Below are positions 1 through 64,000 of a stretch of DNA of 64,000 bases, piece after piece. The stretch spans positions 434,001-498,000 of the forward strand of contig NZ_QVID01000001.1 in assembly GCF_003413745.1 (NCBI RefSeq), read 5' to 3'. Within the stretch, counting starts at the first letter, position 1. The number at the start of each line of letters is the position of its first letter. The stretch comes from Marixanthomonas ophiurae. Its GTDB lineage: Bacteria > Bacteroidota > Bacteroidia > Flavobacteriales > Flavobacteriaceae. The translations under genes were made by a program, and so were the position numbers. The notes under the pieces were generated by a model. The model was not told where the DNA came from and made no database searches. It saw only the letters and a list, made by a program, of their open reading frames with translations.

Positions 1-458
1 TGTTTATAATCCACCATTCCGTCAAAAAAAATATAGTTATTTGTCGTGCTCATAGTAGTGGGCAAACCAGGATCGGGTGTAAAATGTTCAGCAAATAACC
101 TTTGGTTGGAATCAGCTGAATTAAAAAACCATAAAATACCAAATACCACCACTAAAACAGCGGCAATGGCGTATAACGGTATTTTAGATCGTTTTGGTTT
201 TTGTATCAGTTTACTCTTATTGACTACTTTTGAATGTGTTTGTAGAAGCTCCTTATGAAAATCGTCCAGTTTATTTTTTAAAGCCGAAGCTTCTATCCCA
301 TCAATGAGCGCACGTACTTCATTTACTTTTTGCTGTAAAAAAGGGTCGCTTGAAAGTGTATCGACAAACGCTTTCTGCTCCTCAGCACTCATTTCATTCG
401 TAAGATACCGTTCTATGGTTTCGAATTCTTTTTCTGTTATGCTCTGTTTCTCATTCAT
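1..458 (-). CDS. Putative anti-sigma / membrane-anchored partner of ECF sigma factor (3' part cut by window edge)
   Basis: Reading from the ATG at 458 toward position 1 gives an open frame that runs off the left edge, so only about 152 N-terminal residues are present. It begins MNEKQSITEKEFETIERYLT, has an acidic helical cytoplasmic part of about 90 residues and then one hydrophobic segment (IPLYAIAAVLVVVFGILWFF, about residues 93-112) followed by an outward part. The start overlaps the stop of the upstream sigma-factor gene by 4 nt (ATGA), implying translational coupling. A single-TM protein coupled to an ECF sigma gene is the normal position of an anti-sigma factor, but no zinc-binding HxxxCxxC motif is seen, and similar Bacteroidota proteins can instead be TPR membrane proteins. 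The role is inferred from context. Confidence 0.6.
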   Translation of the reverse strand, partial: MNEKQSITEKEFETIERYLTNEMSAEEQKAFVDTLSSDPFLQQKVNEVRALIDGIEASALKNKLDDFHKELLQTHSKVVNKSKLIQKPKRSKIPLYAIAAVLVVVFGILWFFNSADSNQRLFAEHFTPDPGLPTTMSTTNNYIFFDGMVDYK

Positions 459-1030
459 GATTTTGTTGGGGATAAGGTCAATGCTCTTAATTTATTGATA
501 CATCGGTATTTTTTGTTCCGTGCCGAAGCTTCTTCAATGTTAAATTCCGAAGCAATTTTTCGCATAGATTTTTTGTTGTAATAAAAGTCGGTCAACAGTT
601 TTTTGCATTCAGCACCTAACTTTTCAAAGGCGTTCATGGTTTGTTTATGTTTTATTTCAGTTTCCGTATTAATAGTTTCTGAAATATCTATTTCTAAATT
701 GTTTTCCAAAGGTTCAAGAGATGTTGTCTTTTTAAATCGTGACGATCGTAAATAGTCTAACCATTTATATTTCGCTATTTGATACAGATATCCTTGTACG
801 GCTGTTTCATTTTTCGGAACAAATTTTCCGTCTTTAATATTTCGCCAAACCGCAATAAATGCTTCCTGGTATATATCTTTTGCTTGGGGCATGGTACCGT
901 TGTTTTTCAAAACATACTGTTCAGTCTTATAAAAGTTTTCGGTATATAGCTTATGCAAAGCCCGTTCATTATTGCCTTTTATTGCAGTTATAAGCTGAAA
1001 TTGTTTTTCTATGTACTTGATTTCCCCCAT
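455..1030 (-). CDS. ECF-type RNA polymerase sigma-70 factor
   Basis: 191 residues, the usual size of an extracytoplasmic-function sigma factor. Region 2 is visible around residues 25-95 (AKDIYQEAFIAVWRNI, then YLYQIAKYKWLDYLR) and region 4 helix-turn-helix around 135-185 (LGAECKKLLTDFYYNKKSMR, then KIASEFNIEEASARNKKYRC). It would direct core RNA polymerase to a dedicated promoter set. Its stop codon overlaps the start of the downstream membrane protein gene, and a lipoprotein gene ends 38 nt upstream on the same strand, so the three may be one unit. No FecR or SusC/D genes are visible, so this is probably not a polysaccharide-utilisation regulator. Targets are unknown. Confidence 0.9.
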   Translation of the reverse strand: MGEIKYIEKQFQLITAIKGNNERALHKLYTENFYKTEQYVLKNNGTMPQAKDIYQEAFIAVWRNIKDGKFVPKNETAVQGYLYQIAKYKWLDYLRSSRFKKTTSLEPLENNLEIDISETINTETEIKHKQTMNAFEKLGAECKKLLTDFYYNKKSMRKIASEFNIEEASARNKKYRCINKLRALTLSPTKS

Positions 1031-1068
1031 CTTGTAGATAAAGGAAAGTTACACATTTTTTTAATCTT

Positions 1069-2232
1069 TTAGTTTTCTTTTTCAAATTTCACCCATTCAC
1101 TTCCATTGATTTTATTGTCTATTCGAGGATCGTACAACGAATTGTTCGTTCCAATATACTCGCCGTTATTATTTACCCAATAATATTTGCTTCCGGCTTG
1201 CACATTAAAATGTTCATTGGTTTGGTGATTGGCTATTATGGTGCGTTCACCAATGGTATTGATGGTTTTACTGTGTCCCGCACTGTTTATATCACTTCGT
1301 TTTAAATAACCTGCATGACTGATATCGGAAATCTCACTATATGTTTTAGCAATAGAATTTGATGTATTACCCCGAGCTTGAATAGCTGCCATGCGTTGCC
1401 GATGGGCTTGGGCACTTTCGGCTGTTTTCGTGGCCCAAAAAACTTCGTTTTGTTGTATTTGTCCCATTAATTTTCCGTTCATCATTTGTTGCCATTGTGG
1501 GTTTATTTCTATACTGCCCACACCCTGAAGGTATGATTTAACTGCTTTTCCAAAAAAAGCTTGTGGCGCTTCCAGCTCGGTTGTTTGCAATGACCAATGG
1601 ACAATTTGATTTTTGGTCGTAATGGCCTGTACAATTGCGATAAATGAATAGTTGCCATTGCTGTCCTTCCATTCCGTTCCCAAAACACGATGTTGCCGTT
1701 GCGAACCTGTTTGTGGCATTCCGGCAGAAAAACGTTGCCAAAAGGCTTCTACTTTTGGTAAAGGATATGATTTTATATACCTATATCCTTCTGCTTGGGC
1801 AGCTGGTTGAATAAATTGTTGTACCACTTGTTCTAAGGGATATACCGGCGCAATTTGTTTTCCGGACATTTGCAACGTCTGCTGTGTAAAAGGATCATTG
1901 GAATAAACGAATTCTACCATTTCAGCTTTATTTACTTTTAAATTATTGGGCCCTGTTATAAAATATCGTGCATTGGGTTCTTGGTGAATTAACCAATCTA
2001 TAGGTAACAACATTTTATATTGTACCATTCCTGATTTTGGATCTTTTACATATTGAAATTTAATGTTCTTTTCTTGTTGTGTTCTTGCACCTCTTTTTCT
2101 ACTCAGGGTGGTTTTATTTGTTATTTCTTGTTTATCATATGCAACCCCGGTAGCGGGTTCTTTGGTTTTTGAAGTCCCCATCACACAAGATGAAAGGAAT
2201 AAAGCTGTGGAAACCAGTAGTAGCGTTTTCAT
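1069..2232 (-). CDS. Predicted lipoprotein of unknown function
   Basis: 387 residues with a clear lipoprotein signal: MKTLLLVSTALFLSSC, the Cys at 16 being the acylation site, so it should be anchored in a membrane. The rest has no motif I recognise. Residues about 60-235 look like a compact globular domain. A segment around 275-305 is Ala/Gln rich (AESAQAHRQRMAAIQARGN). The C-terminus is Asn/Tyr rich and contains YYWVNNNGEYIGTNNSLYDP. It lies 38 nt upstream of the ECF sigma gene on the same strand, which may mean it senses or is controlled with that system, but this is only positional evidence. Confidence 0.75.
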   Translation of the reverse strand: MKTLLLVSTALFLSSCVMGTSKTKEPATGVAYDKQEITNKTTLSRKRGARTQQEKNIKFQYVKDPKSGMVQYKMLLPIDWLIHQEPNARYFITGPNNLKVNKAEMVEFVYSNDPFTQQTLQMSGKQIAPVYPLEQVVQQFIQPAAQAEGYRYIKSYPLPKVEAFWQRFSAGMPQTGSQRQHRVLGTEWKDSNGNYSFIAIVQAITTKNQIVHWSLQTTELEAPQAFFGKAVKSYLQGVGSIEINPQWQQMMNGKLMGQIQQNEVFWATKTAESAQAHRQRMAAIQARGNTSNSIAKTYSEISDISHAGYLKRSDINSAGHSKTINTIGERTIIANHQTNEHFNVQAGSKYYWVNNNGEYIGTNNSLYDPRIDNKINGSEWVKFEKEN

Positions 2233-2324
2233 GTCAGGTTTTTTTAAGTTTCTTTTCTATTATTTCATCGGAAATTTTTTAAAATGTCATCAGATAAACT
2301 TTCACCCTTTTTTGTTAAACAAAA

Positions 2325-2352
2325 AAAACGCCCCCACTACAAAGGGCGTTTT
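2325..2352 (-). terminator. Intrinsic terminator of the T9SS protein gene
   Basis: AAAACGCCC at 2325-2333 pairs with GGGCGTTTT at 2344-2352. Read on the minus strand, the GC stem is followed by a run of eight T, so it ends transcripts coming from the gene at 2492-4402, about 140 nt upstream. Confidence 0.85.
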
Positions 2353-2407
2353 GCAAACCACTCCAGTCCTCCTCAAAACGGGAAATAGCTTTTTATTATT
2401 TATGAAA

Positions 2408-2435
2408 CATCGGTTTGTTTACACTATGTCATCAT
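2408..2435. repeat. Short repeated element, copy A (shares ACTATGTCATCAT with 4433-4460)
   Basis: The 13-mer ACTATGTCATCAT (2423-2435) recurs exactly at 4448-4460, and both copies are preceded by CATCG at the same distance. The two copies bracket the secreted protein gene at 2492-4402 and each lies upstream of a minus-strand gene for an exported protein. This could be a regulator or promoter element; no function is established. Confidence 0.5.
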
Positions 2436-2491
2436 TATTCCAAAAATGAAACATATTTATATGCATAAAGGTTGATTTATCATCTTAAAAA

Positions 2492-4402
2492 TTAATGCTT
2501 TACAATCCTTAACGTGCTTGATCCTTTTTTAGCGATACTTACTTTTATAAAATAGATTCCTGCGGAAGTGTTTATTTCCTTTTGAATGAATTTTGCCGAG
2601 GCATATCTTTCATCAGCAATTAGTTGCCCAAGAATATTGTAAATCTGTACAGTAACACCTGAGTATTCCCTTCCCAAATCAATGGTAAAATTACCGTCAG
2701 TTGGATTTGGATAAAGCGTAAGGTTGCTCAACGTATTTTCTTCGGCTCCCAAAATGATGTTGTTTACTTTTAGGATAATATTGTCTGGATTACAGATTAC
2801 ATCAAACGTGTGCTGCATAAAATTATAAGATGCAGTTACTGTAGCAGGCAGATTACAACTAGTAATATTGTTTGCGGTTAGGATTACGAATTCGTCATTC
2901 ACATTTGCTACATACCCCATATTTATATTAATGTCGCCATTTAAAATTGCATCGCCTTGAATTTCAAAAACGTCATATTCGGTTCCAGAATTTGGTCCGT
3001 TTATTTCAGGAGCTATGATTGCATCTGAAGTGCTGGTATAATCACCAAAATGAGTTAAGATTCCTGGGTGACCTCCTGGTGAAAGCCTACCTTCGAATGC
3101 AATTCCATTAATAAGTTGTACCGTTCCATTTCCCATTAGGATACCATCGCCTACAAAGGTTTTTTCAAATTTTAGGGTGCCTGTTTCTACGTTTATTATT
3201 CCAGGTGCTCTATTGTCAACATTAATTGAAATATCAAAAATTCCTGATCCTTGCACTCTATTAATAAGACCTGTGTTTACTATAGTACCTGCCTGATTGT
3301 TGCTATCAACGATGGACCCATTTGAATTTAGATTAAGCACTCCTGTTGGTAAATTGTTAAGGATAGGGTTTCCATCGCCTATATGAAATACACTATTTTC
3401 TTCAACATTAATAATTCCTTCATTGTTCAGAGTCATTTGATCTTTGATTGTTGTGCCCTGACCGCCATCTACTATGTGGAGTACTCCAAGATTGGTTAGG
3501 GTACCATCACCTTTAAGTTTTCCTTGTATCCAATTAACATCACCAGGTCCATCAAAATCGAAGATAGCTTCCGTTCCAGCTTCTATATTCAAATTCCAAT
3601 TCCAGTTAATAGGGCCGTCTAACTGACCACTAAGGGTGCCTTCACAGGTTATTCCTGGTTCAGGGACCGAATGCCATTCGAGTATGCCGTTAGATGATAT
3701 GTTGTAGGTTCCGTTAGTCAATACTGTGTTTTCATCAGTAATTTGCAGGGTTCCACTTTCTACTAAAATTGTTCCATTGTTATTTAGTAGCGGGGTATTT
3801 ATTTCAAATACACCTGTGCCCTGAGCTCTTTTTATAAGCCCTGTGTTAACTATAGTTCCATTTTGGTTATTCCCCCCAACAATTTGGGTATTTGAATTTA
3901 GATTGAGAACTCCAGTAGGTAAATTATTAAGTGTAGGATTGCCATAACCTATTTTGAATAAGCCAGTGTCATTAAAGTTGATAGTTCCTTCATTATTCAG
4001 GGTTACTTGTTCTCTGAGTGCCTGGGATAAAGCAGCACCTGGAACTAAATTTATTGTTCCAAGATTGGTGATGGTACCAGTCCCTCTAAACTCTCCAGTA
4101 GTCCAGGAAATTACTGCATTGGCCGAAATAGAAGAGGCTTCAGAAGTAGTAATAGAATTATTCGTTATCGTTGCCATAGCGTTCCCTTGAAGGGTAAAAG
4201 AACGAATAGTTGCCACTGTATTAAAAATCATATTACTTCCTGTGGGAATAATAACGTCATTACTTCCACCTGGAACACCTGTCGGACTCCAATAAGCCTC
4301 AACATCAAAGTCACCACCTGAAGGTCCAACCCATGTTTTCGTTTGTGCTGAGATGCTGAAACAAGAAATGCTCAAAACGTAAATTAATAGCAATTTTTTC
4401 AT
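2492..4402 (-). CDS. T9SS-secreted protein with duplicated 190-residue repeat (type A sorting domain)
   Basis: 636 residues. Residues 1-19 form a Sec signal peptide (MKKLLLIYVLSISCFSISAQ). The body is Asn/Gly/Thr rich and consistent with a right-handed beta-helix or adhesin-like surface protein. Two segments, about 101-203 and 291-393, are clear duplicates: LNNLPTGVLNLNS occurs at about 158-170 and 348-360, exactly 190 residues apart, as do GTIVNTGLI and TLNNEG. Residues about 560-636 are a T9SS type A sorting domain (LTLYPNPTDGNF, VQIYNILGQLI, SAGIYFIKV). It should be exported to the periplasm and passed through the T9SS to the surface. No catalytic motif is seen. It is monocistronic with its own terminator at 2325-2352. 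Confidence 0.88.
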   Translation of the reverse strand: MKKLLLIYVLSISCFSISAQTKTWVGPSGGDFDVEAYWSPTGVPGGSNDVIIPTGSNMIFNTVATIRSFTLQGNAMATITNNSITTSEASSISANAVISWTTGEFRGTGTITNLGTINLVPGAALSQALREQVTLNNEGTINFNDTGLFKIGYGNPTLNNLPTGVLNLNSNTQIVGGNNQNGTIVNTGLIKRAQGTGVFEINTPLLNNNGTILVESGTLQITDENTVLTNGTYNISSNGILEWHSVPEPGITCEGTLSGQLDGPINWNWNLNIEAGTEAIFDFDGPGDVNWIQGKLKGDGTLTNLGVLHIVDGGQGTTIKDQMTLNNEGIINVEENSVFHIGDGNPILNNLPTGVLNLNSNGSIVDSNNQAGTIVNTGLINRVQGSGIFDISINVDNRAPGIINVETGTLKFEKTFVGDGILMGNGTVQLINGIAFEGRLSPGGHPGILTHFGDYTSTSDAIIAPEINGPNSGTEYDVFEIQGDAILNGDININMGYVANVNDEFVILTANNITSCNLPATVTASYNFMQHTFDVICNPDNIILKVNNIILGAEENTLSNLTLYPNPTDGNFTIDLGREYSGVTVQIYNILGQLIADERYASAKFIQKEINTSAGIYFIKVSIAKKGSSTLRIVKH

Positions 4403-4432
4403 GATTTTTGGTTTTTATGATTAGTATGTATA

Positions 4433-4460
4433 CATCGAAACAATTCAACTATGTCATCAT
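4433..4460. repeat. Short repeated element, copy B
   Basis: Partner of the element at 2408-2435: CATCG, 11 variable bases, then CTATGTCATCAT (20 of 28 positions agree). It sits 31-58 nt upstream of the start of the minus-strand secreted protein gene and just before the plus-strand promoter of the mevalonate decarboxylase gene, so it could act in either direction. Confidence 0.5.
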
Positions 4461-4478
4461 ATTAACCAAAAAGAACTT

Positions 4479-4486
4479 TATTTTTG
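4479..4486 (+). promoter_or_regulatory. Probable -7 promoter element of mvaD
   Basis: TATTTTTG fits the Bacteroidota -7 consensus TAnnTTTG and lies 17 nt before the ATG at 4504, which would give a very short leader. No clear -33 TTG is present. Confidence 0.5.
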
Positions 4487-4503
4487 TAACATAATTCTAA
4501 TCT

Positions 4504-5580
4504 ATGGTCAAACAATCCTTTATCCCTACTGCCTATTCAAATTTTTTAACTGAAGGAAGCATTTCTTGGCAAAGTCCTAGCAACATCGCTTTGGTGAAAT
4601 ACTGGGGAAAGTACGGCGAGCAGTTACCGAAAAATGCTTCCATAAGTTTTACGTTGAGCAATTGTCACACAAAAACGACACTTTCTTATAAAAAAATAAA
4701 ACCTTCAGAAGGATTTCATTTTGAAGTGTATTTAGACGGAAAAAGAGAAAAAGATTTTGAACCTAAGATTCAAAAATTCTTCGAACGGATTGAAAAATAC
4801 GTTCCTTTTCTGAAGGAGTATGAATTTAAAATTGAAACCAGTAATAGTTTTCCGCATAGTAGCGGGATTGCCTCTTCAGCCAGTGGGATGAGTGCCTTGG
4901 CATTGTGTTTGACACAACTTGAAAGGTCCCTGAGCGGAGCCGAAGGGACAGAAACCGAAGAGAAGGCTTCATTTTTAGCACGACTAGGTTCCGGAAGCGC
5001 ATGTAGAAGCATAGAAGGCCCATTGATTGTTTGGGGCGAACACCCAGACATTTACGGAAGTAGTAACTTATTCGGAACAAAATATCCCTTTGAAGTTCAC
5101 GATACTTTCAAAAATTATCAGGATACTATTTTGTTAGTCGATAAAGGTGAAAAGCAAGTGAGCAGCACGGTTGGGCATAATTTAATGCACGACCATCCGT
5201 TTGCCAAACAACGCTTTCAACAAGCCAATAACAATCTCTCAAAACTAATCCCAGTTTTAAGAGAAGGTGATATTTCAGAATTTATTAAAATCGTAGAAAG
5301 CGAAGCTTTGTCATTGCATGCGATGATGATGACGTCTATGCCTTATTTTATATTAATGAAACCAAATACCTTGGAAATTATTAACCGCATTTGGAATTTC
5401 AGAAAAGAAACAGGAAGCAACGTTTGTTTTACGTTAGATGCGGGTGCCAATGTTCACGTTTTATACCCCGAAGCTGAAAAAGAAAACGTTTCTACCTTTA
5501 TTGAAACTGATTTGAAGCCTTTTTGTAAAAACGGGGAATATATTCATGATCACACCGGTGATGGAGCAGCTGCTCTCTAA
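4504..5580 (+). CDS. mvaD: Diphosphomevalonate decarboxylase
   Basis: 358 residues. It converts mevalonate 5-diphosphate to isopentenyl diphosphate with ATP in the cytoplasm, the last step of the classical mevalonate pathway. Seen: the substrate loop SNIALVKYWGK (26-36), the GHMP-kinase ATP loop PHSSGIASSASGMSAL (117-132), the family signature ARLGSGSACRSIEG (159-172), and the C-terminal TLDAGANVHVLY carrying the expected catalytic Asp. Residues about 141-150 (RSLSGAEGTE) are encoded by a palindromic DNA repeat and sit in a variable loop before KASFLARLGSG; the catalytic motifs are unaffected. A mevalonate kinase-like gene follows after 125 nt on the same strand, with its own promoter-like element. 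Confidence 0.93.
   Translation: MVKQSFIPTAYSNFLTEGSISWQSPSNIALVKYWGKYGEQLPKNASISFTLSNCHTKTTLSYKKIKPSEGFHFEVYLDGKREKDFEPKIQKFFERIEKYVPFLKEYEFKIETSNSFPHSSGIASSASGMSALALCLTQLERSLSGAEGTETEEKASFLARLGSGSACRSIEGPLIVWGEHPDIYGSSNLFGTKYPFEVHDTFKNYQDTILLVDKGEKQVSSTVGHNLMHDHPFAKQRFQQANNNLSKLIPVLREGDISEFIKIVESEALSLHAMMMTSMPYFILMKPNTLEIINRIWNFRKETGSNVCFTLDAGANVHVLYPEAEKENVSTFIETDLKPFCKNGEYIHDHTGDGAAAL
4926..4949 (+). repeat. Palindromic repeat inserted in frame in mvaD
   Basis: GTCCCT (4926-4931) and AGGGAC (4944-4949) are inverted arms around the GC-rich core GAGCGGAGCCGA, far richer in GC than the flanking codons. It resembles the short dispersed palindromes (CCTGAGC...CGAAGGG type) found in many Bacteroidota and other bacteria. 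It is translated as part of RSLSGAEGTE without breaking the frame. Confidence 0.65.
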
Positions 5581-5647
5581 AAACCACTGTAATTGTTTGA
5601 TAAAGCATATTTTATAAAAAATTTCAGAAAAATACGAGTTCCATTCA

Positions 5648-5655
5648 TATCTTTG
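5648..5655 (+). promoter_or_regulatory. Probable -7 promoter element of the mevalonate kinase-like gene
   Basis: TATCTTTG matches TAnnTTTG and lies 50 nt before the ATG at 5706, in the gap between the two mevalonate genes. It suggests this gene can be transcribed separately from mvaD. Confidence 0.55.
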
Positions 5656-5705
5656 CAGTACTGAAGGAAAATCAGTACATTTAAAAAACCATTAACCATT
5701 ACTTT

Positions 5706-6644
5706 ATGCGCGGCCCTTTATTCTATTCAAAAATCCTATTGTTTGGTGAATATGGAATTATAAAAGATTCCAAAGGTTTATCGATTCCTTATAATTTTTA
5801 TAACGGAGCGTTGAAAATCGACGAACATAAAACCATCAATACCAAAAAGAGTAATGATAGTTTATTACGTTTTGCAAAGTACTTAGCGACACTTCAAAAG
5901 GAAAATCCAGAGTTAGTAACTTTCGATATTGAAGCCTTAAAAGCTGATGTTGAAAAAGGATTGTATTTTGACAGCAGTATTCCTCAAGGATATGGTGTGG
6001 GCAGTAGTGGCGCACTGGTTGCGGCTATTTACGATAAATACGCTAACAATAAAATTACGGTTCTTGAAAATTTAACTCGTGAAAAACTGCTACAACTTAA
6101 AGCTATTTTCGCTGAAATGGAGTCTTTTTTCCACGGAAAATCCTCTGGGCTAGACCCGTTGAACAGTTATTTAAGCTTACCTATTTTAATCAATAGTAAA
6201 GACAATATCGAACCGGCCGGAATCCCTTCGCAAACTGAAGATGGTAAAGGAGCGGTTTTCTTATTGGATAGTGGTAGTACTGGAGAAACGGCGCCGATGG
6301 TTCATATTTTTATGGAAAATATGAAGCAAGAAGGGTTTAGAAGCATGGTAAAAGACCAGTTTGTAAAACATACCGATGCTTGTGTTCATGACTTTTTAAA
6401 AGGTGATGTGAAATCGCTCTTCGGAAATGTAAAACAACTTTCAAAAGTAGTGCTGGACAACTTTAAGCCAATGATCCCAAAACAATTTCACACCTTGTGG
6501 AAAAAAGGAATTGACACCAACGCTTACTACTTAAAGTTATGTGGTTCTGGCGGCGGCGGTTATATGCTAGGTTTTACCGAAGATATTGACAAAGCACGCG
6601 AAGCTTTAAAGGATTATAGGCTAGAAGTGGTGTATAATTTTTAA
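5706..6644 (+). CDS. GHMP kinase, probably mevalonate kinase
   Basis: 312 residues, GHMP-kinase fold. Seen: an N-terminal SKILLFGEYGII start strand, the ATP-binding loop PQGYGVGSSGA (93-103), KSSGLDPL (145-152) with the conserved Asp used as catalytic base in mevalonate kinases, and the C-terminal glycine-rich loop LCGSGGGGYMLGF (278-290). The expected reaction is phosphorylation of mevalonate by ATP in the cytoplasm. Its position directly after mvaD supports that role, but phosphomevalonate kinase, also of the GHMP family, cannot be excluded from sequence alone. HMG-CoA synthase, HMG-CoA reductase and the second kinase are not in this window. Confidence 0.85.
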   Translation: MRGPLFYSKILLFGEYGIIKDSKGLSIPYNFYNGALKIDEHKTINTKKSNDSLLRFAKYLATLQKENPELVTFDIEALKADVEKGLYFDSSIPQGYGVGSSGALVAAIYDKYANNKITVLENLTREKLLQLKAIFAEMESFFHGKSSGLDPLNSYLSLPILINSKDNIEPAGIPSQTEDGKGAVFLLDSGSTGETAPMVHIFMENMKQEGFRSMVKDQFVKHTDACVHDFLKGDVKSLFGNVKQLSKVVLDNFKPMIPKQFHTLWKKGIDTNAYYLKLCGSGGGGYMLGFTEDIDKAREALKDYRLEVVYNF

Positions 6645-6774
6645 AAATATTCAGTACTTTTTTCAACTTTGGTTTAAGTAAAATACTTTTTACTAAGGTT
6701 TCCTATAACTGCAATCTACAGGAAATCATTTTATTTCTTTAGATTTGACCTCAATACCCTAAAATTTACTTTTA

Positions 6775-9237
6775 ATGAAAACACATTTACTTACCATATT
6801 TGTTTGTTTGTTAGCCTTTTGTAATTACGCTCAAGTTGATTTTGAAGAAAAAACAGTTATCGATAATCAAAATGCAACCAACAATGCAAGGTCTGTGTTT
6901 GCAGCTGACATTGATGGTGATGGGGACATGGATATACTTTCCGCTTCTTCAGACGACGATAAAATAGCATGGTATGAAAACACTAATGGACAAGGGGCTT
7001 ATGGAAATCAGCAATTAATAAGTACAGAAGCAAATGGCGCTCAGTCAGTTTTTGCAATTGATATTGATGGTGATTCAGATATGGATGTACTCTCTGCTTC
7101 AAGTTTTGATAATAAAATTGCTTGGTACGAAAATTTAGATGGCCAAGGAACTTTCAGTTCGCAACAAATAATAACCACAAATGCTTTTAATGCTCAATCT
7201 GTCTTCGCAGCTGATATTGACGGTGATGGAAATATGGATGTACTTTCTGCTTCAGGGCCTTATGGAGAAGGCAAAATTGCTTGGCACCAAAATATAGATG
7301 GACTTGGCAATTTTGGAACTCAGCAAATAATAACCACCGAAATAAATCTTGCTCAATCTGTTTTTGCGGCAGATATTGATGGAGATGGGGATATAGATGT
7401 ATTGGCCAATTCACTGGTAAACCAGAATTTAGCTTGGTATGAAAACACTAATGGTCAAGGGGATTTTGTAGCGCAACAAATTGTATCTTCTACTAGCACT
7501 AGTTCAATATCTGCTGCCGATATAGATAATGATGGAAATATAGATGTGGTTTCTGCTGGTGGTGATCAAGTAGCTTGGTTTAAAAACCTAGATGGCGAAG
7601 GAAGTTTTGGGCCGCAACAGGTTATTCTTACAACATCCTCGTCTGCCTATGATGCAATTACTTCAGATATCGATGGTGATGGAGACTTAGATGTAGTTTC
7701 AGGATTTTTTTCTGATGATACAACTCCAGCAATTGTATGGAATGAAAATTTAGATGGAGCAGGAAATTTTGGAACAATGCAAGAAATTAATAATACCGCT
7801 CAATATGCAATTTCACTTTATCTAAATGATATTAATAATGATGGAAATATAGATGTGCTTTTTGCCTCTCAAGATAGAATTGGTTATAATAAAAATGTAG
7901 ATGGCAACGGAACATTTGAAACACAACAAAATATTACTTACAATGTAGAAGCCCCAACCTCTGTTTATGCCGCGGATATTAATGGGGATGGAAATATGGA
8001 CATACTTTCAGCATCAGAAATTGATGGAGAGATAGCTTGGTATGAAAATCTAGAAGGCTACGGTAATTTTAGCTTACAAAAATCAATATCTCAAAAAATG
8101 TTTGGCACCAGAACTGTAGTGGCTAGCGATATTGATGGTGATAACGATATGGATGTACTGGCTACAGTCAATACTAAAATAGAATGGTATGAAAATTTAG
8201 ATGGAAATGGAAATTTTAGTTTGCATAAAAATATTATTACCGATCAATATGCTTCTTTTGTAGATGCTTCGATTGCAGATATAGACAGAGATGGAGACAA
8301 AGATGTTGTATCTGCATCTTTTTTTAGCGGAAAATTATCATGGTTTGAAAACATGGACGGTCAGGGTAATTTTGGTCCTGAATACATTATCGCTGACGAT
8401 TCTGGATTTGCACCTATTTCCATTGATATAGTAGATTTGAATAATGATGGAGCATTGGATATTGTTTCAGCTGCATTAAATGATGGAGAAGTAAATTGGC
8501 ATGAAAATTTAAATGGTGAAGGTGACTTTGGACCACCACAACTTATTACTTCTAGTTATAACAATAATGTAGATTTTGTTCAAGGATCTGACTTAGACGG
8601 AGATAACGACGTGGATATTATTATCACCAATAGATCAGATGGTAAAATTGTCTGGTTTGAAAATACAAATTCACAAGGAAGTTTTAGTCAAGAAAAAATT
8701 ATAACTACTGAAGTTGACACACCCCTAGCAACGTATAGTGTTGATTTAGACAATGATGGCGATTTAGATGTGATTTCTGCATCTGCAGATGATAATAAAG
8801 TCGCTTGGTATGAGAATATGGATGGACTAGGTAACTTTAGTTCTCAAAATATTATTTCAAATAATGCAGATGGTGCAAATTCTATTTATGCTGCTGACAT
8901 AGACTCCGATGGTGATGTTGACGTTATTTCATCACTGGCGTTAGACAATCAAATAAATTGGTATAAAAACTCTTTAATACTTAAACTCAACGAAACCCCA
9001 ACCCTAGATTTTTCAATCCACCCAAACCCTTCTTCAGATTATTTAAATATTACCCTTCAAAAAGAAATAACACAAATAGCCGTTTATAACAACGTAGGAC
9101 AACTAGTAATGGAGCCTGTTGATTTTACAAATGACAATCCTACAATAAACACAGCAACATTAGCAACAGGAATTTATTTTATCAAAATTAAGACGGAAGA
9201 TGGCAAAGTTGGTATTCGTAAATTTATAAAAATATAA
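6775..9237 (+). CDS. FG-GAP/VCBS repeat protein with T9SS type A sorting domain
   Basis: 820 residues. The signal peptide is residues 1-19 (MKTHLLTIFVCLLAFCNYAQ). I count 14 tandem repeats of about 50 residues, each opening with a calcium-loop signature such as ADIDGDGDMDVLSAS, followed by an aromatic strand such as IAWYENLDGQG and an xxQQIITT strand. Fourteen repeats would suit two seven-bladed beta-propellers. Residues about 745-820 are a T9SS type A sorting domain (FSIHPNPSSDYLNI, IAVYNNVGQLVM, ATGIYFIKIKT). The protein is expected on the surface or released; its ligand is unknown. It stands between two isoprenoid genes on the same strand, with which it has no obvious functional link. Confidence 0.92.
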   Translation: MKTHLLTIFVCLLAFCNYAQVDFEEKTVIDNQNATNNARSVFAADIDGDGDMDILSASSDDDKIAWYENTNGQGAYGNQQLISTEANGAQSVFAIDIDGDSDMDVLSASSFDNKIAWYENLDGQGTFSSQQIITTNAFNAQSVFAADIDGDGNMDVLSASGPYGEGKIAWHQNIDGLGNFGTQQIITTEINLAQSVFAADIDGDGDIDVLANSLVNQNLAWYENTNGQGDFVAQQIVSSTSTSSISAADIDNDGNIDVVSAGGDQVAWFKNLDGEGSFGPQQVILTTSSSAYDAITSDIDGDGDLDVVSGFFSDDTTPAIVWNENLDGAGNFGTMQEINNTAQYAISLYLNDINNDGNIDVLFASQDRIGYNKNVDGNGTFETQQNITYNVEAPTSVYAADINGDGNMDILSASEIDGEIAWYENLEGYGNFSLQKSISQKMFGTRTVVASDIDGDNDMDVLATVNTKIEWYENLDGNGNFSLHKNIITDQYASFVDASIADIDRDGDKDVVSASFFSGKLSWFENMDGQGNFGPEYIIADDSGFAPISIDIVDLNNDGALDIVSAALNDGEVNWHENLNGEGDFGPPQLITSSYNNNVDFVQGSDLDGDNDVDIIITNRSDGKIVWFENTNSQGSFSQEKIITTEVDTPLATYSVDLDNDGDLDVISASADDNKVAWYENMDGLGNFSSQNIISNNADGANSIYAADIDSDGDVDVISSLALDNQINWYKNSLILKLNETPTLDFSIHPNPSSDYLNITLQKEITQIAVYNNVGQLVMEPVDFTNDNPTINTATLATGIYFIKIKTEDGKVGIRKFIKI

Positions 9238-9284
9238 ACCATTTTAGTTTGTACTTTTAAGGCCAGGTATTAAACACCAAAAAA

Positions 9285-10199
9285 ATGCTAAACAGAAAAC
9301 AAAAACATTTTCTACTAAAGGTTTTCAGTCTGTTTTCGGTGGTTCGTGGTTATAATATTCTTATAATCATTATTGCGCAATACTTAACTTCTATATACAT
9401 TTTAGCACCAGACTTGCCTGTAAAAAGGGTTTTATTTGATGTTAATTTGTTGATGTTAGTTTTAGCTTCGGCAGCAGCCATTGCATCGGGTTACATAATC
9501 AACAGTTTTTACGATAGCGAAAAAGATTTAATCAATCGCCCACGAAAAACGATGCTCGATCGGTTGGTAAGTCAGCGTACAAAACTTTCGGTATATTTTA
9601 TTCTGAATTTCCTTTCCGTGATTTTTGCCAGCTATGTTTCATTCAGGGCTGTGCTCTTTTTTTCAGTGTATATTTTTGTGCTTTGGCTGTATTCGCATAA
9701 ACTTAAAAAGTATCCTTTTATTGGAAATATAACAGCGGCAATTTTAGCGGTAATTCCCTTCTTTGCGGTATTTATCTATTACAGTAATTTCGACTTGGTG
9801 ATTTTTGTCCACGCTACCTTCTTATTTCTTCTTATTTCTATGCGAGAACTAGTGAAAGACCTTGAAAACATTAAAGGTGACTTGGCGCAGGATTATCACA
9901 CCATTCCTGTTGTGTATGGTGAAAAAGTTTCAAAACGGATGTTAACCCTCATGTGTTTCGTTGCATTTATACCAGCTTTGTTGCTCATTTTTAAGTTCCC
10001 AATTGGGTATATGAACTACTTTTTCTTCGGAAGTATTTTGGCGCTATTCATTTTCCTATTCGTCCTATGGAAATCAAAACACAAATTACACTATATGGTG
10101 TTACATAACATCCTGAAATTCATCATTGTTTTGGGTGTCTTTAGCATTGTTTTAATCGATGTAGATTTGTTATTGAATCGGTTTCTTCTGAAAATATAA
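9285..10199 (+). CDS. UbiA-family prenyltransferase, geranylgeranylglycerol-phosphate geranylgeranyltransferase-like
   Basis: 304 residues with about eight hydrophobic segments, typical of UbiA intramembrane prenyltransferases. Both Asp-rich motifs that bind Mg-diphosphate are present: NSFYDSEKD (73-81) and KDLENIKGD (191-199). Flavobacterial homologues are usually named after archaeal DGGGP synthase, which adds a second prenyl chain to geranylgeranylglyceryl phosphate. The GGGP synthase homologue at 41163-41858 supports that reading, but the natural acceptor in Bacteroidota is not established, and quinone or other prenylation remains possible. It follows the FG-GAP gene by 47 nt, and upstream lie two mevalonate-pathway genes that would provide its prenyl donor. 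Confidence 0.85.
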   Translation: MLNRKQKHFLLKVFSLFSVVRGYNILIIIIAQYLTSIYILAPDLPVKRVLFDVNLLMLVLASAAAIASGYIINSFYDSEKDLINRPRKTMLDRLVSQRTKLSVYFILNFLSVIFASYVSFRAVLFFSVYIFVLWLYSHKLKKYPFIGNITAAILAVIPFFAVFIYYSNFDLVIFVHATFLFLLISMRELVKDLENIKGDLAQDYHTIPVVYGEKVSKRMLTLMCFVAFIPALLLIFKFPIGYMNYFFFGSILALFIFLFVLWKSKHKLHYMVLHNILKFIIVLGVFSIVLIDVDLLLNRFLLKI

Positions 10200-10223
10200 A
10201 TAGTGGATTTTTAACTATTGCTA

Positions 10224-10253
10224 TTTGAAAACCAATGGCTTTGCCTACCTTTG
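10224..10253 (+). promoter_or_regulatory. Promoter of the pseudouridine synthase gene
   Basis: TTTG at 10224-10227, 18 nt, then TACCTTTG at 10246-10253: an excellent match to the Bacteroidota sigma-A pattern TTTG-N(17-20)-TAnnTTTG, 70 nt before the ATG at 10324. Confidence 0.75.
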
Positions 10254-10323
10254 CAAAAAATTTGAGAACGTTGCCTTTTATATAAGGCATTAAAAAGATT
10301 CCGAATTAAGTTCGGAAAAGAAT

Positions 10324-11184
10324 ATGAGCAGAAAAGACAATAGCGGAAAAGGAAAACCTTCTGGGCGTGGTGCCGGAAACACCCGAAAAGGAAGCAATGC
10401 ACGAGGAAATGCTCCTTTAAGTAGAAAAAAACCTACCACGAAAAAACAAGACAAGAGTGGAAATACCAACCACCAAGAAAACCCGAATGGAATTCGGTTA
10501 AATAAATACATTGCTAACAGCGGTATTTGCTCTCGTAGAGAAGCGGACACTTACATTAAAACGGGTTTGGTATCGGTAAATGGAAACATTATAAACGAAA
10601 TGGGCTATAAAGTTCAGTTAGCCGACGATGTTCGTTTCGATGGTCGTCGTATTAATCCAGAGCCAGACACCTATGTTTTATTGAACAAACCAAAGTCTGT
10701 TGCCACAACTACCAGTGAAAGCAAAGGATTAACCGTAATGGATTTAATCTCGAATGCAACTACTGCCGATGTAAAACCGATAGGCCGTTTGGGTAGAAAT
10801 GCAACCGGATTATTGTTGTTCACCAACGATGATAAGCTAGTTAAAAAGTTGCATAGCAAAGGGATGCCTCGTCTGTTTCATATTGAATTAGACAAAAACC
10901 TTAAAGCTTCCGATCTTCAGAAAATAGAAGAAGGTTTAAAAATTAACGGTAAAACAGTTGAAGTAGAAGAAATTAGCTACGTAGACAATTCGCCTAAAAA
11001 AGAAATTGGTCTGAAAATCAAAAATATGGGAAACAGTATTATCCGTGATATTTTTGATCATTTAGACTACGATGTGGTGAAAGTAGACTGTGTAACCATT
11101 GCACATCTTACTAAAAAAGACTTACCAAGAGGCCGTTGGAAAATATTGACCAAAAGAGAAGTAGAGCTTTTTAGCATGATGTAA
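10324..11184 (+). CDS. RsuA/RluB-type pseudouridine synthase with Gly at the catalytic Asp position
   Basis: 286 residues. A basic, disordered N-terminus (1-55) is followed by an S4 RNA-binding domain (about 57-110; IRLNKYIANSGICSRREADT) and the RsuA/RluB/C/D/E/F catalytic domain. The family uses the Asp of the GRLDxxTxGLLLxTxD motif to form pseudouridine in 16S or 23S rRNA. Here the motif reads PIGRLGRNATGLLLFTND, with Gly157 where the nucleophilic Asp should be; the codon at this site is clearly GGT. The rest of the fold looks intact, so it may bind rRNA without modifying it, or have a changed function. It has its own promoter at 10224-10253 and terminator at 11208-11236. Confidence 0.88.
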   Translation: MSRKDNSGKGKPSGRGAGNTRKGSNARGNAPLSRKKPTTKKQDKSGNTNHQENPNGIRLNKYIANSGICSRREADTYIKTGLVSVNGNIINEMGYKVQLADDVRFDGRRINPEPDTYVLLNKPKSVATTTSESKGLTVMDLISNATTADVKPIGRLGRNATGLLLFTNDDKLVKKLHSKGMPRLFHIELDKNLKASDLQKIEEGLKINGKTVEVEEISYVDNSPKKEIGLKIKNMGNSIIRDIFDHLDYDVVKVDCVTIAHLTKKDLPRGRWKILTKREVELFSMM

Positions 11185-11207
11185 TACTTTACTGATATTC
11201 AAACTAG

Positions 11208-11236
11208 AACACCTCTTTTTACAGGGGTGTTTTTTT
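11208..11236 (+). terminator. Intrinsic terminator after the pseudouridine synthase gene
   Basis: AACACCTC (11208-11215) pairs with GGGGTGTT (11224-11231; one T-G pair), followed by a T-run to 11236. It isolates the next operon, so the polyamine genes must use their own promoter. Confidence 0.9.
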
Positions 11237-11281
11237 ATGCTAAATTTTTACTGAAATGATTTTCTATATCAAAAAATAAAG

Positions 11282-11289
11282 TACATTTG
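11282..11289 (+). promoter_or_regulatory. Probable -7 promoter element of the polyamine operon
   Basis: TACATTTG fits TAnnTTTG. It lies just after the preceding terminator and 282 nt before the arginine decarboxylase ATG, implying a long untranslated leader starting near 11296. The -33 element is not well matched. Confidence 0.55.
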
Positions 11290-11295
11290 CTGCGC

Positions 11296-11547
11296 ATTTA
11301 GCTGAACAAATTGAACCGTGTTTCTGTGTTCGGGTTTTTGAAGATTAGGAAGTCATATTCAAAAACAGGTTGCCAGGCAACCAGCCGAAATTTAAAGCTA
11401 GCTTCCGCCTTACCCTTAGAACCTGTAGAAGGTTTCTCACAACGTTTAGCCTACTGGCTCAACCCTATCCGTATTTGAAAATACCGTTAATTTTTTGTTA
11501 TTTCTCTCAATTTTCTGAGGGTATCAACTAATTGATTTATAATTTTC
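11296..11547 (+). promoter_or_regulatory. Structured 5' leader RNA of the arginine decarboxylase operon (candidate riboswitch/attenuator)
   Basis: About 250 nt between the promoter and the decarboxylase gene, unusually long here. Pairings seen by eye: a closing helix 11305-11310/11494-11499 (AACAAA/TTTGTT); 11334-11342/11358-11366 (9 bp); 11365-11371/11420-11426 (ACAGGTT/AACCTGT), which competes with the local palindrome GGTTGCCAGGCAACC at 11368-11382; hairpin 11444-11463 (GTT..AGCC/GGCT..AAC); and an AT hairpin 11471-11484 followed by T6 at 11491-11496, a possible weak terminator whose T-run also takes part in the closing helix. A last hairpin is 11504-11521. It does not contain the core sequences of the TPP, cobalamin, SAM, FMN, lysine, glycine or guanidine riboswitches as I know them. 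Ligand unknown; arginine, agmatine or polyamines would make sense. Confidence 0.55.
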
Positions 11548-11574
11548 ATGTCTAACCGTTACTTTTTAAAATGA
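11548..11574 (+). other. Eight-codon upstream ORF overlapping the arginine decarboxylase start
   Basis: ATG at 11548 opens a mini-ORF MSNRYFLK ending at TGA 11572-11574, so its stop overlaps the decarboxylase ATG (11571-11573) in the arrangement AAATGA. It could couple or regulate initiation. It has one Arg and one Lys codon. It could equally be chance, since eight codons are too few for coding statistics. Confidence 0.35.
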
Positions 11575-12971
11575 ATACTAAATATATTGATCTCATTGAT
11601 CAAACCTATTATTTTCCGCAGGAAGAGTTTGCTTTAAACGAAAACAAAACCTTAACTTTTCACGATATCGACTTAATGGATCTCGTTTCAAAATACGGGG
11701 CACCTTTAAAGTTTACCTATCTTCCTAAAATTTCAAAAAACATACAACGCGCCAAAAAATGGTTTGGCAATGCGATTGAAAAGCATAATTATCAAGGCAA
11801 TTATAACTATTGCTATTGCACGAAAAGCTCTCACTTTAAACACGTGTTACACGAAGCGTTAAAAAACGATATTCATATTGAAACCTCATCGGCATTCGAT
11901 ATTAATATTGTTGAAAACTTAAAAGCGGAAGGAAAAATCAATAACAACACCTATGTAATTTGCAACGGTTTTAAGCGGGAACAATACGTTAACAACATTG
12001 CGCGATTAATTAATGAAGGACATAAAAACTGCATTCCTGTAATTGATAATTATGAGGAAATTGGGTTACTTTCCGAACAAATTGAAGGCAATTATAAAGT
12101 AGGAATTAGAATCGCTTCGGAAGAAGAGCCTAAGTTTGAATTTTACACCTCTCGCTTGGGGATTGGGTATAAAAATATTGTTCCTTTTTACGAAAAACAA
12201 ATTAAGGACAACAAACAGGTTGAGCTTAAAATGCTTCACTTTTTCATTAACACCGGTATTCGCGACAACGCCTATTACTGGAACGAATTGGTAAAGTGTT
12301 TAAACGTGTACACCAAACTGAAAAAGGTTTGTCCTTCACTGGATAGCTTAAACATTGGCGGTGGGTTTCCTATAAAAAATTCATTGGCTTTCGAGTATGA
12401 CTATCAGTATATGATCGATGAAATCATCAACCAAATAAATATCACCTGCGCAGAAGCCGATGTGCCTGTGCCTAGTATATTTACGGAATTTGGTAGCTTT
12501 ACAGTAGGTGAAAGCGGTGGAGCCATTTATGAGATTTTATACCAAAAACAACAAAACGATCGCGAAAAGTGGAATATGATTAATTCTTCTTTTATTACAA
12601 CCTTACCCGATACCTGGGCGATTAGTAAACGTTTCATTATGCTAGCAATCAATCGTTGGAATGATGAATACGAACGCATCTTATTAGGAGGGTTAACCTG
12701 CGATAGTGACGATTATTACAACAGCGAACAGCATATGAACGCTATTTATTTGCCTAAATTTAAAAAAGAAAAACCGTTGTATATCGGCTTTTTTAACACG
12801 GGAGCTTATCAAGAAAGCATTGGCGGATTTGGTGGATTACAACACTGTTTAATCCCTTCACCAAAACATATTTTAATTGACAAAGACGATGATGGAAACA
12901 TCACGACCAAATTATTTTCACAACAACAAACAAGCGAGCAATTGCTAAACATTTTAGGTTATGAGCACTAA
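11571..12971 (+). CDS. speA: Arginine decarboxylase (PLP fold III)
   Basis: 466 residues. It decarboxylates arginine to agmatine in the cytoplasm, the first step toward putrescine. It belongs to the alanine-racemase-fold (type III) PLP decarboxylases: the Schiff-base lysine is probably Lys85 in YNYCYCTKSSHF, the phosphate-binding loop is NIGGGFP (261-267), and GLTCDSDDYYN carries the conserved Cys377/Asp378 of the active site. It is shorter than the roughly 630-residue E. coli SpeA and of the form usual in Bacteroidota. Its 3' end overlaps the agmatinase gene by 11 nt, which confirms the pathway. Expression is probably governed by the long leader and the mini-ORF overlapping the start. Confidence 0.9.
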   Translation: MNTKYIDLIDQTYYFPQEEFALNENKTLTFHDIDLMDLVSKYGAPLKFTYLPKISKNIQRAKKWFGNAIEKHNYQGNYNYCYCTKSSHFKHVLHEALKNDIHIETSSAFDINIVENLKAEGKINNNTYVICNGFKREQYVNNIARLINEGHKNCIPVIDNYEEIGLLSEQIEGNYKVGIRIASEEEPKFEFYTSRLGIGYKNIVPFYEKQIKDNKQVELKMLHFFINTGIRDNAYYWNELVKCLNVYTKLKKVCPSLDSLNIGGGFPIKNSLAFEYDYQYMIDEIINQINITCAEADVPVPSIFTEFGSFTVGESGGAIYEILYQKQQNDREKWNMINSSFITTLPDTWAISKRFIMLAINRWNDEYERILLGGLTCDSDDYYNSEQHMNAIYLPKFKKEKPLYIGFFNTGAYQESIGGFGGLQHCLIPSPKHILIDKDDDGNITTKLFSQQQTSEQLLNILGYEH

Positions 12972-13896
12972 AACGTATGCCGGAATCCCGCAAAAATATG
13001 CGGCTCTGGAAACTTCAAAAATTGTATTAATTCCTGTTCCTTACGATGGCACCAGTACGTGGCAAAAAGGAGCCGATAAAGGTCCAGGAGCTTTTTTACA
13101 CGCTTCAGAAAACATGGAATTGTACGATATTGAAACCGAAACCGAAGTTTACAAACAAGGAATCTATTTAAGCGAACCCATTACTGAAAATGCTTCACCG
13201 GAAGCGATGGTAGAAGCGGTTCACAAAAAAACAAAAGATTATATTCTTCGGAATAAGTTTGTAACTGTTTTTGGTGGTGAGCACAGTATTTCAATCGGTA
13301 CAATCCGTGCATTTAATGAATGTTTTGACGATTTAACCGTGCTTCATATCGATGCCCATGCAGACCTTCGGAAAGAGTATGAAGGTTCTACTTGCAACCA
13401 TGCTTGTGCGGTTTACGAAGCCAGCCAAATGACTAATTTAGTACAACTAGGCATTCGTAGTATGGATGTTGCCGAAACAACCGTAATGGACCGTGAAAAA
13501 ACATGGTTTGCACACGAAATGGCAACCGATGAGTATTGGATGGACAATGTAATTGAAGCGCTGGGTGAAAACGTATTTATTACGTTCGATTTGGATGCAT
13601 TTGATCCTTCTATCCTACCCTCAACGGGAACCCCAGAACCAGGTGGGTTGTTTTTCTATGAAACCATGGAGTTTTTAAAACAAGTTTTTGCTGAACGCAA
13701 TGTGGTTGGATTTGATATTGTAGAATTATGCCCAAATCCAGCAGAGAAATCATCTGACTTTTTAGCGGCTAAATTGTATTACAAAATGCTTAGCTACAAG
13801 TTTGAAGGTACAGAAGGAGAAGATGACTATGAAAGCAATTTCACAGACTCAAAAAAAGGAATTTCAAAATTTAACGACAACGAAGATGAGGACTAA
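12961..13896 (+). CDS. speB: Agmatinase (ureohydrolase family)
   Basis: 311 residues. It hydrolyses agmatine to putrescine and urea with a binuclear Mn centre. The metal ligands are visible in GGEHS (105-109), DAHAD (131-135) and FDLDAFDPS (209-217, Asp210 and Asp212). The length is normal for SpeB. The start lies 11 nt inside the end of the arginine decarboxylase gene, and its own end overlaps the following deoxyhypusine-synthase-like gene by 11 nt, so the three are translationally linked. The C-terminal 25 residues are acidic (ending NEDED) and extend beyond the catalytic core. Confidence 0.92.
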   Translation: MSTKTYAGIPQKYAALETSKIVLIPVPYDGTSTWQKGADKGPGAFLHASENMELYDIETETEVYKQGIYLSEPITENASPEAMVEAVHKKTKDYILRNKFVTVFGGEHSISIGTIRAFNECFDDLTVLHIDAHADLRKEYEGSTCNHACAVYEASQMTNLVQLGIRSMDVAETTVMDREKTWFAHEMATDEYWMDNVIEALGENVFITFDLDAFDPSILPSTGTPEPGGLFFYETMEFLKQVFAERNVVGFDIVELCPNPAEKSSDFLAAKLYYKMLSYKFEGTEGEDDYESNFTDSKKGISKFNDNEDED

Positions 13897-14863
13897 TAAA
13901 GGAGCGATTTCAGAATTTATTCAAAAATATTATTTGCACTTCAACGCTGCCGCTTTGGTAGATGCTGCAAAAGGATACGAAGACCAATTGAACAAAGGTT
14001 CAAAAATGTTAGTGTCCTTAGCTGGAGCTATGAGTACTGCGGAATTAGGTAAAATATTTGCTGAAATGATCCGTCAGGATAAAGTGCATATCATTTCGTG
14101 TACGGGTGCAAACTTGGAAGAAGATATTATGAATTTAGTGGCGCACAGCCACTATAAACGAGTTCCTAATTATCGTGATTTAACCCCAAAAAATGAATGG
14201 GATTTATTAGAAAAAGGACTGAACCGAGTAACAGATACGTGCATTCCAGAAGAAGAAGCATTCAGAAGAATTCAAGAACATATTGTAAAAATATGGAAGG
14301 AAGCAGAAGCCAATGGCGAACGCTATTTACCGCACGAATATATGTACAAATTGCTTTTAAGTGGTGTGTTAGAAGAACATTACGAAATCGATTTAAAAGA
14401 TTCTTGGATGTATGCTGCGGCAGAAAAAAACCTTCCTATTGTTTGTCCAGGTTGGGAAGACAGTACGATGGGTAATATTTTTGCTAGCTATGTTTTAAAA
14501 GGCGAGCTAAAAGCCTCAACCATGAAAAGTGGAATTGAGTATATGACCTTCTTGGCTGATTGGTACACCGATAATTCAGAAAAAGGAATTGGTTTCTTCC
14601 AAATTGGTGGTGGAATTGCTGGTGATTTCCCTATTTGTGTCGTACCGATGTTGTATCAAGATATGGAACGTACCGACACGCCTTTTTGGAGTTATTTTTG
14701 TCAAATTTCAGACTCAACAACGAGCTACGGAAGCTATTCGGGAGCAGTCCCAAACGAAAAAATCACGTGGGGTAAATTGGACATTGATACACCAAAATTC
14801 ATTATAGAAAGTGACGCTACCATCGTCGCCCCTTTAATTTTCGCATATCTCTTAGATATGTAA
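13886..14863 (+). CDS. Deoxyhypusine synthase-family protein
   Basis: 325 residues from the ATG at 13886; the frame is open further upstream, but that start leaves only an 11-nt overlap with agmatinase and begins MRTNKGAISEF as expected. The fold is that of NAD-dependent deoxyhypusine synthase. The C-terminal EKITWGKLDI keeps the lysine (about 297) that forms the imine with the aminobutyl group, and GGGIAGDF and YGSYSGAVP match the NAD/spermidine region. Bacteria lack eIF5A, so the substrate must differ. Related enzymes transfer an aminobutyl group to putrescine to give homospermidine, or act on other amines. Being downstream of genes that make putrescine suggests a polyamine substrate. Exact reaction unknown. 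Confidence 0.85.
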   Translation: MRTNKGAISEFIQKYYLHFNAAALVDAAKGYEDQLNKGSKMLVSLAGAMSTAELGKIFAEMIRQDKVHIISCTGANLEEDIMNLVAHSHYKRVPNYRDLTPKNEWDLLEKGLNRVTDTCIPEEEAFRRIQEHIVKIWKEAEANGERYLPHEYMYKLLLSGVLEEHYEIDLKDSWMYAAAEKNLPIVCPGWEDSTMGNIFASYVLKGELKASTMKSGIEYMTFLADWYTDNSEKGIGFFQIGGGIAGDFPICVVPMLYQDMERTDTPFWSYFCQISDSTTSYGSYSGAVPNEKITWGKLDIDTPKFIIESDATIVAPLIFAYLLDM

Positions 14864-14866
14864 CCC

Positions 14867-16399
14867 ATGGAAAACAAAATAGAAAATATAGAATTAAAAT
14901 TCTTAACGCTTAAAGATTACGAAGCGTTAAAAAAAGCAACCCTTCAGTCATATGGAGGGTTGCCAAATTCTTATTGGAAAATTGAAGAGATTGGTAATTT
15001 AATTTCTTTGTTTCCAGAAGGTCAAGTGGTCATTATGGCCGATGGCGAAATTGCAGGTTGTGCCCTATCGATTATTGTAGACTATGATAAAATTGAAGAC
15101 AATCATACCTATGATGATATAACGCGCGACCCGTCGTTTAAAATCCACGATCCCAACGGTGATGTGCTCTACGGAATTGACGTGTTTATACATCCCGATT
15201 ACCGCGGACTTCGATTAGGTCGCAGACTCTACGATTATCGAAAAGAATTGTGTGAAAACTTAAACCTGAAAAGTATCGTATTCGGGGGAAGAATGCCTAA
15301 CTACCATAAACATGCCGACACTATTTCACCAAAAAAATACTTAGAGAAAGTACGAAGCAAAGAAATTGAAGATCCTGTATTGAACTTTCAGTTATCAAAC
15401 GATTTTCACCCGCTTCGTGTTTTAAAAGGATATTTAGAAGGCGATGCCGCTTCGGGCGAATATGCCGTTTTAATGGAATGGGACAATATTTACTACACCA
15501 AACCAGATAAAAAACCAAGTGCTACCAAAAGTATCGTTCGTTTAGGACTTATTCAATGGCAAATGCGTTCGTATAACGGCATAGAAGATTTAATGCAGCA
15601 AGTTGAATATTTTATTGACAGTGTTGCAGGATACCGAAGTGATTTCGCTGTGTTCCCCGAATTTTTCAATGCGCCGCTTATGGCTGAATACAACCATATG
15701 AGCGAACCAGAAGCGATACGCGAACTGGCAACGCACACTGCTGAAATTACCGAGCGATTGTCTAAACTTTCTATTTCATACAACATTAATATTATCTCCG
15801 GAAGTATGCCGGAAGTAGTAGATGACAAACTGTACAATGTTGGCTATTTATGCCGCCGTGACGGAAGTGTAGAGCGGTATGAAAAATTACACGTAACCCC
15901 AGATGAAGCAAAAGTTTGGGGCATGCAACAAGGAAATACGCTTAAAACGTTTGATACCGATTGCGGAAAAGTAGGAATATTAATTTGTTACGATTCTGAA
16001 TTTCCTGAGCTTTCCAGACTTTTATCTGATGAAGGAATGGACATTCTGTTTATACCATTTTTAACAGACACACAAAACGGATATTCTAGAGTTCGGTTGT
16101 GTGCACAAGCTCGTGCCATTGAAAACGAATGCTATGTCGCCATTGCTGGCAGTGTGGGTAACTTACCGAAAGTACATAATATGGACATTCAATATGCACA
16201 ATCGGCTGTGTTTACACCTTGCGATTTTGCTTTTCCTAACAACGGTGTTAAAGCAGAAACCACCCCAAATACTGAGATGATTTTGGTAGCCGATGTTGAT
16301 TTAGATTTGTTACGGGAATTACACACCTTTGGCGCTGTAAGGAATTTAAAAGACAGACGAAAAGATTTTTATAATTTAGGACGGGTAAAGAAAATATAG
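14867..16399 (+). CDS. GNAT acetyltransferase - carbon-nitrogen hydrolase (nitrilase) fusion
   Basis: 510 residues, two domains. Residues about 8-205 are a GNAT N-acetyltransferase with the acetyl-CoA loop RGLRLGRRLY (113-122). Residues about 223-505 are a nitrilase-superfamily amidase with the Glu-Lys-Cys triad visible: Glu265 (VFPEFF), Lys340 (YEKLHV) and Cys374 (LICYDSEFPE). It starts 3 nt after the deoxyhypusine-synthase-like stop and closes the polyamine operon. N-carbamoylputrescine amidase is a nitrilase, but agmatinase here makes putrescine directly, so a different acyl- or amide-polyamine substrate is likely. One domain adding and the other removing a group from the same amine is conceivable. 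Function not proven. Confidence 0.88.
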   Translation: MENKIENIELKFLTLKDYEALKKATLQSYGGLPNSYWKIEEIGNLISLFPEGQVVIMADGEIAGCALSIIVDYDKIEDNHTYDDITRDPSFKIHDPNGDVLYGIDVFIHPDYRGLRLGRRLYDYRKELCENLNLKSIVFGGRMPNYHKHADTISPKKYLEKVRSKEIEDPVLNFQLSNDFHPLRVLKGYLEGDAASGEYAVLMEWDNIYYTKPDKKPSATKSIVRLGLIQWQMRSYNGIEDLMQQVEYFIDSVAGYRSDFAVFPEFFNAPLMAEYNHMSEPEAIRELATHTAEITERLSKLSISYNINIISGSMPEVVDDKLYNVGYLCRRDGSVERYEKLHVTPDEAKVWGMQQGNTLKTFDTDCGKVGILICYDSEFPELSRLLSDEGMDILFIPFLTDTQNGYSRVRLCAQARAIENECYVAIAGSVGNLPKVHNMDIQYAQSAVFTPCDFAFPNNGVKAETTPNTEMILVADVDLDLLRELHTFGAVRNLKDRRKDFYNLGRVKKI

Positions 16400-16494
16400 T
16401 ATTAATATCTGAGAGTTACTATTATACCAAAATCGCTAATACTTTATGCAAATGATTGTATTATCTTTATACGACATTCATAATAATATAGATA

Positions 16495-17244
16495 ATGAAG
16501 AATAAGATAATAGCTATATTCGTTTTAATACCACTTTTGGCTTTTGGGCAAAACAATCCCGAAAATAGTTCTTCTTCAAGTGTCAAGCTTGAAAAGGATC
16601 TGATCTGGCAAACTTCCAATGGGCAAAGCATTATAGGTGTCTATCAAGTATTGCCTTTGGATTCTAAATTTCAGAACTATGATATATCCATGAATATATC
16701 TTATCATTATTCTGAGAATAGATCTCTTCAAAAATTAATTGCGGGCAAAGGTGCTGTGTTAAAAGATACCATCATTGTAGATGAATATGGAAATATGCAC
16801 GATGTACAAGCTAAGTTTATTCGTCCTACTGATCTTTTTGTTTATAAGGACTTTAGTAATAACGTTTTTAAAATGCAGTTTGACAAGAATAAAAAAATGA
16901 GGGCAATCCAAGACACTATACCGAAATATAATTGGATTTTGTATAATGAAGCAAAAAAGTTGAAGGGCTATAAGTGCAAAAAGGCCACAACTACAGTACG
17001 AAAAGAAGGCAGAAATTTTAACATCGTTGCCTGGTACACTGATGAAATACCAGTAAGTGACGGCCCTAAAGATTACACCGGACTTCCAGGACTCATTTTA
17101 CAATTATATGTAGGTAATTATACTGTCATAAAAATTGATAAGTTGAAAATCTTAGAAGATCAATCGCAACTCATACCAGAACCTGCTGTAAATGCTCCTT
17201 TGACTTTTTTACAATACAATACTATTTACAACCAAAATGATTGA
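16495..17244 (+). CDS. GLPGLI family exported protein
   Basis: 249 residues. A signal peptide occupies 1-19 (KNKIIAIFVLIPLLAFGQ). The hallmark motif is present as YTGLPGLILQLYV around residue 200, preceded by the conserved W(Y)TDEIPVSDGP. The family is widespread in Bacteroidota, exported, and of unknown biochemical function. It stands alone, 95 nt after the polyamine operon, with a TATCTTTA promoter-like element about 20-30 nt before the start. Confidence 0.88.
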   Translation: MKNKIIAIFVLIPLLAFGQNNPENSSSSSVKLEKDLIWQTSNGQSIIGVYQVLPLDSKFQNYDISMNISYHYSENRSLQKLIAGKGAVLKDTIIVDEYGNMHDVQAKFIRPTDLFVYKDFSNNVFKMQFDKNKKMRAIQDTIPKYNWILYNEAKKLKGYKCKKATTTVRKEGRNFNIVAWYTDEIPVSDGPKDYTGLPGLILQLYVGNYTVIKIDKLKILEDQSQLIPEPAVNAPLTFLQYNTIYNQND

Positions 17245-17333
17245 GGTATTTATGAAACCTACTAACAGGCTACCAATAGAGAACTGAAAAAAATAACTTA
17301 AGGTGTATAACCATAATTTGGCTCACGTAACTC

Positions 17334-18746
17334 TTATGTTATTGCGCTTCCAAATTTTCTCCTAAAAAAAATCTCCCAAACCGCATACCCAATTACTACG
17401 ACATACTCCGTAGCTACCAACCAGAGGTTTTCATTAAAACCATCAGCTCCATAAGCACTATAACTTAATATTACCACAGCACTCCAAACTATAGGAAAGC
17501 GGTATCTGGTAAACAAGCATAGCAGTAAAGGCGTTGCAACATACCAAGGATGTACGGTCGTAGACAACAAAAAGTAGAACGAAACGCCAAAGAGCATAGC
17601 CGTAATTAATTTTGGAAGTGTTTCATTTCTTCGGAAGAAGGTGAGTATCAATATGAAAGCAATGACAATCAGTGGTAATATCTTACCTACCGTAGCAATA
17701 ATATTCCATCCCACGGTTTGAAAACCGATCCACCTTATGATGTAATACACACTCGCATTAAATTCAAAATTCTGAAACCATAATCCAATAGTTGTTGTGA
17801 AATTCTGAAGAAATTCTGAAGAAAAGAACGGTAAGAATGTTACAACAGCTGTTAACAGGCAAACTGAATAAAACATAATCAGTTTCTTTATTCCAAATGA
17901 GGTGAATTCCAATGAAGAGTTTTTTTCGCTCTTCTTATTCTTCAAGAAGTAGTTAAAAAATAGTGGCAAAAACAACAATGGCAACAATTTAACTGAAACA
18001 GAAACCCCTATCAATATAGCAGCCCAAACCCATTTCCTTTTTTGTAATAAATATAGTGCCCAAACTAGAAAGAAAAGCATAACGCCTTCAAAATGTAGGT
18101 TTCCCGTTAATTCAATAATGATAAAAGGGTTCAGGAAATACCAAAAAATAGTATGTGGATTTAGATTTAGGTTCTTTAGTAATTTTCTTCCGAAGTAAAA
18201 GGCACCTACATCTGCAAGAATCATAATTAATCGTAAAACTACCACTGAACCGAGTATACTGTTTTTAGCAAATAAAGCAGCTATTGCAAAAAATAGTTGA
18301 TTGATTGGCGGATAATTACTGTAATGGCTGGCATTGAGAGCGCCCATACCATTTATTAGTTTCGTTGCTTCCGCTCCGCTAAGCCATCTTAAACTATTCA
18401 ATATTTCAGATGTTTTATTTACATATTGTTCTGGGGTAAAAAGGTATGGGTTTTCACCTTGCAGCAACAATCTGCCATCCCAGATAAAACGATAAAAATC
18501 CTGTGACAAATTGGGGATGGCAACTAAAAAGACCAATCGAAAAGCAATTCCGAATCCGAACAGCACCCAGAAATTGCCTTTTGTTATTTGGATGAGCTTA
18601 TAGGCTAAGAAAAATAAAGCTCCATACAGCGGAAGCAGTTTTGCAAAATCACTTCGGTTTAAATCGTAGCCAAAACTGGCGTATAAAGCAATGCTTATCA
18701 CAGCGAAAAGCAATGGAATTCTATACAGGTTGAAAAAGTCTTTCAC
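17334..18746 (-). CDS. Polytopic glycosyltransferase, GT87/mannosyltransferase-like
   Basis: 470 residues with about eleven hydrophobic segments. The GT-C pattern is visible: an extracytoplasmic loop after the second TM contains SQDFYRFIWDGRLLLQGENP with the acidic residues expected of polyprenol-phosphate-sugar transferases, followed by SNYPPINQLFFAI. Such enzymes move mannose or a related sugar from a polyprenyl carrier to an acceptor outside the membrane. Two GT2 genes at 21908-24087, one of them like polyprenyl-phosphate sugar synthases, could make the donor. In this genome an aldehyde dehydrogenase module lies between them. The acceptor is unknown. Confidence 0.75.
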   Translation of the reverse strand: MKDFFNLYRIPLLFAVISIALYASFGYDLNRSDFAKLLPLYGALFFLAYKLIQITKGNFWVLFGFGIAFRLVFLVAIPNLSQDFYRFIWDGRLLLQGENPYLFTPEQYVNKTSEILNSLRWLSGAEATKLINGMGALNASHYSNYPPINQLFFAIAALFAKNSILGSVVVLRLIMILADVGAFYFGRKLLKNLNLNPHTIFWYFLNPFIIIELTGNLHFEGVMLFFLVWALYLLQKRKWVWAAILIGVSVSVKLLPLLFLPLFFNYFLKNKKSEKNSSLEFTSFGIKKLIMFYSVCLLTAVVTFLPFFSSEFLQNFTTTIGLWFQNFEFNASVYYIIRWIGFQTVGWNIIATVGKILPLIVIAFILILTFFRRNETLPKLITAMLFGVSFYFLLSTTVHPWYVATPLLLCLFTRYRFPIVWSAVVILSYSAYGADGFNENLWLVATEYVVVIGYAVWEIFFRRKFGSAIT

Positions 18747-18776
18747 TTAGTTTTACTTTACGAAACCACAAGATAT

Positions 18777-18794
18777 AAAACCTTCAAGGTTTTT
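18777..18794 (-). terminator. Weak hairpin downstream of the DUF779 gene
   Basis: AAAACCT and AGGTTTT pair around a 3-nt loop, with only a short T-rich tail on the minus strand. It could partly separate the DUF779 transcript from the glycosyltransferase gene downstream. Confidence 0.35.
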
Positions 18795-18864
18795 TAAAGT
18801 TTAGGAGGTTTTATATAAAAAAGACGATCAAGAGATAGGAAGGTTTAATTAATGAAGGTTGTCT

Positions 18865-19254
18865 TTAAGGTAACAACTCATTTTTTTTAGCTTCTACTTT
18901 TCTGAAATGTTCACTTTCCGCTTCAGTTAGCAGCCTTGATTTTATTAAAAATCGAATACCTAATGGAATTTCTACAGAAAAACTAGAGCCACGACCTTTT
19001 GTAATATCGACGGTTAAATGTGTGTGTTTCCAGTATTCGTATTGATCTTGATTCATATAAAAAGAAACGCCAGCAACTGCTCCTAAAAGGATGTCGCTTT
19101 CATCTAAATAAAAGTCATCTTTTGAAATCAACATAGGTGACGATCCATCGCAACAACCTCCACTTTGATGAAAAATAAGCGAACCGTGTTGTTCTTTCAT
19201 TTGTTCAACAATCTTTTTTGCTTCATCTGTTATTGCTACTCTACTATTTTTCAT
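18865..19254 (-). CDS. DUF779 domain protein, aldehyde dehydrogenase partner
   Basis: 129 residues. The conserved LIFHQSGGCCDGSSPMLI near residues 27-44, with its Cys pair, marks DUF779. The family is found beside or fused to aldehyde dehydrogenases of the acetaldehyde/chloroacetaldehyde type and may be a metal- or cofactor-linked accessory, though its activity is unproven. Here it lies 61 nt downstream of such a dehydrogenase on the same strand, with an imperfect hairpin in the gap that may lower its expression. Confidence 0.85.
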   Translation of the reverse strand: MKNSRVAITDEAKKIVEQMKEQHGSLIFHQSGGCCDGSSPMLISKDDFYLDESDILLGAVAGVSFYMNQDQYEYWKHTHLTVDITKGRGSSFSVEIPLGIRFLIKSRLLTEAESEHFRKVEAKKNELLP

Positions 19255-19272
19255 ATTCTAAATTTAAAAATA

Positions 19273-19297
19273 AAGGCCGGAAATTAATTCCGACCTT
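19273..19297 (-). terminator. Hairpin between aldehyde dehydrogenase and DUF779 genes
   Basis: AAGGCCGGAA and TTCCGACCTT pair with one mismatch. The minus-strand copy is followed by a TTTATTTTT tract, so it may act as an internal terminator or attenuator after the dehydrogenase gene. Confidence 0.5.
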
Positions 19298-19315
19298 CTT
19301 AAAACCAACTAAATA

Positions 19316-20839
19316 TTAAAAGAAACCTAATTTTTTCTTATCATAGGAAATTAGCATATTTTTAGTTTGACGGTAATGATCGAGCATCATTTTATGGTTT
19401 TCTCGACCAATTCCAGATTTTTTATAACCTCCAAATGGAGCGTGCGCAGGATATGCATGATAGTTGTTTACCCATACTCTACCCGCTTTTACTTCTCTTG
19501 AAATTTGATACGCTTGATGCATATCACGTGTCCAAACCCCAGCGCCTAAACCATAAAGTGTATCATTCGCTATTTCGATCGCATCTGCTTCATTCTTGAA
19601 GCTTGTAACACAAACTACAGGACCGAAAATTTCTTCTTGAAATACCCGCATCTTGTTATTTCCTTTAAAAATAGTCGGTTTAATGTAATACCCGCCTTCT
19701 AAGCCTTCATTGTAAGCTGAATCTCCACCAGCAAGCACTTCACAGCCTTCTTCTTTTCCAATTTTTATGTAATTTAAAATTTTCTCGTATTGATCGTTAG
19801 AGGCTTGAGCTCCCATCATCGTTTCCGGATCTAACGGATGTCCTATTTTAATAGCTTTGGTTCGCTCTACAACACGCTCCATAAATTTATCAAAAATACT
19901 TTCTTCAACTAAAATTCTAGATGGGGCCGTGCAAACCTCTCCTTGGTTAAAGGCAAAAAGGACTGCTCCTTCAATAGCTTTATCAAGAAAATCATCATCT
20001 TCATCCATGATGCTTTTAAAGAAAATATTTGGTGATTTTCCTCCTAATTCTAACGTAACAGGAATAATGTTTTTAGAAGCATATTGCATAATTAATTGTC
20101 CGGTAGTAGTTTCACCCGTAAACGCAATCTTTTTAATGCGAGGGCTTGATGCTAATGGTTTCCCAGCTTCGAGACCAAATCCATTTATAATGTTTAATAC
20201 TCCAGCAGGAACAACATCTTGAATCAATTCAGCTAAAATCATGATTCCAACAGGGGTTTGCTCAGCTGGTTTTAAAACCACACAGTTTCCTGCTGCTAAT
20301 GCAGGGGCTAACTTCCAAGCTGCCATTAAAATTGGGAAGTTCCACGGGATAATTTGCCCTACAACCCCTAATGGTTCCCAAATATTTAATGAAACAGTAT
20401 TTTCATCTAATTCACTAGCCCCACCTTCTTCGGCTCTAATAACACCAGCAAAATACCTAAAGTGATCTACTGCCAGTGGTAAATCTGCATTGGTAGTTTC
20501 CCGAATAGGTTTTCCGTTATCCCAAGTTTCAGCTCGTGCTAACGTTTCAATGTTATTTTCAATTATATCAGCAATTTTTAAAAGCACATTACTTCGTTCG
20601 GTTGCTGACTTTCTATTCCAAGTTTTAGCAGCTTCCCAAGCAGCATCTAATGCCTTGTCTACATCCTCTTTAGTGGATCGGGCTACTTTTGTAAACGAAT
20701 TTCCATCTACTGGGGAAATACTTTCAAAATACTTTCCCTTAACTGGTTTTACCCATTTTCCACCGATAAAATTATCATACGTATCTTTAAATTTTGGTTG
20801 CTCAATAGCCTTTCCTTTTTCTGTTTCTATATTACTCAT
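19316..20839 (-). CDS. NAD-dependent aldehyde dehydrogenase (ExaC/AldA type)
   Basis: 507 residues, full length. Catalytic residues are visible: Asn167 in IPWNFP, Glu264 in [10 protein letters not shown] and the nucleophile Cys303 in [11 protein letters not shown]. It oxidises an aldehyde, probably acetaldehyde or a similar short aldehyde, to the acid in the cytoplasm. The [21 protein letters not shown]-terminus and the DUF779 neighbour match the AdhB/ExaC-like group. The divergent AraC-family gene 143 nt upstream is the likely regulator; both promoters must lie in that gap. Confidence 0.92.
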
Positions 20840-20982
20840 AATGACAATTATTTAGTTATTATTTTGTGAATTACATAATTTTAATAAAGGTATTTTATAA
20901 TATTGTTAAGCAATTGAACAATACTATTGAAGAATAACACATTTCTATTTTTTATAGATTTTACTGAAATTTTTACGTAATA

Positions 20983-21906
20983 TTGAATATGAATCACTCT
21001 TTAGCAAGGCATAAAGAAAGTCGGAAAATTTTCACTTTAGTTGAAAATAGAACTACGTACAATGCTGAATATTCTGAATTAAATATTTTTGAAACGCATA
21101 AAGTGGCAGAACGAGTTTCGCTTACTTTTGATTTCCCAGTTATTGCTAGTATGCTCACAGGCAAAAAAATAATGCACCTTGCCAATATCCCTGAATTTGA
21201 TTTCCTTCCAGGCGAATCAGTCGTAATGCCCGCTAATAAAGAAATGATTATCGACTTCCCTACTGCAACTAAAAGTAGTCCTACGCAATGTTTGGCGTTG
21301 GGTATTGATCCCCAAAAAATAAATGAAGTCGCTTTAAAGTTTAATCAACAAGTAGAAATTGAAAACGAAAACAACAACTGGAGTCTAGAGGAAGGGTTTG
21401 CATCTCACCTTACCAATCAAGTTGAAGTGAATTACCTTATAGATAGATTGGTGAATACATTCACTAAAAACTCTTCGTCGAAAGATGTATTGCTAGATCT
21501 AATGATTCAGGAGTTAATTATTAGACTGCTTCAAACAAAGGCCAAATACAGTATTTTAAATGATCATTTAGAAATGTTTAGTGATACACGTATTGGCTCT
21601 GTAGTAAAGTACATAAAAGAAAATTTAACCAACAAAAATATTAGCGTGGACACCTTAGCCGAAAAGGCATATATGAGTACGTCTAATTTTCATAAAAAGT
21701 TCAAAAATACTTTAGGCGTTTCGCCAATAGATTTTATGAATTCAGAAAAGATCAAGTTTGCAAAAAGGTTAATGAAAAAAAATAAGACTATGCTTATCTC
21801 AGAAATTGCTTTTAAATCTGGATTTAATAATGTGAGTTATTTTAACCGCCAGTTTAAAAAATTAGAGCTGATGACCCCACAACAGTTTCGACTTTCTATT
21901 CACTAA
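20983..21906 (+). CDS. AraC family transcriptional regulator
   Basis: 307 residues. The N-terminal half resembles the AraC-type ligand-binding region found with alcohol/aldehyde operons; the C-terminal about 100 residues hold two helix-turn-helices (ISVDTLAEKAYMSTSNFHKK; LISEIAFKSGFNNVSYFNRQ) ending with the family signature TPQQFR. It is divergent from the aldehyde dehydrogenase gene, so it probably activates that gene in response to an aldehyde or related compound. Its stop lies 1 nt from the stop of the convergent glycosyltransferase gene, with no visible terminator between. Confidence 0.9.
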   Translation: MNMNHSLARHKESRKIFTLVENRTTYNAEYSELNIFETHKVAERVSLTFDFPVIASMLTGKKIMHLANIPEFDFLPGESVVMPANKEMIIDFPTATKSSPTQCLALGIDPQKINEVALKFNQQVEIENENNNWSLEEGFASHLTNQVEVNYLIDRLVNTFTKNSSSKDVLLDLMIQELIIRLLQTKAKYSILNDHLEMFSDTRIGSVVKYIKENLTNKNISVDTLAEKAYMSTSNFHKKFKNTLGVSPIDFMNSEKIKFAKRLMKKNKTMLISEIAFKSGFNNVSYFNRQFKKLELMTPQQFRLSIH

Positions 21907-21907
21907 A

Positions 21908-23395
21908 TTAAGCTCTGCTTAACAAGCTCTTAAAAAACACAAAAGCAAAGCCTACAAAAAGCATCAAGTGAAAAGGAAATAGACCAAAATCGCCATCTTC
22001 TTTCCCAACAACAAAAGCACTGTACATCCCAAAGGCAAAATAGAGCATTAAAACCCCTTCAATAATCGTGTTTCCTGAAAGGTTTTTTGTCAGGTACTTG
22101 TTTTCTTTCCAGCTTTCTTTTAGAGAAATATTGAACTTTGGTGTTCGAATAAAATCACTTTTTTTACCAAAATGACCTTCTAAAACTGCAAGTGAGTTAT
22201 GAACTGAAAAGCCCATGGCTACAGAAAAGAACGTAAAGAACATCCCAATATACTTTAGGAAGTTTTTAAATCCCCCACCATTTATTTTTGAATACGTGAG
22301 CCAATAGCACATAAAGAAGATAACAGTACTAAAGGCAAAACCTGCCAATACATAAAAAACCACAGCCCATTCAGGGTTTGCTGCTTTTATATAAAGCATG
22401 GGTACACTTAAAATGGCCACGGTTAAGATCAACAAAAACATACTACTATTTAATAAGTGGAAAAAACTATGAAATTTTGTTTTCCAAGGAACCGTAGGAT
22501 CTTTCAGCAACCTTACATATAGTTTTTGAAAATTTTCAGCAGCACCTTTATTCCATCGAAATTGTTGCGATTTTGCAGCACTGATTACTACTGGGAGTTC
22601 GGCTGGAGTTTCTACATCTTCCAAATATTTAAACTTCCATTTTTTAAGTTGAGCACGGTAACTTAAGTCTAAATCTTCAGTGAGTGTATCACCTTCCCAA
22701 TTCCCTGCATCGATAATACATGTCTTCCGCCAAATACCAGCGGTACCGTTAAAGTTGATAAAATGATTGCCGAAATTGCGGCCTACTTGTTCTAACACAA
22801 AGTGAAAATCGAGGGCAAAGGCTTGTATTTTTGTAAGGAGTGAGTAATCTCTATTAATATGGCCCCAACGAGTTTGTACCACGCCAATTTTTTCGTCTTT
22901 AAAATAAGGAACTGTCTTTTTTAACCAGTCTTTCTTCGGAAGGAAATCGGCATCAAAAATGGCAATAAACTCTCCTTTTGCAGTTTTAAGGCCTTCTTTT
23001 AATGCTCCAGCTTTAAACCCAGAACGCACTTCCCTACTCATCTGTTTAATATCTAAACCAGAATCTTTTAGTTTTTTTATGTGGGCAGTTGTCGCTTGAA
23101 AAGACTCATCGGTAGAATCGTCTAACACTTGTATCTCAAGCTTATGTTTTGGGTAGTCTATTTCAGCAATATTATTGAGCAGGCGCTCCATCACATACAG
23201 CTCGTTATAAACGGGAAGCTGGATGGTTACAAAAGGAATTTCTTCAGGATTGGAAAAATCGAAAACAGGATCAGTGCGCTTTTGCTTTTTCGCTTTTAAG
23301 TAGTTGACAAACAAATTAAGTTGTGCCAAAGCATACAAGAAAATGAGTAGCAATGCTATAGAATAGATGATGACTATGCTTATCTCAAGTATCAT
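21908..23395 (-). CDS. Processive-type GT2 glycosyltransferase, membrane protein
   Basis: 495 residues. An N-terminal membrane helix (about 5-27) is followed by a GT2 domain with the expected acidic motifs: VLDDSTDES, IFDADFLP, TEDLDLSYR and the QQFRWNKG acceptor motif of cellulose synthase-like enzymes. Four to five C-terminal TM segments follow (about 305-490). It should polymerise or transfer a nucleotide-sugar at the cytoplasmic membrane face; sugar and product unknown. Its start overlaps the end of the upstream GT2 gene by 4 nt, so the two enzymes are coupled. Confidence 0.85.
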   Translation of the reverse strand: MILEISIVIIYSIALLLIFLYALAQLNLFVNYLKAKKQKRTDPVFDFSNPEEIPFVTIQLPVYNELYVMERLLNNIAEIDYPKHKLEIQVLDDSTDESFQATTAHIKKLKDSGLDIKQMSREVRSGFKAGALKEGLKTAKGEFIAIFDADFLPKKDWLKKTVPYFKDEKIGVVQTRWGHINRDYSLLTKIQAFALDFHFVLEQVGRNFGNHFINFNGTAGIWRKTCIIDAGNWEGDTLTEDLDLSYRAQLKKWKFKYLEDVETPAELPVVISAAKSQQFRWNKGAAENFQKLYVRLLKDPTVPWKTKFHSFFHLLNSSMFLLILTVAILSVPMLYIKAANPEWAVVFYVLAGFAFSTVIFFMCYWLTYSKINGGGFKNFLKYIGMFFTFFSVAMGFSVHNSLAVLEGHFGKKSDFIRTPKFNISLKESWKENKYLTKNLSGNTIIEGVLMLYFAFGMYSAFVVGKEDGDFGLFPFHLMLFVGFAFVFFKSLLSRA

Positions 23396-24087
23396 TTTTT
23401 AAAGCTATATTTAAAGATCCAACTTAATATTTTTACGCCGGCAAAGATAGCACCTTTTACCGTTCCTGAAACTTTTGACACCCCTATTCTGTTTCGATAA
23501 TGAACGGGAATTTCACGGTATGAAAATTTTTGTTTTAATGCTTTTAATTGCATTTCTACGGTCCATCCGTATGTTTTATCTTCCATTTCTAATGCTATCA
23601 ACTTTTCATATTTTATAGCACGAAACGGTCCAAGATCGGTAAATTTTGAATTGAAAAACAGTCGCATTAACGAAGTTGCCAACCAGTTTCCAAATTTCTG
23701 CGGAAATGTCATGGATCCCTCTTCCCTTAATTCTTTAACCCGCGTTCCGATAACAAAATCGATATTTTCTTCAATAATTGGTGCAACAATTTTTGAAAGT
23801 TCTTCTGGATAATCACTGTAATCGCCATCCAGAAAAACAACAATATCAGGTTTAGGGGTTTGTCGGGCAATGTAGGCCATTCCTTTCAAACAAGCGTGGC
23901 CATATCCTCTTTTTCCTTCGGAAAGAACGGTGGCACCGGCTTTTTTAGCAACCTTTTCTGTTTCATCGGTAGAATTATTGCTGATTACAATAATTTCTGA
24001 AACTTCCTTAGGAACATCACCAATCACCTTGGCAATGGAATCGGCTTCGTTAAAAGCCGGAATAATAACTTTTATAATTGGAGGCAT
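23392..24087 (-). CDS. GT2 glycosyltransferase, polyprenyl-phosphate sugar synthase-like
   Basis: 231 residues, soluble GT-A domain. Seen: IIPAFNEADSIAKVIGDVP at the N-terminus, the metal/nucleotide motif VFLDGDYSDYPEEL, and GPFRAIKYEKL. The short form without C-terminal membrane segments resembles dolichyl-phosphate mannose/glucose synthases, which load a sugar onto a polyprenyl phosphate for later use by GT-C enzymes such as that at 17334-18746. It precedes the processive GT2 gene by a 4-nt overlap, and 67 nt separate it from the polyferredoxin gene upstream. Confidence 0.85.
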   Translation of the reverse strand: MPPIIKVIIPAFNEADSIAKVIGDVPKEVSEIIVISNNSTDETEKVAKKAGATVLSEGKRGYGHACLKGMAYIARQTPKPDIVVFLDGDYSDYPEELSKIVAPIIEENIDFVIGTRVKELREEGSMTFPQKFGNWLATSLMRLFFNSKFTDLGPFRAIKYEKLIALEMEDKTYGWTVEMQLKALKQKFSYREIPVHYRNRIGVSKVSGTVKGAIFAGVKILSWIFKYSFKK

Positions 24088-24154
24088 GCAATTTTGAGGT
24101 TGTAAAAGGATTTCTTTTAAGGTTGGTAGATAGTTTTAATAAGTGTCAAAAGTC

Positions 24155-26056
24155 TTATTTCCCATTTACATATTCCATTAAATCTACATCGTTCCCTAGC
24201 AGTACTTCATTACCTTCAATACGCCCTTTTCTTGGTCCATCTTCTAGTTTTAAAACACCTCGAGGGCAAACGGCAGAACAAATTCCGCAGCCTACACATG
24301 AGCTTCGAACTATGTTCTCACCTTTTTGAGCATATGCTTTTACATCGATTCCCATTTCGCAATAGGTAGAACAGTTTCCGCAGGAAATACATTGTCCACC
24401 ATTGGTTGTAATTCTAAAACGAGAGAACAAACGTTGCTGAAATCCTAAAATTGCAGCCATTGGGCAACCAAAACGACACCAAACACGACTTCCGAAGATA
24501 GGATAAAAACCAACCCCAATAACACCACTAAACATGGCTCCTATTAAAAATCCATAGGTTTGGCGCAATTCGTACGCATTAAAAAAGAATAGTTTTCCCG
24601 GCGTGCTGAAATACGTGAATAGCAAAATAGATGTTACCACTACAAAATACCCAATAGCACCATATTTAGCATCTTTAGCCAATTGTTCTCTTCGGAAAAG
24701 CATAACACCACCAAAAACCAAGGTTAGCACCCCAACAACAAACCAAATGAAAAACTCTTTCGAAATCCAAAGGTTGTCGAAAAAGGAAGTTTCTACTCCA
24801 TCATTGATTGTTAAATATTCTTTTGAAGCAGAATCTACTAATAATGAAGCGCTCAATCCGTTTTTTAAACGAGTGAGGGCAATTTCATTTTCAGTTTCAG
24901 AAATAACATGAAACGGAATATTCATTCCTTCTGTTGTTTCTAAGACGGGGGCTTCTTTTGAGTCGGCTTTATTAATAAAAATCACCTGACTCGCTTTTGC
25001 TTTTTGAGCTGCCAAAATACGTTCGTTAATAGGTTTCCCATCCGGGTCACTCATAAAAACGGTTTTATTTTCCAGTCCGCTCCATTCACTTATAGATTGC
25101 GACTCGTTGCCTTGCAAATAGCTAAAAACAACGGCTGTGGTCATAACTGTAACAAAAACCACTACACTATGTACTACCCACCGTTCTACTTTCCAGGCGA
25201 CCATGCGTTTGTCTGATAAATGACGAAAAGGGTCTCCAGCAGTTTCGGCCAAACCGCCACAACCACATACCCATGAGCAATACCATCGTTTCCCGTATTT
25301 ATAGGTTAAAATAGGTGTAATTACAAAAATGGAAAGGATTCCGAAGATGATCATAATCAACCCTACATCGCCAGCACTTAAAAATTCATCTATCTTATAA
25401 CCTGCAAAAAGCTCATAGTTAAGCGGCCAAATGTTTTTAAAATCGTAATACGGTTGATTAAGACGAACTAGTATTTCAGGAATAATAAATGCAAAACTTA
25501 GTTGAAAAAACATCACTGAACACGTTCTGATAACTTCGTACCGGTTATGACGGTATTTCCAGATAAATTTTATTCCGAAGGCTAAAATCGCCAAGGTATA
25601 AAGCGTTCCGTATAAAAACCATTGACTTGCTGGGTTGCCACTTAAAAATTTACTCAACGGATCGAATAACGAAATTACTCCTGTGTTATCACCGTCTTTA
25701 ACCAAACCTAGATACTGCGGAAACCAATACAACGCTACATAAAATAATGTTAAGGTAATCCCTAGCATCCAACCCCAGAATCCACGTGAAGAAAGTGATT
25801 TAAAGTATACACCATTATTGCTTATCCCTTCGTGTTTACTTAAATATTCTGCTCTAGAAAACCATATAGTACCTACTGCTATAGACAATAATGAAACACT
25901 CAACCACAAGGTTTTATTCGGAAAATCGACATTAAATAATGCTACAAATAGCACTAACAAACCAGCTAAACCTATAAAGCTTGCTATTTTTTGTTGGGTA
26001 TTAATTGTTTTTGGTGGTTCGCCAGTTAGGCTCATATTACGTTGAAAAGTACTCAT
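24155..26056 (-). CDS. Membrane 4Fe-4S polyferredoxin (NapH/NosR-like)
   Basis: 633 residues with about nine membrane segments. Three groups of Fe-S ligands are visible: CSWVCGCGG in a loop after the fifth or sixth TM, CRFGCP near residue 540, and two C-terminal ferredoxin clusters, CISCGNCSTYCEMG and CVGCGICSAVCPRG. A polar insert of about 110 residues (about 320-430) lies between membrane parts. Such proteins pass electrons through the membrane, often from quinol. The FAD oxidoreductase gene ends 3 nt upstream of its start, so the two probably form one redox unit. The electron acceptor is unknown. It is not a canonical NosR (no FMN-binding CXXXCP pair region seen at the N-terminus) and no nos or nap genes are present. 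Confidence 0.82.
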   Translation of the reverse strand: MSTFQRNMSLTGEPPKTINTQQKIASFIGLAGLLVLFVALFNVDFPNKTLWLSVSLLSIAVGTIWFSRAEYLSKHEGISNNGVYFKSLSSRGFWGWMLGITLTLFYVALYWFPQYLGLVKDGDNTGVISLFDPLSKFLSGNPASQWFLYGTLYTLAILAFGIKFIWKYRHNRYEVIRTCSVMFFQLSFAFIIPEILVRLNQPYYDFKNIWPLNYELFAGYKIDEFLSAGDVGLIMIIFGILSIFVITPILTYKYGKRWYCSWVCGCGGLAETAGDPFRHLSDKRMVAWKVERWVVHSVVVFVTVMTTAVVFSYLQGNESQSISEWSGLENKTVFMSDPDGKPINERILAAQKAKASQVIFINKADSKEAPVLETTEGMNIPFHVISETENEIALTRLKNGLSASLLVDSASKEYLTINDGVETSFFDNLWISKEFFIWFVVGVLTLVFGGVMLFRREQLAKDAKYGAIGYFVVVTSILLFTYFSTPGKLFFFNAYELRQTYGFLIGAMFSGVIGVGFYPIFGSRVWCRFGCPMAAILGFQQRLFSRFRITTNGGQCISCGNCSTYCEMGIDVKAYAQKGENIVRSSCVGCGICSAVCPRGVLKLEDGPRKGRIEGNEVLLGNDVDLMEYVNGK

Positions 26057-26059
26057 AGG

Positions 26060-27367
26060 TTATACGGTTACAGGTTGTTGATTTTTATAAGCTGAAAGAA
26101 TTTTTTTCTCATATTTTCTATAGAATTCAGGATCAAAATTGGCTTGTTTTAAATGATTTATCACATAATTGACGTCTCTCTTTTCATTGAGCCAACGGTC
26201 AAAAACTTCGTGACGCATTCGTATTCCGAAAGTGTTTATTCCCAAAAACTCATTTGTTTCTTTATGATAAGAAACGGTAACGGCCCGTTTATCACTCTTA
26301 CATTTCCAATGAAATTGCGCTTCAAAATCTTTTCGTCTGTCTTTAGGCTGCACCCAACCATAGGTTTGGTATTCAATATCGAAAAACTTCGCACTATTAA
26401 ACCAATTACCAGGTTTGTATTCCCAAGGGTTACCACAAATAGTTTGCGCTAGCGTTTCTCCCATTATGCGGCCGGTATACCAAACCGCTTCAACTGGTGG
26501 ACGGTTACCAATTGGCTCTCTTTGTTGGGCACAATCGCCAATAGCATAGACGTCTTTTATATTAGTTTCCAATTTTCGATTTACTAAAATGCCTTTATCG
26601 GTTTCAATTCCTGAATCTTTTAAAAATGTGATATTAGGTTTTACGCCAGTTGTAATTCCAACGACGTTACATGGTATTTCTTCTCCAGTTTCTTTTACAA
26701 CAACAGCACGTACATTTCCGTTTTCATCACCTAAAATTTTATCGAGATTAGTTTCGTGACGGATATTAACACCATGCGACTGAATGTGGCGTGATAACAT
26801 TTCGGCCTCAGGTTTTGGTAAAGCACTAGTCCAAAAAGCATCTTCACGAACTAACATAGTGACTTCAATTCCACGGGTGCGAAGCATTTCGGCCATTTCT
26901 ACGCCTATTAATCCGCCGCCTACTATAACCGCACTTGGGCACTCTTTTTTGTTTGGTGCATTTTTTTCTAATTTTTCTAAATCTTGCTTGGTTACCAAAC
27001 CTTGTACACCATTTAAATCGAGTCCTTCCCACCCAAAAGTATTGGTAGTCGAGCCAGAAGCAATAATCAATTTATCGTATTGCATTGAACCTCCTTCAGC
27101 AAAATGAAGTGTTTTAGCATTGGCATCAACTTTTTCTACGTATGCATTTTTGAGGTTTAAATCGTTTTTCTTCCAGAAATAGCTTTCGTATGGTTCAATA
27201 TCCCACCAACGCATATGTCCCATATACACATACATAAGAGCCGTTCGAGAAAAAAAATAATCTGCTTCCGCAGAAATAAGTGTGATTTTTTTATCGGATT
27301 TTTTTCGGATATGTCGGGCTGCCGTAACGCCCGCAATGCCATTTCCAATAATAACGATATGTTCCAT
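26060..27367 (-). CDS. FAD/NAD(P)-dependent pyridine nucleotide-disulfide-type oxidoreductase
   Basis: 435 residues. The FAD-binding Rossmann motif is IIGNGIAGVTA near the N-terminus, the NAD(P) motif is VIVGGGLIGVEMAEML near residue 150, and the second FAD motif is DVYAIGDCA. The architecture matches NirB-N-terminal/rubredoxin reductase-like flavoproteins. The C-terminal about 110 residues are an extension particular to this subgroup. It is the first gene of a minus-strand operon with the polyferredoxin (3-nt gap) and probably feeds it with electrons or receives them. It is divergent from the DUF547 gene at 27516. Confidence 0.85.
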   Translation of the reverse strand: MEHIVIIGNGIAGVTAARHIRKKSDKKITLISAEADYFFSRTALMYVYMGHMRWWDIEPYESYFWKKNDLNLKNAYVEKVDANAKTLHFAEGGSMQYDKLIIASGSTTNTFGWEGLDLNGVQGLVTKQDLEKLEKNAPNKKECPSAVIVGGGLIGVEMAEMLRTRGIEVTMLVREDAFWTSALPKPEAEMLSRHIQSHGVNIRHETNLDKILGDENGNVRAVVVKETGEEIPCNVVGITTGVKPNITFLKDSGIETDKGILVNRKLETNIKDVYAIGDCAQQREPIGNRPPVEAVWYTGRIMGETLAQTICGNPWEYKPGNWFNSAKFFDIEYQTYGWVQPKDRRKDFEAQFHWKCKSDKRAVTVSYHKETNEFLGINTFGIRMRHEVFDRWLNEKRDVNYVINHLKQANFDPEFYRKYEKKILSAYKNQQPVTV

Positions 27368-27515
27368 AGAAAAAGAAGTATTGCTTTTATGTCGTACTTA
27401 AATGTACGCAATTACAAGCAAAACAGATTACAAATTAAAATAAGTGATAAATTAACTTGTGCTATTTGTAAGGTTTACTAAAACCAAGACGACTTAAAAT
27501 GCGTAAATTATTATA

Positions 27516-28235
27516 ATGAAACATTTTTTATTTCTTATTGCAACTATACTGTTTTTCAACATATCATCTGGGTTTTCACAGTCAACGGATACCTTCTTAA
27601 ATGATGCTGATATATTTTTTAAAACCTATATTTCCAACGGAAAAGTTGATTATAAAAGTGTTGAAAAAAATCCTGAAAAATTAAATCGTCTTTTAGACCA
27701 AGCTGCAAACATTTCAGTTTCAATTTCTGAAGAAAAAACCTATCAAGCCTTTTGGATTAATGCTTACAATCTTGCTGTTATAAAAGGAATTATTGATAAC
27801 TACCCAATTGATTCGCCTTTAGATAAAGGCGGTTTTTTTGAGAGTATAAAATATAATTTAGGCGGAACATCGCTTACCTTAAACGATATAGAGAATAAGA
27901 AACTCCGTGCTCAATTTGATGAACCTAGATTTCATTTTGTTTTGGTTTGTGGCGCAAAAGGATGCCCGCCAATTATTGCTGAAGCCTATAAACCTTCAAC
28001 TTTAGAAAAACAATTACAAGAACAAACGGTAAAAGCATTAAACAATCCTTTATTCATTAAAGTTTCAGAAAATGAAGTTTCTATTTCTGAAATTTTTAAA
28101 TGGTACAAAGAAGACTTTGAAAAGAACGGCCAAAGTGAGCTGGATTTTATCAATCAATTCCGAAAAGAGAAGATTATTCCTTCAAATTTTAAAGTTTCTT
28201 ACTATCCCTACAACTGGCAATTAAACCAAAAGTAA
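27516..28235 (+). CDS. DUF547 family exported protein
   Basis: 239 residues with a signal peptide (MKHFLFLIATILFFNISSGF). DUF547 features are visible: YQAFWINAYNLAVIKGIIDN, then RFHFVLVCGAKGCPPI with the Cys, and a C-terminal NFKVSYYPYNWQLN. The domain has a transglutaminase/papain-like look, but activity is not established. A second DUF547 protein is encoded at 30679-31482. It is followed after 58 nt by a glycoside hydrolase-like gene on the same strand. Confidence 0.85.
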   Translation: MKHFLFLIATILFFNISSGFSQSTDTFLNDADIFFKTYISNGKVDYKSVEKNPEKLNRLLDQAANISVSISEEKTYQAFWINAYNLAVIKGIIDNYPIDSPLDKGGFFESIKYNLGGTSLTLNDIENKKLRAQFDEPRFHFVLVCGAKGCPPIIAEAYKPSTLEKQLQEQTVKALNNPLFIKVSENEVSISEIFKWYKEDFEKNGQSELDFINQFRKEKIIPSNFKVSYYPYNWQLNQK

Positions 28236-28293
28236 TTAGTACGATCTAATTTTTTAAACTATTTTCAGTTTTGAAAAAGTTGTCAATCACTCT

Positions 28294-29295
28294 ATGAAAA
28301 ATTACCTGTTAGTTCTAATTCTATTTTTTATCGTAGTTAGCCATGCGCAAGACACTAAAATAAATGGGATTAGTTTTGTTGCATCTCGTGATTCAGTATC
28401 ACTTAAACACACAGCTCCACTTTTAATGATAAACGCTAATTATGCAGCGGTTATGCCTTTTGGCTTTATTGAAAGTTTGGATCATCCCGAGTTACTGTAC
28501 AGTACAGACCGACAATGGTATGGCGAAACGATAGAAGGCACTAAACAATACATTAATAAGCTACAGCAAAATGATATTAACGTTATGCTGAAACCTCAAA
28601 TTTGGATTAGAAAAGGTGAGTTTACAGGGCATCTTGCTATGTCTTCGGAAAAAGATTGGGAAATATTGGAAACTTCATACCGTAATTTTATACTCGATTT
28701 TGCTCGTCTTGCTGAAGAAACCAATGTGCCCATTTTATGTATTGGCACAGAACTAGAACAGTTTATAATGCGACGTCCAACATTCTGGAATCAATTAATT
28801 TCTGAAATAAAACGTTTCTATAATGGCAAGCTGACCTATGCTGCTAATTGGGATGAATACACTAAGGTTCCTTTCTGGAATCAATTAGATTTTATTGGCG
28901 TAGATGCTTATTTCCCTATTTCAGAAGAAAAAACCCCAACATTACAAGAAGCCAAAAAAGGATGGCAAAAGTGGAAGAATGAAATGAAAACTGTTTCAGA
29001 AAAACACAATAAAAAAATACTGTTTACTGAATATGGTTACAGAAACACAGACTTTTCCGGAAAAGAACCTTGGCACAGTGGCAGAGAGCAAAAAAGTATA
29101 AATCATGATAATCAAGGCACGTTACTTACCGCCCTTTTTGAAGAGGTTTGGCAAGAACCATGGATGGCCGGTGGCTTTTTATGGAAATGGTTTATTGACC
29201 ATGATAAATCTGGGGGTGGATTGAACAATCAATTTACCGTTCAAAACAAGCCTTCACAATTAGTAGTACAATATTTTTACTCTATTTACGAATAA
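28294..29295 (+). CDS. GH113-like TIM-barrel glycoside hydrolase, exported
   Basis: 333 residues; signal peptide 1-18. The barrel pattern includes IWIRKGEFTGH, then CIGTELEQF with the likely acid/base Glu (about 151), DFIGVDAYFP and LFTEYGYRN with the likely nucleophile Glu (about 249). The order resembles GH113 beta-mannanases and related GH5-clan enzymes. The substrate cannot be read from sequence. It follows DUF547 on the same strand and converges with the hemerythrin gene 2 nt away. Confidence 0.75.
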   Translation: MKNYLLVLILFFIVVSHAQDTKINGISFVASRDSVSLKHTAPLLMINANYAAVMPFGFIESLDHPELLYSTDRQWYGETIEGTKQYINKLQQNDINVMLKPQIWIRKGEFTGHLAMSSEKDWEILETSYRNFILDFARLAEETNVPILCIGTELEQFIMRRPTFWNQLISEIKRFYNGKLTYAANWDEYTKVPFWNQLDFIGVDAYFPISEEKTPTLQEAKKGWQKWKNEMKTVSEKHNKKILFTEYGYRNTDFSGKEPWHSGREQKSINHDNQGTLLTALFEEVWQEPWMAGGFLWKWFIDHDKSGGGLNNQFTVQNKPSQLVVQYFYSIYE

Positions 29296-29297
29296 TA

Positions 29298-29732
29298 CTA
29301 TCGTTTTTCTTTCATCACTTTTAAGTATTCTTCAGCTATAGAAGTTTTTTGCTTCTCGGTAAATACTTTCCCAGCGAGCTGAAAAAAAGTATGCTCTTCG
29401 TCTTCTAAATGGTGTTCTACTTTTTCGCAAAGTTGTTTAGCATGCACCAACCAACCAGGCGAATCTAAATCGGTATCGTCAATTTTTTCAATTAATTCGT
29501 CCATTTCATGATGTTCTGCTATTCCATGTCGCGCATGTTCTTGCATCATATCATTTTGAATAAGTGGAGTGTAAAAGGTACGCTCTTCAGCATCTGCGTG
29601 AACTTGTAGTTCGTGTTTTAGTTTTTCCCACATTTCTTTTCGGCCTTTACTATCGCCAGATGTGGAAGTAACTAGTTTACACAATTCACGTTGTTTATCG
29701 TGGTCTTTTCTTATCGCTTCAAAAATATTCAT
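29298..29732 (-). CDS. Hemerythrin-domain protein
   Basis: 144 residues. A four-helix bundle with the di-iron ligands visible: HADAEERTFY, HGIAEHHEMDE and EHHLEDEEHTFF. Hemerythrin-like proteins bind oxygen, nitric oxide or iron. It starts just after a promoter gap of about 120 nt and is separate from the glycosyltransferase upstream. Confidence 0.88.
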   Translation of the reverse strand: MNIFEAIRKDHDKQRELCKLVTSTSGDSKGRKEMWEKLKHELQVHADAEERTFYTPLIQNDMMQEHARHGIAEHHEMDELIEKIDDTDLDSPGWLVHAKQLCEKVEHHLEDEEHTFFQLAGKVFTEKQKTSIAEEYLKVMKEKR

Positions 29733-29852
29733 AGTTCGTTTTTTTGGTTTGAACTATTAAAATACAACCAACTAAATTAGTTCAGTGTTTAGAAAATCAT
29801 AAAATTTTCAGGAAGAAATCTTGAAAGGAGTAATGAAAAAGAATCTAAAAAA

Positions 29853-30614
29853 TTATTTATCTACAAAAGCTTCTCTTGGAGATTCTATGGAAGTCGCCTT
29901 TACCTTTCTATTTTGCTTAATATGTTTGTTATAATACGCCAGCAATTCGTTTGCATCGGCTCCGAACCACTTTTTAACGTAGATGGTCCAGAAATGATAT
30001 TGTATGTACCAAACGCCTTTTTCGCGGTATAACCGTGCTGAGGAAGTCAGTTTTTTATTGATAACTATAAACTTATTACGTTCGTACAGTTCGTTTATAA
30101 GAATATTGTCTTCGTAAATTATAAAGCGCTCATCATAACCGCCTATTTCATCAAATAATTCACGAGTAATAAACTGACTTTGATCGCCTCCACGGCATGC
30201 GCGCCAACTAAATTTTGTTAACCAGCTTGCTAATTGCAACCACCAATGGTTGCTGTCAAACTGCATCCTGAAACAACCTGCGGGATTGCCTTTTTCCACT
30301 TCGGAACGTATTAATGCATCGTAATTTTTAGGAGGAAAAGAGTCGGCGTGTAAAAAATAAAGAATGTTTCCAGAAGCCACATTCGCTCCTGCGTTCATTT
30401 GTTTAGCACGTCCTTTTTCAGAAGAAATTAATTGAATACTAAAATCACTTTCAGCTACAATTTCTTTTACTAGTTGTTGTGTTCCATCGATACTGCCACC
30501 ATCGACAATTATAATATCTGATATATATTCTTTTGAAGCATTTTCAACTAAATGGTTGAGTAAAACAGCTATAGATTGCGCTTCGTTTAAAACGGGGATA
30601 ACAATACTGATCAT
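29853..30614 (-). CDS. TIGR04283-like GT2 glycosyltransferase
   Basis: 253 residues. GT2 fold with IVIPVLNEAQSI, IIVDGGSIDGTQ, KGRAKQMNAGA and the acidic metal site FLHADSFPP; RACRGGDQSQFI and YEDNIL follow. This pattern is that of the TIGR04283 family, often seen in arsenosugar and related clusters. The usual partners (TIGR04282 enzyme, ArsS radical SAM, ArsM) are not visible here, so an arsenosugar role is not supported by context. Confidence 0.8.
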   Translation of the reverse strand: MISIVIPVLNEAQSIAVLLNHLVENASKEYISDIIIVDGGSIDGTQQLVKEIVAESDFSIQLISSEKGRAKQMNAGANVASGNILYFLHADSFPPKNYDALIRSEVEKGNPAGCFRMQFDSNHWWLQLASWLTKFSWRACRGGDQSQFITRELFDEIGGYDERFIIYEDNILINELYERNKFIVINKKLTSSARLYREKGVWYIQYHFWTIYVKKWFGADANELLAYYNKHIKQNRKVKATSIESPREAFVDK

Positions 30615-30632
30615 AGGCTAAACTTACGAAAT

Positions 30633-30663
30633 AATTAGCCCGGAAGTTTTTTCCGGGCTAATT
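30633..30663. terminator. Strong hairpin between DUF547 and glycosyltransferase genes
   Basis: AATTAGCCCGGAA pairs perfectly over 13 bp with TTCCGGGCTAATT around GTTTT. The T-tract on the minus side is poor, so it may be a terminator or an mRNA 3'-end stabiliser for the DUF547 gene. Confidence 0.65.
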
Positions 30664-30678
30664 TACTTCAAACAAATA

Positions 30679-31482
30679 TTATTTCTGTTCATTTAAATTC
30701 CAATCGTATTCTTTAAAACTAAAGGTCGCCCTTGGGTTTATTTCCGTTTTACTATATTGGTTTACATACCCAATTACATCTGTTTTTCCACTGTACTTAA
30801 AATCCTTTGTATAAAAATCGAAAATCTTAGATAGTTTTGGATCATTTGCGGTAATCTCGTTTTTATCACTATTAATAAAATCTTTGGTCACCCTATCCAA
30901 TTGTTCATTGATTTTTGAAGCCGTATAGGCTTCATCTAATAATGGAGGACACGAAATTGAAGCACAGTTAATCGCAAAGTGAATACGAGGTTCGTTCATT
31001 TTACGCAAAACGCCATTTTCTATACCTCCCAATGAAAGCTCTCTATCTCCTATTGGTATAAAACCTTTAGTAAAAGCACCATCAATATCCTGAATACTTT
31101 TTGTTGGATAATTGTTCAATATAAGATCGACCGTATACGCATTGTATAAGTTAATGTAATACGCCAATAATTCTTGTACACTCCAATCGTTGTTCGGTTC
31201 TGTTGACGATAATTTTTGAAGGTATTTGTTTAACGCTTCACGGTCGTTTTTAAAACCTTTATAGTCAACAAGACCTTGGCTGTTTACGTGCTTTTTTAAG
31301 AGTCTATCCCAATCTGAATGATCAAAATTTACTGTAGAATTTGCGGTAGTGGAAACTAAATCCCCTTCTACTTTCTTAGTTGGTTGTCCTTGACTTGTCA
31401 ATCCTGCTGCTGAAGTTAAATTGCAACTTACCAATGAAACAGAAATAAGTAACAGTGTGACAACTTTAAGTATAATTTTCAT
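30679..31482 (-). CDS. DUF547 lipoprotein
   Basis: 267 residues from the ATG at 31482; an upstream ATG would add 11 residues before the signal and is unlikely. The start gives MKIILKVVTLLLISVSLVSC with a lipobox Cys at 20. DUF547 features: LLAYYINLYNAYTVDLILNN, RIHFAINCASISCPPLL (Cys pair) and a C-terminal FKEYDWNLN. It is a paralogue of the protein at 27516-28235 with a different export anchor. Only 35 nt separate it from the sterol-desaturase-family gene upstream, with which it may be cotranscribed. Confidence 0.85.
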   Translation of the reverse strand: MKIILKVVTLLLISVSLVSCNLTSAAGLTSQGQPTKKVEGDLVSTTANSTVNFDHSDWDRLLKKHVNSQGLVDYKGFKNDREALNKYLQKLSSTEPNNDWSVQELLAYYINLYNAYTVDLILNNYPTKSIQDIDGAFTKGFIPIGDRELSLGGIENGVLRKMNEPRIHFAINCASISCPPLLDEAYTASKINEQLDRVTKDFINSDKNEITANDPKLSKIFDFYTKDFKYSGKTDVIGYVNQYSKTEINPRATFSFKEYDWNLNEQK

Positions 31483-31517
31483 AATTTTTGTGTTTGTACC
31501 CTTATATACGGGCAATG

Positions 31518-32402
31518 TTATTTTTTGGTTTTAATAGGATATATACTTTGATGAATGAATTTTTGAGGAAAGTGTTCATCACCATCAAAGCCTAATTCTA
31601 TATCCCTTCCGTCGTGCGGAATGTGGTTTGTTTCAAAAAGATAGTCCCAAATACTTAAACTAAGCCCGTAATTAACACCGTATTTAGTATGTTTTGGCAA
31701 AATTTTAGCGTGATGCCATATATGCATCTTCGGGTTATTAAGCACATATTTTAAAATTCCGTAGTTCCATCCTAAGTTCGCATGGTTAAGGTGACCAATG
31801 GTTAAGGCAGTAAAATGAACAATCGCCACATCGGTAATATCAAAGCCGCCAATAATCGCCAACGGAATGTACAAAATGGATTTATAGACTACCGGTTCCA
31901 TCCAGTGATAACGCAAATGAGCTGCGAAACCCATCTCTTTTACGGAATGATGGACTTGGTGAAATTTCCAAAGTATAGGTACTCGGTGTAACAATCTATG
32001 GGTGTTCCATTGTACAAAATCTGACACCAAAAAGAAAATCAATAATCCCAATCCATACGGTAAAGCATCTACGTTTAGCAATTCAAAATCTGAAACTTGC
32101 AATCCAATTAAACCGAGGAAATCATTAAAAAAAGCTTCAGCGGTGTTTGAAAGGAAAATGAGTACGATCAGGTTCAGCAAAAAGAAATTGAAGAACATAT
32201 AGAATGTATCCAACCAAAAGTCTTTACGGAATACTTTCTGGTTTTTTCGCCACGGAAATAGCAGCTCCAATAACCAAACGACTACCGAAACGATAATAAG
32301 CCCGTAGAAATAGTTTTCCCAATGAAAACGGGTGATTTCATCTAACAAATAGTTGAAATACCCAATATATGAATCCTTAAATATCTGAATATACTTTTCC
32401 AT
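31518..32402 (-). CDS. Sterol desaturase / fatty acid hydroxylase superfamily membrane protein
   Basis: 294 residues with four or five membrane segments and the histidine clusters of the di-iron superfamily: HRLLH, HQVHH, GHLNHAN and HIWHHAK. It probably hydroxylates or desaturates a lipid in the membrane; the substrate is not known. First gene of a likely two-gene unit with the DUF547 lipoprotein. Confidence 0.85.
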   Translation of the reverse strand: MEKYIQIFKDSYIGYFNYLLDEITRFHWENYFYGLIIVSVVVWLLELLFPWRKNQKVFRKDFWLDTFYMFFNFFLLNLIVLIFLSNTAEAFFNDFLGLIGLQVSDFELLNVDALPYGLGLLIFFLVSDFVQWNTHRLLHRVPILWKFHQVHHSVKEMGFAAHLRYHWMEPVVYKSILYIPLAIIGGFDITDVAIVHFTALTIGHLNHANLGWNYGILKYVLNNPKMHIWHHAKILPKHTKYGVNYGLSLSIWDYLFETNHIPHDGRDIELGFDGDEHFPQKFIHQSIYPIKTKK

Positions 32403-32502
32403 AAGAAATCTATCCTACTTGTCGGATTTGTAGCTGCAAAATTACAGATTGTAAAAGTAAAATGGGAATTGTGTATCTTTATATTTCTCTGAAACTATTA
32501 TT

Positions 32503-32931
32503 ATGAAAAATATTTTTCTTTTAAGTATCCTCTTCACCCTAACCACAACCTTTGCTCAAACCGAAGCCGAAGACAAAGCCGCCATTTTAAAGATCATGAA
32601 AACCCAAGAAAAAGCTTGGAGCAATAATGATCTCGAAGGTTTTATGCAAGGTTATTGGAAAAGCGATTCTCTTAAATTTTACGGTAGCAACGGACTCACC
32701 AAAGGTTGGCTACAAACGCTGGACAACTATAAAAAAGGATATCCCACGAAAGAACATTCCGGTACGTTAAACTTTACTATTAAAGATATTTCAAAAATCA
32801 GTGATGAAAGTTATTGGGTAATGGGCGAATACTTTTTAAAACGAAATGTAGGCGATGCCAATGGCGTGTTTATGATTATTTTTAAAAGAATTAATGGCGA
32901 GTGGAAAATTGTAGCAGATACGAGTTGTTAA
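32503..32931 (+). CDS. Exported SnoaL/DUF4440-like (NTF2-fold) protein
   Basis: 142 residues with a signal peptide (MKNIFLLSILFTLTTTFAQ). The mature part looks like an NTF2-fold protein: KAWSNNDLEGFMQGYWKSD, then LKFYGSNG, and a C-terminal FMIIFKRINGEWKIVADTS. Such proteins are often of unknown function. A TATCTTTA promoter-like element lies about 25 nt before the start. The gene is followed at once by the TTGGTAG heptamer repeat. Confidence 0.8.
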   Translation: MKNIFLLSILFTLTTTFAQTEAEDKAAILKIMKTQEKAWSNNDLEGFMQGYWKSDSLKFYGSNGLTKGWLQTLDNYKKGYPTKEHSGTLNFTIKDISKISDESYWVMGEYFLKRNVGDANGVFMIIFKRINGEWKIVADTSC

Positions 32932-32937
32932 ACAGAG

Positions 32938-32999
32938 TTGGTAGTTGGTAGTTGGTAGTTGGTAGTTGGTAGTTGGTAGTTGGTAGTTGGTAGTTGGTA
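32938..32999. repeat. Heptanucleotide tandem repeat TTGGTAG, about 8.9 units
   Basis: Eight perfect copies of TTGGTAG plus six bases of a ninth fill nearly the whole 75-nt gap between two convergent genes. It begins 6 nt after one stop codon and ends 7 nt before the other. Unit number probably varies between strains by replication slippage. No hairpin forms; it does not enter either reading frame at this copy number. Confidence 0.95.
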
Positions 33000-33006
33000 A
33001 AGAAAA

Positions 33007-34002
33007 TCAATTTCCCTTTACCCGTTCCCAAAGATCAGCCAACAATTTTTTAGCATCATCTCTATTTTTAGGTTCTTCAATCACATTCAATCCTCCTAAA
33101 GTTGGCTGTAATTGATAGCTAAAAGCGTATTTATCCGTTTGTGGATCTACGCTCAACAAACCAAAACGTAAATCGTTAAAATAGGTAACGTTGTTCTTTT
33201 CTGAAATAGCATACCATCCGTTAGAAATTGCAATGAGACGCTGTACTTTATTTTCATTCTTTAAATCTCCCAACGCTGCATGGTTTTTAGGATGCCTATA
33301 AAATTGGATAGGTTTGCTATCAAAAAAAGAGTAATCGCCAATTAAAAAAGCATCGTCCACCTCAACATTGGCCGTCCAAAGAATCGTGTTAAACGGACTC
33401 GGTTTGGTTTCAATAGCTTTGTAAGCGATGTTTTGTTCGTCTAAGGCGTTAGTAAACTTATGATAGGTAATTCCTTTTAAAATCAACGTGATTACCATAT
33501 AACCACTACTAATTAATATGCCCGCGTTATTTATTTTACGTCGGTTTTCAGTTCCCCTTTTTAGGAAAGCTGCCCAGATCACGCACACTAAAAAGGGTAG
33601 TGTATATAAAGGATCGATCACAAAAATGTTTTTATACGCCAGGCGAAGATCGAAAGGCCAAAAAAGCTGGGTTCCCCAAGTGGTATGTGCATCGAGCAAG
33701 GGATGGGTTATAAAACACATAAACCACAACCAATACCACTGTTTAAACGTAGCTCGTTTTTCGTATAACGAAGTAAGCCAAGCAAAAAAACCTCCAAAAA
33801 CAATTGAAAACACAATGGAATGCGTAAAACCGCGATGAATTTCCAACGCAGTAACAGTATCTACAAAATTACTGGATAACACATCTAAATCTGGAATGGT
33901 GCCGGCGATGGCTCCGTACAGCATCGCTTTATTCCCCATGGTTTTTCCAAGGGTGGCTTCCCCTACGGCGGCGCCTAATACAATTTGGGTTAACGAATCC
34001 AT
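33007..34002 (-). CDS. Metal-dependent hydrolase, YdjM/DUF457-type membrane protein
   Basis: 331 residues. The N-terminus DSLTQIVLGAAVGEATLG and the His/Asp pattern GTIPDLDVL, HRGFTHS, THPLLDAHTTWGTQ are characteristic of the YdjM (LexA-induced inner membrane) hydrolase group. Four to five TM segments lie in the first 180 residues, followed by a soluble C-terminal part. The substrate is unknown. Its start overlaps the stop of the MutS-like gene by 1 nt (TAATG). Confidence 0.82.
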   Translation of the reverse strand: MDSLTQIVLGAAVGEATLGKTMGNKAMLYGAIAGTIPDLDVLSSNFVDTVTALEIHRGFTHSIVFSIVFGGFFAWLTSLYEKRATFKQWYWLWFMCFITHPLLDAHTTWGTQLFWPFDLRLAYKNIFVIDPLYTLPFLVCVIWAAFLKRGTENRRKINNAGILISSGYMVITLILKGITYHKFTNALDEQNIAYKAIETKPSPFNTILWTANVEVDDAFLIGDYSFFDSKPIQFYRHPKNHAALGDLKNENKVQRLIAISNGWYAISEKNNVTYFNDLRFGLLSVDPQTDKYAFSYQLQPTLGGLNVIEEPKNRDDAKKLLADLWERVKGN

Positions 34003-35774
34003 TAATCAACAATTTCCATTTTCTTCAATAGAAAAGAAGCGTTCATATTTTGACAAATCCCGGGCTTGAAGGTGTAATCAAAATACAATTCATCATCTTC
34101 TATTCGGGCATCAAAAAAGTAGTTTTTTACTTGCGGGATGCTTTCAGAAACTTCACATAAACTTAAATCGTGTGTTGCAATAATTCCAGTGGCACTTCCA
34201 GCTACTAATTTCTCCACAAACTTTTTAGAACCAATCGCTTTATCCGTACTATTCGTGCCTTTTAATATTTCATCCAGTATAATAAAATAGCGGTCGGTTT
34301 TTATTTCTTCAACGATAAATTTTAATCGCTTCAGCTCACTGAAAAAGTAGGATTCGTCATCCGTTAAACTATCCGTCGTTCGCATACTGGTAATGAGTTT
34401 AATGGGTTGGTAGGTCGATTTTGTGGCACACACCGGAAGCCCAACATTCGCCATCACAATTTGCAGGGCAACAGTCCGCAAAAAGGTACTTTTCCCAGCC
34501 ATATTGGCACCGGTGACGATGAAAAACTCTTCCGAAGCAATTTTAAAATCATTGCGCACCAACTTGTCAGGATCTAATAATGGATGCCCAGCACCATCAG
34601 CTTGCAGCTGCGTAGTTGATGATGCAATAGTCGGGAAAACGTGATGTGGGTGGTTAAAAACATAGTTTGCAAAGGTGTTGTAGGCATCGAAAAAAACAAT
34701 GCTGTCTATCCATTTTGAAACGTGTTCACTATGTTCTGAAATCCATTTTTCGATATTGTACGATTGCCGAAGGTCACGTAACATAAAACCATTAGCCACA
34801 ACACCCACCAATAGGTTACTACGTTGATCCAGCGAATCGAGGTGCTTTGCAAATTGCTTTAAGATGGTAGAAGCTTTTGCGGTATCACTTACAACCGTTT
34901 TCTTTTTTTCTGAAAGTAAACTACTGCTGAAATCTTCCGTTTCAATCTCTAATAACAACTTATGAAACTGCTCAAACGTACTTTGGATTTTAGCTGTATG
35001 CTGCGATAAATCGTTTACTTTTTTTAAATAGCGGCCACTAATGATAAGACCTAACAAAAACCAGCCAAACACAATATAACCCGAAATAAATCCTGAAAAA
35101 TAGGTCACTAAAAGTCCTAATGAAATGATAGAGAAAACGGTGGAACCCGCTTTTATCCAATTTGGCACAAACGATTTGTAGTTGGCTAACCAATTTAAAA
35201 CAGTAGCAGCCGACACTTCAGTTTTTACCAACGAAGCAACCGCTGAAAAATGCTGTCGCCAGGTTGCTTTTTTAGCCAATTCTTGAATAGCTTCTTGTTT
35301 CTTCGGGATATTTTCAATTTCGTTTTCGGTAAGCAAATGGGCTAAATGGTCTGAACCACTTTCCAAAGCCGTTCTATTGATATATTGATAAAAAGAACCT
35401 CTTCCGAACAAATCGATATCCTGACTATAATAATGTTCCGGATTTTTATACTTTTCTCCGTCCGGTAAATGATGAAAAGCCCTATTCAAGACCTCCAATT
35501 CTACATTATTGGCTTCAAACAAGGCTTTCGTTACATCGCGTTTGTATTGTAAATTACTATGTCGGGATACTAAAAACACGAACAATGCAATGCCACCTAA
35601 AATTATGGCAATAACAAACTTTGTGTTTCCGAAAGTGAAATAAACGCCGGCACACAATGCCAGAAACACCAACAATCTAAACGTTCCGGAAAGGGCGAGC
35701 TGATTTTTAAGGGTTTTAAGGGTTTCGGTATGTTTGGTTATTTGTTCTTTATAAAACGATTCGGGTTTCTTCAT
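34002..35774 (-). CDS. Membrane-anchored MutS-family ATPase
   Basis: 590 residues. Two N-terminal membrane segments (about 33-49 and 53-70) and another pair (about 213-246) flank a MutS-like lever/clamp region. The C-terminal ATPase has Walker A GANMAGKST (422-430), the signature DDESYFFSELKR and Walker B IILDEILKGTNS (498-509), then ATHDL. The mismatch-recognition domain I (with its FxE motif) and the MutS2 Smr nuclease domain are absent. It is therefore unlikely to do classical mismatch repair. Start of a minus-strand pair with the YdjM-like gene; function unknown. Confidence 0.85.
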   Translation of the reverse strand: MKKPESFYKEQITKHTETLKTLKNQLALSGTFRLLVFLALCAGVYFTFGNTKFVIAIILGGIALFVFLVSRHSNLQYKRDVTKALFEANNVELEVLNRAFHHLPDGEKYKNPEHYYSQDIDLFGRGSFYQYINRTALESGSDHLAHLLTENEIENIPKKQEAIQELAKKATWRQHFSAVASLVKTEVSAATVLNWLANYKSFVPNWIKAGSTVFSIISLGLLVTYFSGFISGYIVFGWFLLGLIISGRYLKKVNDLSQHTAKIQSTFEQFHKLLLEIETEDFSSSLLSEKKKTVVSDTAKASTILKQFAKHLDSLDQRSNLLVGVVANGFMLRDLRQSYNIEKWISEHSEHVSKWIDSIVFFDAYNTFANYVFNHPHHVFPTIASSTTQLQADGAGHPLLDPDKLVRNDFKIASEEFFIVTGANMAGKSTFLRTVALQIVMANVGLPVCATKSTYQPIKLITSMRTTDSLTDDESYFFSELKRLKFIVEEIKTDRYFIILDEILKGTNSTDKAIGSKKFVEKLVAGSATGIIATHDLSLCEVSESIPQVKNYFFDARIEDDELYFDYTFKPGICQNMNASFLLKKMEIVD

Positions 35775-35782
35775 TTTTCTTT

Positions 35783-36142
35783 TTATAGCTTTTCTAATTC
35801 CGCTTGTAATTTTTTTGTTAATCCTTGCACTACCAAATTATAGGAATGATCAATTAATTCTAATAGCAAGTCAGCTGGAATGTTGCGTTCCAATTCGACG
35901 GTGTTCCAATGTTTTTTACTCATATGATAACCGGCAGTGATAAGTCCATCATATTCGGCTCTCAATTCTATGGCGCGTTCTGGGTCGCATTTTAAGTTGG
36001 CGGTAGCGGGCATTTTTTCCAAAGCGCATAATGCAAACATTTTGTCCATTACTTTAAACACCAACACATCTGGACCAAATGGAAGCGATTCAGTTACACC
36101 TTTTTTTGACAGACAATACTCTCGGAATGCTTCAATGTTCAT
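35783..36142 (-). CDS. MmcQ/YjbR family protein
   Basis: 119 residues, full length for the family. Seen: YCLSKKGVTESLPFGPDVLV at the N-terminus, LKCDPERAIELRAEYDGL in the middle and SKKHWNTVELE. The fold is a double-wing cyanoacrylate-binding/DNA-binding type; the function is not established. It lies between the MutS-like and transglutaminase-like genes with gaps of 8 and 2 nt, so it is cotranscribed with them. Confidence 0.88.
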   Translation of the reverse strand: MNIEAFREYCLSKKGVTESLPFGPDVLVFKVMDKMFALCALEKMPATANLKCDPERAIELRAEYDGLITAGYHMSKKHWNTVELERNIPADLLLELIDHSYNLVVQGLTKKLQAELEKL

Positions 36143-36144
36143 AC

Positions 36145-37104
36145 CTAATCAATTTTATAGCCTAATGCTGGTTGGTCGTCAAAATAGATTAAAAGTGTTG
36201 AAGCACCTAATTGCAAGGGAATTTTAAATGTAATGAGATTTGCTTCTTTTTTAATTTCTGAAATAGCAATCGGCTCCTTTCCAAAAGAATATGAAATATT
36301 TGAAGGATTACTATTTCGGATTTGAAAATCAATATACCCATCGTCATCTTCCGAAGAAATAATCCCTGTCAACGGTTTTTCTACATCTTCCCTTCGTAGC
36401 GTTTCTGGAATGATAATCGGCATATTCGCAAACACTTCTTTTGAAATTACAGTATCTATCAGCGCATCTTCATAAATCGCTGGATAATGCGTTTTAAAAA
36501 ACAGTTTAGGCGGCGTTTTGTAGTAAAAATACGTTGGCTCTTTTATAAACTTCCCGTTGTATTTTCCAGCTCCCCACGTGGGGTCGAATATATACTGATC
36601 TCCATCAATGGTGGCGATATTCCACATGTGGTTTTTCTTAAAAGGGCGGCCAATATCATTAAAACTGGCTTTGGTATCACCACGCACCAAATAGTTTTCA
36701 ATTCCCTGTAACTCACATAAACGCTCAAAAAGCATGGCATAGCCTTCACAAACAGCGATTCCTTTTTGTAGGGTGCGTTCAATTATTTTTTTTCGGGTGG
36801 CTTCTTCCTTTTGATTTCGCTCTCTAAAATTTTTAAAGTTATAGTTGAATTTTTTGTATTCCGAAGGTTCATAAGCCACATTGTTTATAATCCAAGTGTA
36901 AATGGCCCGGACTTTATCTTCTTCGGAAGTGAAATCACGCGAAATAAACTTTGAAAGCTGCTCGGGATTGTTAAAACTCTTTGGATATAACTGAATGGTA
37001 GCAGCTACTTGCTCGTAGTTTTGAGCTGCTACTGAAAATGAACCGCTTACAATTAGCAAACAGAAAATCAAAAATTGCACATATAAAGGAAGTTTACTTT
37101 TCAC
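36145..37104 (-). CDS. Exported transglutaminase-like protein
   Basis: 319 residues; signal peptide about 1-27 (ending SVAAQ). The transglutaminase-like core shows the catalytic triad: Cys in KGIAVCEGYAML, His in KKNHMWNIATIDGD and Asp in YIFDPTWGAG. Such bacterial proteins act as proteases or amidases, often on peptidoglycan-linked peptides, but the substrate is unknown. It overlaps the upstream DUF4230 gene by 11 nt. A second, smaller transglutaminase-like gene is at 45109-45768. Confidence 0.88.
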   Translation of the reverse strand: MKSKLPLYVQFLIFCLLIVSGSFSVAAQNYEQVAATIQLYPKSFNNPEQLSKFISRDFTSEEDKVRAIYTWIINNVAYEPSEYKKFNYNFKNFRERNQKEEATRKKIIERTLQKGIAVCEGYAMLFERLCELQGIENYLVRGDTKASFNDIGRPFKKNHMWNIATIDGDQYIFDPTWGAGKYNGKFIKEPTYFYYKTPPKLFFKTHYPAIYEDALIDTVISKEVFANMPIIIPETLRREDVEKPLTGIISSEDDDGYIDFQIRNSNPSNISYSFGKEPIAISEIKKEANLITFKIPLQLGASTLLIYFDDQPALGYKID

Positions 37105-37720
37105 TTCTTTCTGAAATTTTTTCCTGAGCGTTGCGATCGCTTTCCAAAGCCGAATAATCCAATTTCCAATTGATGGTTTCTACCAATTTTTCCATCAGTT
37201 TTATCGTTTCCATCGCTTGATTGGAAGCTTCGAGTAACAAACCACTACTTGGTACTTTATCAACTATGTGTTGTTTGGCTTCGCGGTTAATATCGGTTAA
37301 GTCGGATGACGTAAACGGGTTTGCCCACCCTTCGCGTTTGTCGTAATATTTAAAGTCGGTTTCAATGGTCATCAATTCTGGTTGGGGGAAATTGGTCAAC
37401 GTGATTGTTTTATTTTTGGTGTCGGCATTCATATTAATCTTCGTAAGGTCGAACCCCACGTGAGCTTTCGCTTCAATTAAAATAAGTGCTTTTTTCTTTC
37501 CTAAAATCACGTTGAGCCATTTATCCTTTACGCTTTCGTAATGGTAAATTTCAGAAAAATCGCCTTCCACCGTAATAAATTTACAGACACTGCGAATACG
37601 CTCCATCAATACCACCGATTGTGAATGTACTTTCTCTTTTTTTCGAGAGCCCACAAACCATGAGAAAATGAAGTACGCCACTACAGCTCCAACAGCCAGA
37701 CCTATAAAAAGTAATTCCAT
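37094..37720 (-). CDS. DUF4230 domain protein
   Basis: 208 residues. One N-terminal membrane helix (FIGLAVGAVVAYFIFSWFVG) then the DUF4230 domain: VCKFITVEGDFSEIYHYE, ALILIEAKAHVGFDLTKI and TITLTNFPQPE. The domain is found in many Bacteroidota and Firmicutes and has no proven function. It overlaps the transglutaminase-like gene and follows the DUF4260 gene by 1 nt. Confidence 0.85.
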   Translation of the reverse strand: MELLFIGLAVGAVVAYFIFSWFVGSRKKEKVHSQSVVLMERIRSVCKFITVEGDFSEIYHYESVKDKWLNVILGKKKALILIEAKAHVGFDLTKINMNADTKNKTITLTNFPQPELMTIETDFKYYDKREGWANPFTSSDLTDINREAKQHIVDKVPSSGLLLEASNQAMETIKLMEKLVETINWKLDYSALESDRNAQEKISERSEK

Positions 37721-37721
37721 A

Positions 37722-38075
37722 TTAATTGTTTCCTATGCTTCCTAAATGTGTGTTTTTAAAACTGTCTGGATATTTTAAGCCATACCCAAAAATCCGATCC
37801 ATCGCTGAATGGGAAAACAAAATAACACCTATTAAGGTACAAATTTCGCCAAAATAAAGCATTCCCACTACAATTAATAGGATTGCGATTGCTTTATGAT
37901 GAAATAAATTATACGTTATCGCTCCTATTTTGGTGTTAATCGCATAGCCAATCATACCAATATCGGGCACTAACAATAAGGCTGGAAAAACCCACCACGA
38001 AAATTCCAATTGCGAGAACAAGAAGATCCCAAACATAAATTGGGCAAACTCCTCAATTTTAAGTGTTGTTTTCAT
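37722..38075 (-). CDS. DUF4260 small membrane protein
   Basis: 117 residues, three or four membrane segments. The motif LLVPDIGMIGYAINTKIGAI, then YNLFHHKA, and FSHSAMDRIFGYGLKYPD near the C-terminus identify DUF4260. Function unknown. It is directly abutted by the cyclase gene upstream (0-nt gap) and DUF4230 downstream. Confidence 0.85.
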   Translation of the reverse strand: MKTTLKIEEFAQFMFGIFLFSQLEFSWWVFPALLLVPDIGMIGYAINTKIGAITYNLFHHKAIAILLIVVGMLYFGEICTLIGVILFSHSAMDRIFGYGLKYPDSFKNTHLGSIGNN

Positions 38076-38822
38076 TTAAATAAAAGTATATAAAACCGGT
38101 TTACTCGGCGACGCATCGTTATGAAATGAAGCGATTTGTAGGTTTAGCAAATAACTGCCGTCTTTAACTTGGTTGGGCACATAAATAAATTCGGTTATGG
38201 TTGCTTCGTGTCTCGGGCTTTCAGGATAATTCCAAAATGCTTTGTGTGCTAGCAGTTTTCCCTCGTCTTTTTCTTTATCAACTGAAGGCAAGTCTATCAA
38301 CAGATGCTTCACTCCTTTTTCACGAAGCAACAACGCAGCCTCTTCGTGTAAATACGGCCAATTGGTATTTGACCATTGCTTTTCTTTTTTTTCTGAAGTA
38401 TTCGGTAAGGTTCTAATGATAACAGCTTCGGGGTTTTTGTTTTCAAGAGCCGATTTTATTTCGCACGCCGGAATTATTTGATCATCCCCTATTTTTTCTG
38501 GAACGAGTGAAATTACTTCCGCCGAAAAAAAGAACGTTTTCAAGGCTTCATTCACTGAAAGAAATTCTTCTGAAATATGCCCCACACATTCGGTGTGTGT
38601 ACCGTGGGCATGTGGATTAAAAGCAATGTTATTAAAGTTCACCGAAGCGCCTTCGCTAACCTTCGCTACCCAACTTTCCATTTGGACTGGTTCAATTGTA
38701 GGCGGTTGTAAATACCATGCTTCTGGGTTTTTTTCTGAAGCCCGTAACGGAATCGAAAGGTCTAGAGGCTTAGAAAGATCGACTGTTTTTAAAACTCCGT
38801 CTATGTTAAAAGTAGCTCGCAA
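38076..38822 (-). CDS. Cyclase-family metal-dependent hydrolase (kynurenine formamidase fold)
   Basis: 248 residues. The metal-site signature of the family, HxGTHxD/E, is present as HAHGTHTECVGH near residues 74-85. IIRTLPNT and KHLLIDLPSVDKE follow in expected order. Members hydrolyse amides such as N-formylkynurenine or isatin; a kynurenine role has no support from neighbours (no trp dioxygenase or kynureninase). It lies 43 nt downstream of hemW. Confidence 0.82.
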   Translation of the reverse strand: MRATFNIDGVLKTVDLSKPLDLSIPLRASEKNPEAWYLQPPTIEPVQMESWVAKVSEGASVNFNNIAFNPHAHGTHTECVGHISEEFLSVNEALKTFFFSAEVISLVPEKIGDDQIIPACEIKSALENKNPEAVIIRTLPNTSEKKEKQWSNTNWPYLHEEAALLLREKGVKHLLIDLPSVDKEKDEGKLLAHKAFWNYPESPRHEATITEFIYVPNQVKDGSYLLNLQIASFHNDASPSKPVLYTFI

Positions 38823-38865
38823 ATGCTTGGTTTTTAAAAATGTAATATACGATTCTATTGTGAGA

Positions 38866-39990
38866 TTAATCTGTTAAAAACAAATCGGACGCAATGCCAT
38901 CACTTAAAAACTTCCCTTTTTTTGAAACTTTAAGTGAATCCTCTTCTATAAATAGCAAATCCTTCTGTAAATGCTGAGTCGCTTGCTCCAAAGCGTATAT
39001 TTTATATTTTTTTCCGAAGGAATTTTCTAATTTTTCTAAGGAAACACCCCATTTGGTTCGCAAACCAGTCATAATATATTCGTTGTAGCGATCTTTTACG
39101 GAAAGTGTTTCCTGCTCTTGCGGAAGTTCTCCAGCGGTAATTGCTTGTATATATTTGGTGTTGTTGGCAACATTCCAACTACGGATTTTACCATCAAAAC
39201 CGTGTGCCGAAGGGCCAATACCCAAATACGGTTTTCCTTGCCAATAAGCCGTATTGTTTCGGGAATAATAACCAGGTTTTCCAAAATTTGAGAATTCGTA
39301 GTTTTCAAATCCTGCGGTTTCGGTTTCTTTAAGTAACGTTTTGTAATGGGTTTCCGCAACGGCATCTTCAACGGGCGGAACGATTCCTTTCTCTATAAAT
39401 TTTTTCAAGGCTGTTCTAGGCTCAACCGTTAAGGCATAACACGACAAATGCGGAATATCCAATGAAATAGCAGTGTCCAAATTCTGCTTCCACCGTTCGT
39501 TGGTCATTCCCGGAATGCCGTAAATTAGGTCGATACTTATGTTGTTGAAATGTTTTTTTGCTTCTTCAATACATAAAAACGCTTCTTTTTCATTGTGGGC
39601 GCGGTTCATGAGCGTTAAATCTGATTCAAAAAAAGATTGAACGCCAATGCTTAACCGGTTAATCTTACTCTTCGCTAATGTTTCAATTCGGTCTTTTGTT
39701 AAATCGTCCGGATTGGCTTCAAGGGTGATTTCAGCATCGGTAGCTATTATAAAATGCTTTGATATCGTTTCAAAAATCTGCTCTAATTCTTCCAAAGTAA
39801 GCAACGACGGTGTTCCGCCGCCAAAATAAATGGTCTGGACGATTTCAGTAACTTCTTTTTTCCGAAGAATTAATTCTTCACACAACGCATCGACCATCGC
39901 TCCTTTTTTCTTTATCGAAGTTGAAAAATGGAAGTCGCAATAATGGCAAGCCTGTTTGCAAAAAGGGATATGTAGGTAAATTCCGCTCAT
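38866..39990 (-). CDS. hemW: Radical SAM heme chaperone HemW
   Basis: 374 residues. The radical SAM cluster is C11-x3-C15-x2-C18 (CKQACHYCDF). IYFGGGTPSLL, SIGVQSF and the C-terminal HemW domain (YNEYIMTGLRTKWGV) place it with HemW, formerly annotated as oxygen-independent coproporphyrinogen oxidase. HemW delivers heme to respiratory enzymes; the true HemN motif CNVCGC-type N-terminus is absent. It is the likely first gene of the minus-strand run extending to 33007, and is divergent from the GluR0-like gene. Confidence 0.9.
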   Translation of the reverse strand: MSGIYLHIPFCKQACHYCDFHFSTSIKKKGAMVDALCEELILRKKEVTEIVQTIYFGGGTPSLLTLEELEQIFETISKHFIIATDAEITLEANPDDLTKDRIETLAKSKINRLSIGVQSFFESDLTLMNRAHNEKEAFLCIEEAKKHFNNISIDLIYGIPGMTNERWKQNLDTAISLDIPHLSCYALTVEPRTALKKFIEKGIVPPVEDAVAETHYKTLLKETETAGFENYEFSNFGKPGYYSRNNTAYWQGKPYLGIGPSAHGFDGKIRSWNVANNTKYIQAITAGELPQEQETLSVKDRYNEYIMTGLRTKWGVSLEKLENSFGKKYKIYALEQATQHLQKDLLFIEEDSLKVSKKGKFLSDGIASDLFLTD

Positions 39991-40085
39991 TCAGTACTAA
40001 AAAAGGTTCTGTTATTGTTTTTGACAAAAATACGCTATATTTTATGGCAGACCTTACGGTAGCTTTATAAACACAATTCATCTTT

Positions 40086-41156
40086 ATGATTAAGAGAACC
40101 ATCTATTTTTTATTTTTTATCATTGGTATTTCCGCTTCAGCGCAAACAACACAAGACACTACCTCATTACGGGTTGGTATTGCTGGCTCTGCTCCTTTCT
40201 ACATCAATAATGAAAAACCAGAAGGTATTATTTCAGATTTGTGGCGAGAAATCGCTTTTAATATCGATAGACAATACACGTATAAAAAATACGCTTCGGT
40301 CGAAGAAGGCATGCAAGCCACTACAAATGGTGATATCGATGTGCTCATCGGGCCTATTACTATTAACTCTCTGCGAGCAGAAACCGTTAGTTTTTCACAT
40401 CCATTTTATGATACCGAACTCGCTATTCTAGCTCCGGTATTAGAACTCACTTTTTGGGACCATTTAAAACCGTTTTTATCATCTACTTTCTTATACGCAG
40501 TAGGGTTATTATTGGTTATCTTAACTATTGTAGGCACTTTATTTTGGTTATTAGAAGGACGGAAATACCCCGATGAATATGATAAGCACCCAATTAAAGG
40601 AATTGGCGGCGGAATTTGGCTAGCGATTGTAACTATGACAACTGTTGGGTATGGTGATTATGCCCCTAAAACAATACCAGGACGGTTTTTAATAGGCGCT
40701 TGGATGATTATTTCGTTAATAATGGCAACTTCTTTTGTTGCTGGTATTGCGACTACATTTACTGTTACTAGTCAGCAGGAAAAAACCATTAAAAGCTTAG
40801 CTCAATTAGAAGGACAAAAGATTGCTACACCGAATTACGATAAGGTGCTTAATCAAGTGCGCAATGTAGGTGGAAACCCAGTACCTGTAAAGAATGTAAA
40901 TGACGCGTATAAATTACTCTTGAATGAAGAAGTAGATGCTGTTTTATATGATGTGGTTCCGTTGGAATATGTTTTTAGCAACAAAGAGAAGAAGAATTTT
41001 GAACTGACGAAACGAAATATTCAACCGCAACATTATGGTTTTATATTTCCGCTGAACAGTCCTTTGCGAAGACAAGTAGATTTACAGATTATTCAGTTAC
41101 GTGAAGACAATGAGATTGAAGATATCGTTACACAATGGATTAATACGAAGAAATAA
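40086..41156 (+). CDS. Prokaryotic ionotropic glutamate receptor-like potassium channel (GluR0 type)
   Basis: 356 residues. Signal peptide 1-20; periplasmic ligand-binding lobe 1 about 27-120; TM1 about 134-155; pore loop with the K+ filter TTVGYGD (185-191); TM2 about 199-222; lobe 2 about 230-352 (QKIATPNYDKVL, DAVLYDVVPLEYVF). The split of a solute-binding domain around a two-TM pore is the GluR0 architecture. A potassium filter rather than the eukaryotic QRN site is seen. It should open for K+ when an amino acid or similar ligand binds in the periplasm. It stands alone, divergent from hemW and convergent with the GGGP synthase gene. Confidence 0.9.
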   Translation: MIKRTIYFLFFIIGISASAQTTQDTTSLRVGIAGSAPFYINNEKPEGIISDLWREIAFNIDRQYTYKKYASVEEGMQATTNGDIDVLIGPITINSLRAETVSFSHPFYDTELAILAPVLELTFWDHLKPFLSSTFLYAVGLLLVILTIVGTLFWLLEGRKYPDEYDKHPIKGIGGGIWLAIVTMTTVGYGDYAPKTIPGRFLIGAWMIISLIMATSFVAGIATTFTVTSQQEKTIKSLAQLEGQKIATPNYDKVLNQVRNVGGNPVPVKNVNDAYKLLLNEEVDAVLYDVVPLEYVFSNKEKKNFELTKRNIQPQHYGFIFPLNSPLRRQVDLQIIQLREDNEIEDIVTQWINTKK

Positions 41157-41162
41157 GCTACC

Positions 41163-41858
41163 TTATTTTTCAAAAGCTGTTCCCATTACTACTAAATCGG
41201 CTCCGGCGGTATAAGCCGTTTGTTGTTGCGTTTCGGTTTTAATACCGCCACCTACAATAAGTGGAATATTGACGGCTTTTTTTACTTCGGAAATAATAAT
41301 TGATTTTACCGGGTTAATTGCTCCACTTCCGGCTTCTAAATAGATTAATTTGGCACCCATAAATTCACCTGCAATTGCAGTATGTACTATTTTTGAAGTA
41401 TTATTTTGCGAAAGTGGCTTTGTATTGCTTACCCGTGCTACGGCAGATTCTGTGCCGCCATCCACTAGAATATAACCAGTAGGAATTACTTCAAGTTTTG
41501 ATGCTTTTAGTTTCTCAACCGCTTTTAATTGTTGGCCTACTAAATATTCTGGGTTTCTACCCGATAACAAAGACAAAAATAAAATGGCATCTGCAAACTC
41601 GGTGATTTGTGTGTGGTCACCTGGAAACAAGATTACAGGCAACTGAGAATGATTTTTTAGTGCTTTTACGGTAGCTTCCGTATGGCCATTAGCATCTGTA
41701 CTGCCACCTACAAATAAATGTGTGGTTTCTGTTGGCAGTTGTTGAAGAAAAGAAGCGGTTTCAGAAACAGTAAATTTATCAGGGTCTATTAAAATGGCAA
41801 GGCTTTTCCTCTCTTCGGAAATAGCTTTTAAAATACTTTCGTAATGATAGTGTTTCAT
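41163..41858 (-). CDS. Geranylgeranylglyceryl/heptaprenylglyceryl phosphate synthase
   Basis: 231 residues, (beta/alpha)8 PcrB/GGGPS fold. Seen: LAILIDPDKF with the metal-binding Asp, THLFVGGSTDANG, VILFPGDHTQI, PTGYILVDGG, IYLEAGSGA and VGGGIKTETQ, the last forming the phosphate site. The family condenses glycerol-1-phosphate with a prenyl diphosphate to make an ether bond. Bacteroidota members belong to the archaeal-like group, though their natural product is not established. Its ATG overlaps the phosphopantetheinyl transferase stop by 1 nt. The UbiA enzyme at 9285 is the natural next step. Confidence 0.92.
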   Translation of the reverse strand: MKHYHYESILKAISEERKSLAILIDPDKFTVSETASFLQQLPTETTHLFVGGSTDANGHTEATVKALKNHSQLPVILFPGDHTQITEFADAILFLSLLSGRNPEYLVGQQLKAVEKLKASKLEVIPTGYILVDGGTESAVARVSNTKPLSQNNTSKIVHTAIAGEFMGAKLIYLEAGSGAINPVKSIIISEVKKAVNIPLIVGGGIKTETQQQTAYTAGADLVVMGTAFEK

Positions 41859-42499
41859 TACCTAATCTTTTCAGAGATTAACGCATAGGCGCAGGTAAAC
41901 CCTTCAAATTCTAGAAACCATACTTTATAGGTTTCTTCTTTATCTTCAAAAGAAACTTCGGCGGTAGAATGCATATCATCGAAGCGGAAATCTTCCACAT
42001 AAACGTGTTCTAAAAAGCTTACGCCTTTTCGGGCAAAACTCTTGTACAATGATTCTTTTGCACCCCAAACCATCGTCAATTTTCGCATTACGGCATCATC
42101 GTTAGCTAGGGTTCTATATTCTTCAATCGGGGTAAATTTATGGGCAATTTTTAATATTTTTTGACGTTGCTTTTCAATATCAATCCCCACTTCTTGATCA
42201 CTGATTATAATCGCCGAAAAAATAAAGGAATGGGTAATGGAGATATGTTTGTCATCCGTTAAATGCGGCTTGCCTTTATCATCATAATACAGATCGTGAT
42301 CGGTATAACCAGCAGCAGCCAATAAATGACGAACGCTCATAAATCCGCGACGGTGTAGGTCGCTTTTCATACCATCTACACGCTTTCGACAATGATTGGT
42401 AAGTGAGATTCCATCGGAAAGAAATTCGTAGGATTCCTCTATCTTCCAAATCAAGACCTTAGTCGTTTTATTTACTGTTATAGTTTTGTAAAGTGGCAT
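41858..42499 (-). CDS. 4'-phosphopantetheinyl transferase superfamily protein (Sfp type)
   Basis: 213 residues. The magnesium/CoA motifs are visible: VGIDIEKQRQK around residue 108 and VWGAKESLYKSFARKG around 145-160. It attaches the phosphopantetheine arm of CoA to carrier-protein serines. No polyketide or peptide synthetase is in this window, so the partner is probably the fatty-acid ACP or a distant locus. It is coupled to the GGGP synthase gene by a 1-nt overlap and is divergent from ahcY. Confidence 0.88.
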   Translation of the reverse strand: MPLYKTITVNKTTKVLIWKIEESYEFLSDGISLTNHCRKRVDGMKSDLHRRGFMSVRHLLAAAGYTDHDLYYDDKGKPHLTDDKHISITHSFIFSAIIISDQEVGIDIEKQRQKILKIAHKFTPIEEYRTLANDDAVMRKLTMVWGAKESLYKSFARKGVSFLEHVYVEDFRFDDMHSTAEVSFEDKEETYKVWFLEFEGFTCAYALISEKIR

Positions 42500-42520
42500 A
42501 AACGTTTACTAGATATTATG

Positions 42521-42528
42521 TATTTTTG
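42521..42528 (+). promoter_or_regulatory. Probable -7 promoter element of ahcY
   Basis: TATTTTTG matches TAnnTTTG, 63 nt before the ahcY ATG. The leader then holds a small hairpin AACTGA-GCAATA-TCAGTT (about 42538-42555); nothing resembling the known SAH riboswitch core is seen. Confidence 0.55.
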
Positions 42529-42591
42529 CAACCTGAAAACTGAGCAATATCAGTTAGCAGAAAAAAAGATTGTTAATCCAAAGATAAGAAT

Positions 42592-43908
42592 ATGTCAACG
42601 AAAACAGTGCCTTACACGGCGTATAAAGTAAAAGATATTTCCCTAGCAGATTGGGGACGTAAAGAAATTGAACTAGCAGAAGCAGAAATGCCAGGTTTGA
42701 TGTCGTTACGTGAAGAATACAAAAACGAGCAACCGTTAAAAGGTGCCCGTATTGCCGGATGTTTGCACATGACCATACAAACTGCGGTTTTAATTGAAAC
42801 CCTTATTGAATTGGGAGCCGAAGTAACTTGGAGTTCTTGTAACATTTTCTCTACACAAGATCAAGCTGCTGCTGCTATAGCTGATGCTGGAATTCCGGTA
42901 TACGCTTGGAAAGGAATGACCGAAGAAGAATTTAACTGGTGTATTGAACAAACGCTTTTCTTTGGGGAAGATCGCAAGCCATTAAATATGATTTTGGATG
43001 ATGGTGGTGATTTAACCAATATGGTTTTTGACAAATATCCTGAACTAGCTTCTGGTATTAAAGGACTTTCTGAAGAAACAACTACTGGTGTGCACCGTTT
43101 ATACGAGCGTATGAAAAATGGAACCCTTGTTATGCCAGCAATTAACGTAAACGATAGTGTTACTAAAAGTAAGTTTGATAACAAATATGGATGTCGTGAA
43201 AGTGCTGTAGATGCGATTCGTCGTGCTACCGATGTTATGCTAGCTGGAAAACGCGTTGTGGTATGTGGTTACGGTGATGTAGGTAAAGGTACCGCTGCTT
43301 CTTTTAAAGGAGCTGGAGCTATTGTTACCGTTACTGAAATTGATCCTATTTGTGCATTACAAGCTGCAATGGACGGTTTTGAAGTGAAAAAACTGGAAAC
43401 TGTTGTAGGCAATGCAGATATTGTAATCACTACTACTGGAAATAAAGATATTGTTCGTGGTGAGCACTTTGAAGCAATGAAAGACAAAACAATCGTTTGT
43501 AACATTGGTCACTTTGATAATGAAATTGCTGTTTCTTGGCTAAAAGAAAACCACGGAAACTCTCACGTAGAGATAAAGCCTCAAGTAGATAAATATACGA
43601 TTGACGGTAAAGACATTATTTTGTTAGCGGAAGGTCGTTTAGTAAACTTAGGTTGTGCTACCGGCCACCCAAGTTTTGTGATGAGTAACTCGTTTACAAA
43701 CCAAACGCTAGCGCAGATTGAATTGTGGAAAAATACAGATCAATACGAAAACAAAGTGTATATGCTTCCAAAGCATTTAGATGAAAAAGTAGCGAAATTA
43801 CACTTAGAAAAAATTGGTGTAGAATTAACCAATTTAAGCGAAGAACAAGCTAAATACATTGGTGTAGAAGTAGAAGGCCCATTTAAGCCTGAGTACTACC
43901 GATACTAG
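42592..43908 (+). CDS. ahcY: Adenosylhomocysteinase
   Basis: 438 residues, full length. It splits S-adenosylhomocysteine into homocysteine and adenosine, keeping methyl-transfer reactions running. Seen: the N-terminal [20 protein letters not shown], the NAD-binding loop [14 protein letters not shown] (about 223-236), and the C-terminal signature [10 protein letters not shown]. Catalytic residues (Asp in [10 protein letters not shown], Glu/Lys in SVTKSKFDN) are present. It has its own promoter at 42521 and terminator at 43943-43971, so it is monocistronic. Confidence 0.95.
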
Positions 43909-43942
43909 ATGCTAGACTGCGCTCTTGCGCTGTTAGAAAATA

Positions 43943-43971
43943 AAAACCCTCACAGATATTGTGGGGGTTTT
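43943..43971 (+). terminator. Intrinsic terminator of ahcY
   Basis: AAAACCCTCACA pairs with the TGTGGGGGTTTT arm around GATAT (one T-G pair), with a T-rich tail. A short GC-rich stretch just before it (GCGCTCTTGCGC, about 43919-43930) is an additional small palindrome. Confidence 0.85.
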
Positions 43972-44068
43972 AGTTTTTATAGCCTAAATTATCTTAAGGT
44001 CTACTTAAAACTTTCACCGTTACAACTAGCTTTTATAACTTTATATAGATTTAATTTAAAACACACTT

Positions 44069-45064
44069 ATGAAACTTAAAGTAGCTATCCTCACCTTATT
44101 TATATGTTTTAGTTCGTATGCTCAAAAAGACGATATAAAGCAACTGGATATTGTACTGAGTAATTATGAATATCCTTTTGAAGTTGATTATATCAACCTT
44201 GACATTCAGCAGCAAGAATTAAAAATGGGTTATATGGATGTTACCCCAGATAATTATAATGGTAAAAACATTCTATTGTTCCACGGAAAAAACTTCAATG
44301 GCGCTTATTGGGAAACTACTGCTAAAGCACTTCTAAAAGATGGTTTCCGAGTTATCATGCCTGATCAAATTGGGTTTGGTAAATCTTCTAAACCAGCACA
44401 TTTTCAATATACATTTCAGCAGTTAGCAAAAAACACAAAACAGCTTTTAGATACTTTAGGAATTTCAGAAACAGCAGTTTTAGGGCATTCTATGGGAGGT
44501 ATGTTAGCCACTCGATTTGCCCTAATGTATCCTGAAACTACTGAAAAATTAATTTTAGAAAACCCAATCGGATTAGAAGATTGGAAGTTAAAAGTTCCTT
44601 ACCAGTCTATAGATTGGTGGTATAAAAATGAATTGAAGAAGGACTACCAAAAAATTAAATCATACCAAAAAAGTAATTATTACGATGGAAAATGGAAGCC
44701 TGAATATGATGAATGGGTTAATTTATTAGCTGGATGGACTCTAAGCCCTGACTATGAAACCATAGCTTGGAATGCAGCCTTAACGTATGATATGATTTTC
44801 ACACAACCAGTGGTTTATGAATTTAAAAATATCAGTAGCCCAACACTGTTAATTATCGGAACTCGTGATAGAACAGCTTTAGGAAAACCATTAGTAAGCG
44901 AAGAAGTACGAAAAACGATGGGTTTATATGACAAACTTGGGAAAGCGACGCAAGAAAAGATCCCTAATTCAAAATTAGTTGAGATTGAAGATATTGGGCA
45001 TTTACCACATATTGAAAGTTTTAATAAGTTTATTACACCGTTAATTCAGTTTCTAAAAGAATAA
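44069..45064 (+). CDS. Exported alpha/beta hydrolase
   Basis: 331 residues; signal peptide about 1-18 (ending SSYAQ). Alpha/beta-hydrolase features are clear: LFHGKNFNGAYW oxyanion loop, VIMPDQIGFGKS, nucleophile Ser in LGHSMGGMLATR, an acid in IIGTRDRTALG, and the catalytic His in EDIGHLPHIESF. The substrate is unknown. A transglutaminase-like gene follows after 44 nt on the same strand and shares the terminator at 45794-45821. Confidence 0.88.
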   Translation: MKLKVAILTLFICFSSYAQKDDIKQLDIVLSNYEYPFEVDYINLDIQQQELKMGYMDVTPDNYNGKNILLFHGKNFNGAYWETTAKALLKDGFRVIMPDQIGFGKSSKPAHFQYTFQQLAKNTKQLLDTLGISETAVLGHSMGGMLATRFALMYPETTEKLILENPIGLEDWKLKVPYQSIDWWYKNELKKDYQKIKSYQKSNYYDGKWKPEYDEWVNLLAGWTLSPDYETIAWNAALTYDMIFTQPVVYEFKNISSPTLLIIGTRDRTALGKPLVSEEVRKTMGLYDKLGKATQEKIPNSKLVEIEDIGHLPHIESFNKFITPLIQFLKE

Positions 45065-45108
45065 ATTAAACTATAAGTCGTTTTATAGCAAAAGACTATC
45101 CTTCTGCT

Positions 45109-45768
45109 ATGCTTAGACAAATTATAATTGCTTTATTAATAAGTTGTTTTTCGGTAGGGAACAGTTATTCACAGATAGGTGATGTAATTAATACGCGCAC
45201 TGCTTATAAAAGAACAGCTCCTGTACCGAAAGCAACACACATTGACACTAAAAACCTTGCAAAGCAGATTACCAAAAATAGTCGTACAGATTTTGAAAAG
45301 GCACAAGCTATTTTTTTATGGATAGCAAGTACTATTGAATATGATAATGAACTTCGTACCGATGCTACCCTTCAGAAGTCTATTTACACTTCAGAAAAAA
45401 ACGTACTTAAAAATGTATTGGAGCGCAGAAAAGCACTTTGTGGTGGTTATGCCTTTTTATACAAAGAAGTTTGTAGACAAGTAGGCATTGAAAGCCAAGT
45501 AATACACGGCTATAGTAAAAAATATTATCGTGTTAGTAGAAGGAAACAAGTTGACCATACTTGGAACGCCGTAAAAATTAACGGAAAGTGGCGATTATTG
45601 GATCTTACCTTAGCAAGGAGCCAGCGAAAAAATAACATACCAAACATGTATTGGTTTGACACAAATCCTGACTTTTTTATAAAAACACATTATCCTGAAG
45701 AAATACAATGGACACTTATTCATAACCCTATCTCAAAACGTAAATTTGAAGAGCTTCCTTCGAGATAA
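45109..45768 (+). CDS. Exported transglutaminase-like protein
   Basis: 219 residues; signal peptide about 1-22 (SCFSVGNSYSQ). The core shows a triad: Cys in RKALCGGYAFLYKEVC, His in VDHTWNAVKINGKW and Asp in RLLDLTLA, as in kyphoscoliosis-peptidase-like transglutaminase domains. It resembles, in smaller form, the protein at 36145-37104. Likely cotranscribed with the alpha/beta hydrolase. Confidence 0.85.
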   Translation: MLRQIIIALLISCFSVGNSYSQIGDVINTRTAYKRTAPVPKATHIDTKNLAKQITKNSRTDFEKAQAIFLWIASTIEYDNELRTDATLQKSIYTSEKNVLKNVLERRKALCGGYAFLYKEVCRQVGIESQVIHGYSKKYYRVSRRKQVDHTWNAVKINGKWRLLDLTLARSQRKNNIPNMYWFDTNPDFFIKTHYPEEIQWTLIHNPISKRKFEELPSR

Positions 45769-45793
45769 AATTATCAGCTTTATCTATAAACAA

Positions 45794-45821
45794 AAAACCC
45801 TTAGTTTTCACTAAGGGTTTT
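45794..45821. terminator. Bidirectional terminator between convergent genes
   Basis: AAAACCCTTAGT (45794-45805) pairs perfectly with ACTAAGGGTTTT (45810-45821) around TTTC. A- and T-runs on both sides let it end both the transglutaminase-like mRNA and the rplU-rpmA mRNA. Confidence 0.92.
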
Positions 45822-45843
45822 CTAAATATGTTATAACTATTAC

Positions 45844-46107
45844 TTACGCTTCTGCACTAGGTACAATAGAAACGTACGATTTGTTATTTCTTTTCTTGGT
45901 AAATTTTACAACACCATCAACTTTAGCATGCAAAGTATAATCTTTACCTGCATAAACATTATCAGCTGGGTGATGCTCCATACCACGTTGTCTTATAATG
46001 ATATTTCCTGCAATGGCAGCTTGACCACCATAAATCTTAACACCTAAGCGTTTCGATTCTGATTCTCTACCGTTTTTGGAACTACCAACACCTTTTTTGT
46101 GAGCCAT
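45844..46107 (-). CDS. rpmA: 50S ribosomal protein bL27
   Basis: 87 residues. The start [20 protein letters not shown] and the following GVKIYGGQ are diagnostic. It begins directly without the Firmicutes-type N-terminal cleavage extension, so the flexible N-terminus can reach the peptidyl-transferase centre. It lies 21 nt downstream of rplU, the usual pair. Confidence 0.97.
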
Positions 46108-46128
46108 GGTTAAAAATTTTTGTGATTA

Positions 46129-46878
46129 CTATTTATTTTTCAATAACGCTTTAGCTTGTTTTACCCACTCTTCAGATTCTATCTTTTCGCGAGTAATACC
46201 GTCTAATGCAGAAAGCTCATCTCTATCGGCAGCTTTCAATTTACTGATTTGTTCGTAGGAGTAAATACCTACTTCGTTTAATCTTTTTTCGTAAGCTGGT
46301 CCAATTCCGTTGATTTCTTTCAAGTCATCAGCGTCAGCTTTTGTAGCAGTACCAATACTGTGAAGTACTTTATCGATGTCCATTTCGATGTCGCTATCTT
46401 CAGCTCGGTGTTCTGCACGTGTTACCAAGTTATCACTTACCTCTTCTTCTTTTTTAGATTTAGGGGCAGCTTTTTTTGGTTCTGCTTTTTTAGTTTCAGC
46501 TTTCGCTTTTACTGGAGTTTCTTTTTTAGTTTCTTCTTTTTTAGCAGAAGATTTCTTTTTAGCTCCAGAAGAAGCAATGCTTTCAATTACGATTTCAGAA
46601 AGGGCTTGTCTGTGACCGTTTTTAACACGGTAACCTTTTCTACGTTTCTTTTTGAAAACTATTACTTTATCACCTTTAAGGTGCCTTAAGACTTTTGCTC
46701 CAATAAGAGCTCCGTCTATAGCCGGGGCGCCAACAGTAACATTGTCTCCGTCACCAATAAGAAGAACATTGTCAAAATCGACTTTCTTTCCTTCTTCTGT
46801 GGCTAAACGGTTAACAAAGACTTTTTGGTCTTTCGCAACTTTAAATTGCTGCCCTGCTATCTCTACAATTGCGTACAT
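46129..46878 (-). CDS. rplU: 50S ribosomal protein bL21 with long C-terminal helix-hairpin-helix extension
   Basis: 249 residues, compared with about 103 for ordinary bL21. Residues 1-104 are the ribosomal domain (MYAIVEIAGQQFKVAKDQKV, then KVIVFKKKRRKGYRVKNGHR). Residues about 107-150 are a Lys/Ala/Glu-rich linker. Residues about 185-249 form a helix-hairpin-helix domain (LKEINGIGPAYEKRLNEVGI, LSALDGITREKIESEEWVKQ) of the type that binds nucleic acid. Extended bL21 proteins are seen in other flavobacteria. The role of the extension is unknown. Transcription starts at the TATATTTG at 46952-46959, with a hairpin at the very start of the leader. Confidence 0.95.
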   Translation of the reverse strand: MYAIVEIAGQQFKVAKDQKVFVNRLATEEGKKVDFDNVLLIGDGDNVTVGAPAIDGALIGAKVLRHLKGDKVIVFKKKRRKGYRVKNGHRQALSEIVIESIASSGAKKKSSAKKEETKKETPVKAKAETKKAEPKKAAPKSKKEEEVSDNLVTRAEHRAEDSDIEMDIDKVLHSIGTATKADADDLKEINGIGPAYEKRLNEVGIYSYEQISKLKAADRDELSALDGITREKIESEEWVKQAKALLKNK

Positions 46879-46924
46879 AGCGTATCGTTTATGATATTAA
46901 TTTATTTAAAGCTTTTCACTATAA

Positions 46925-46949
46925 AAAGCCCGCCTATTTTTAAGGCGGG
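46925..46949 (-). terminator. Terminator-like hairpin at the start of the rplU leader
   Basis: On the minus strand CCCGCCT pairs with AGGCGGG around TTAAAAATA, followed by CTTTTTAT. It lies between the probable rplU promoter and the rplU start, so it would end transcripts of the DUF4199 gene and also be the first thing transcribed from the rplU promoter. Confidence 0.75.
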
Positions 46950-46951
46950 TG

Positions 46952-46959
46952 CAAATATA
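46952..46959 (-). promoter_or_regulatory. Probable -7 promoter element of rplU-rpmA
   Basis: On the minus strand TATATTTG, a full match to TAnnTTTG, with a TTG about 20 nt upstream. Transcription would begin about at the hairpin 46925-46949, 70 nt before the rplU ATG. Confidence 0.65.
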
Positions 46960-46999
46960 ATTCTAATAATTTAAAAACACAACCTGTTTTTAGAGTAAT

Positions 47000-47455
47000 T
47001 TACATAGTATTTCGCTTACCCTCAGGAGTGTTCCACGAGTCTTTTAAAAGTTGCATAAATGCCAAGGTTAACACTAAAGAAGTAGAAACCCCCATCATAA
47101 CGATTGAAATTATTAAAATAAGTGTTCCCTTATTGAAGTTCATGTTCCAAGAGTCTAATATGTTGTGAGCAAACTCTGTATCAAGTTCAAAGATATAAAG
47201 AGACATGAAAATAGTAAAAATCACGGTCGCTATGGCTCCAGCTGCAAATCCAACTTCAAATCCTTTAGCATAATCAAATTTAGGAGTATCTGCTTTGTAT
47301 TTTTTTAAGGCCAATAATATTCCAGCTCCATAAATTACTCCATTAGCAGCACTCAAAACAGGATATTGGTGTAAACCAAACAATTTCAATAACAAAAAAT
47401 AAACAATTAGTGCCACTGCAATTATAACTCCGTATCGTGAATAAATTTTAAACAT
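47000..47455 (-). CDS. DUF4199 family membrane protein
   Basis: 151 residues with four membrane segments. The pattern KKYKADTPKFDYAKGFEVGF and LILIISIVMMGVSTSLVLTL matches DUF4199, a Bacteroidota family of unknown function. It precedes rplU but is separated from it by a promoter and terminator. Confidence 0.82.
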   Translation of the reverse strand: MFKIYSRYGVIIAVALIVYFLLLKLFGLHQYPVLSAANGVIYGAGILLALKKYKADTPKFDYAKGFEVGFAAGAIATVIFTIFMSLYIFELDTEFAHNILDSWNMNFNKGTLILIISIVMMGVSTSLVLTLAFMQLLKDSWNTPEGKRNTM

Positions 47456-47515
47456 AATAGTTGGTTTAGATTTTAAAGCTACTGAAAGTTACAAAATATT
47501 CTTCTAAAGAGTTTG

Positions 47516-48388
47516 TTAACTTTTCTTTGAAAGGAGCACGCCAACTAAAATAACTGCTGCCGCAAACAACTGAAATAGACTAAATTGCTCACCATCCAAG
47601 ACTCCCCAACATAAAGCAATAATAGGGATGGTATATGTTACTGAAGAAGCAAAAACCGGTGTACTCATTTGCACTAAGCTATTAAATAGAACCTTTGCCA
47701 AGCCAGTACCAATGACTGATAAGATTAATAAATACCCTAAGGAAGGATATAATTCTTCAGACTGCAATGTAGCTTCAGAAAAAAAGTCTGAACTAATTAA
47801 AACAAGGATGGCTGGTACAATAATTACTGAAAACTGTCCCGCGGTAATAGCCAATGCGGAAACATTTTGAAGGTGTCGTTTTATAATATTTACATTACAT
47901 GCATAACAAACCGATGCGCATAGTATTAACCCGGCATACCAATAATTTTGTTTGGGGTTTACCTCACTACCACTCCAAATAAGAAGAAAACTCCCTAAAA
48001 GCCCTACTATAACACCTATTAATTGATTTCTAGTAAAACCAATACTAAAAGCAAGAGCCCCCAAAAGAAGCGTCATTATAGGCGTAGTAGAATTTAAAAC
48101 GGAAGCAATAGCACTATCAATTTCAGTTTCGGCAAAGGCAAAGAGAAAAGCAGGTATAAAGGTTCCTAAAAAACCAGAAATAGCAATCCATTTCCATTCT
48201 TTCTTTTTTATGGTTTTTAATTTTCTGAAACCGATAATCAACAAAAAAATAGCAGCAAACAAGGAACGAAGCGCCCCCAACTGAAGTGGCGTTAACCCTA
48301 TTAATGCTTTTTTAATAAGAATAAATGAACTACCCCAAACCACCGAGAGGATAGCCAAATAAATCCATTTTTTATCAATGCCTTTCAT
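47516..48388 (-). CDS. EamA/DMT family transporter
   Basis: 290 residues with ten membrane segments in two EamA repeats. Repeat 1 begins WIYLAILSVVWGSSFILIKK; repeat 2 begins near YWYAGLILCASVCYACNVN. The family exports metabolites, amino acids or purines; the substrate is not predictable. It is separated from the DUF4199 gene by 60 nt. Confidence 0.9.
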   Translation of the reverse strand: MKGIDKKWIYLAILSVVWGSSFILIKKALIGLTPLQLGALRSLFAAIFLLIIGFRKLKTIKKKEWKWIAISGFLGTFIPAFLFAFAETEIDSAIASVLNSTTPIMTLLLGALAFSIGFTRNQLIGVIVGLLGSFLLIWSGSEVNPKQNYWYAGLILCASVCYACNVNIIKRHLQNVSALAITAGQFSVIIVPAILVLISSDFFSEATLQSEELYPSLGYLLILSVIGTGLAKVLFNSLVQMSTPVFASSVTYTIPIIALCWGVLDGEQFSLFQLFAAAVILVGVLLSKKS

Positions 48389-48458
48389 GCTTCAATTTTG
48401 AAGCGGCAAAGGTCGGGAAATTGGGTGGATTTTTACACCTTTATAAGTTCAAAAGAAA

Positions 48459-49010
48459 TTACTTCCACTCCATCGTTTCCATCAACACTCTAATATCCTC
48501 CCGAAGATACATGGCTGCTGGATAAATAGAGTCGAAATTAGGTTTGGCCTTAAAATATAAGGAACCAGTGATAAAATGGTTTATACTATCGGTTACATAA
48601 AACTGTGATTGTGTTGCGGCATTACCATCAATCATGTAAAACATCCCATACACCTTGTTTATAGAATCCACCCTCGGCTGTTCTAAAATGCTATTGGCTT
48701 TTATAGTATGATCGTAGGTGAGCTTTTGAGCATCGTACAACAACGAATCAATATTATTATTTTTGATAGATTGATAGGTTAGATATACAGTAGCTTTCAT
48801 ATCTGGATAGTCAACATCAAGGTTACAGCCGTCAGTAGTATCTAACGTAGCATTGGTGTTCATTTTAAAAGAAAACGGACAATCAATAGCCACTTTTTTA
48901 TAATTATTTTTCGGGTACTCTAATCTTAATTTTGCAGCAGGTTTTACAACCACCTCTTCATTACAGGCTATTATTAAGAAACAAAGGAAAAGAACTGCTA
49001 AAAACCTCAT
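48459..49010 (-). CDS. gldD: Gliding motility lipoprotein GldD
   Basis: 183 residues; lipobox MRFLAVLFLCFLIIAC, Cys at 16. The sequence RLEYPKNNYKKVAIDCPFSF, then YPDMKATVYLTYQSI and NSILEQPRVDSINKVYGMFY matches GldD, a component associated with flavobacterial gliding and T9SS function. It is coupled to gldE by a 4-nt overlap, the conserved arrangement. Confidence 0.93.
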   Translation of the reverse strand: MRFLAVLFLCFLIIACNEEVVVKPAAKLRLEYPKNNYKKVAIDCPFSFKMNTNATLDTTDGCNLDVDYPDMKATVYLTYQSIKNNNIDSLLYDAQKLTYDHTIKANSILEQPRVDSINKVYGMFYMIDGNAATQSQFYVTDSINHFITGSLYFKAKPNFDSIYPAAMYLREDIRVLMETMEWK

Positions 49011-50338
49011 ATATTGATAGAAAGTTTAATCTGTTTAATACGTTTATTTTCGAACGCTTCAATAGTAAACGAATAGCTATGGAAGGTTATTATTTCGTTT
49101 TTCTTCGGAAATCCTTTTGAAATTTCTAATAAGAAGCCTGCAAGGGTCTCGGCTTCTCCTTTTTCAGATTCAAAAACTTGTGGATCTTCGACACTAATTA
49201 CTTTGTAAAAATCCTTTAACGGAGTTTTACCCTCAAAAACATAATTGTTTTCGTCCAATTTAGAAAAAACCAAATCTTCATCGTCAAACTCATCACTAAT
49301 TTCACCCACGATTTCTTCAATAATATCCTCTAAAGAAATCAATCCGCTAGTTCCTCCGTATTCATCTACTACAATAGCAAGATGCATTTTCATTTCCTTG
49401 AACTCATTAAGCAAATCATCTAGTTTTTTATTTTCGGGTACAAAATATGAATCGCGTTTTAAAGATTTCCAATCGAACGTCTTTCTGTCTATATACGGCA
49501 TTAAATCTTTTACATATAAAATTCCTGTAATATTATCAATGCTATCTTTATAAACAGGAATGCGGGAGTAACCGTTTTCCATAATGTGCGGCATTATCTC
49601 CTTATAGGACAACTCTTCGTTAAGGGCAAAAATATCCATTCGCGGCTTCATAACCTGTTTAGTGTCAGTATTTCCAAAAGTTACAATACCTCTTAATATT
49701 TTTTGTTCTTCATGAGTAGTGTCGGCTTCACTTGTTAAATCTAATGCTTGCGATAATTGATCAACACTAATATTTGCTTTTTGTTTACCAAACCGATTGT
49801 GTATATAAATAGTAGTACTACGCATAGGCAAACTGAGTGGCGAAAATACTTTGTCAAGCACCTGCAGTGGGTACGCCATGAACAACGAAAAGCTCACTTT
49901 ATTTCGACTAGCATATATTTTTGGTAATATTTCACCAAACAATAAAATTAAGAAAGTGGCTACTCCAATTTTTAAAAGCAACAATAGACTTAATTGAAAA
50001 AAATAAAGGTTTATCGTATAATCAATCCCGCTAAACCAACTATCGCTCAGTGATTCAAACAACAACACAATAGCTATATTTATAAGATTATTGGCTATTA
50101 AAATAGTAGCTAATAGTTTTTTAGGACGATTTAATAGCCTTTGGACAATCTCCAGTTTTTTTGAAGCTGCATTATTCTCATCAGCATCAAAATCGGTTGG
50201 AGAAAGTGAGAAAAAGGCCACCTCTGCACCAGATATTAATGCCGAACATAGTAGTAAAACCACAAGTATGGCAATACCGGGTATTTCAGTATAACTTAGT
50301 AATGCAGTAATAAATAAACTCGGGGGTTCCGGATCCAA
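49007..50338 (-). CDS. gldE: Gliding motility-associated protein GldE (CNNM/CBS membrane protein)
   Basis: 443 residues. N-terminal CNNM-type membrane domain (about 18-190; ALISGAEVAFFSLSPTDFD), a CBS pair (about 215-330; PRMDIFALNEEL, SRIPVYKDSIDNITGILYVK) and a C-terminal CorC/HlyC domain (VDEYGGTSGLISLEDIIEEI). GldE is homologous to the CorC/TlyC family and genetically linked to GldD. It may handle divalent cations. In the operon mutY-ssb-gldE-gldD. Confidence 0.92.
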   Translation of the reverse strand: MDPEPPSLFITALLSYTEIPGIAILVVLLLCSALISGAEVAFFSLSPTDFDADENNAASKKLEIVQRLLNRPKKLLATILIANNLINIAIVLLFESLSDSWFSGIDYTINLYFFQLSLLLLLKIGVATFLILLFGEILPKIYASRNKVSFSLFMAYPLQVLDKVFSPLSLPMRSTTIYIHNRFGKQKANISVDQLSQALDLTSEADTTHEEQKILRGIVTFGNTDTKQVMKPRMDIFALNEELSYKEIMPHIMENGYSRIPVYKDSIDNITGILYVKDLMPYIDRKTFDWKSLKRDSYFVPENKKLDDLLNEFKEMKMHLAIVVDEYGGTSGLISLEDIIEEIVGEISDEFDDEDLVFSKLDENNYVFEGKTPLKDFYKVISVEDPQVFESEKGEAETLAGFLLEISKGFPKKNEIITFHSYSFTIEAFENKRIKQIKLSINI

Positions 50339-50383
50339 AATTATATGTTAGATTAAACTTGAAAGCTTATATTTCCCTTTATT

Positions 50384-50866
50384 CTAAAAAGGAAGGTCAT
50401 CCTCTTCTTCACCAGCAGGTTGTTGAGATTGCTGCGGTTGATTTTGACGCTGTTGCTGCCCAGAATTGGTGTTATTTGAGTGACTCGCACTTTTGTTTTG
50501 AGGCATCGCACCACCTCCTTCAGATTCGTTTTTAGGACTTAAAAATGTAAAATCTGTACATTGTATTTCGGTGCTATAACGATCGTTCCCGCTATCATCT
50601 TGCCATTTACGGGTTTTTATCCGCCCTTCTATATAAACCTTGTCTCCTTTTTTAAGATATTTTTCGCAGATTTCAGCACCTTTATTACGCACGACAATAT
50701 TATGCCATTCGGTATTAGAAACACGCTCACCAGTATTACGATTGGTATACGTTTCATTAGTTGCTAGAGGGAAACGCCCAATGCTTCCACCACCTTCAAA
50801 ATAATGCATTTTCACTTCATCGCCCGTGTGCCCAATTAGCATCACTTTATTTAATGTTCCACTCAT
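50384..50866 (-). CDS. ssb: Single-stranded DNA-binding protein
   Basis: 160 residues. OB-fold in the first 110 (MSGTLNKVMLIGHTGDEVKM, NTEWHNIVVRNKGAEICEKY), then a Gly/Gln/Asn-rich linker, and the acidic protein-interaction tip EEEDDLPF at the C-terminus. Binds single-stranded DNA in replication and repair. Lies between mutY and gldE, 53 and 45 nt away. Confidence 0.95.
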   Translation of the reverse strand: MSGTLNKVMLIGHTGDEVKMHYFEGGGSIGRFPLATNETYTNRNTGERVSNTEWHNIVVRNKGAEICEKYLKKGDKVYIEGRIKTRKWQDDSGNDRYSTEIQCTDFTFLSPKNESEGGGAMPQNKSASHSNNTNSGQQQRQNQPQQSQQPAGEEEDDLPF

Positions 50867-50919
50867 AATTATTGTATTAATTTACAAAGGTATATATAGT
50901 TTTAAAGATAGCGAATTTT

Positions 50920-51987
50920 TCAGTTTTTAAAAACCGAAAAGTTTGAAATAAAATTATTAATCAAGACTGGCACAGCGTATTGCTCTATTTCTGAATAAGG
51001 AATAGTTTTTTGTTTTATTTGTGAAACTTCAACAATCCAAAAACGTGTAAAAAGATGCTGGTGTGATAATTTATGCACTACTGAAGTTTCATTATACAAT
51101 GAAATGGAATCTATTTCTATTTTTTCAGAAAAACATTTAAACGATTCTAATGCTATCAATTCTTTTTCTGAAACCTCCTTTTTACTTTCAAGTAAGGGAA
51201 ACTCATACAATTGTTGCCAAATTCCTTTCCCGGTTCGTTGATTAAGAACAGTTTCACCGTTTTCAGAAAGTAATACCATATAATTAAAGTAACGTTTTTT
51301 TATTTTATTTTTTTTCAATTTTACCGGGAGAGAGGAAACCAAATCTTTATTATAAGCTTCGCAGCGCTCATTAAATATACAAATTTCACATTGTGGGTTT
51401 TGAGGCACGCAATACCGAGCACCAAATTCCATAACAGCTTGATTGTAGGTCCCCGGCTGTTCTCTATCAATTAATTGTTGCGCAAGGTTTTTAAATTCTT
51501 TTTTTCCGGTAGTACTATTTATAGGTGTAGAAATTCCAAAAACGCGAGACAAAACACGATACACATTACCATCTACCACCGCTTCGGGATCGTTAAAACA
51601 AATAGACGCAATGGCACTAGCCGTATAGTCTCCTACTCCTTTTAACTCCAAAAGACCCTTGTAGTTTGTAGGAAAGTTTCCGTTTAAATTTTCTGAAATA
51701 TATTGCGCCGATGCATGTAAATTTCTGGCACGTGAATAATATCCTAACCCCTGCCATAGTTTCAATACTTTTTCCTGTGGCGCTGCAGCAAGATCGAAAA
51801 CGGTTGGAAACTCCTCAATAAAGGTTAAATAATATGGTAAACCTTGTGCTACTCGTGTTTGCTGAAGTATAATTTCACTCAACCAAATATGGTACGGATT
51901 AGTAGTTTTTCGCCAAGGCAATTCTCGCTTATAATCTAAGTACCACGCTATTAGTTTATTACGAAAAAAAGTTGTATTTTCTGGCAT
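50920..51987 (-). CDS. mutY: A/G-specific adenine glycosylase MutY
   Basis: 355 residues. The helix-hairpin-helix GVGDYTASAIASI precedes the catalytic Asp in AVVDGNVYRVLSRVF, and the 4Fe-4S cluster is C-x6-C-x2-C-x5-C in CVPQNPQCEICIFNERC. Residues about 230-350 are the NUDIX-like domain that recognises 8-oxoguanine. It removes adenine mispaired with 8-oxoG. First gene of the mutY-ssb-gldE-gldD group; divergent from the HU gene. Confidence 0.95.
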   Translation of the reverse strand: MPENTTFFRNKLIAWYLDYKRELPWRKTTNPYHIWLSEIILQQTRVAQGLPYYLTFIEEFPTVFDLAAAPQEKVLKLWQGLGYYSRARNLHASAQYISENLNGNFPTNYKGLLELKGVGDYTASAIASICFNDPEAVVDGNVYRVLSRVFGISTPINSTTGKKEFKNLAQQLIDREQPGTYNQAVMEFGARYCVPQNPQCEICIFNERCEAYNKDLVSSLPVKLKKNKIKKRYFNYMVLLSENGETVLNQRTGKGIWQQLYEFPLLESKKEVSEKELIALESFKCFSEKIEIDSISLYNETSVVHKLSHQHLFTRFWIVEVSQIKQKTIPYSEIEQYAVPVLINNFISNFSVFKN

Positions 51988-52057
51988 CTAGCAAAAATAG
52001 GGTATATCTGTTTATATTTTAACCAATTAAGGTTTGAGTATTTGATTTTAAAATTGT

Positions 52058-52065
52058 TATATTTG
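52058..52065 (+). promoter_or_regulatory. Probable promoter of the HU gene
   Basis: TATATTTG (52058-52065) is a full TAnnTTTG match, with TTTG at 52033-52036, 21 nt upstream. The ATG follows 40 nt later. Confidence 0.65.
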
Positions 52066-52105
52066 CCCTCTTGAAAAAAATAACCCTAAATAAAAATTTA
52101 TAATA

Positions 52106-52396
52106 ATGACGAAAGCAGATATTGTAGCGAAAATCTCAGAAAAGGAAGGAATGGAAAAAGCTGACGTACAGGCAGTGATTGAAACTTTTATGAGTGAAGT
52201 TAAAAACACCCTTGAGGGTGGTGACAATGTTTATCTAAGAGGTTTTGGAAGTTTCATCATCAAGAAAAGAGCCGAAAAGACAGGTAGAAATATCTCTAAA
52301 AACACAACAATCAAGATTCCCGCACACAACATTCCCGCTTTTAAACCAGCAAAAGTATTTGTAGAAGGTGTAAAAACCAATGTGGAAGTAAAATAA
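52106..52396 (+). CDS. HU/IHF family DNA-binding protein
   Basis: 96 residues. MTKADIVAKISEKEGMEKAD, then the signature YLRGFGSFIIKKRAEKTGRN and IPAHNIPAFKPAK, are typical of bacterial HU. It bends and compacts DNA. Followed after 24 nt by the gene of a 30-residue basic protein. Confidence 0.95.
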   Translation: MTKADIVAKISEKEGMEKADVQAVIETFMSEVKNTLEGGDNVYLRGFGSFIIKKRAEKTGRNISKNTTIKIPAHNIPAFKPAKVFVEGVKTNVEVK

Positions 52397-52420
52397 TAAT
52401 AACACAAAAACAAGCTTAAT

Positions 52421-52513
52421 ATGCCAAGTGGTAAAAAAAGAAAAAGACATAAGGTAGCGACACACAAGCGTAAGAAAAGAAGACGCGCTAATCGCCACAA
52501 AAAGAAAAAGTAG
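52421..52513 (+). CDS. 30-residue very basic protein, Bacteroidota-specific
   Basis: An ORF of 30 codons starting MPSGKKRKRHKVATHKRKKR and ending HKKKK. Nineteen of 30 residues are Lys or Arg and three more are His; no acidic residue is present. I recall very similar tiny ORFs at the same place, after HU and before RNase G, in other Bacteroidota, which argues that it is a real gene. Composition and length resemble small ribosomal proteins such as bTHX or bL36-like peptides, and a new large-subunit protein, bL38, was reported from the Flavobacterium johnsoniae ribosome; whether this is that protein I cannot tell. Binding RNA or DNA is expected. Confidence 0.75.
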   Translation: MPSGKKRKRHKVATHKRKKRRRANRHKKKK

Positions 52514-52760
52514 TTTCTAAACTACTTTTTTCATTTAAAGACCTTTCATTTTGTTGCTTCTGTTTTGAAGCAACAAAATGAAAAAAAGAAATTTAAAACG
52601 TTCTTTGAAAATGAAATTACAACGTTTGCTTACCTTAAAACTGCGTGATTTCGACGGGTTATTCTGAATATATTAGTATTCTGAATACAAAAACCTGTGA
52701 TAAAATATTGTTTAATCCATCCCGGAACCCCATTTGGGGCGGGATAAAAATTAATTACAA

Positions 52761-54302
52761 GTGAGCTACGAATTATTTATTAGATCCAGTTCACAAGAAG
52801 TTGATTTTGCCCTTTTAAAAGATGGAAAACTATTAGAATTACATAAAGAAGAAGAGGACAATAAGTTTTCGGTAGGTGATGTGTTTATCGCCAAAATACG
52901 GAAAACAGTTCCTGGTCTTAACGCAGCCTTTGTTAATGTAGGCTACGAGAAAGATGCATTTTTGCATTATCATGACTTGGGACCAAAAGTCACTTCTCTT
53001 TTAAAATTCGTAAAACGTGTAAGCACAGGTAAACTTAAAGACTATTCTTTAAAGGATTTCCCTTTTGAAAAAGAGATTGATAAAAACGGCGGCATTAATA
53101 ACGCCTTAAAGTCTAATCAATCTATTCTGGTACAAATTGTAAAAGAACCTATATCCACAAAAGGCCCGCGGATAAGCTCAGAGCTTTCCATTGCAGGCCG
53201 GTATATAGTATTGGTTCCTTTTTCAGATCGCGTTTCTATTTCACAAAAAATAGAGAGCAAAGACGAAAAAGAAAGGCTAAAACGCCTAGTAACCAGTATA
53301 AAACCCAAAGGATTTGGTGTAATTATACGTACTGTAGCAGAAGGCAAAAAAGTAGCAGAACTGGATGGAGATTTACAAAATCTCATGGATCGCTGGACAG
53401 CGATGTGTAAAAAGCTACGGGGAGCGCACCACCCCAGCAAGGTGCTAAGCGAGTTAAACCGAGGAGCTTCTATTATTCGAGATGTATTTAATGACGATTT
53501 TTCGGCAATACATATTGATGATGAAACCCTTTACTTGCAAATAAAAGATTATGTGCAGCAAATTGCACCTGACAAAGAGAACATTGTCAAATTATACGAC
53601 TCGAAAGTACCGATGTATGAAAAATTTGGTATTGAACGTCAAATAAAAACGTCCTTCGGAAAGACTGTTTCAAGCAGCAGAGGAACCTATTTGGTGGTTG
53701 AGCACACGGAAGCCATGCACGTAATAGACGTGAACAGTGGTAACCGCAGCAATAAATCGAAAAACCAAGAAGACACTGCGCTAGAAGTAAATTTAATAGC
53801 AGCAACCGAAGTAGCAAGACAACTACGCCTACGGGATATGGGAGGTATTATTGTGGTAGATTTCATTGATATGGGACATGCCAAAAACCGCAAAAAGCTC
53901 TACGATCATCTTCGTGATGAAATGAAAACAGATAGAGCAAAGCATAAAATACTACCCCCAAGTAAATTTGGATTGATCCAAATTACCCGCCAACGTGTTC
54001 GTCCAGAGATGAACATTAAAACAGCTGAAGAAGCCCCAGGCGGTGAAAACGGAGAAATTGAAGCTCCCATAGTTGTAGTAAACAAAATTACCGAAGACCT
54101 TAAAAAACTCTTCAACAAGAACCATAAAAAGATGACTTTAAACACACATCCTTTTATAGCAGCCTTCTTAATAAAAGGCTTTCCATCTGTGCGAACCAAA
54201 TGGTTTATGGAGCACAAAAAATGGGTAAAAATTCAACCAAGAGATGCTTACACGTATCTGGAATATCATTTTTACGATAAAGACGGAGAAATGATTAAAT
54301 AA
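52761..54302 (+). CDS. rng: Ribonuclease E/G family endoribonuclease
   Basis: 513 residues, GTG start. An S1 domain lies at about 30-120 (VGDVFIAKIRKTVPGLNAAF), then FVNVGYEKDAFLHYHD, the 5' sensor/RNase H-like part, and the DNase I-like catalytic core with Asp residues in MHVIDVNSGN and IVVDFIDMGHAKNR. The Zn-link CPxC found in E. coli RNase E/G is replaced by APGGENGE, so tetramer formation must differ. It processes rRNA and degrades mRNA. The long untranslated gap before it (about 250 nt) contains no other gene. Its terminator is 54311-54344. Confidence 0.93.
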   Translation: MSYELFIRSSSQEVDFALLKDGKLLELHKEEEDNKFSVGDVFIAKIRKTVPGLNAAFVNVGYEKDAFLHYHDLGPKVTSLLKFVKRVSTGKLKDYSLKDFPFEKEIDKNGGINNALKSNQSILVQIVKEPISTKGPRISSELSIAGRYIVLVPFSDRVSISQKIESKDEKERLKRLVTSIKPKGFGVIIRTVAEGKKVAELDGDLQNLMDRWTAMCKKLRGAHHPSKVLSELNRGASIIRDVFNDDFSAIHIDDETLYLQIKDYVQQIAPDKENIVKLYDSKVPMYEKFGIERQIKTSFGKTVSSSRGTYLVVEHTEAMHVIDVNSGNRSNKSKNQEDTALEVNLIAATEVARQLRLRDMGGIIVVDFIDMGHAKNRKKLYDHLRDEMKTDRAKHKILPPSKFGLIQITRQRVRPEMNIKTAEEAPGGENGEIEAPIVVVNKITEDLKKLFNKNHKKMTLNTHPFIAAFLIKGFPSVRTKWFMEHKKWVKIQPRDAYTYLEYHFYDKDGEMIK

Positions 54303-54310
54303 ATCCAATT

Positions 54311-54344
54311 AAAAAACCCTTTCAATTTGAGAGGGTTTTTTTTT
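54311..54344 (+). terminator. Intrinsic terminator of the RNase G gene
   Basis: AAAAAACCCTTTC pairs with GAGAGGGTTTTTT around AATTT (one T-G pair), followed by a T-run to 54344. Confidence 0.85.
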
Positions 54345-54406
54345 GCCCTAACTTTAAATTCATTCTTATTTCTTTTTTCTGAAAAAGTATCCTTATTTTT
54401 CCACTT

Positions 54407-54883
54407 GTGAATACTGTAAAAATATATACTGTAGATGAAGCGAAGGCAAAGCTAGAACATTACTGTGCCTATCAAGAGCGTTGTCATAAAGAAGTAGAAC
54501 AGAAACTAAAGGGAATGCGTATGATTCCTGATGCCATTGACCATATTATTCACCACTTATTGCAACATAACTTTTTAAATGAAACTCGTTTTTCCCAAGC
54601 GTTTGCACGAGGAAAATTCAAAACTAAAAAGTGGGGTAAACACCGGATTGTTCGTGAGTTGAAATTTCGAGATATTTCAGCCTACAATATTAAAAAGGCG
54701 CTTCAAGAAATTCCTGAAAAAGATTATTACAGTACTTTTCATGAACTTGCAGACAAACGAATAAAACAATTGGACGGTGAAACAAATCTTCAGAAAAAAA
54801 GAAAGAAATTGGCCGATTACTTGTTTTACCGAGGCTGGGAAAGCACTTTAGTATATGAAAAAGTACGGGAAATAACTCAATAA
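54407..54883 (+). CDS. recX: RecX regulatory protein
   Basis: 158 residues, GTG start at 54407. Three RecX helical repeats are visible: AKAKLEHYCAYQERCHKEVE, NFLNETRFSQAFARGKFKTK and RKKLADYLFYRGWESTLVYE. RecX binds RecA filaments and inhibits them. It stands alone, between the RNase G gene and nrdA, flanked by terminators. Confidence 0.9.
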   Translation: MNTVKIYTVDEAKAKLEHYCAYQERCHKEVEQKLKGMRMIPDAIDHIIHHLLQHNFLNETRFSQAFARGKFKTKKWGKHRIVRELKFRDISAYNIKKALQEIPEKDYYSTFHELADKRIKQLDGETNLQKKRKKLADYLFYRGWESTLVYEKVREITQ

Positions 54884-54916
54884 AAAAGGAGAGCAAAAAC
54901 AGCTCTCCTTTTTTTC
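54882..54916. terminator. Bidirectional terminator between recX and nrdA
   Basis: GGAGAGC (54888-54894) pairs with GCTCTCC (54902-54908), flanked by A- and T-runs on both sides. It can serve both convergent genes. Confidence 0.9.
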
Positions 54917-54933
54917 TTCAATTAACACAAAAA

Positions 54934-57366
54934 TTAAGATCCACACATCAAGCAATCATCATCTTCCTCTGCCGTACGTGATTTGGCTAGCATCTCACGC
55001 AATTCTTGCGGCGATAGTGGCTTATTTGTAACTGCGGATGTTGCTTCCACTTCTGTTTCGGCTACTTCAGCTGTTTCTTTTACAGGCTCTTTCTTTACCT
55101 CTTTTTTCAAGGTAAATTTAATGGCATCCACAGCACTCTTGGTGCGTAAATAGTACATTCCCGTTTTCAGTCCGTTTTTCCATGCGTAGAAATGCATGGA
55201 AGTCAGTTTTGCATAATTTGCATTTTCCATAAACAAGTTAAGCGACTGTGATTGATCAATGAAATATCCTCTGTGACGTGACATATCAATGATGTCCTTC
55301 ATGCTTAGTTCCCAAACGGTTTTATATAGTTCTTTTAAGTCCTGAGGGATAACATCCACTCCTTGAACTGAACCATTAGCACGCATAATTTCTTCTTTTA
55401 CATCGTCGTTCCACAGTCCTAATTCAACTAAATCTTCCAGTAAATGCTTGTTAACCACGATAAATTCACCAGAAAGTACACGACGCGTATAAATATTTGA
55501 CGTATATGGCTCAAAAGCTTCGTTATTACCAAGGATTTGAGATGTAGAAGCGGTTGGCATAGGCGCCACCAATAATGAGTTACGAACGCCGTTCTTTTTA
55601 ATCTGTTTGCGTAGTTTTCCCCAATCCCAACGACCGCTTAATTCTTCATCTTTTATACCCCAAAGGTTATGCTGAAATTTCCCTTCGGAAATAGGCGAAC
55701 CTTCATAACTTTGGTAAGGGCCATCTTCTTTGGCTTCTTCCATAGAAGCTGTTAGTGCAGCGAAATAGAGCGTTTCAAAAATTTCTTGATTTAATTTTTT
55801 AGCTTCATCGCTGGTAAATGGCAACCGTAGCATAATAAAAGCATCGGCCAACCCTTGAATACCCAAACCAACTGGACGGTGACGAAAATTAGAATTTTCA
55901 GCTTCTTTTACTGGATAGTAGTTTCTATCAATTACTCGGTTTAAGTTTTTTGTTACCCGTTTTGTAACTCGGAATAATTCTTTGTGATCGAATTCGCCTT
56001 TTTTAACAAACATTGGTAAAGCAATGGATGCTAAATTACAAACAGCAACCTCATCTGGTGAGGTATACTCCATAATTTCGGTACAAAGATTAGAGCTTCT
56101 TATAGTTCCGAGGTTTTGCTGATTGCTTTTTCGGTTGGCTGCATCTTTATACAGCATATAAGGTGTCCCCGTTTCAATCTGAGATTCCGTTATTTTCTCC
56201 CAAAGCTCACGAGCTTTAATAGTTTTACGGCCTTTATTTTCAGCTTCATATTTAGCGTATAATGCTTCAAATTCTTCTCCATGACAATCAAATAACCCAG
56301 GGCATTCATTAGGACACATCAAAGTCCACTCGGCATCCTCCTGAACACGTTTCATAAACAAATCTGGTATCCACATCGCGTAAAACAAATCGCGAGCTCG
56401 CATTTCTTCTTTCCCGTGGTTCTTTTTCAAATCAAGGAAATCGAAAATATCGGCATGCCACGGTTCAACATAAATTGCGAAAGAACCCTTCCGTTTTCCT
56501 CCTCCTTGATCTACGTACCGAGCGGTATCATTATATACGCGTAACATTGGCACAATTCCGTTTGAAGTTCCGTTGGTTCCTGCAATGTATGAACCAGTCG
56601 CTCTTACATTATGTATAGACAACCCAATACCACCAGCAGATTGTGAAATTTTTGCCGTTTGCTTTAACGTATCGTAAATACCGTCAATACTATCGTCTTG
56701 CATAGTCAACAAGAAACAGGAAGACATTTGTGGTTTTGGGGTACCACTGTTAAACAATGTTGGTGTTGCGTGTGTAAAGAACTTCTTAGACATAAGCTCA
56801 TACGTTTCTTTAACCGAAGCTAAATCGTCTAAATGAATCCCAATAGAAACACGCATTAACATATGCTGTGGCCGCTCTACTATCTGACCGTTTAACTTCA
56901 ATAAATACGACCGTTCTAATGTTTTAAAACCGAAATAATCATATCCAAAATCACGGTTATAAATAATGGTAGAGTCTAGCTCTTCGGCATTATCCATAAT
57001 TACTTTATGCACCTCATCGCTAAGTAATGGTGCCGCTTTACCTGTACGAGGATTCACATATTCATATAGGTCAGTCATTACTTCAGAAAAGGTCTTCTTT
57101 GTATTTTTATGTAAGTTAGAGACTGAAATTCGAGCTGCTAACCGGGCATAATCTGGATGTGAAGTAGTCATTGTTGCTGCAATTTCAGCAGCTAAATTGT
57201 CCAATTCACTTGTTGTTACACCATCGTATAATCCTTCAATTACGCGCATGGCAACTTTTACCGGGTCTACCAATTCATTTAAACCGTAGCATAACTTACG
57301 CACACGTGCGGTAATTTTATCGAACATGATGGGTTCTCTGCGACCGTCTCTTTTAATTACATTCAT
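54934..57366 (-). CDS. nrdA: Ribonucleoside-diphosphate reductase, alpha subunit (class I)
   Basis: 810 residues. An ATP-cone (1-90; [20 protein letters not shown]) precedes the barrel with active-site Cys in [19 protein letters not shown] and [11 protein letters not shown]. The C-terminal redox pair is DDDCLMCGS. Residues about 755-790 are a low-complexity Glu/Val/Thr linker before the tail. It reduces ribonucleotides to deoxyribonucleotides, with radicals from NrdB. It follows nrdB by 127 nt with a hairpin between. Confidence 0.96.
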
Positions 57367-57451
57367 ACTTTTTTATTTATTGAGGTTAGCGATATAGTTG
57401 ACTACTTTCTTTGTGCGCAATTATTACCCTGCACATTATCAGTTGATTATA

Positions 57452-57481
57452 AAAAAGCCCGCCCCTTGGGGAGAAAGCGGA
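57452..57481 (-). terminator. Hairpin between nrdB and nrdA
   Basis: On the minus strand CCGC, five bases, then CCCC-AA-GGGG and CGG, followed by GCTTTTTTA. It could end part of the nrdB transcripts before nrdA or protect an mRNA end. The stem has an asymmetric bulge, so confidence is moderate. Confidence 0.5.
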
Positions 57482-57493
57482 GACTTTTATTCG

Positions 57494-58471
57494 TTAAAAA
57501 TCTGCGTCGAAGCTGATTTTGTTAGATTCTTTGTCTTTATTGGTAACACCCGCTTTTTGGTATTCAGAAACACGTTTTTCGAAGAAGTTCGTCTTTCCTT
57601 GTAGGGATATCATATCCATAAAGTCGAATGGATTGGTGGCGTTATATTCTTTTTCGCACTCAAGCTCAACCAATAAACGGTCTGTTACGAATTCTAGGTA
57701 TTGTGTCATTAGTTTTGAATTCATCCCAATAAGACTTGCGGGAAGAGATTCGGTAATAAATTCACGTTCTATGTTAAGCGCATCGACAAGTATTTCACGA
57801 ATGCGTTCTTTTGGTACTTTATTTACTAAATGGTGATTGTGAAGGTGAACAGCAAAATCGCAGTGCACGCCTTCATCACGAGAAATTAACTCGTTAGAGA
57901 AAGTCAAACCTGGCATTAAACCACGTTTTTTCAACCAGAATAGTGAGCAAAACGAACCTGAAAAGAAAATACCTTCAACAGCTGCAAAAGCGATAAGACG
58001 TTCTGCAAACGAGTCCGATTCAATCCATTTTAAGGCCCAATCTGCTTTCTTTTTAATAGCTGGGAAGTTTTCTATTGCATTAAAGAGTTTGTCTTTTTCC
58101 TCTTCGTTTTTAACGTAAGTGTCAATTAGCAATGAGTAGGTTTCACTATGAATGTTTTCCATCATAATTTGGAAACCGTAAAAGAACTTTGCTTCGGAAT
58201 ACTGTACTTCACTCACAAAATTTTCGGCAAGATTTTCATTTACAATTCCATCTGAAGCAGCAAAAAAGGCAAGAATATGTTTTATGAAATATTTTTCATC
58301 CTTATTTAGTTTGTCATTCCAATCACTAAGATCTTGATGTAAATCTATTTCTTCCGCAGTCCAAAAACTTGCTTCACTTTTTTTATACCAATCCCAAATA
58401 TCGTGGTGCTGAATTGGAAAAATTACAAATCTATCTTTGTTTTCTTGCAAAATCGGTTCTACTGCGCTCAT
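57494..58471 (-). CDS. nrdB: Ribonucleoside-diphosphate reductase, beta subunit (class I)
   Basis: 325 residues. Di-iron ligands and the radical tyrosine line up with E. coli NrdB: Asp/Glu in [11 protein letters not shown], then [12 protein letters not shown] with Glu, His and the expected tyrosyl radical Tyr, and [18 protein letters not shown]. It makes the radical used by NrdA. An inverted repeat 15-55 nt before its start may be an operator. Confidence 0.96.
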
Positions 58472-58485
58472 TGTCCTTCGTTTTT

Positions 58486-58526
58486 ATATTTGTTAAAATT
58501 TGACACCCCTTGGGACTAACAAATAT
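58486..58526. promoter_or_regulatory. Inverted repeat just upstream of nrdB
   Basis: ATATTTGTTA (58486-58495) and TAACAAATAT (58517-58526) are perfect 10-bp inverted arms 21 nt apart. On the minus strand the distal arm overlaps CATATTTG, one mismatch from a -7 element. It does not look like the NrdR box consensus (ACAC-wATAT-type), so it may be a different operator or a leader hairpin. Confidence 0.45.
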
Positions 58527-58822
58527 GGAAAAAATTAAAGGTAATTACGGTAAAATGCCGTTTGGGTTTTTAACAAAGTTTTCAACACAACGTATTTACT
58601 GGGCTTAAGGGAGGTTATTTAAAAACAATGTATAATATATTGAATTTCAAAATGTTATTGTTTTTATTTCTTCTTTAGACAGTGTTAATTTTAGAGTCAT
58701 AAAACAGTTGTGAGTATCCAATTTACCATAGTCTATGATGAATTTTCCTTACCGTTTTTTGAAATTAAAATTTCAACAATACATACTTGTGAATTTTAAC
58801 ATTTCAAAAAAAAATTAAAACC
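58527..58822. other. Intergenic region between nrdB and a secreted protein gene
   Basis: About 300 nt, AT-rich. I see no ORF, RNA gene or tandem repeat. The left end belongs to the nrdB promoter region and the right end to the terminator of the secreted protein gene. Confidence 0.6.
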
Positions 58823-58850
58823 AAAAAAAGGCTGCCAAAAACTGGCAGCC
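58823..58850 (-). terminator. Terminator of the 58878-60635 gene
   Basis: On the minus strand GGCTGCCA pairs with TGGCAGCC around GTTTT, followed by seven T. Confidence 0.92.
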
Positions 58851-58877
58851 CCTTACTATTAAACTAACAAAAAACAC

Positions 58878-60635
58878 TTACTCTTTTATAATTTTATACG
58901 TTTCTGTTTGACCATTTACTCTTATTTCCATAACATATATGCCCGATGTTAAAGATGCAGTGTTAACTATAAACTCACGATTATCAGGGTAAGCTTTTAA
59001 GACTTCCTGCCCTAAAAGTGAATATAAGGCAATGGTGTCTATATTATTTTCTGCGTGAATGTTTAAAACCTCATTGGCAGGGTTTGGGTAATACGACAAC
59101 CCCTCTATAATATTGTCTTGAGTACCTAATATCTCTGTCTTAGCATCGAAATATAGGCCATAACCAAAACTACCGCCTCCACTGGTCCCTGCAAAAGCCA
59201 TACAGGGTAATTGGTCATCAGTTTCGGCAGTTGCTGAAGGGAACCCATCAAAAACGTCAATATCTGTATCGGCAACCTGTTCGAAAATATCAAAACCGGT
59301 ACCGTTAAATGTCAAGGACCTGTTGAGATCATTTTCACTATTGTCAATGTTGTCCCTTACATATGCTGTACGGATTACCTCTGTTCCGTTTACTTTACGC
59401 ACCCAAGAATCGGTATGTGCTATGTTCCAATTGCTGCCTCCAGAGGCAAAGTTGGAGAACAAGGCATAAGTCCCTTCATTTTCACGCAGATAACCAATAC
59501 CATCAAAAGAGTCTGATGTCCCTGCATCACGTTGTGAAGCCCAGATAATCACTTTGTCGCTTGCCAAACTATTTCGGGCAGCAGCAATGGTAGGGTTGAT
59601 TGTTTCTTGGCCCCCTCCCAATTCTATGGTTTCTCTGGCACCCCACGAAGTAGGGTCATTATAATCAGAGTTTACATTTGCATATAAACTTCCTGAAGTA
59701 GCGCCAGTATAGGTGGTATAAACAACCCCATTAAGACCATAGGTAAAATCCACTTGTTCGCCACAAGTATTACTTTCGGATACTTCATCTACCCAATCAA
59801 ACCCATAGCTCCCAACTGTGCTTCGAGCAGAATGCACTTCGGTACAGGTCGTCATTTTCTGGTAGGTAGCAAACACCTGTTGGGCATTGGTAGCAACTGG
59901 ATAGTTTCTGTCCACACTAAAATCTGAAACGTCCCCGGAAATAACCTGAGCATCAAAATTGCCATTGTCCATATTCCATCGCCAAACTTGAAAGTTCCCA
60001 CTTTCCGTATATAAATATGCCAACAAATAATCGTCGCCATCCCCATCCATGGATATAATCTGCATTTTACGCATAGGGGCAGTAACATTAGCTGCCTGCC
60101 ATTGCTGAAAGGTTTGTCCTCCATCAAGGGATCTGTAAATAAAAATGATGTCAAAATCACCTCCAAATTCAATGTTGTTCTGGAAGGCTGAAATATAGAT
60201 GTCCCCATTCTGGGTTACTTCAATATCGACCCCACCATCTACAAACTCATCCAGTAACAGCCTATCGGTGTCCCAATCACGGATTTGTGGTACAGCATCA
60301 CGTTCTTTAATGACATCCGGAAAGTATATCCCATTGATTGCTAAATTTTCCATTGTTTCAGGAAGTGCCCCACCATTATCGACTGGTTTGTACAAAGCCG
60401 CAATTTCAGGACTGACTGCCATCCAAGCTTCTTTGATTGCCAATCTATTGGCATTGATTTCTGCAGCCGTTCCGGTTGTTTCCAACACCTTGGCTTCGGC
60501 AAATAACTGCTCGAGTTCTGGGGTGCGTTCTACCTCCGCAGGAACAATCTGGTTTGATAGGACTGTCCTATCTATTTGCGAAAATCCTGTAATACTTATT
60601 AACAGGATACTGATTAATGTAATTGCATGTTTCAT
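58878..60635 (-). CDS. Exported protein with sialidase-like repeats and T9SS type A sorting domain
   Basis: 585 residues. Signal peptide 1-19 (MKHAITLISILLISITGFSQ). After an N-terminal helical part, residues about 130-500 contain Asp-box-like elements such as IYRSLDGGQTFQQWQ, consistent with a beta-propeller of the BNR/sialidase type; no catalytic Arg triad is evident. Residues about 510-585 are a T9SS type A sorting domain (LSYYPNPANEVLNI, IALYSLLGQEVL, TSGIYVMEIRVN). The protein should reach the surface via the T9SS. Substrate unknown. Confidence 0.85.
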   Translation of the reverse strand: MKHAITLISILLISITGFSQIDRTVLSNQIVPAEVERTPELEQLFAEAKVLETTGTAAEINANRLAIKEAWMAVSPEIAALYKPVDNGGALPETMENLAINGIYFPDVIKERDAVPQIRDWDTDRLLLDEFVDGGVDIEVTQNGDIYISAFQNNIEFGGDFDIIFIYRSLDGGQTFQQWQAANVTAPMRKMQIISMDGDGDDYLLAYLYTESGNFQVWRWNMDNGNFDAQVISGDVSDFSVDRNYPVATNAQQVFATYQKMTTCTEVHSARSTVGSYGFDWVDEVSESNTCGEQVDFTYGLNGVVYTTYTGATSGSLYANVNSDYNDPTSWGARETIELGGGQETINPTIAAARNSLASDKVIIWASQRDAGTSDSFDGIGYLRENEGTYALFSNFASGGSNWNIAHTDSWVRKVNGTEVIRTAYVRDNIDNSENDLNRSLTFNGTGFDIFEQVADTDIDVFDGFPSATAETDDQLPCMAFAGTSGGGSFGYGLYFDAKTEILGTQDNIIEGLSYYPNPANEVLNIHAENNIDTIALYSLLGQEVLKAYPDNREFIVNTASLTSGIYVMEIRVNGQTETYKIIKE

Positions 60636-60986
60636 AACATTAAGTTTTAAAAATTAAGTTTCTGTTTTTTAATTAATATTGAATTCGTGTTTCAAATTTA
60701 CTGTTCAACGCGTGTCTTCAACCAAAGTTTTCACCCTATAAATAAGCGTTTTATCCCCCTTTTTATAAACGGGGTTTTTCCTGTACTCTAATAATAAAAG
60801 CCTCTTTGTTTATTAATAAACACCCTTTTTTAAGACTCATGAACAGGTCAGGAAATTTTAATGAGGAGAGTGCTGAAGGTGTTTTTTGTCAAATTATTGA
60901 TTGCTAATTATTTGTGATTCGCTTTATCAAAAAACATTTATTTCAAAACTAATGCGCTGACCCAAAGTCGTATATAACAAATGTTC
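60636..60986. other. Intergenic region with a 14-bp palindrome
   Basis: About 350 nt without a gene. GTTTATTAATAAAC at 60808-60821 is a perfect palindrome that could bind a dimeric regulator. A CCCC...GGGG pair near 60755-60774 followed by T5 looks terminator-like on the plus strand, but no plus-strand gene ends there. Confidence 0.45.
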
Positions 60987-61009
60987 CAAAGTGCATCACT
61001 TATGTAACA
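60987..61009. repeat. 23-bp repeated element, copy C (pairs with 61904-61926)
   Basis: CAAAGTGCATCACTTATGTAACA. It matches the element at 61904-61926 in 19 of 23 positions and shares the TATGTAACA core with it. It lies between a terminator and a secreted protein gene, upstream of the latter on the minus strand. Confidence 0.5.
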
Positions 61010-61013
61010 TCAT

Positions 61014-61043
61014 AAAAAAAGCCGGAAACACAGTGTTTCCGGC
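61014..61043 (-). terminator. Terminator of the 61070-61672 lipoprotein gene
   Basis: GCCGGAAACA (61021-61030) pairs perfectly with TGTTTCCGGC (61034-61043) around CAG. On the minus strand it is followed by a run of seven T. Confidence 0.93.
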
Positions 61044-61069
61044 TTTAAAACATAGGTAAGGTTTTTTAA

Positions 61070-61672
61070 TTATCCAAGGTCATCGACGTCCAATTCGTCA
61101 ATAGCATCCCAAGTCTCATCGATATCCATATTGGTGCCGTTGGCTTTTATATAAAAACGGTTGCTTTCCATTAATTGAATTTCGCTGTTGTTATTGTTTT
61201 TCTTGTATTCTTCGATGGCTTTGTTTCCATTCTTTTTTACAGTTCTGCGGGTTTTATATTCGTCTTCCTCTTCAAAATCCTGCGAAAACAACATGCGCAT
61301 TCCAGCAGTGGCTGCGGCACCCATTTGTCCGGCTCCATCGATAACCTGAAATTTAAACTTTTTAGATTTATCTTCGTTAGCATACGTAGCTTCAATAGAA
61401 GCAATTTTCATATAAGATGCTTGGCCTGCCTTATATGCAATGCGTTTCATTCCGTCTACCTCATCGGGCAACCACTCTTTTAATTCCTCATTGGTTAAAG
61501 GCTCCATTTTTTGGAGTTCTTTAATGTCATCACCCATTTTGTTCATTTCCTTTACCGCATTGGTAGTATTTGAAACATTTTCGCGGGTTTCTTTAATTTT
61601 TTTTGAAACGGGGTTGTCTTTACAAGCCACAACGATTAAAATTGCTGCTAATGCTATCCATATTTTTTTCAT
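61070..61672 (-). CDS. Predicted lipoprotein of unknown function
   Basis: 200 residues from the ATG at 61672 (an ATG 12 nt upstream would add MTLI before the signal and is less likely). Lipobox MKKIWIALAAILIVVAC. The mature part has an Asn/Lys/Glu-rich helical segment (ETRENVSNTTNAVKEMNKMG) followed by a domain with VDGMKRIAYKAGQASYMKIA and many acidic residues near the C-terminus. No family is recognised. It is monocistronic. Confidence 0.78.
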   Translation of the reverse strand: MKKIWIALAAILIVVACKDNPVSKKIKETRENVSNTTNAVKEMNKMGDDIKELQKMEPLTNEELKEWLPDEVDGMKRIAYKAGQASYMKIASIEATYANEDKSKKFKFQVIDGAGQMGAAATAGMRMLFSQDFEEEDEYKTRRTVKKNGNKAIEEYKKNNNNSEIQLMESNRFYIKANGTNMDIDETWDAIDELDVDDLG

Positions 61673-62023
61673 AATTAAGGTCATTTTAATTGGTTATTGA
61701 TTTATTTTGATTTAACATGTTGAATATCAATATACTTATAAATGTATAAAAAATTAACTTATTTATAAACACATATATTATTTATATAAAATGGATAGCT
61801 CCTCCATTTTATTTCTACTTATTTTGAAACGTTTTCTGTTCTAATATTTCTGTAACATTTCAAAAATAGTCAATGCTATTATTACTAGTTTTCAAATATG
61901 TAACAAAGCGTATCAACTATGTAACAGATAAGACATACTGGTTCAACCAAAACCCTAATGTGACAAAAAACAACTAAAGAAAGTTAGGTTTATAGCTTCA
62001 CAATTGTATGTGTTTTACAAATT
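61673..62023. other. AT-rich intergenic region
   Basis: About 350 nt with no gene. It holds the 23-bp element copy D (61904-61926), a second TATGTAACA at about 61897-61905, and an AACATGTT palindrome near 61717-61724. It is the promoter region of the lipoprotein gene and the distal part of the secreted protein gene's 3' region. Confidence 0.5.
61904..61926. repeat. 23-bp repeated element, copy D
   Basis: CAAAGCGTATCAACTATGTAACA, similar to copy C at 60987-61009. A shorter relative, AACTATGCAACGA, occurs at 63248-63260 upstream of the next secreted protein gene. Confidence 0.5.
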
Positions 62024-62062
62024 TAAAAAACCTGTGCCAACCCCATACGTTGTTGACACAGG
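62024..62062 (-). terminator. Terminator of the 62080-63162 gene
   Basis: CCTGTGCCAAC pairs with GTTGACACAGG with one mismatch; the minus strand continues with a T-run. It resembles the terminator at 63271-63308. Confidence 0.8.
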
Positions 62063-62079
62063 CCAAAAATTACACCAAA

Positions 62080-63162
62080 TTATTGTTTGATTAGTTTAAT
62101 AGATTCAACTGCTTTCCCGGCCTGGACTTTGGCTATATAGTTGCCTGCTGAAAGTCCTGATATATCTATAGTAAAGTTATTACTATTATTTCCGGTGATT
62201 TGTTTTACTTCTTGCCCCAGTAAATTGTAAATACTAATATTTGAAATTACTTCTTTTGAACCGAAAGTAACTTCTCCCGCTGTCGGGTTTGGGTATGATG
62301 TTATTTCAGCTACGATTTCGTTCTCAACACCTAATGGTTCATCGGCAACATACACATTAAACAGTGCATTTTCTGGCATTGTCGAGCTGTCTTCGGTGTA
62401 AATAGTCCACTGGTTACCATTGTACCAAACACCAAGGGTACGATCCAATAGTATGTTACTAAGATCTCCAGAAGACCCCCAGTTATGGGTAATCACGGGA
62501 TACGCTTCTGGTTTTCCGTTTAGGCTCGGGTGGTCTATTACCGTGTAATTGGCGGTTATGTTTCCAGTTGTTGCTGTATGTTTAAATGCCGTGGCACCGC
62601 CTGTTCCTTCACCAATCAAAAGATCAAAAGCAGCTTGAGCGGGAATATTATCATCCGTAGATTCATTATATACATACCAATAATCATCACCATTATCGTA
62701 ATACACCCCGTAATTATTATCGTTGCGTACTTGAAAAGTATTGTAATAGTTAGCATATAGAATTATGGCATCTGGGTTACCATTAATGCTCGGGTTATTC
62801 ACTCTAACTCTATACTCAGTTCCAGACGCCACTACGCCATCCCCTTCACCACCATCAATGATATAAATATTGTAAGACGAGCCTTCTGCCATAGGATTAC
62901 TATTTTCATTATACAACATCCATTTAGATGTACCAGTGTTATAATAGGTACCCGTTACATGGTTATTGTACTGTACTCCACCATAGTTAAGGTTATGCGT
63001 AACCATAATCATAGCACTGGGATTGCCGTTGAGGTCGGGATGGTCCAATTCGGTGGCATCACTAGTAATATTGCCTGTTGTTGCCGTGTGCACAAAAACT
63101 TTGTCCTGTGCCATTGCCACTGTAAAGAGTAGCACACTTAAAATTGTAAATATTGTTTTCAT
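62080..63162 (-). CDS. T9SS-secreted protein with three tandem repeats
   Basis: 360 residues. Signal peptide 1-18 (MKTIFTILSVLLFTVAMAQ). Three repeats of about 80-95 residues are visible: each has an HTATTGNIT or related start, DHPxLNGNPxA, a middle strand such as VWYNGNQWTIYTE, and an end with FNVYVAD or similar. The repeats start at about 22, 110 and 190. This may be the DUF7452-type repeat, but I cannot confirm the family. Residues about 288-360 are a T9SS type A sorting domain (ITSYPNPTAGEVTF, ISIYNLLGQEVK). Surface-exposed, function unknown. Confidence 0.88.
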   Translation of the reverse strand: MKTIFTILSVLLFTVAMAQDKVFVHTATTGNITSDATELDHPDLNGNPSAMIMVTHNLNYGGVQYNNHVTGTYYNTGTSKWMLYNENSNPMAEGSSYNIYIIDGGEGDGVVASGTEYRVRVNNPSINGNPDAIILYANYYNTFQVRNDNNYGVYYDNGDDYWYVYNESTDDNIPAQAAFDLLIGEGTGGATAFKHTATTGNITANYTVIDHPSLNGKPEAYPVITHNWGSSGDLSNILLDRTLGVWYNGNQWTIYTEDSSTMPENALFNVYVADEPLGVENEIVAEITSYPNPTAGEVTFGSKEVISNISIYNLLGQEVKQITGNNSNNFTIDISGLSAGNYIAKVQAGKAVESIKLIKQ

Positions 63163-63270
63163 AATAATTAATTTAATTTTGATTTATAATTTCTTTTATC
63201 CCCTATATCTCACTTTAATAATGAACACTTGATTATCAAGTATAATTAACTATGCAACGAGAGTTAAAAT

Positions 63271-63308
63271 AAAAAACCTGTACCAAGTCCAATTGAAATT
63301 GGCACAGG
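63271..63308 (-). terminator. Terminator of the beta-helix gene at the right edge
   Basis: CCTGTACCAA (63277-63286) pairs with TTGGCACAGG (63299-63308) with one mismatch, and the minus strand continues with GG-TTTTTTA. Its arm sequence is almost the same as in the terminator at 62024-62062. Confidence 0.75.
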
Positions 63309-63352
63309 TTAAAAATTTAGTGAGAATTTTTATAAGTAATGATTTTAATTAT

Positions 63353-64000
63353 TTAATCATGACACATATAGCCACCGTTTACATTTACTAAAGTATTATT
63401 ACTTTCAGTAAGGTTTGGATTTGTTGAACCATAACGGTTATATAATGCGCAAGCATCAATATCTTTAAAAGTTGTGTTCGTAACAGTTAACACTGGATCT
63501 ACCCACATTTCGATAGCACCACCTGCTCCTGCACCGCCAGCATATTCAATTAAAACATTATCTATTTTATTTTGGACAGAAGTAGTTCGGCGAACGGAAA
63601 TTGCTTTCCAAGCACCTGGAACTTTAGTGACCCCTGTAAAAGTAATTGGGTTTGTAGGTGTTCCCTCCGCAATTATAGCACTGCCTTCATCAAAAAGTTT
63701 ATCTATTTCAATACCTTTTGTGTCTTCAAATTCGATAACAACACCAGGTTCTATGGTAAACTTAGCTCCATTATTTATAACTAGATTACTAGCCATTCTA
63801 TAAGGAACTCCTAATTCCTTCCAAGTAGTTGAAACGTCCATGACATTCGCTCCCGAACCACTAACTAACCTTATGACATCCGTGGCATTCCCCGTAAAAT
63901 TTCCTCCAGAAATATTGCCTGCTGTAATGACATTGGTAAATATTGGTATACTACAATTAGTTATAGTACTATTATTAATTTCCACATTATAATTATACGA
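63353..64000 (-). CDS. C-terminal part of a beta-helix-type protein (5' part beyond the window)
   Basis: The frame is open to the right edge, so at least 215 residues of a longer protein are seen; a GTG at 63985 is not the true start. The visible sequence has the regular NIT/GNFTGN pattern and right-handed-beta-helix features: NNGAKFTIEPGVVIEFED, then GTPTNPITFTG, PGAWKAISVR and LTVTNTTFKDID. It ends NGGYMCHD without a T9SS sorting domain, though the export signal would be in the missing part. It is probably an exported or surface protein. Confidence 0.75.
   Translation of the reverse strand, partial: SYNYNVEINNSTITNCSIPIFTNVITAGNISGGNFTGNATDVIRLVSGSGANVMDVSTTWKELGVPYRMASNLVINNGAKFTIEPGVVIEFEDTKGIEIDKLFDEGSAIIAEGTPTNPITFTGVTKVPGAWKAISVRRTTSVQNKIDNVLIEYAGGAGAGGAIEMWVDPVLTVTNTTFKDIDACALYNRYGSTNPNLTESNNTLVNVNGGYMCHD

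Follow-up and report, generated by a model that had tools for sequence, protein, structure and literature searches.

A pseudoknotted RNA around the start of a short leader ORF upstream of flavobacterial speA: a candidate two-part cis-regulatory element

Gene arrangement at the speA locus

The DNA analyzed here (64,000 nt, in the following called the window) is part of a 3.3 Mb genome, and the closest named relatives of its speA gene belong to the Flavobacteriaceae. All features described below lie on the plus strand. A row of four genes begins with an arginine decarboxylase gene of the speA type (11571–12971), whose family matches stay under the curated NCBIfam cut-offs (163 bits vs. 369 and 152 vs. 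624). It is followed by an agmatinase gene above its NCBIfam cut-off (12961–13896), a deoxyhypusine-synthase-like (DHS-like) gene (13910–14863) and a gene for a GNAT-CN hydrolase fusion (14867–16399). Upstream of the leader lies a pseudouridine synthase gene with its end at 11184.

The sequence TACATTTG at 11282–11289 corresponds to the flavobacterial −7 box. Given the spacing of 4–5 nt from this box to the start reported in PMC6847099, the transcript is expected to start at about 11294 (11293–11295), that is, at the 5′ end of the RNA element described below. The relaxed box TWnnTTTG occurs in 164 of 183 distinct upstream stretches compared to 31.7 after shuffling, with a positional peak 20–24 nt 5′ of the leader start codon, and the strict form TAnnTTTG in 57 of 183 compared to 13.9. 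From the expected start to the speA ATG at 11571 the transcript would extend over about 277 nt. The first-pass annotation, made from the window sequence, had described an untranslated leader of about 270 nt; the length holds, but 168 nt of it belong to an open reading frame (ORF; 11311–11478).

A conserved RNA with five helices and a pseudoknot

Searches with speA homologs gave 80 named loci, 78 of them with usable upstream DNA (L032 and L103 had none and were dropped). We aligned 61 leaders, those of the window and of 60 of the 78 usable loci (alignment A1; 60 distinct rows were counted). The fold was drawn by inspection (helices P1, PA, P2 and P3) and with RNAalifold, which on the core yielded only P4 and the strands of a pseudoknot, and was then counted on a sequence-only alignment. 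Covariation and cmsearch delineate a structured core of ~110 nt (11298–11406).

The outermost helix P1 (11299–11303/11396–11400) is paired in 86.3% of the alignment cells with double changes in two of five pairs, and its G-C pair is broken in 14 of the 60 distinct rows. PA (GAACA/TGTTT, 11304–11308/11319–11323) encloses the leader start codon in its loop. It is 91.9% paired and the least supported helix, with double changes in one of five pairs (C-G to U-A or A-U, nine cells). P2 (TTCGG/CCGAA, 11329–11333/11385–11389) is 96.0% paired, with double changes in two of five pairs. The two hairpins that follow had already been noticed in the window, and both bear up in the alignment: P3, 9 bp long (11334–11366; strands 11334–11342/11358–11366), shows double changes in all nine pairs, and P4 (11368–11382; strands 11368–11373/11377–11382), paired in 82.7% of cells, in all six. 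The P3 loop is conserved (GATTAGGAAGTCATA) and contains the 5′ strand of the pseudoknot, GGAAGT (11348–11353). The 3′ strand at 11401–11406 reads GCTTCC in the window and ACTTCC in most leaders. The pseudoknot, found by RNAalifold and supported by covariation, is 94.4% paired in A1 with double changes in five of six pairs, and 95.7% paired in 101 further rows.

For the whole fold, 90.2% of 2155 cells are paired in A1, compared to 83.8% in shuffled alignments and at most 51.7% when the fold is slid along the alignment. Double changes affect 25 of 36 pairs (shuffled mean 14.9, slid 15–21), and the covariation score of 0.294 exceeds both the shuffled value (0.187, sd 0.006; none of 500 shuffles reaches it) and that of slid folds (≤0.121). 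Because A1 had guided the structure, we repeated the count on the 101 further rows, all less than 92% identical to the A1 rows and among themselves. Again 90.2% of cells were paired, compared to 30.9–51.9% for slid folds, and 280 double changes were counted, compared to 89.7 on average and 116 at most after shuffling. Slid folds gave 140–233 double changes in these rows; they are scored against the unslid reference pair and thus are no clean control, which leaves the pairing percentage as the valid comparison for these rows. Covariation is accordingly strong in A1, and the pairing recurs in the additional sequences, so that an absence of covarying pairs, which the first-pass annotation had named as a refuting result, is excluded.

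The folding energy of the window sequence itself is unexceptional (z-score −0.65 for the core, −1.03 for 276 nt), and the case for the RNA therefore rests on comparison. The window fold also suggests a helix CTGAAC/GTTCGG that is incompatible with P1 and P2; by eye, it is lost in the Muricauda and Arenibacter groups. As for the helices listed in the first-pass annotation, all five elements are present, while P1 and the pseudoknot were missing from it. Its pairing ACAGGTT/AACCTGT, a hairpin at 11444–11463 and an AT-rich hairpin at ~11471–11484 can all be found in the sequence. The first of these is lost by eye outside close relatives, and the pairing suggested between the T-run and the 5′ end is absent from both the minimum free energy (MFE) and the centroid structure of the window.

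No Rfam 15 family reached its gathering threshold within the window. The best match in a permissive scan of 11200–11600 scored 19.9 bits (cut-off 47) and lay outside the core, and one within the core scored 15.7 bits (cut-off 48); two tRNAs were the only hits in 12 further loci. These scans agree with the earlier impression that no known riboswitch core is present. Together, the comparisons support a conserved, putatively cis-regulatory RNA upstream of speA that has no Rfam family. With a covarying, conserved fold in cis to a single pathway it resembles riboswitches, ligand binding being putative. A covariance model of the core (R1) matched the window at 11293–11412 with 129.5 bits, the next best match reaching 14.1 bits; this score is not independent, as the window sequence is part of the R1 alignment.

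A leader ORF starts inside the RNA

The leader ORF (11311–11478) has 55 codons, a TTG start and a TGA stop (LNRVSVFGFLKIRKSYSKTGCQATSRNLKLASALPLEPVEGFSQRLAYWLNPIRI) and ends 92 nt before speA. In most leaders it comprises 55–60 codons, with a median of 77 nt from its stop to speA. Among 62 named leaders, the start column reads TTG in 37, ATG in 18 and GTG in four; in two more it is NTG after a one-base gap shift, and there is one exception (L048, which was not alignable and was excluded from A1 and the dN/dS analysis). The first base is T, A or G. That it is never C rests on this 62-leader column, since the search of the genome set took NTG starts only. This search found an NTG-start ORF in place in 147 of 148 extracted RNA copies, or 145 of 146 distinct sequences (one duplicate, L141 and L147; L204 and L207 identical across two genomes), with TTG in 90, ATG in 46 and GTG in 11; L145 is the RNA copy without a leader ORF. 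The preference for TTG in the leader, compared to the tblastn-inferred starts of speA (ATG in 124 of 141, TTG in 17), suggests that the leader start may be deliberately weak.

Codon-level selection is unevenly distributed along the ORF. For residues 2–31 of the 61 leaders, the in-frame dN/dS was 0.85, compared to 0.89 and 0.76 in the two alternative frames, and for residues 32–55 it was 0.60 compared to 1.09 and 1.14. In a set of 178 distinct leaders, the values for codons 2–11 were 1.11 in frame vs. 0.73 and 0.79, and for codons 12–31 0.76 vs. 0.77 and 0.80. The values for the 178-leader set come from pairs with 60–97% identity, and related sequences are counted as independent throughout. Codons 2–31 thus show little or no frame-specific selection. 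Constraint acts mainly on the RNA in the 5′ half and on the protein at the 3′ end. This division is not absolute, because leaders with proline at position −9 from the stop (see below) show a weak in-frame signal in codons 12–31 (0.67 vs. 0.77 and 0.97).

The ORF might instead encode a small functional protein, with the RNA helices as a by-product. A conserved frame of 55–60 amino acids whose start and end are fixed in most leaders would fit this, but selection on codons 2–31 is scarcely frame-specific, the compensatory pairs include a pseudoknot, and the window ORF has no Pfam match. We consider this reading, already disfavored by these results, very improbable.

The C-terminal tail is selected as protein and mostly ends at UGA

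The last 12 codons and the UGA stop of the window ORF (QRLAYWLNPIRI, 11440–11478) carry the signature of protein-level selection. Across 171 distinct sequences, dN/dS of the last 12 codons was 0.36 in frame vs. 1.48 and 1.90 out of frame, and it was 0.16 in the 26 sequences with proline at position −4. Tail, stop and hairpin counts refer to 178 distinct leaders out of 192, excluding leaders with a stop outside 20–250 nt of speA, those without speA and those missed at the first extraction. Proline occupies position −9 in 126 of the 178 (FVPTTxxQIxI and relatives) and position −4 in 26 (LNPIRI as in the window; LLPIIV). The commonest tail reads F-V/I-P-T-T-x-x-Q-I-x-I/V-stop and that of the window clade A-Y-W-L-N-P-I-R-I-stop. 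Tails differ from clade to clade, with a last residue of I or V in 170 of 178 and I, F or L at position −3 in 171. Two leaders from two genomes of one genus (L203, L209) have tails without the usual motif, the one of L209 being rich in cysteine codons (…YCLAHPKNCCC).

The stop codon is TGA in 153 of the 178 leaders (86%), TAA in 16 and TAG in nine. In the fetched loci, TGA closes seven of 191 speA frames, one of 115 agmatinase frames, three of 109 DHS-like frames and none of the 61 frames for pseudouridine synthase; for frames of at least 250 codons the count is 31 of 615. Related sequences are treated as independent in this comparison. The bias holds in each tail class (112 of 125, 20 of 26 and 21 of 27), being lowest in an SQHDYFF sub-class (15 of 26). 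It is suggestive of stalling at the stop codon, and the selection on the C-terminal residues up to the stop places the leader among candidate arrest peptides of the TnaC/SpeFL kind, with putative stalling. Because the ORF overlooked before has 12 selected last codons and this UGA bias, the mechanism we propose shifts toward a translated leader.

The interval between the leader ORF and speA

Between the leader stop and speA, hairpins followed by a U-run (≤ −4 kcal) occur in 5.6% of the 178 leaders, compared to 3.9% of shuffled sequences. An intrinsic attenuator was therefore rejected for lack of terminator enrichment in these intervals, and the ligand-controlled attenuator layout inferred before loses its terminator. 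The T6 run assigned to its switching hairpin lies in the window inside an element TTAA-n6-GTTA (11487–11500), which recurs in 31 of 178 intervals compared to 1.5 after shuffling. A related palindrome, TTAAC-n5-GTTAA, was found in 19 of 178 intervals compared to 0.15, mostly in one group. Both repeats are possible protein binding sites.

Two other routes from the leader to speA were likewise rejected. Internal promoters, scored for the TAnnTTTG type only, were found between leader and speA in two of 178 cases, compared to 13.45 after shuffling, and read-through or frameshifting past the leader stop would find 15, 17 and 26 of 178 leaders open in the three frames.

Within the ORF, the tail codons can form local hairpins. 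In the window these are GAACCT-GTAGA-AGGTTT (11419–11435), part of the MFE structure of the leader, and GTTTAGCC-TACT-GGCTCAAC (11444–11463) in the codons for R-L-A-Y-W-L-N, which has counterparts in L033, L036 and L037. Across the family, the best tail hairpins average −6.47 kcal/mol compared to −3.95 kcal/mol for synonymous resampling. They are enriched in the class with proline at −9, where some leaders have overlapping hairpins, and less clearly in the class with proline at −4, to which the window belongs; the hairpin potential of the window tail itself is no higher than in synonymous versions (rank 40 of 60). Clade alignments of tail and interval (four groups, 40 of 178 leaders) showed local hairpins and no shared switch.

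A classical amino-acid attenuator, in which pausing at arginine codons selects a terminator or an antiterminator, would likewise show a leader ORF and tail hairpins. In the class with proline at −9, hairpin loops centered 45–54 and 25–29 nt upstream of the last base of the stop codon are more frequent than in one synonymous resampling, and arginine occupies position −2 in 62 of 178 leaders. Against this stand another residue at −2 in the other 116, the absence of a run of arginine codons from the window ORF, the weak coding signal of codons 2–31 and the unenriched intrinsic terminators, which together make such an attenuator improbable.

Distribution and separable modules

In a DNA search of 60 genomes including the own one, all six congeners proved to have the leader, with 89–99% identity over 268–294 nt, and 12 further genera its first ~110 nt, whole or in part. 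A lack of conservation outside this genome, the other refuting result named in the first-pass annotation, is thereby excluded. With model R1, the RNA was detected in 149 of 299 Flavobacteriaceae genomes and in 141 of 249 genomes of good quality, in a search with stricter filters that may lose weak matches. In the class, two of 198 genomes matched, namely the own genome and one with an E-value of 0.095 beside a tRNA-like sequence (by eye); this match was taken as chance, and an occurrence beyond the family was rejected. speA lies downstream of 142 of the 148 extracted copies at a median distance of 144 nt. In one of these (L182) the distance is 1,388 nt and two other ORFs intervene.

RNA and tail can be found separately. 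No good match to R1 came from the 18 named loci that lack the leader (best E-value 0.41). Three loci without an RNA match (L039, L040 and L047, two from Aequorivita) nevertheless have 29-codon ORFs ending LPIRI, LPIHI or LPIRM. The tail of L048 is LLPLIV and that of L061 FPVTGQTIMI. Conversely, six rows of A1 (L044, L049, L060, L062, L070 and L072) have kept the tail with an RNA that is degenerate by eye. Neither module was found by the criteria used at 13 of the 78 usable speA loci, and the device is thus dispensable; among the genera concerned are Christiangramia, Gramella, Salegentibacter, Leeuwenhoekiella, Mesonia and Psychroflexus. In the first three of these genera, leaderless speA genes (L075–L077, L081, L089, L099) have in common a different conserved upstream stretch beginning with CTTAACATTAATTTACCA.

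The remaining six of the 148 copies (L144, L145, the second copy of L147, L199, L216 and L256) lie before genes of one small-protein family of ~100 residues, secreted-looking, with the motif DGYEDGTYYFTD and without a Pfam match in the two members scanned; in L199, L216 and L256 this frame is short or contains stops. The family occurs in 90 of 299 Flavobacteriaceae genomes, often within a few kb of the RNA on the same contig, and downstream of speA in 11 of 79 named loci scanned. In the genome of the window it had no match at E ≤ 0.001.

That only two types of genes follow the copies examined, and that the P3 loop and single-stranded bases are conserved, could point to a protein-binding RNA through which an operon product regulates its own synthesis, the ORF being the translated target. 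A candidate protein is missing, however, the genome of the window yields no match to the small-protein family at this E-value limit, and we regard this explanation as quite improbable.

In a plain riboswitch, the RNA would bind a metabolite of the polyamine pathway and control speA directly, with the ORF either incidental or serving translational coupling. The pseudoknotted fold, the conserved loops, the position near the expected transcript start and the association with one pathway all suit this idea, as does L145, which matches the RNA model before a small-protein gene without having a leader ORF. But the in-frame selection on the last 12 codons, the nearly invariant NTG ORF, the UGA bias, the tails that occur without the RNA and an interval between core and speA that offers no terminator platform speak against it, and on this evidence we hold a plain riboswitch to be unlikely.

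A two-part model and its relation to known systems

Built on the comparison of fold, ORF, tail selection, UGA bias, gene association and unenriched terminators, the explanation that we favor, and consider somewhat probable, is a two-part cis-regulatory leader of speA, in which a pseudoknotted RNA gates a uORF with an arrest-like tail. The ~110-nt RNA, beginning at the expected transcript start, would hold the start codon of the ORF in a helix loop. As this codon is enclosed, the folded state of the RNA and ribosome initiation are expected to be mutually exclusive. The fold would thereby set how often the ORF is translated, probably tuned by a metabolite of the polyamine pathway. The first ~30 codons would mainly serve the RNA fold and the last ~12 encode the conserved tail, which in its nascent state may slow or arrest the ribosome at UGA according to the metabolite level. 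Ribosome occupancy could then alter the folding of the tail mRNA or the access of Rho, and with it speA expression. What we infer is the arrest, its ligand, the direction in which speA is regulated and the last step, be it Rho or translation. A bolder version is a composite sensor new to Bacteroidota, in which a polyamine or arginine aptamer surrounds the start of a UGA-arrest ORF, giving two sensors in series, and the RNA is reused for a second gene near speA; we put this forward tentatively, as a possibility that is clearly less probable than the general model.

Among the literature matches found, the nearest printed architecture appears to be the odc1 (uORF-25-1) motif of alpha-proteobacteria (PMC8632094), which shares a pseudoknotted RNA and a conserved UUG-start uORF before a decarboxylase committing to polyamines, and for which control of translation initiation is proposed (PMC8632094). 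As described there, odc1 differs in having one hairpin and a pseudoknot, a uORF of 11 amino acids that begins where the RNA ends, a spacing of two nucleotides to the main UUG and an ornithine decarboxylase as target (PMC8632094). The speA leader, in contrast, has five helices and a pseudoknot, and its uORF of 55–60 codons starts inside the RNA and ends in a UGA-biased tail. The uORF and architecture of odc1 are not found in the window; the two are set apart by description, Rfam being the collection scanned.

A leader ORF upstream of a polyamine-making decarboxylase is likewise known from speF of Salmonella and E. coli (orf34/SpeFL), where its translation is reported to work via Rho and mRNA folding (PMC6386406, PMC8429421). 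SpeFL itself is an arrest peptide that senses L-ornithine and acts during termination; going by the description given there, it inhibits RF1 (PMC8429421), whereas the stop of the speA leader is mostly UGA. It also belongs to a different enzyme and phylum. To our knowledge, no enclosing pseudoknotted RNA exists at SpeFL. TnaC, a tryptophan sensor of 24 residues, arrests at UGA and blocks RF2 (PMC8429421). Both TnaC and the speA leader have a C-terminal peptide up to UGA, with a presumed arrest in the latter, and termination-stage arrest involving RF2 is a model that we borrow from TnaC. The spermidine riboswitch, a SAM-I aptamer variant acting by transcription termination (PMC10853860), is alike in the RNA control of polyamine synthesis genes, but the speA leader is unlike it in matching no Rfam family and in its unenriched terminators.

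Control of polyamine genes by RNA or leader peptides has thus been described for Proteobacteria (speF/orf34, odc1) and rare SAM-I variants in the sources cited (PMC6386406, PMC8632094, PMC10853860). Among the matches listed for open-licence PMC articles, an arginine decarboxylase leader of such a kind in Bacteroidota was not found. A transcriptome study of F. psychrophilum (PMC9723704) reports structured 5′ regions at other genes, its main text being without mention of speA or arginine decarboxylase. The pseudoknotted RNA that in many Flavobacteriaceae surrounds the beginning of this short ORF is apparently undescribed.

The element unites a pseudoknotted RNA and a leader peptide under selection within a single stretch of DNA and is present in half of the sampled Flavobacteriaceae genomes. 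With the NTG start column and the bias for UGA as precise handles, initiation, arrest and ligand would be separable with few point mutations.

Within the speA operon, the gene at 14867–16399 is a fusion of GNAT acetyltransferase and carbon-nitrogen hydrolase; its product could be involved in an acyl-polyamine or carbamoylputrescine step.
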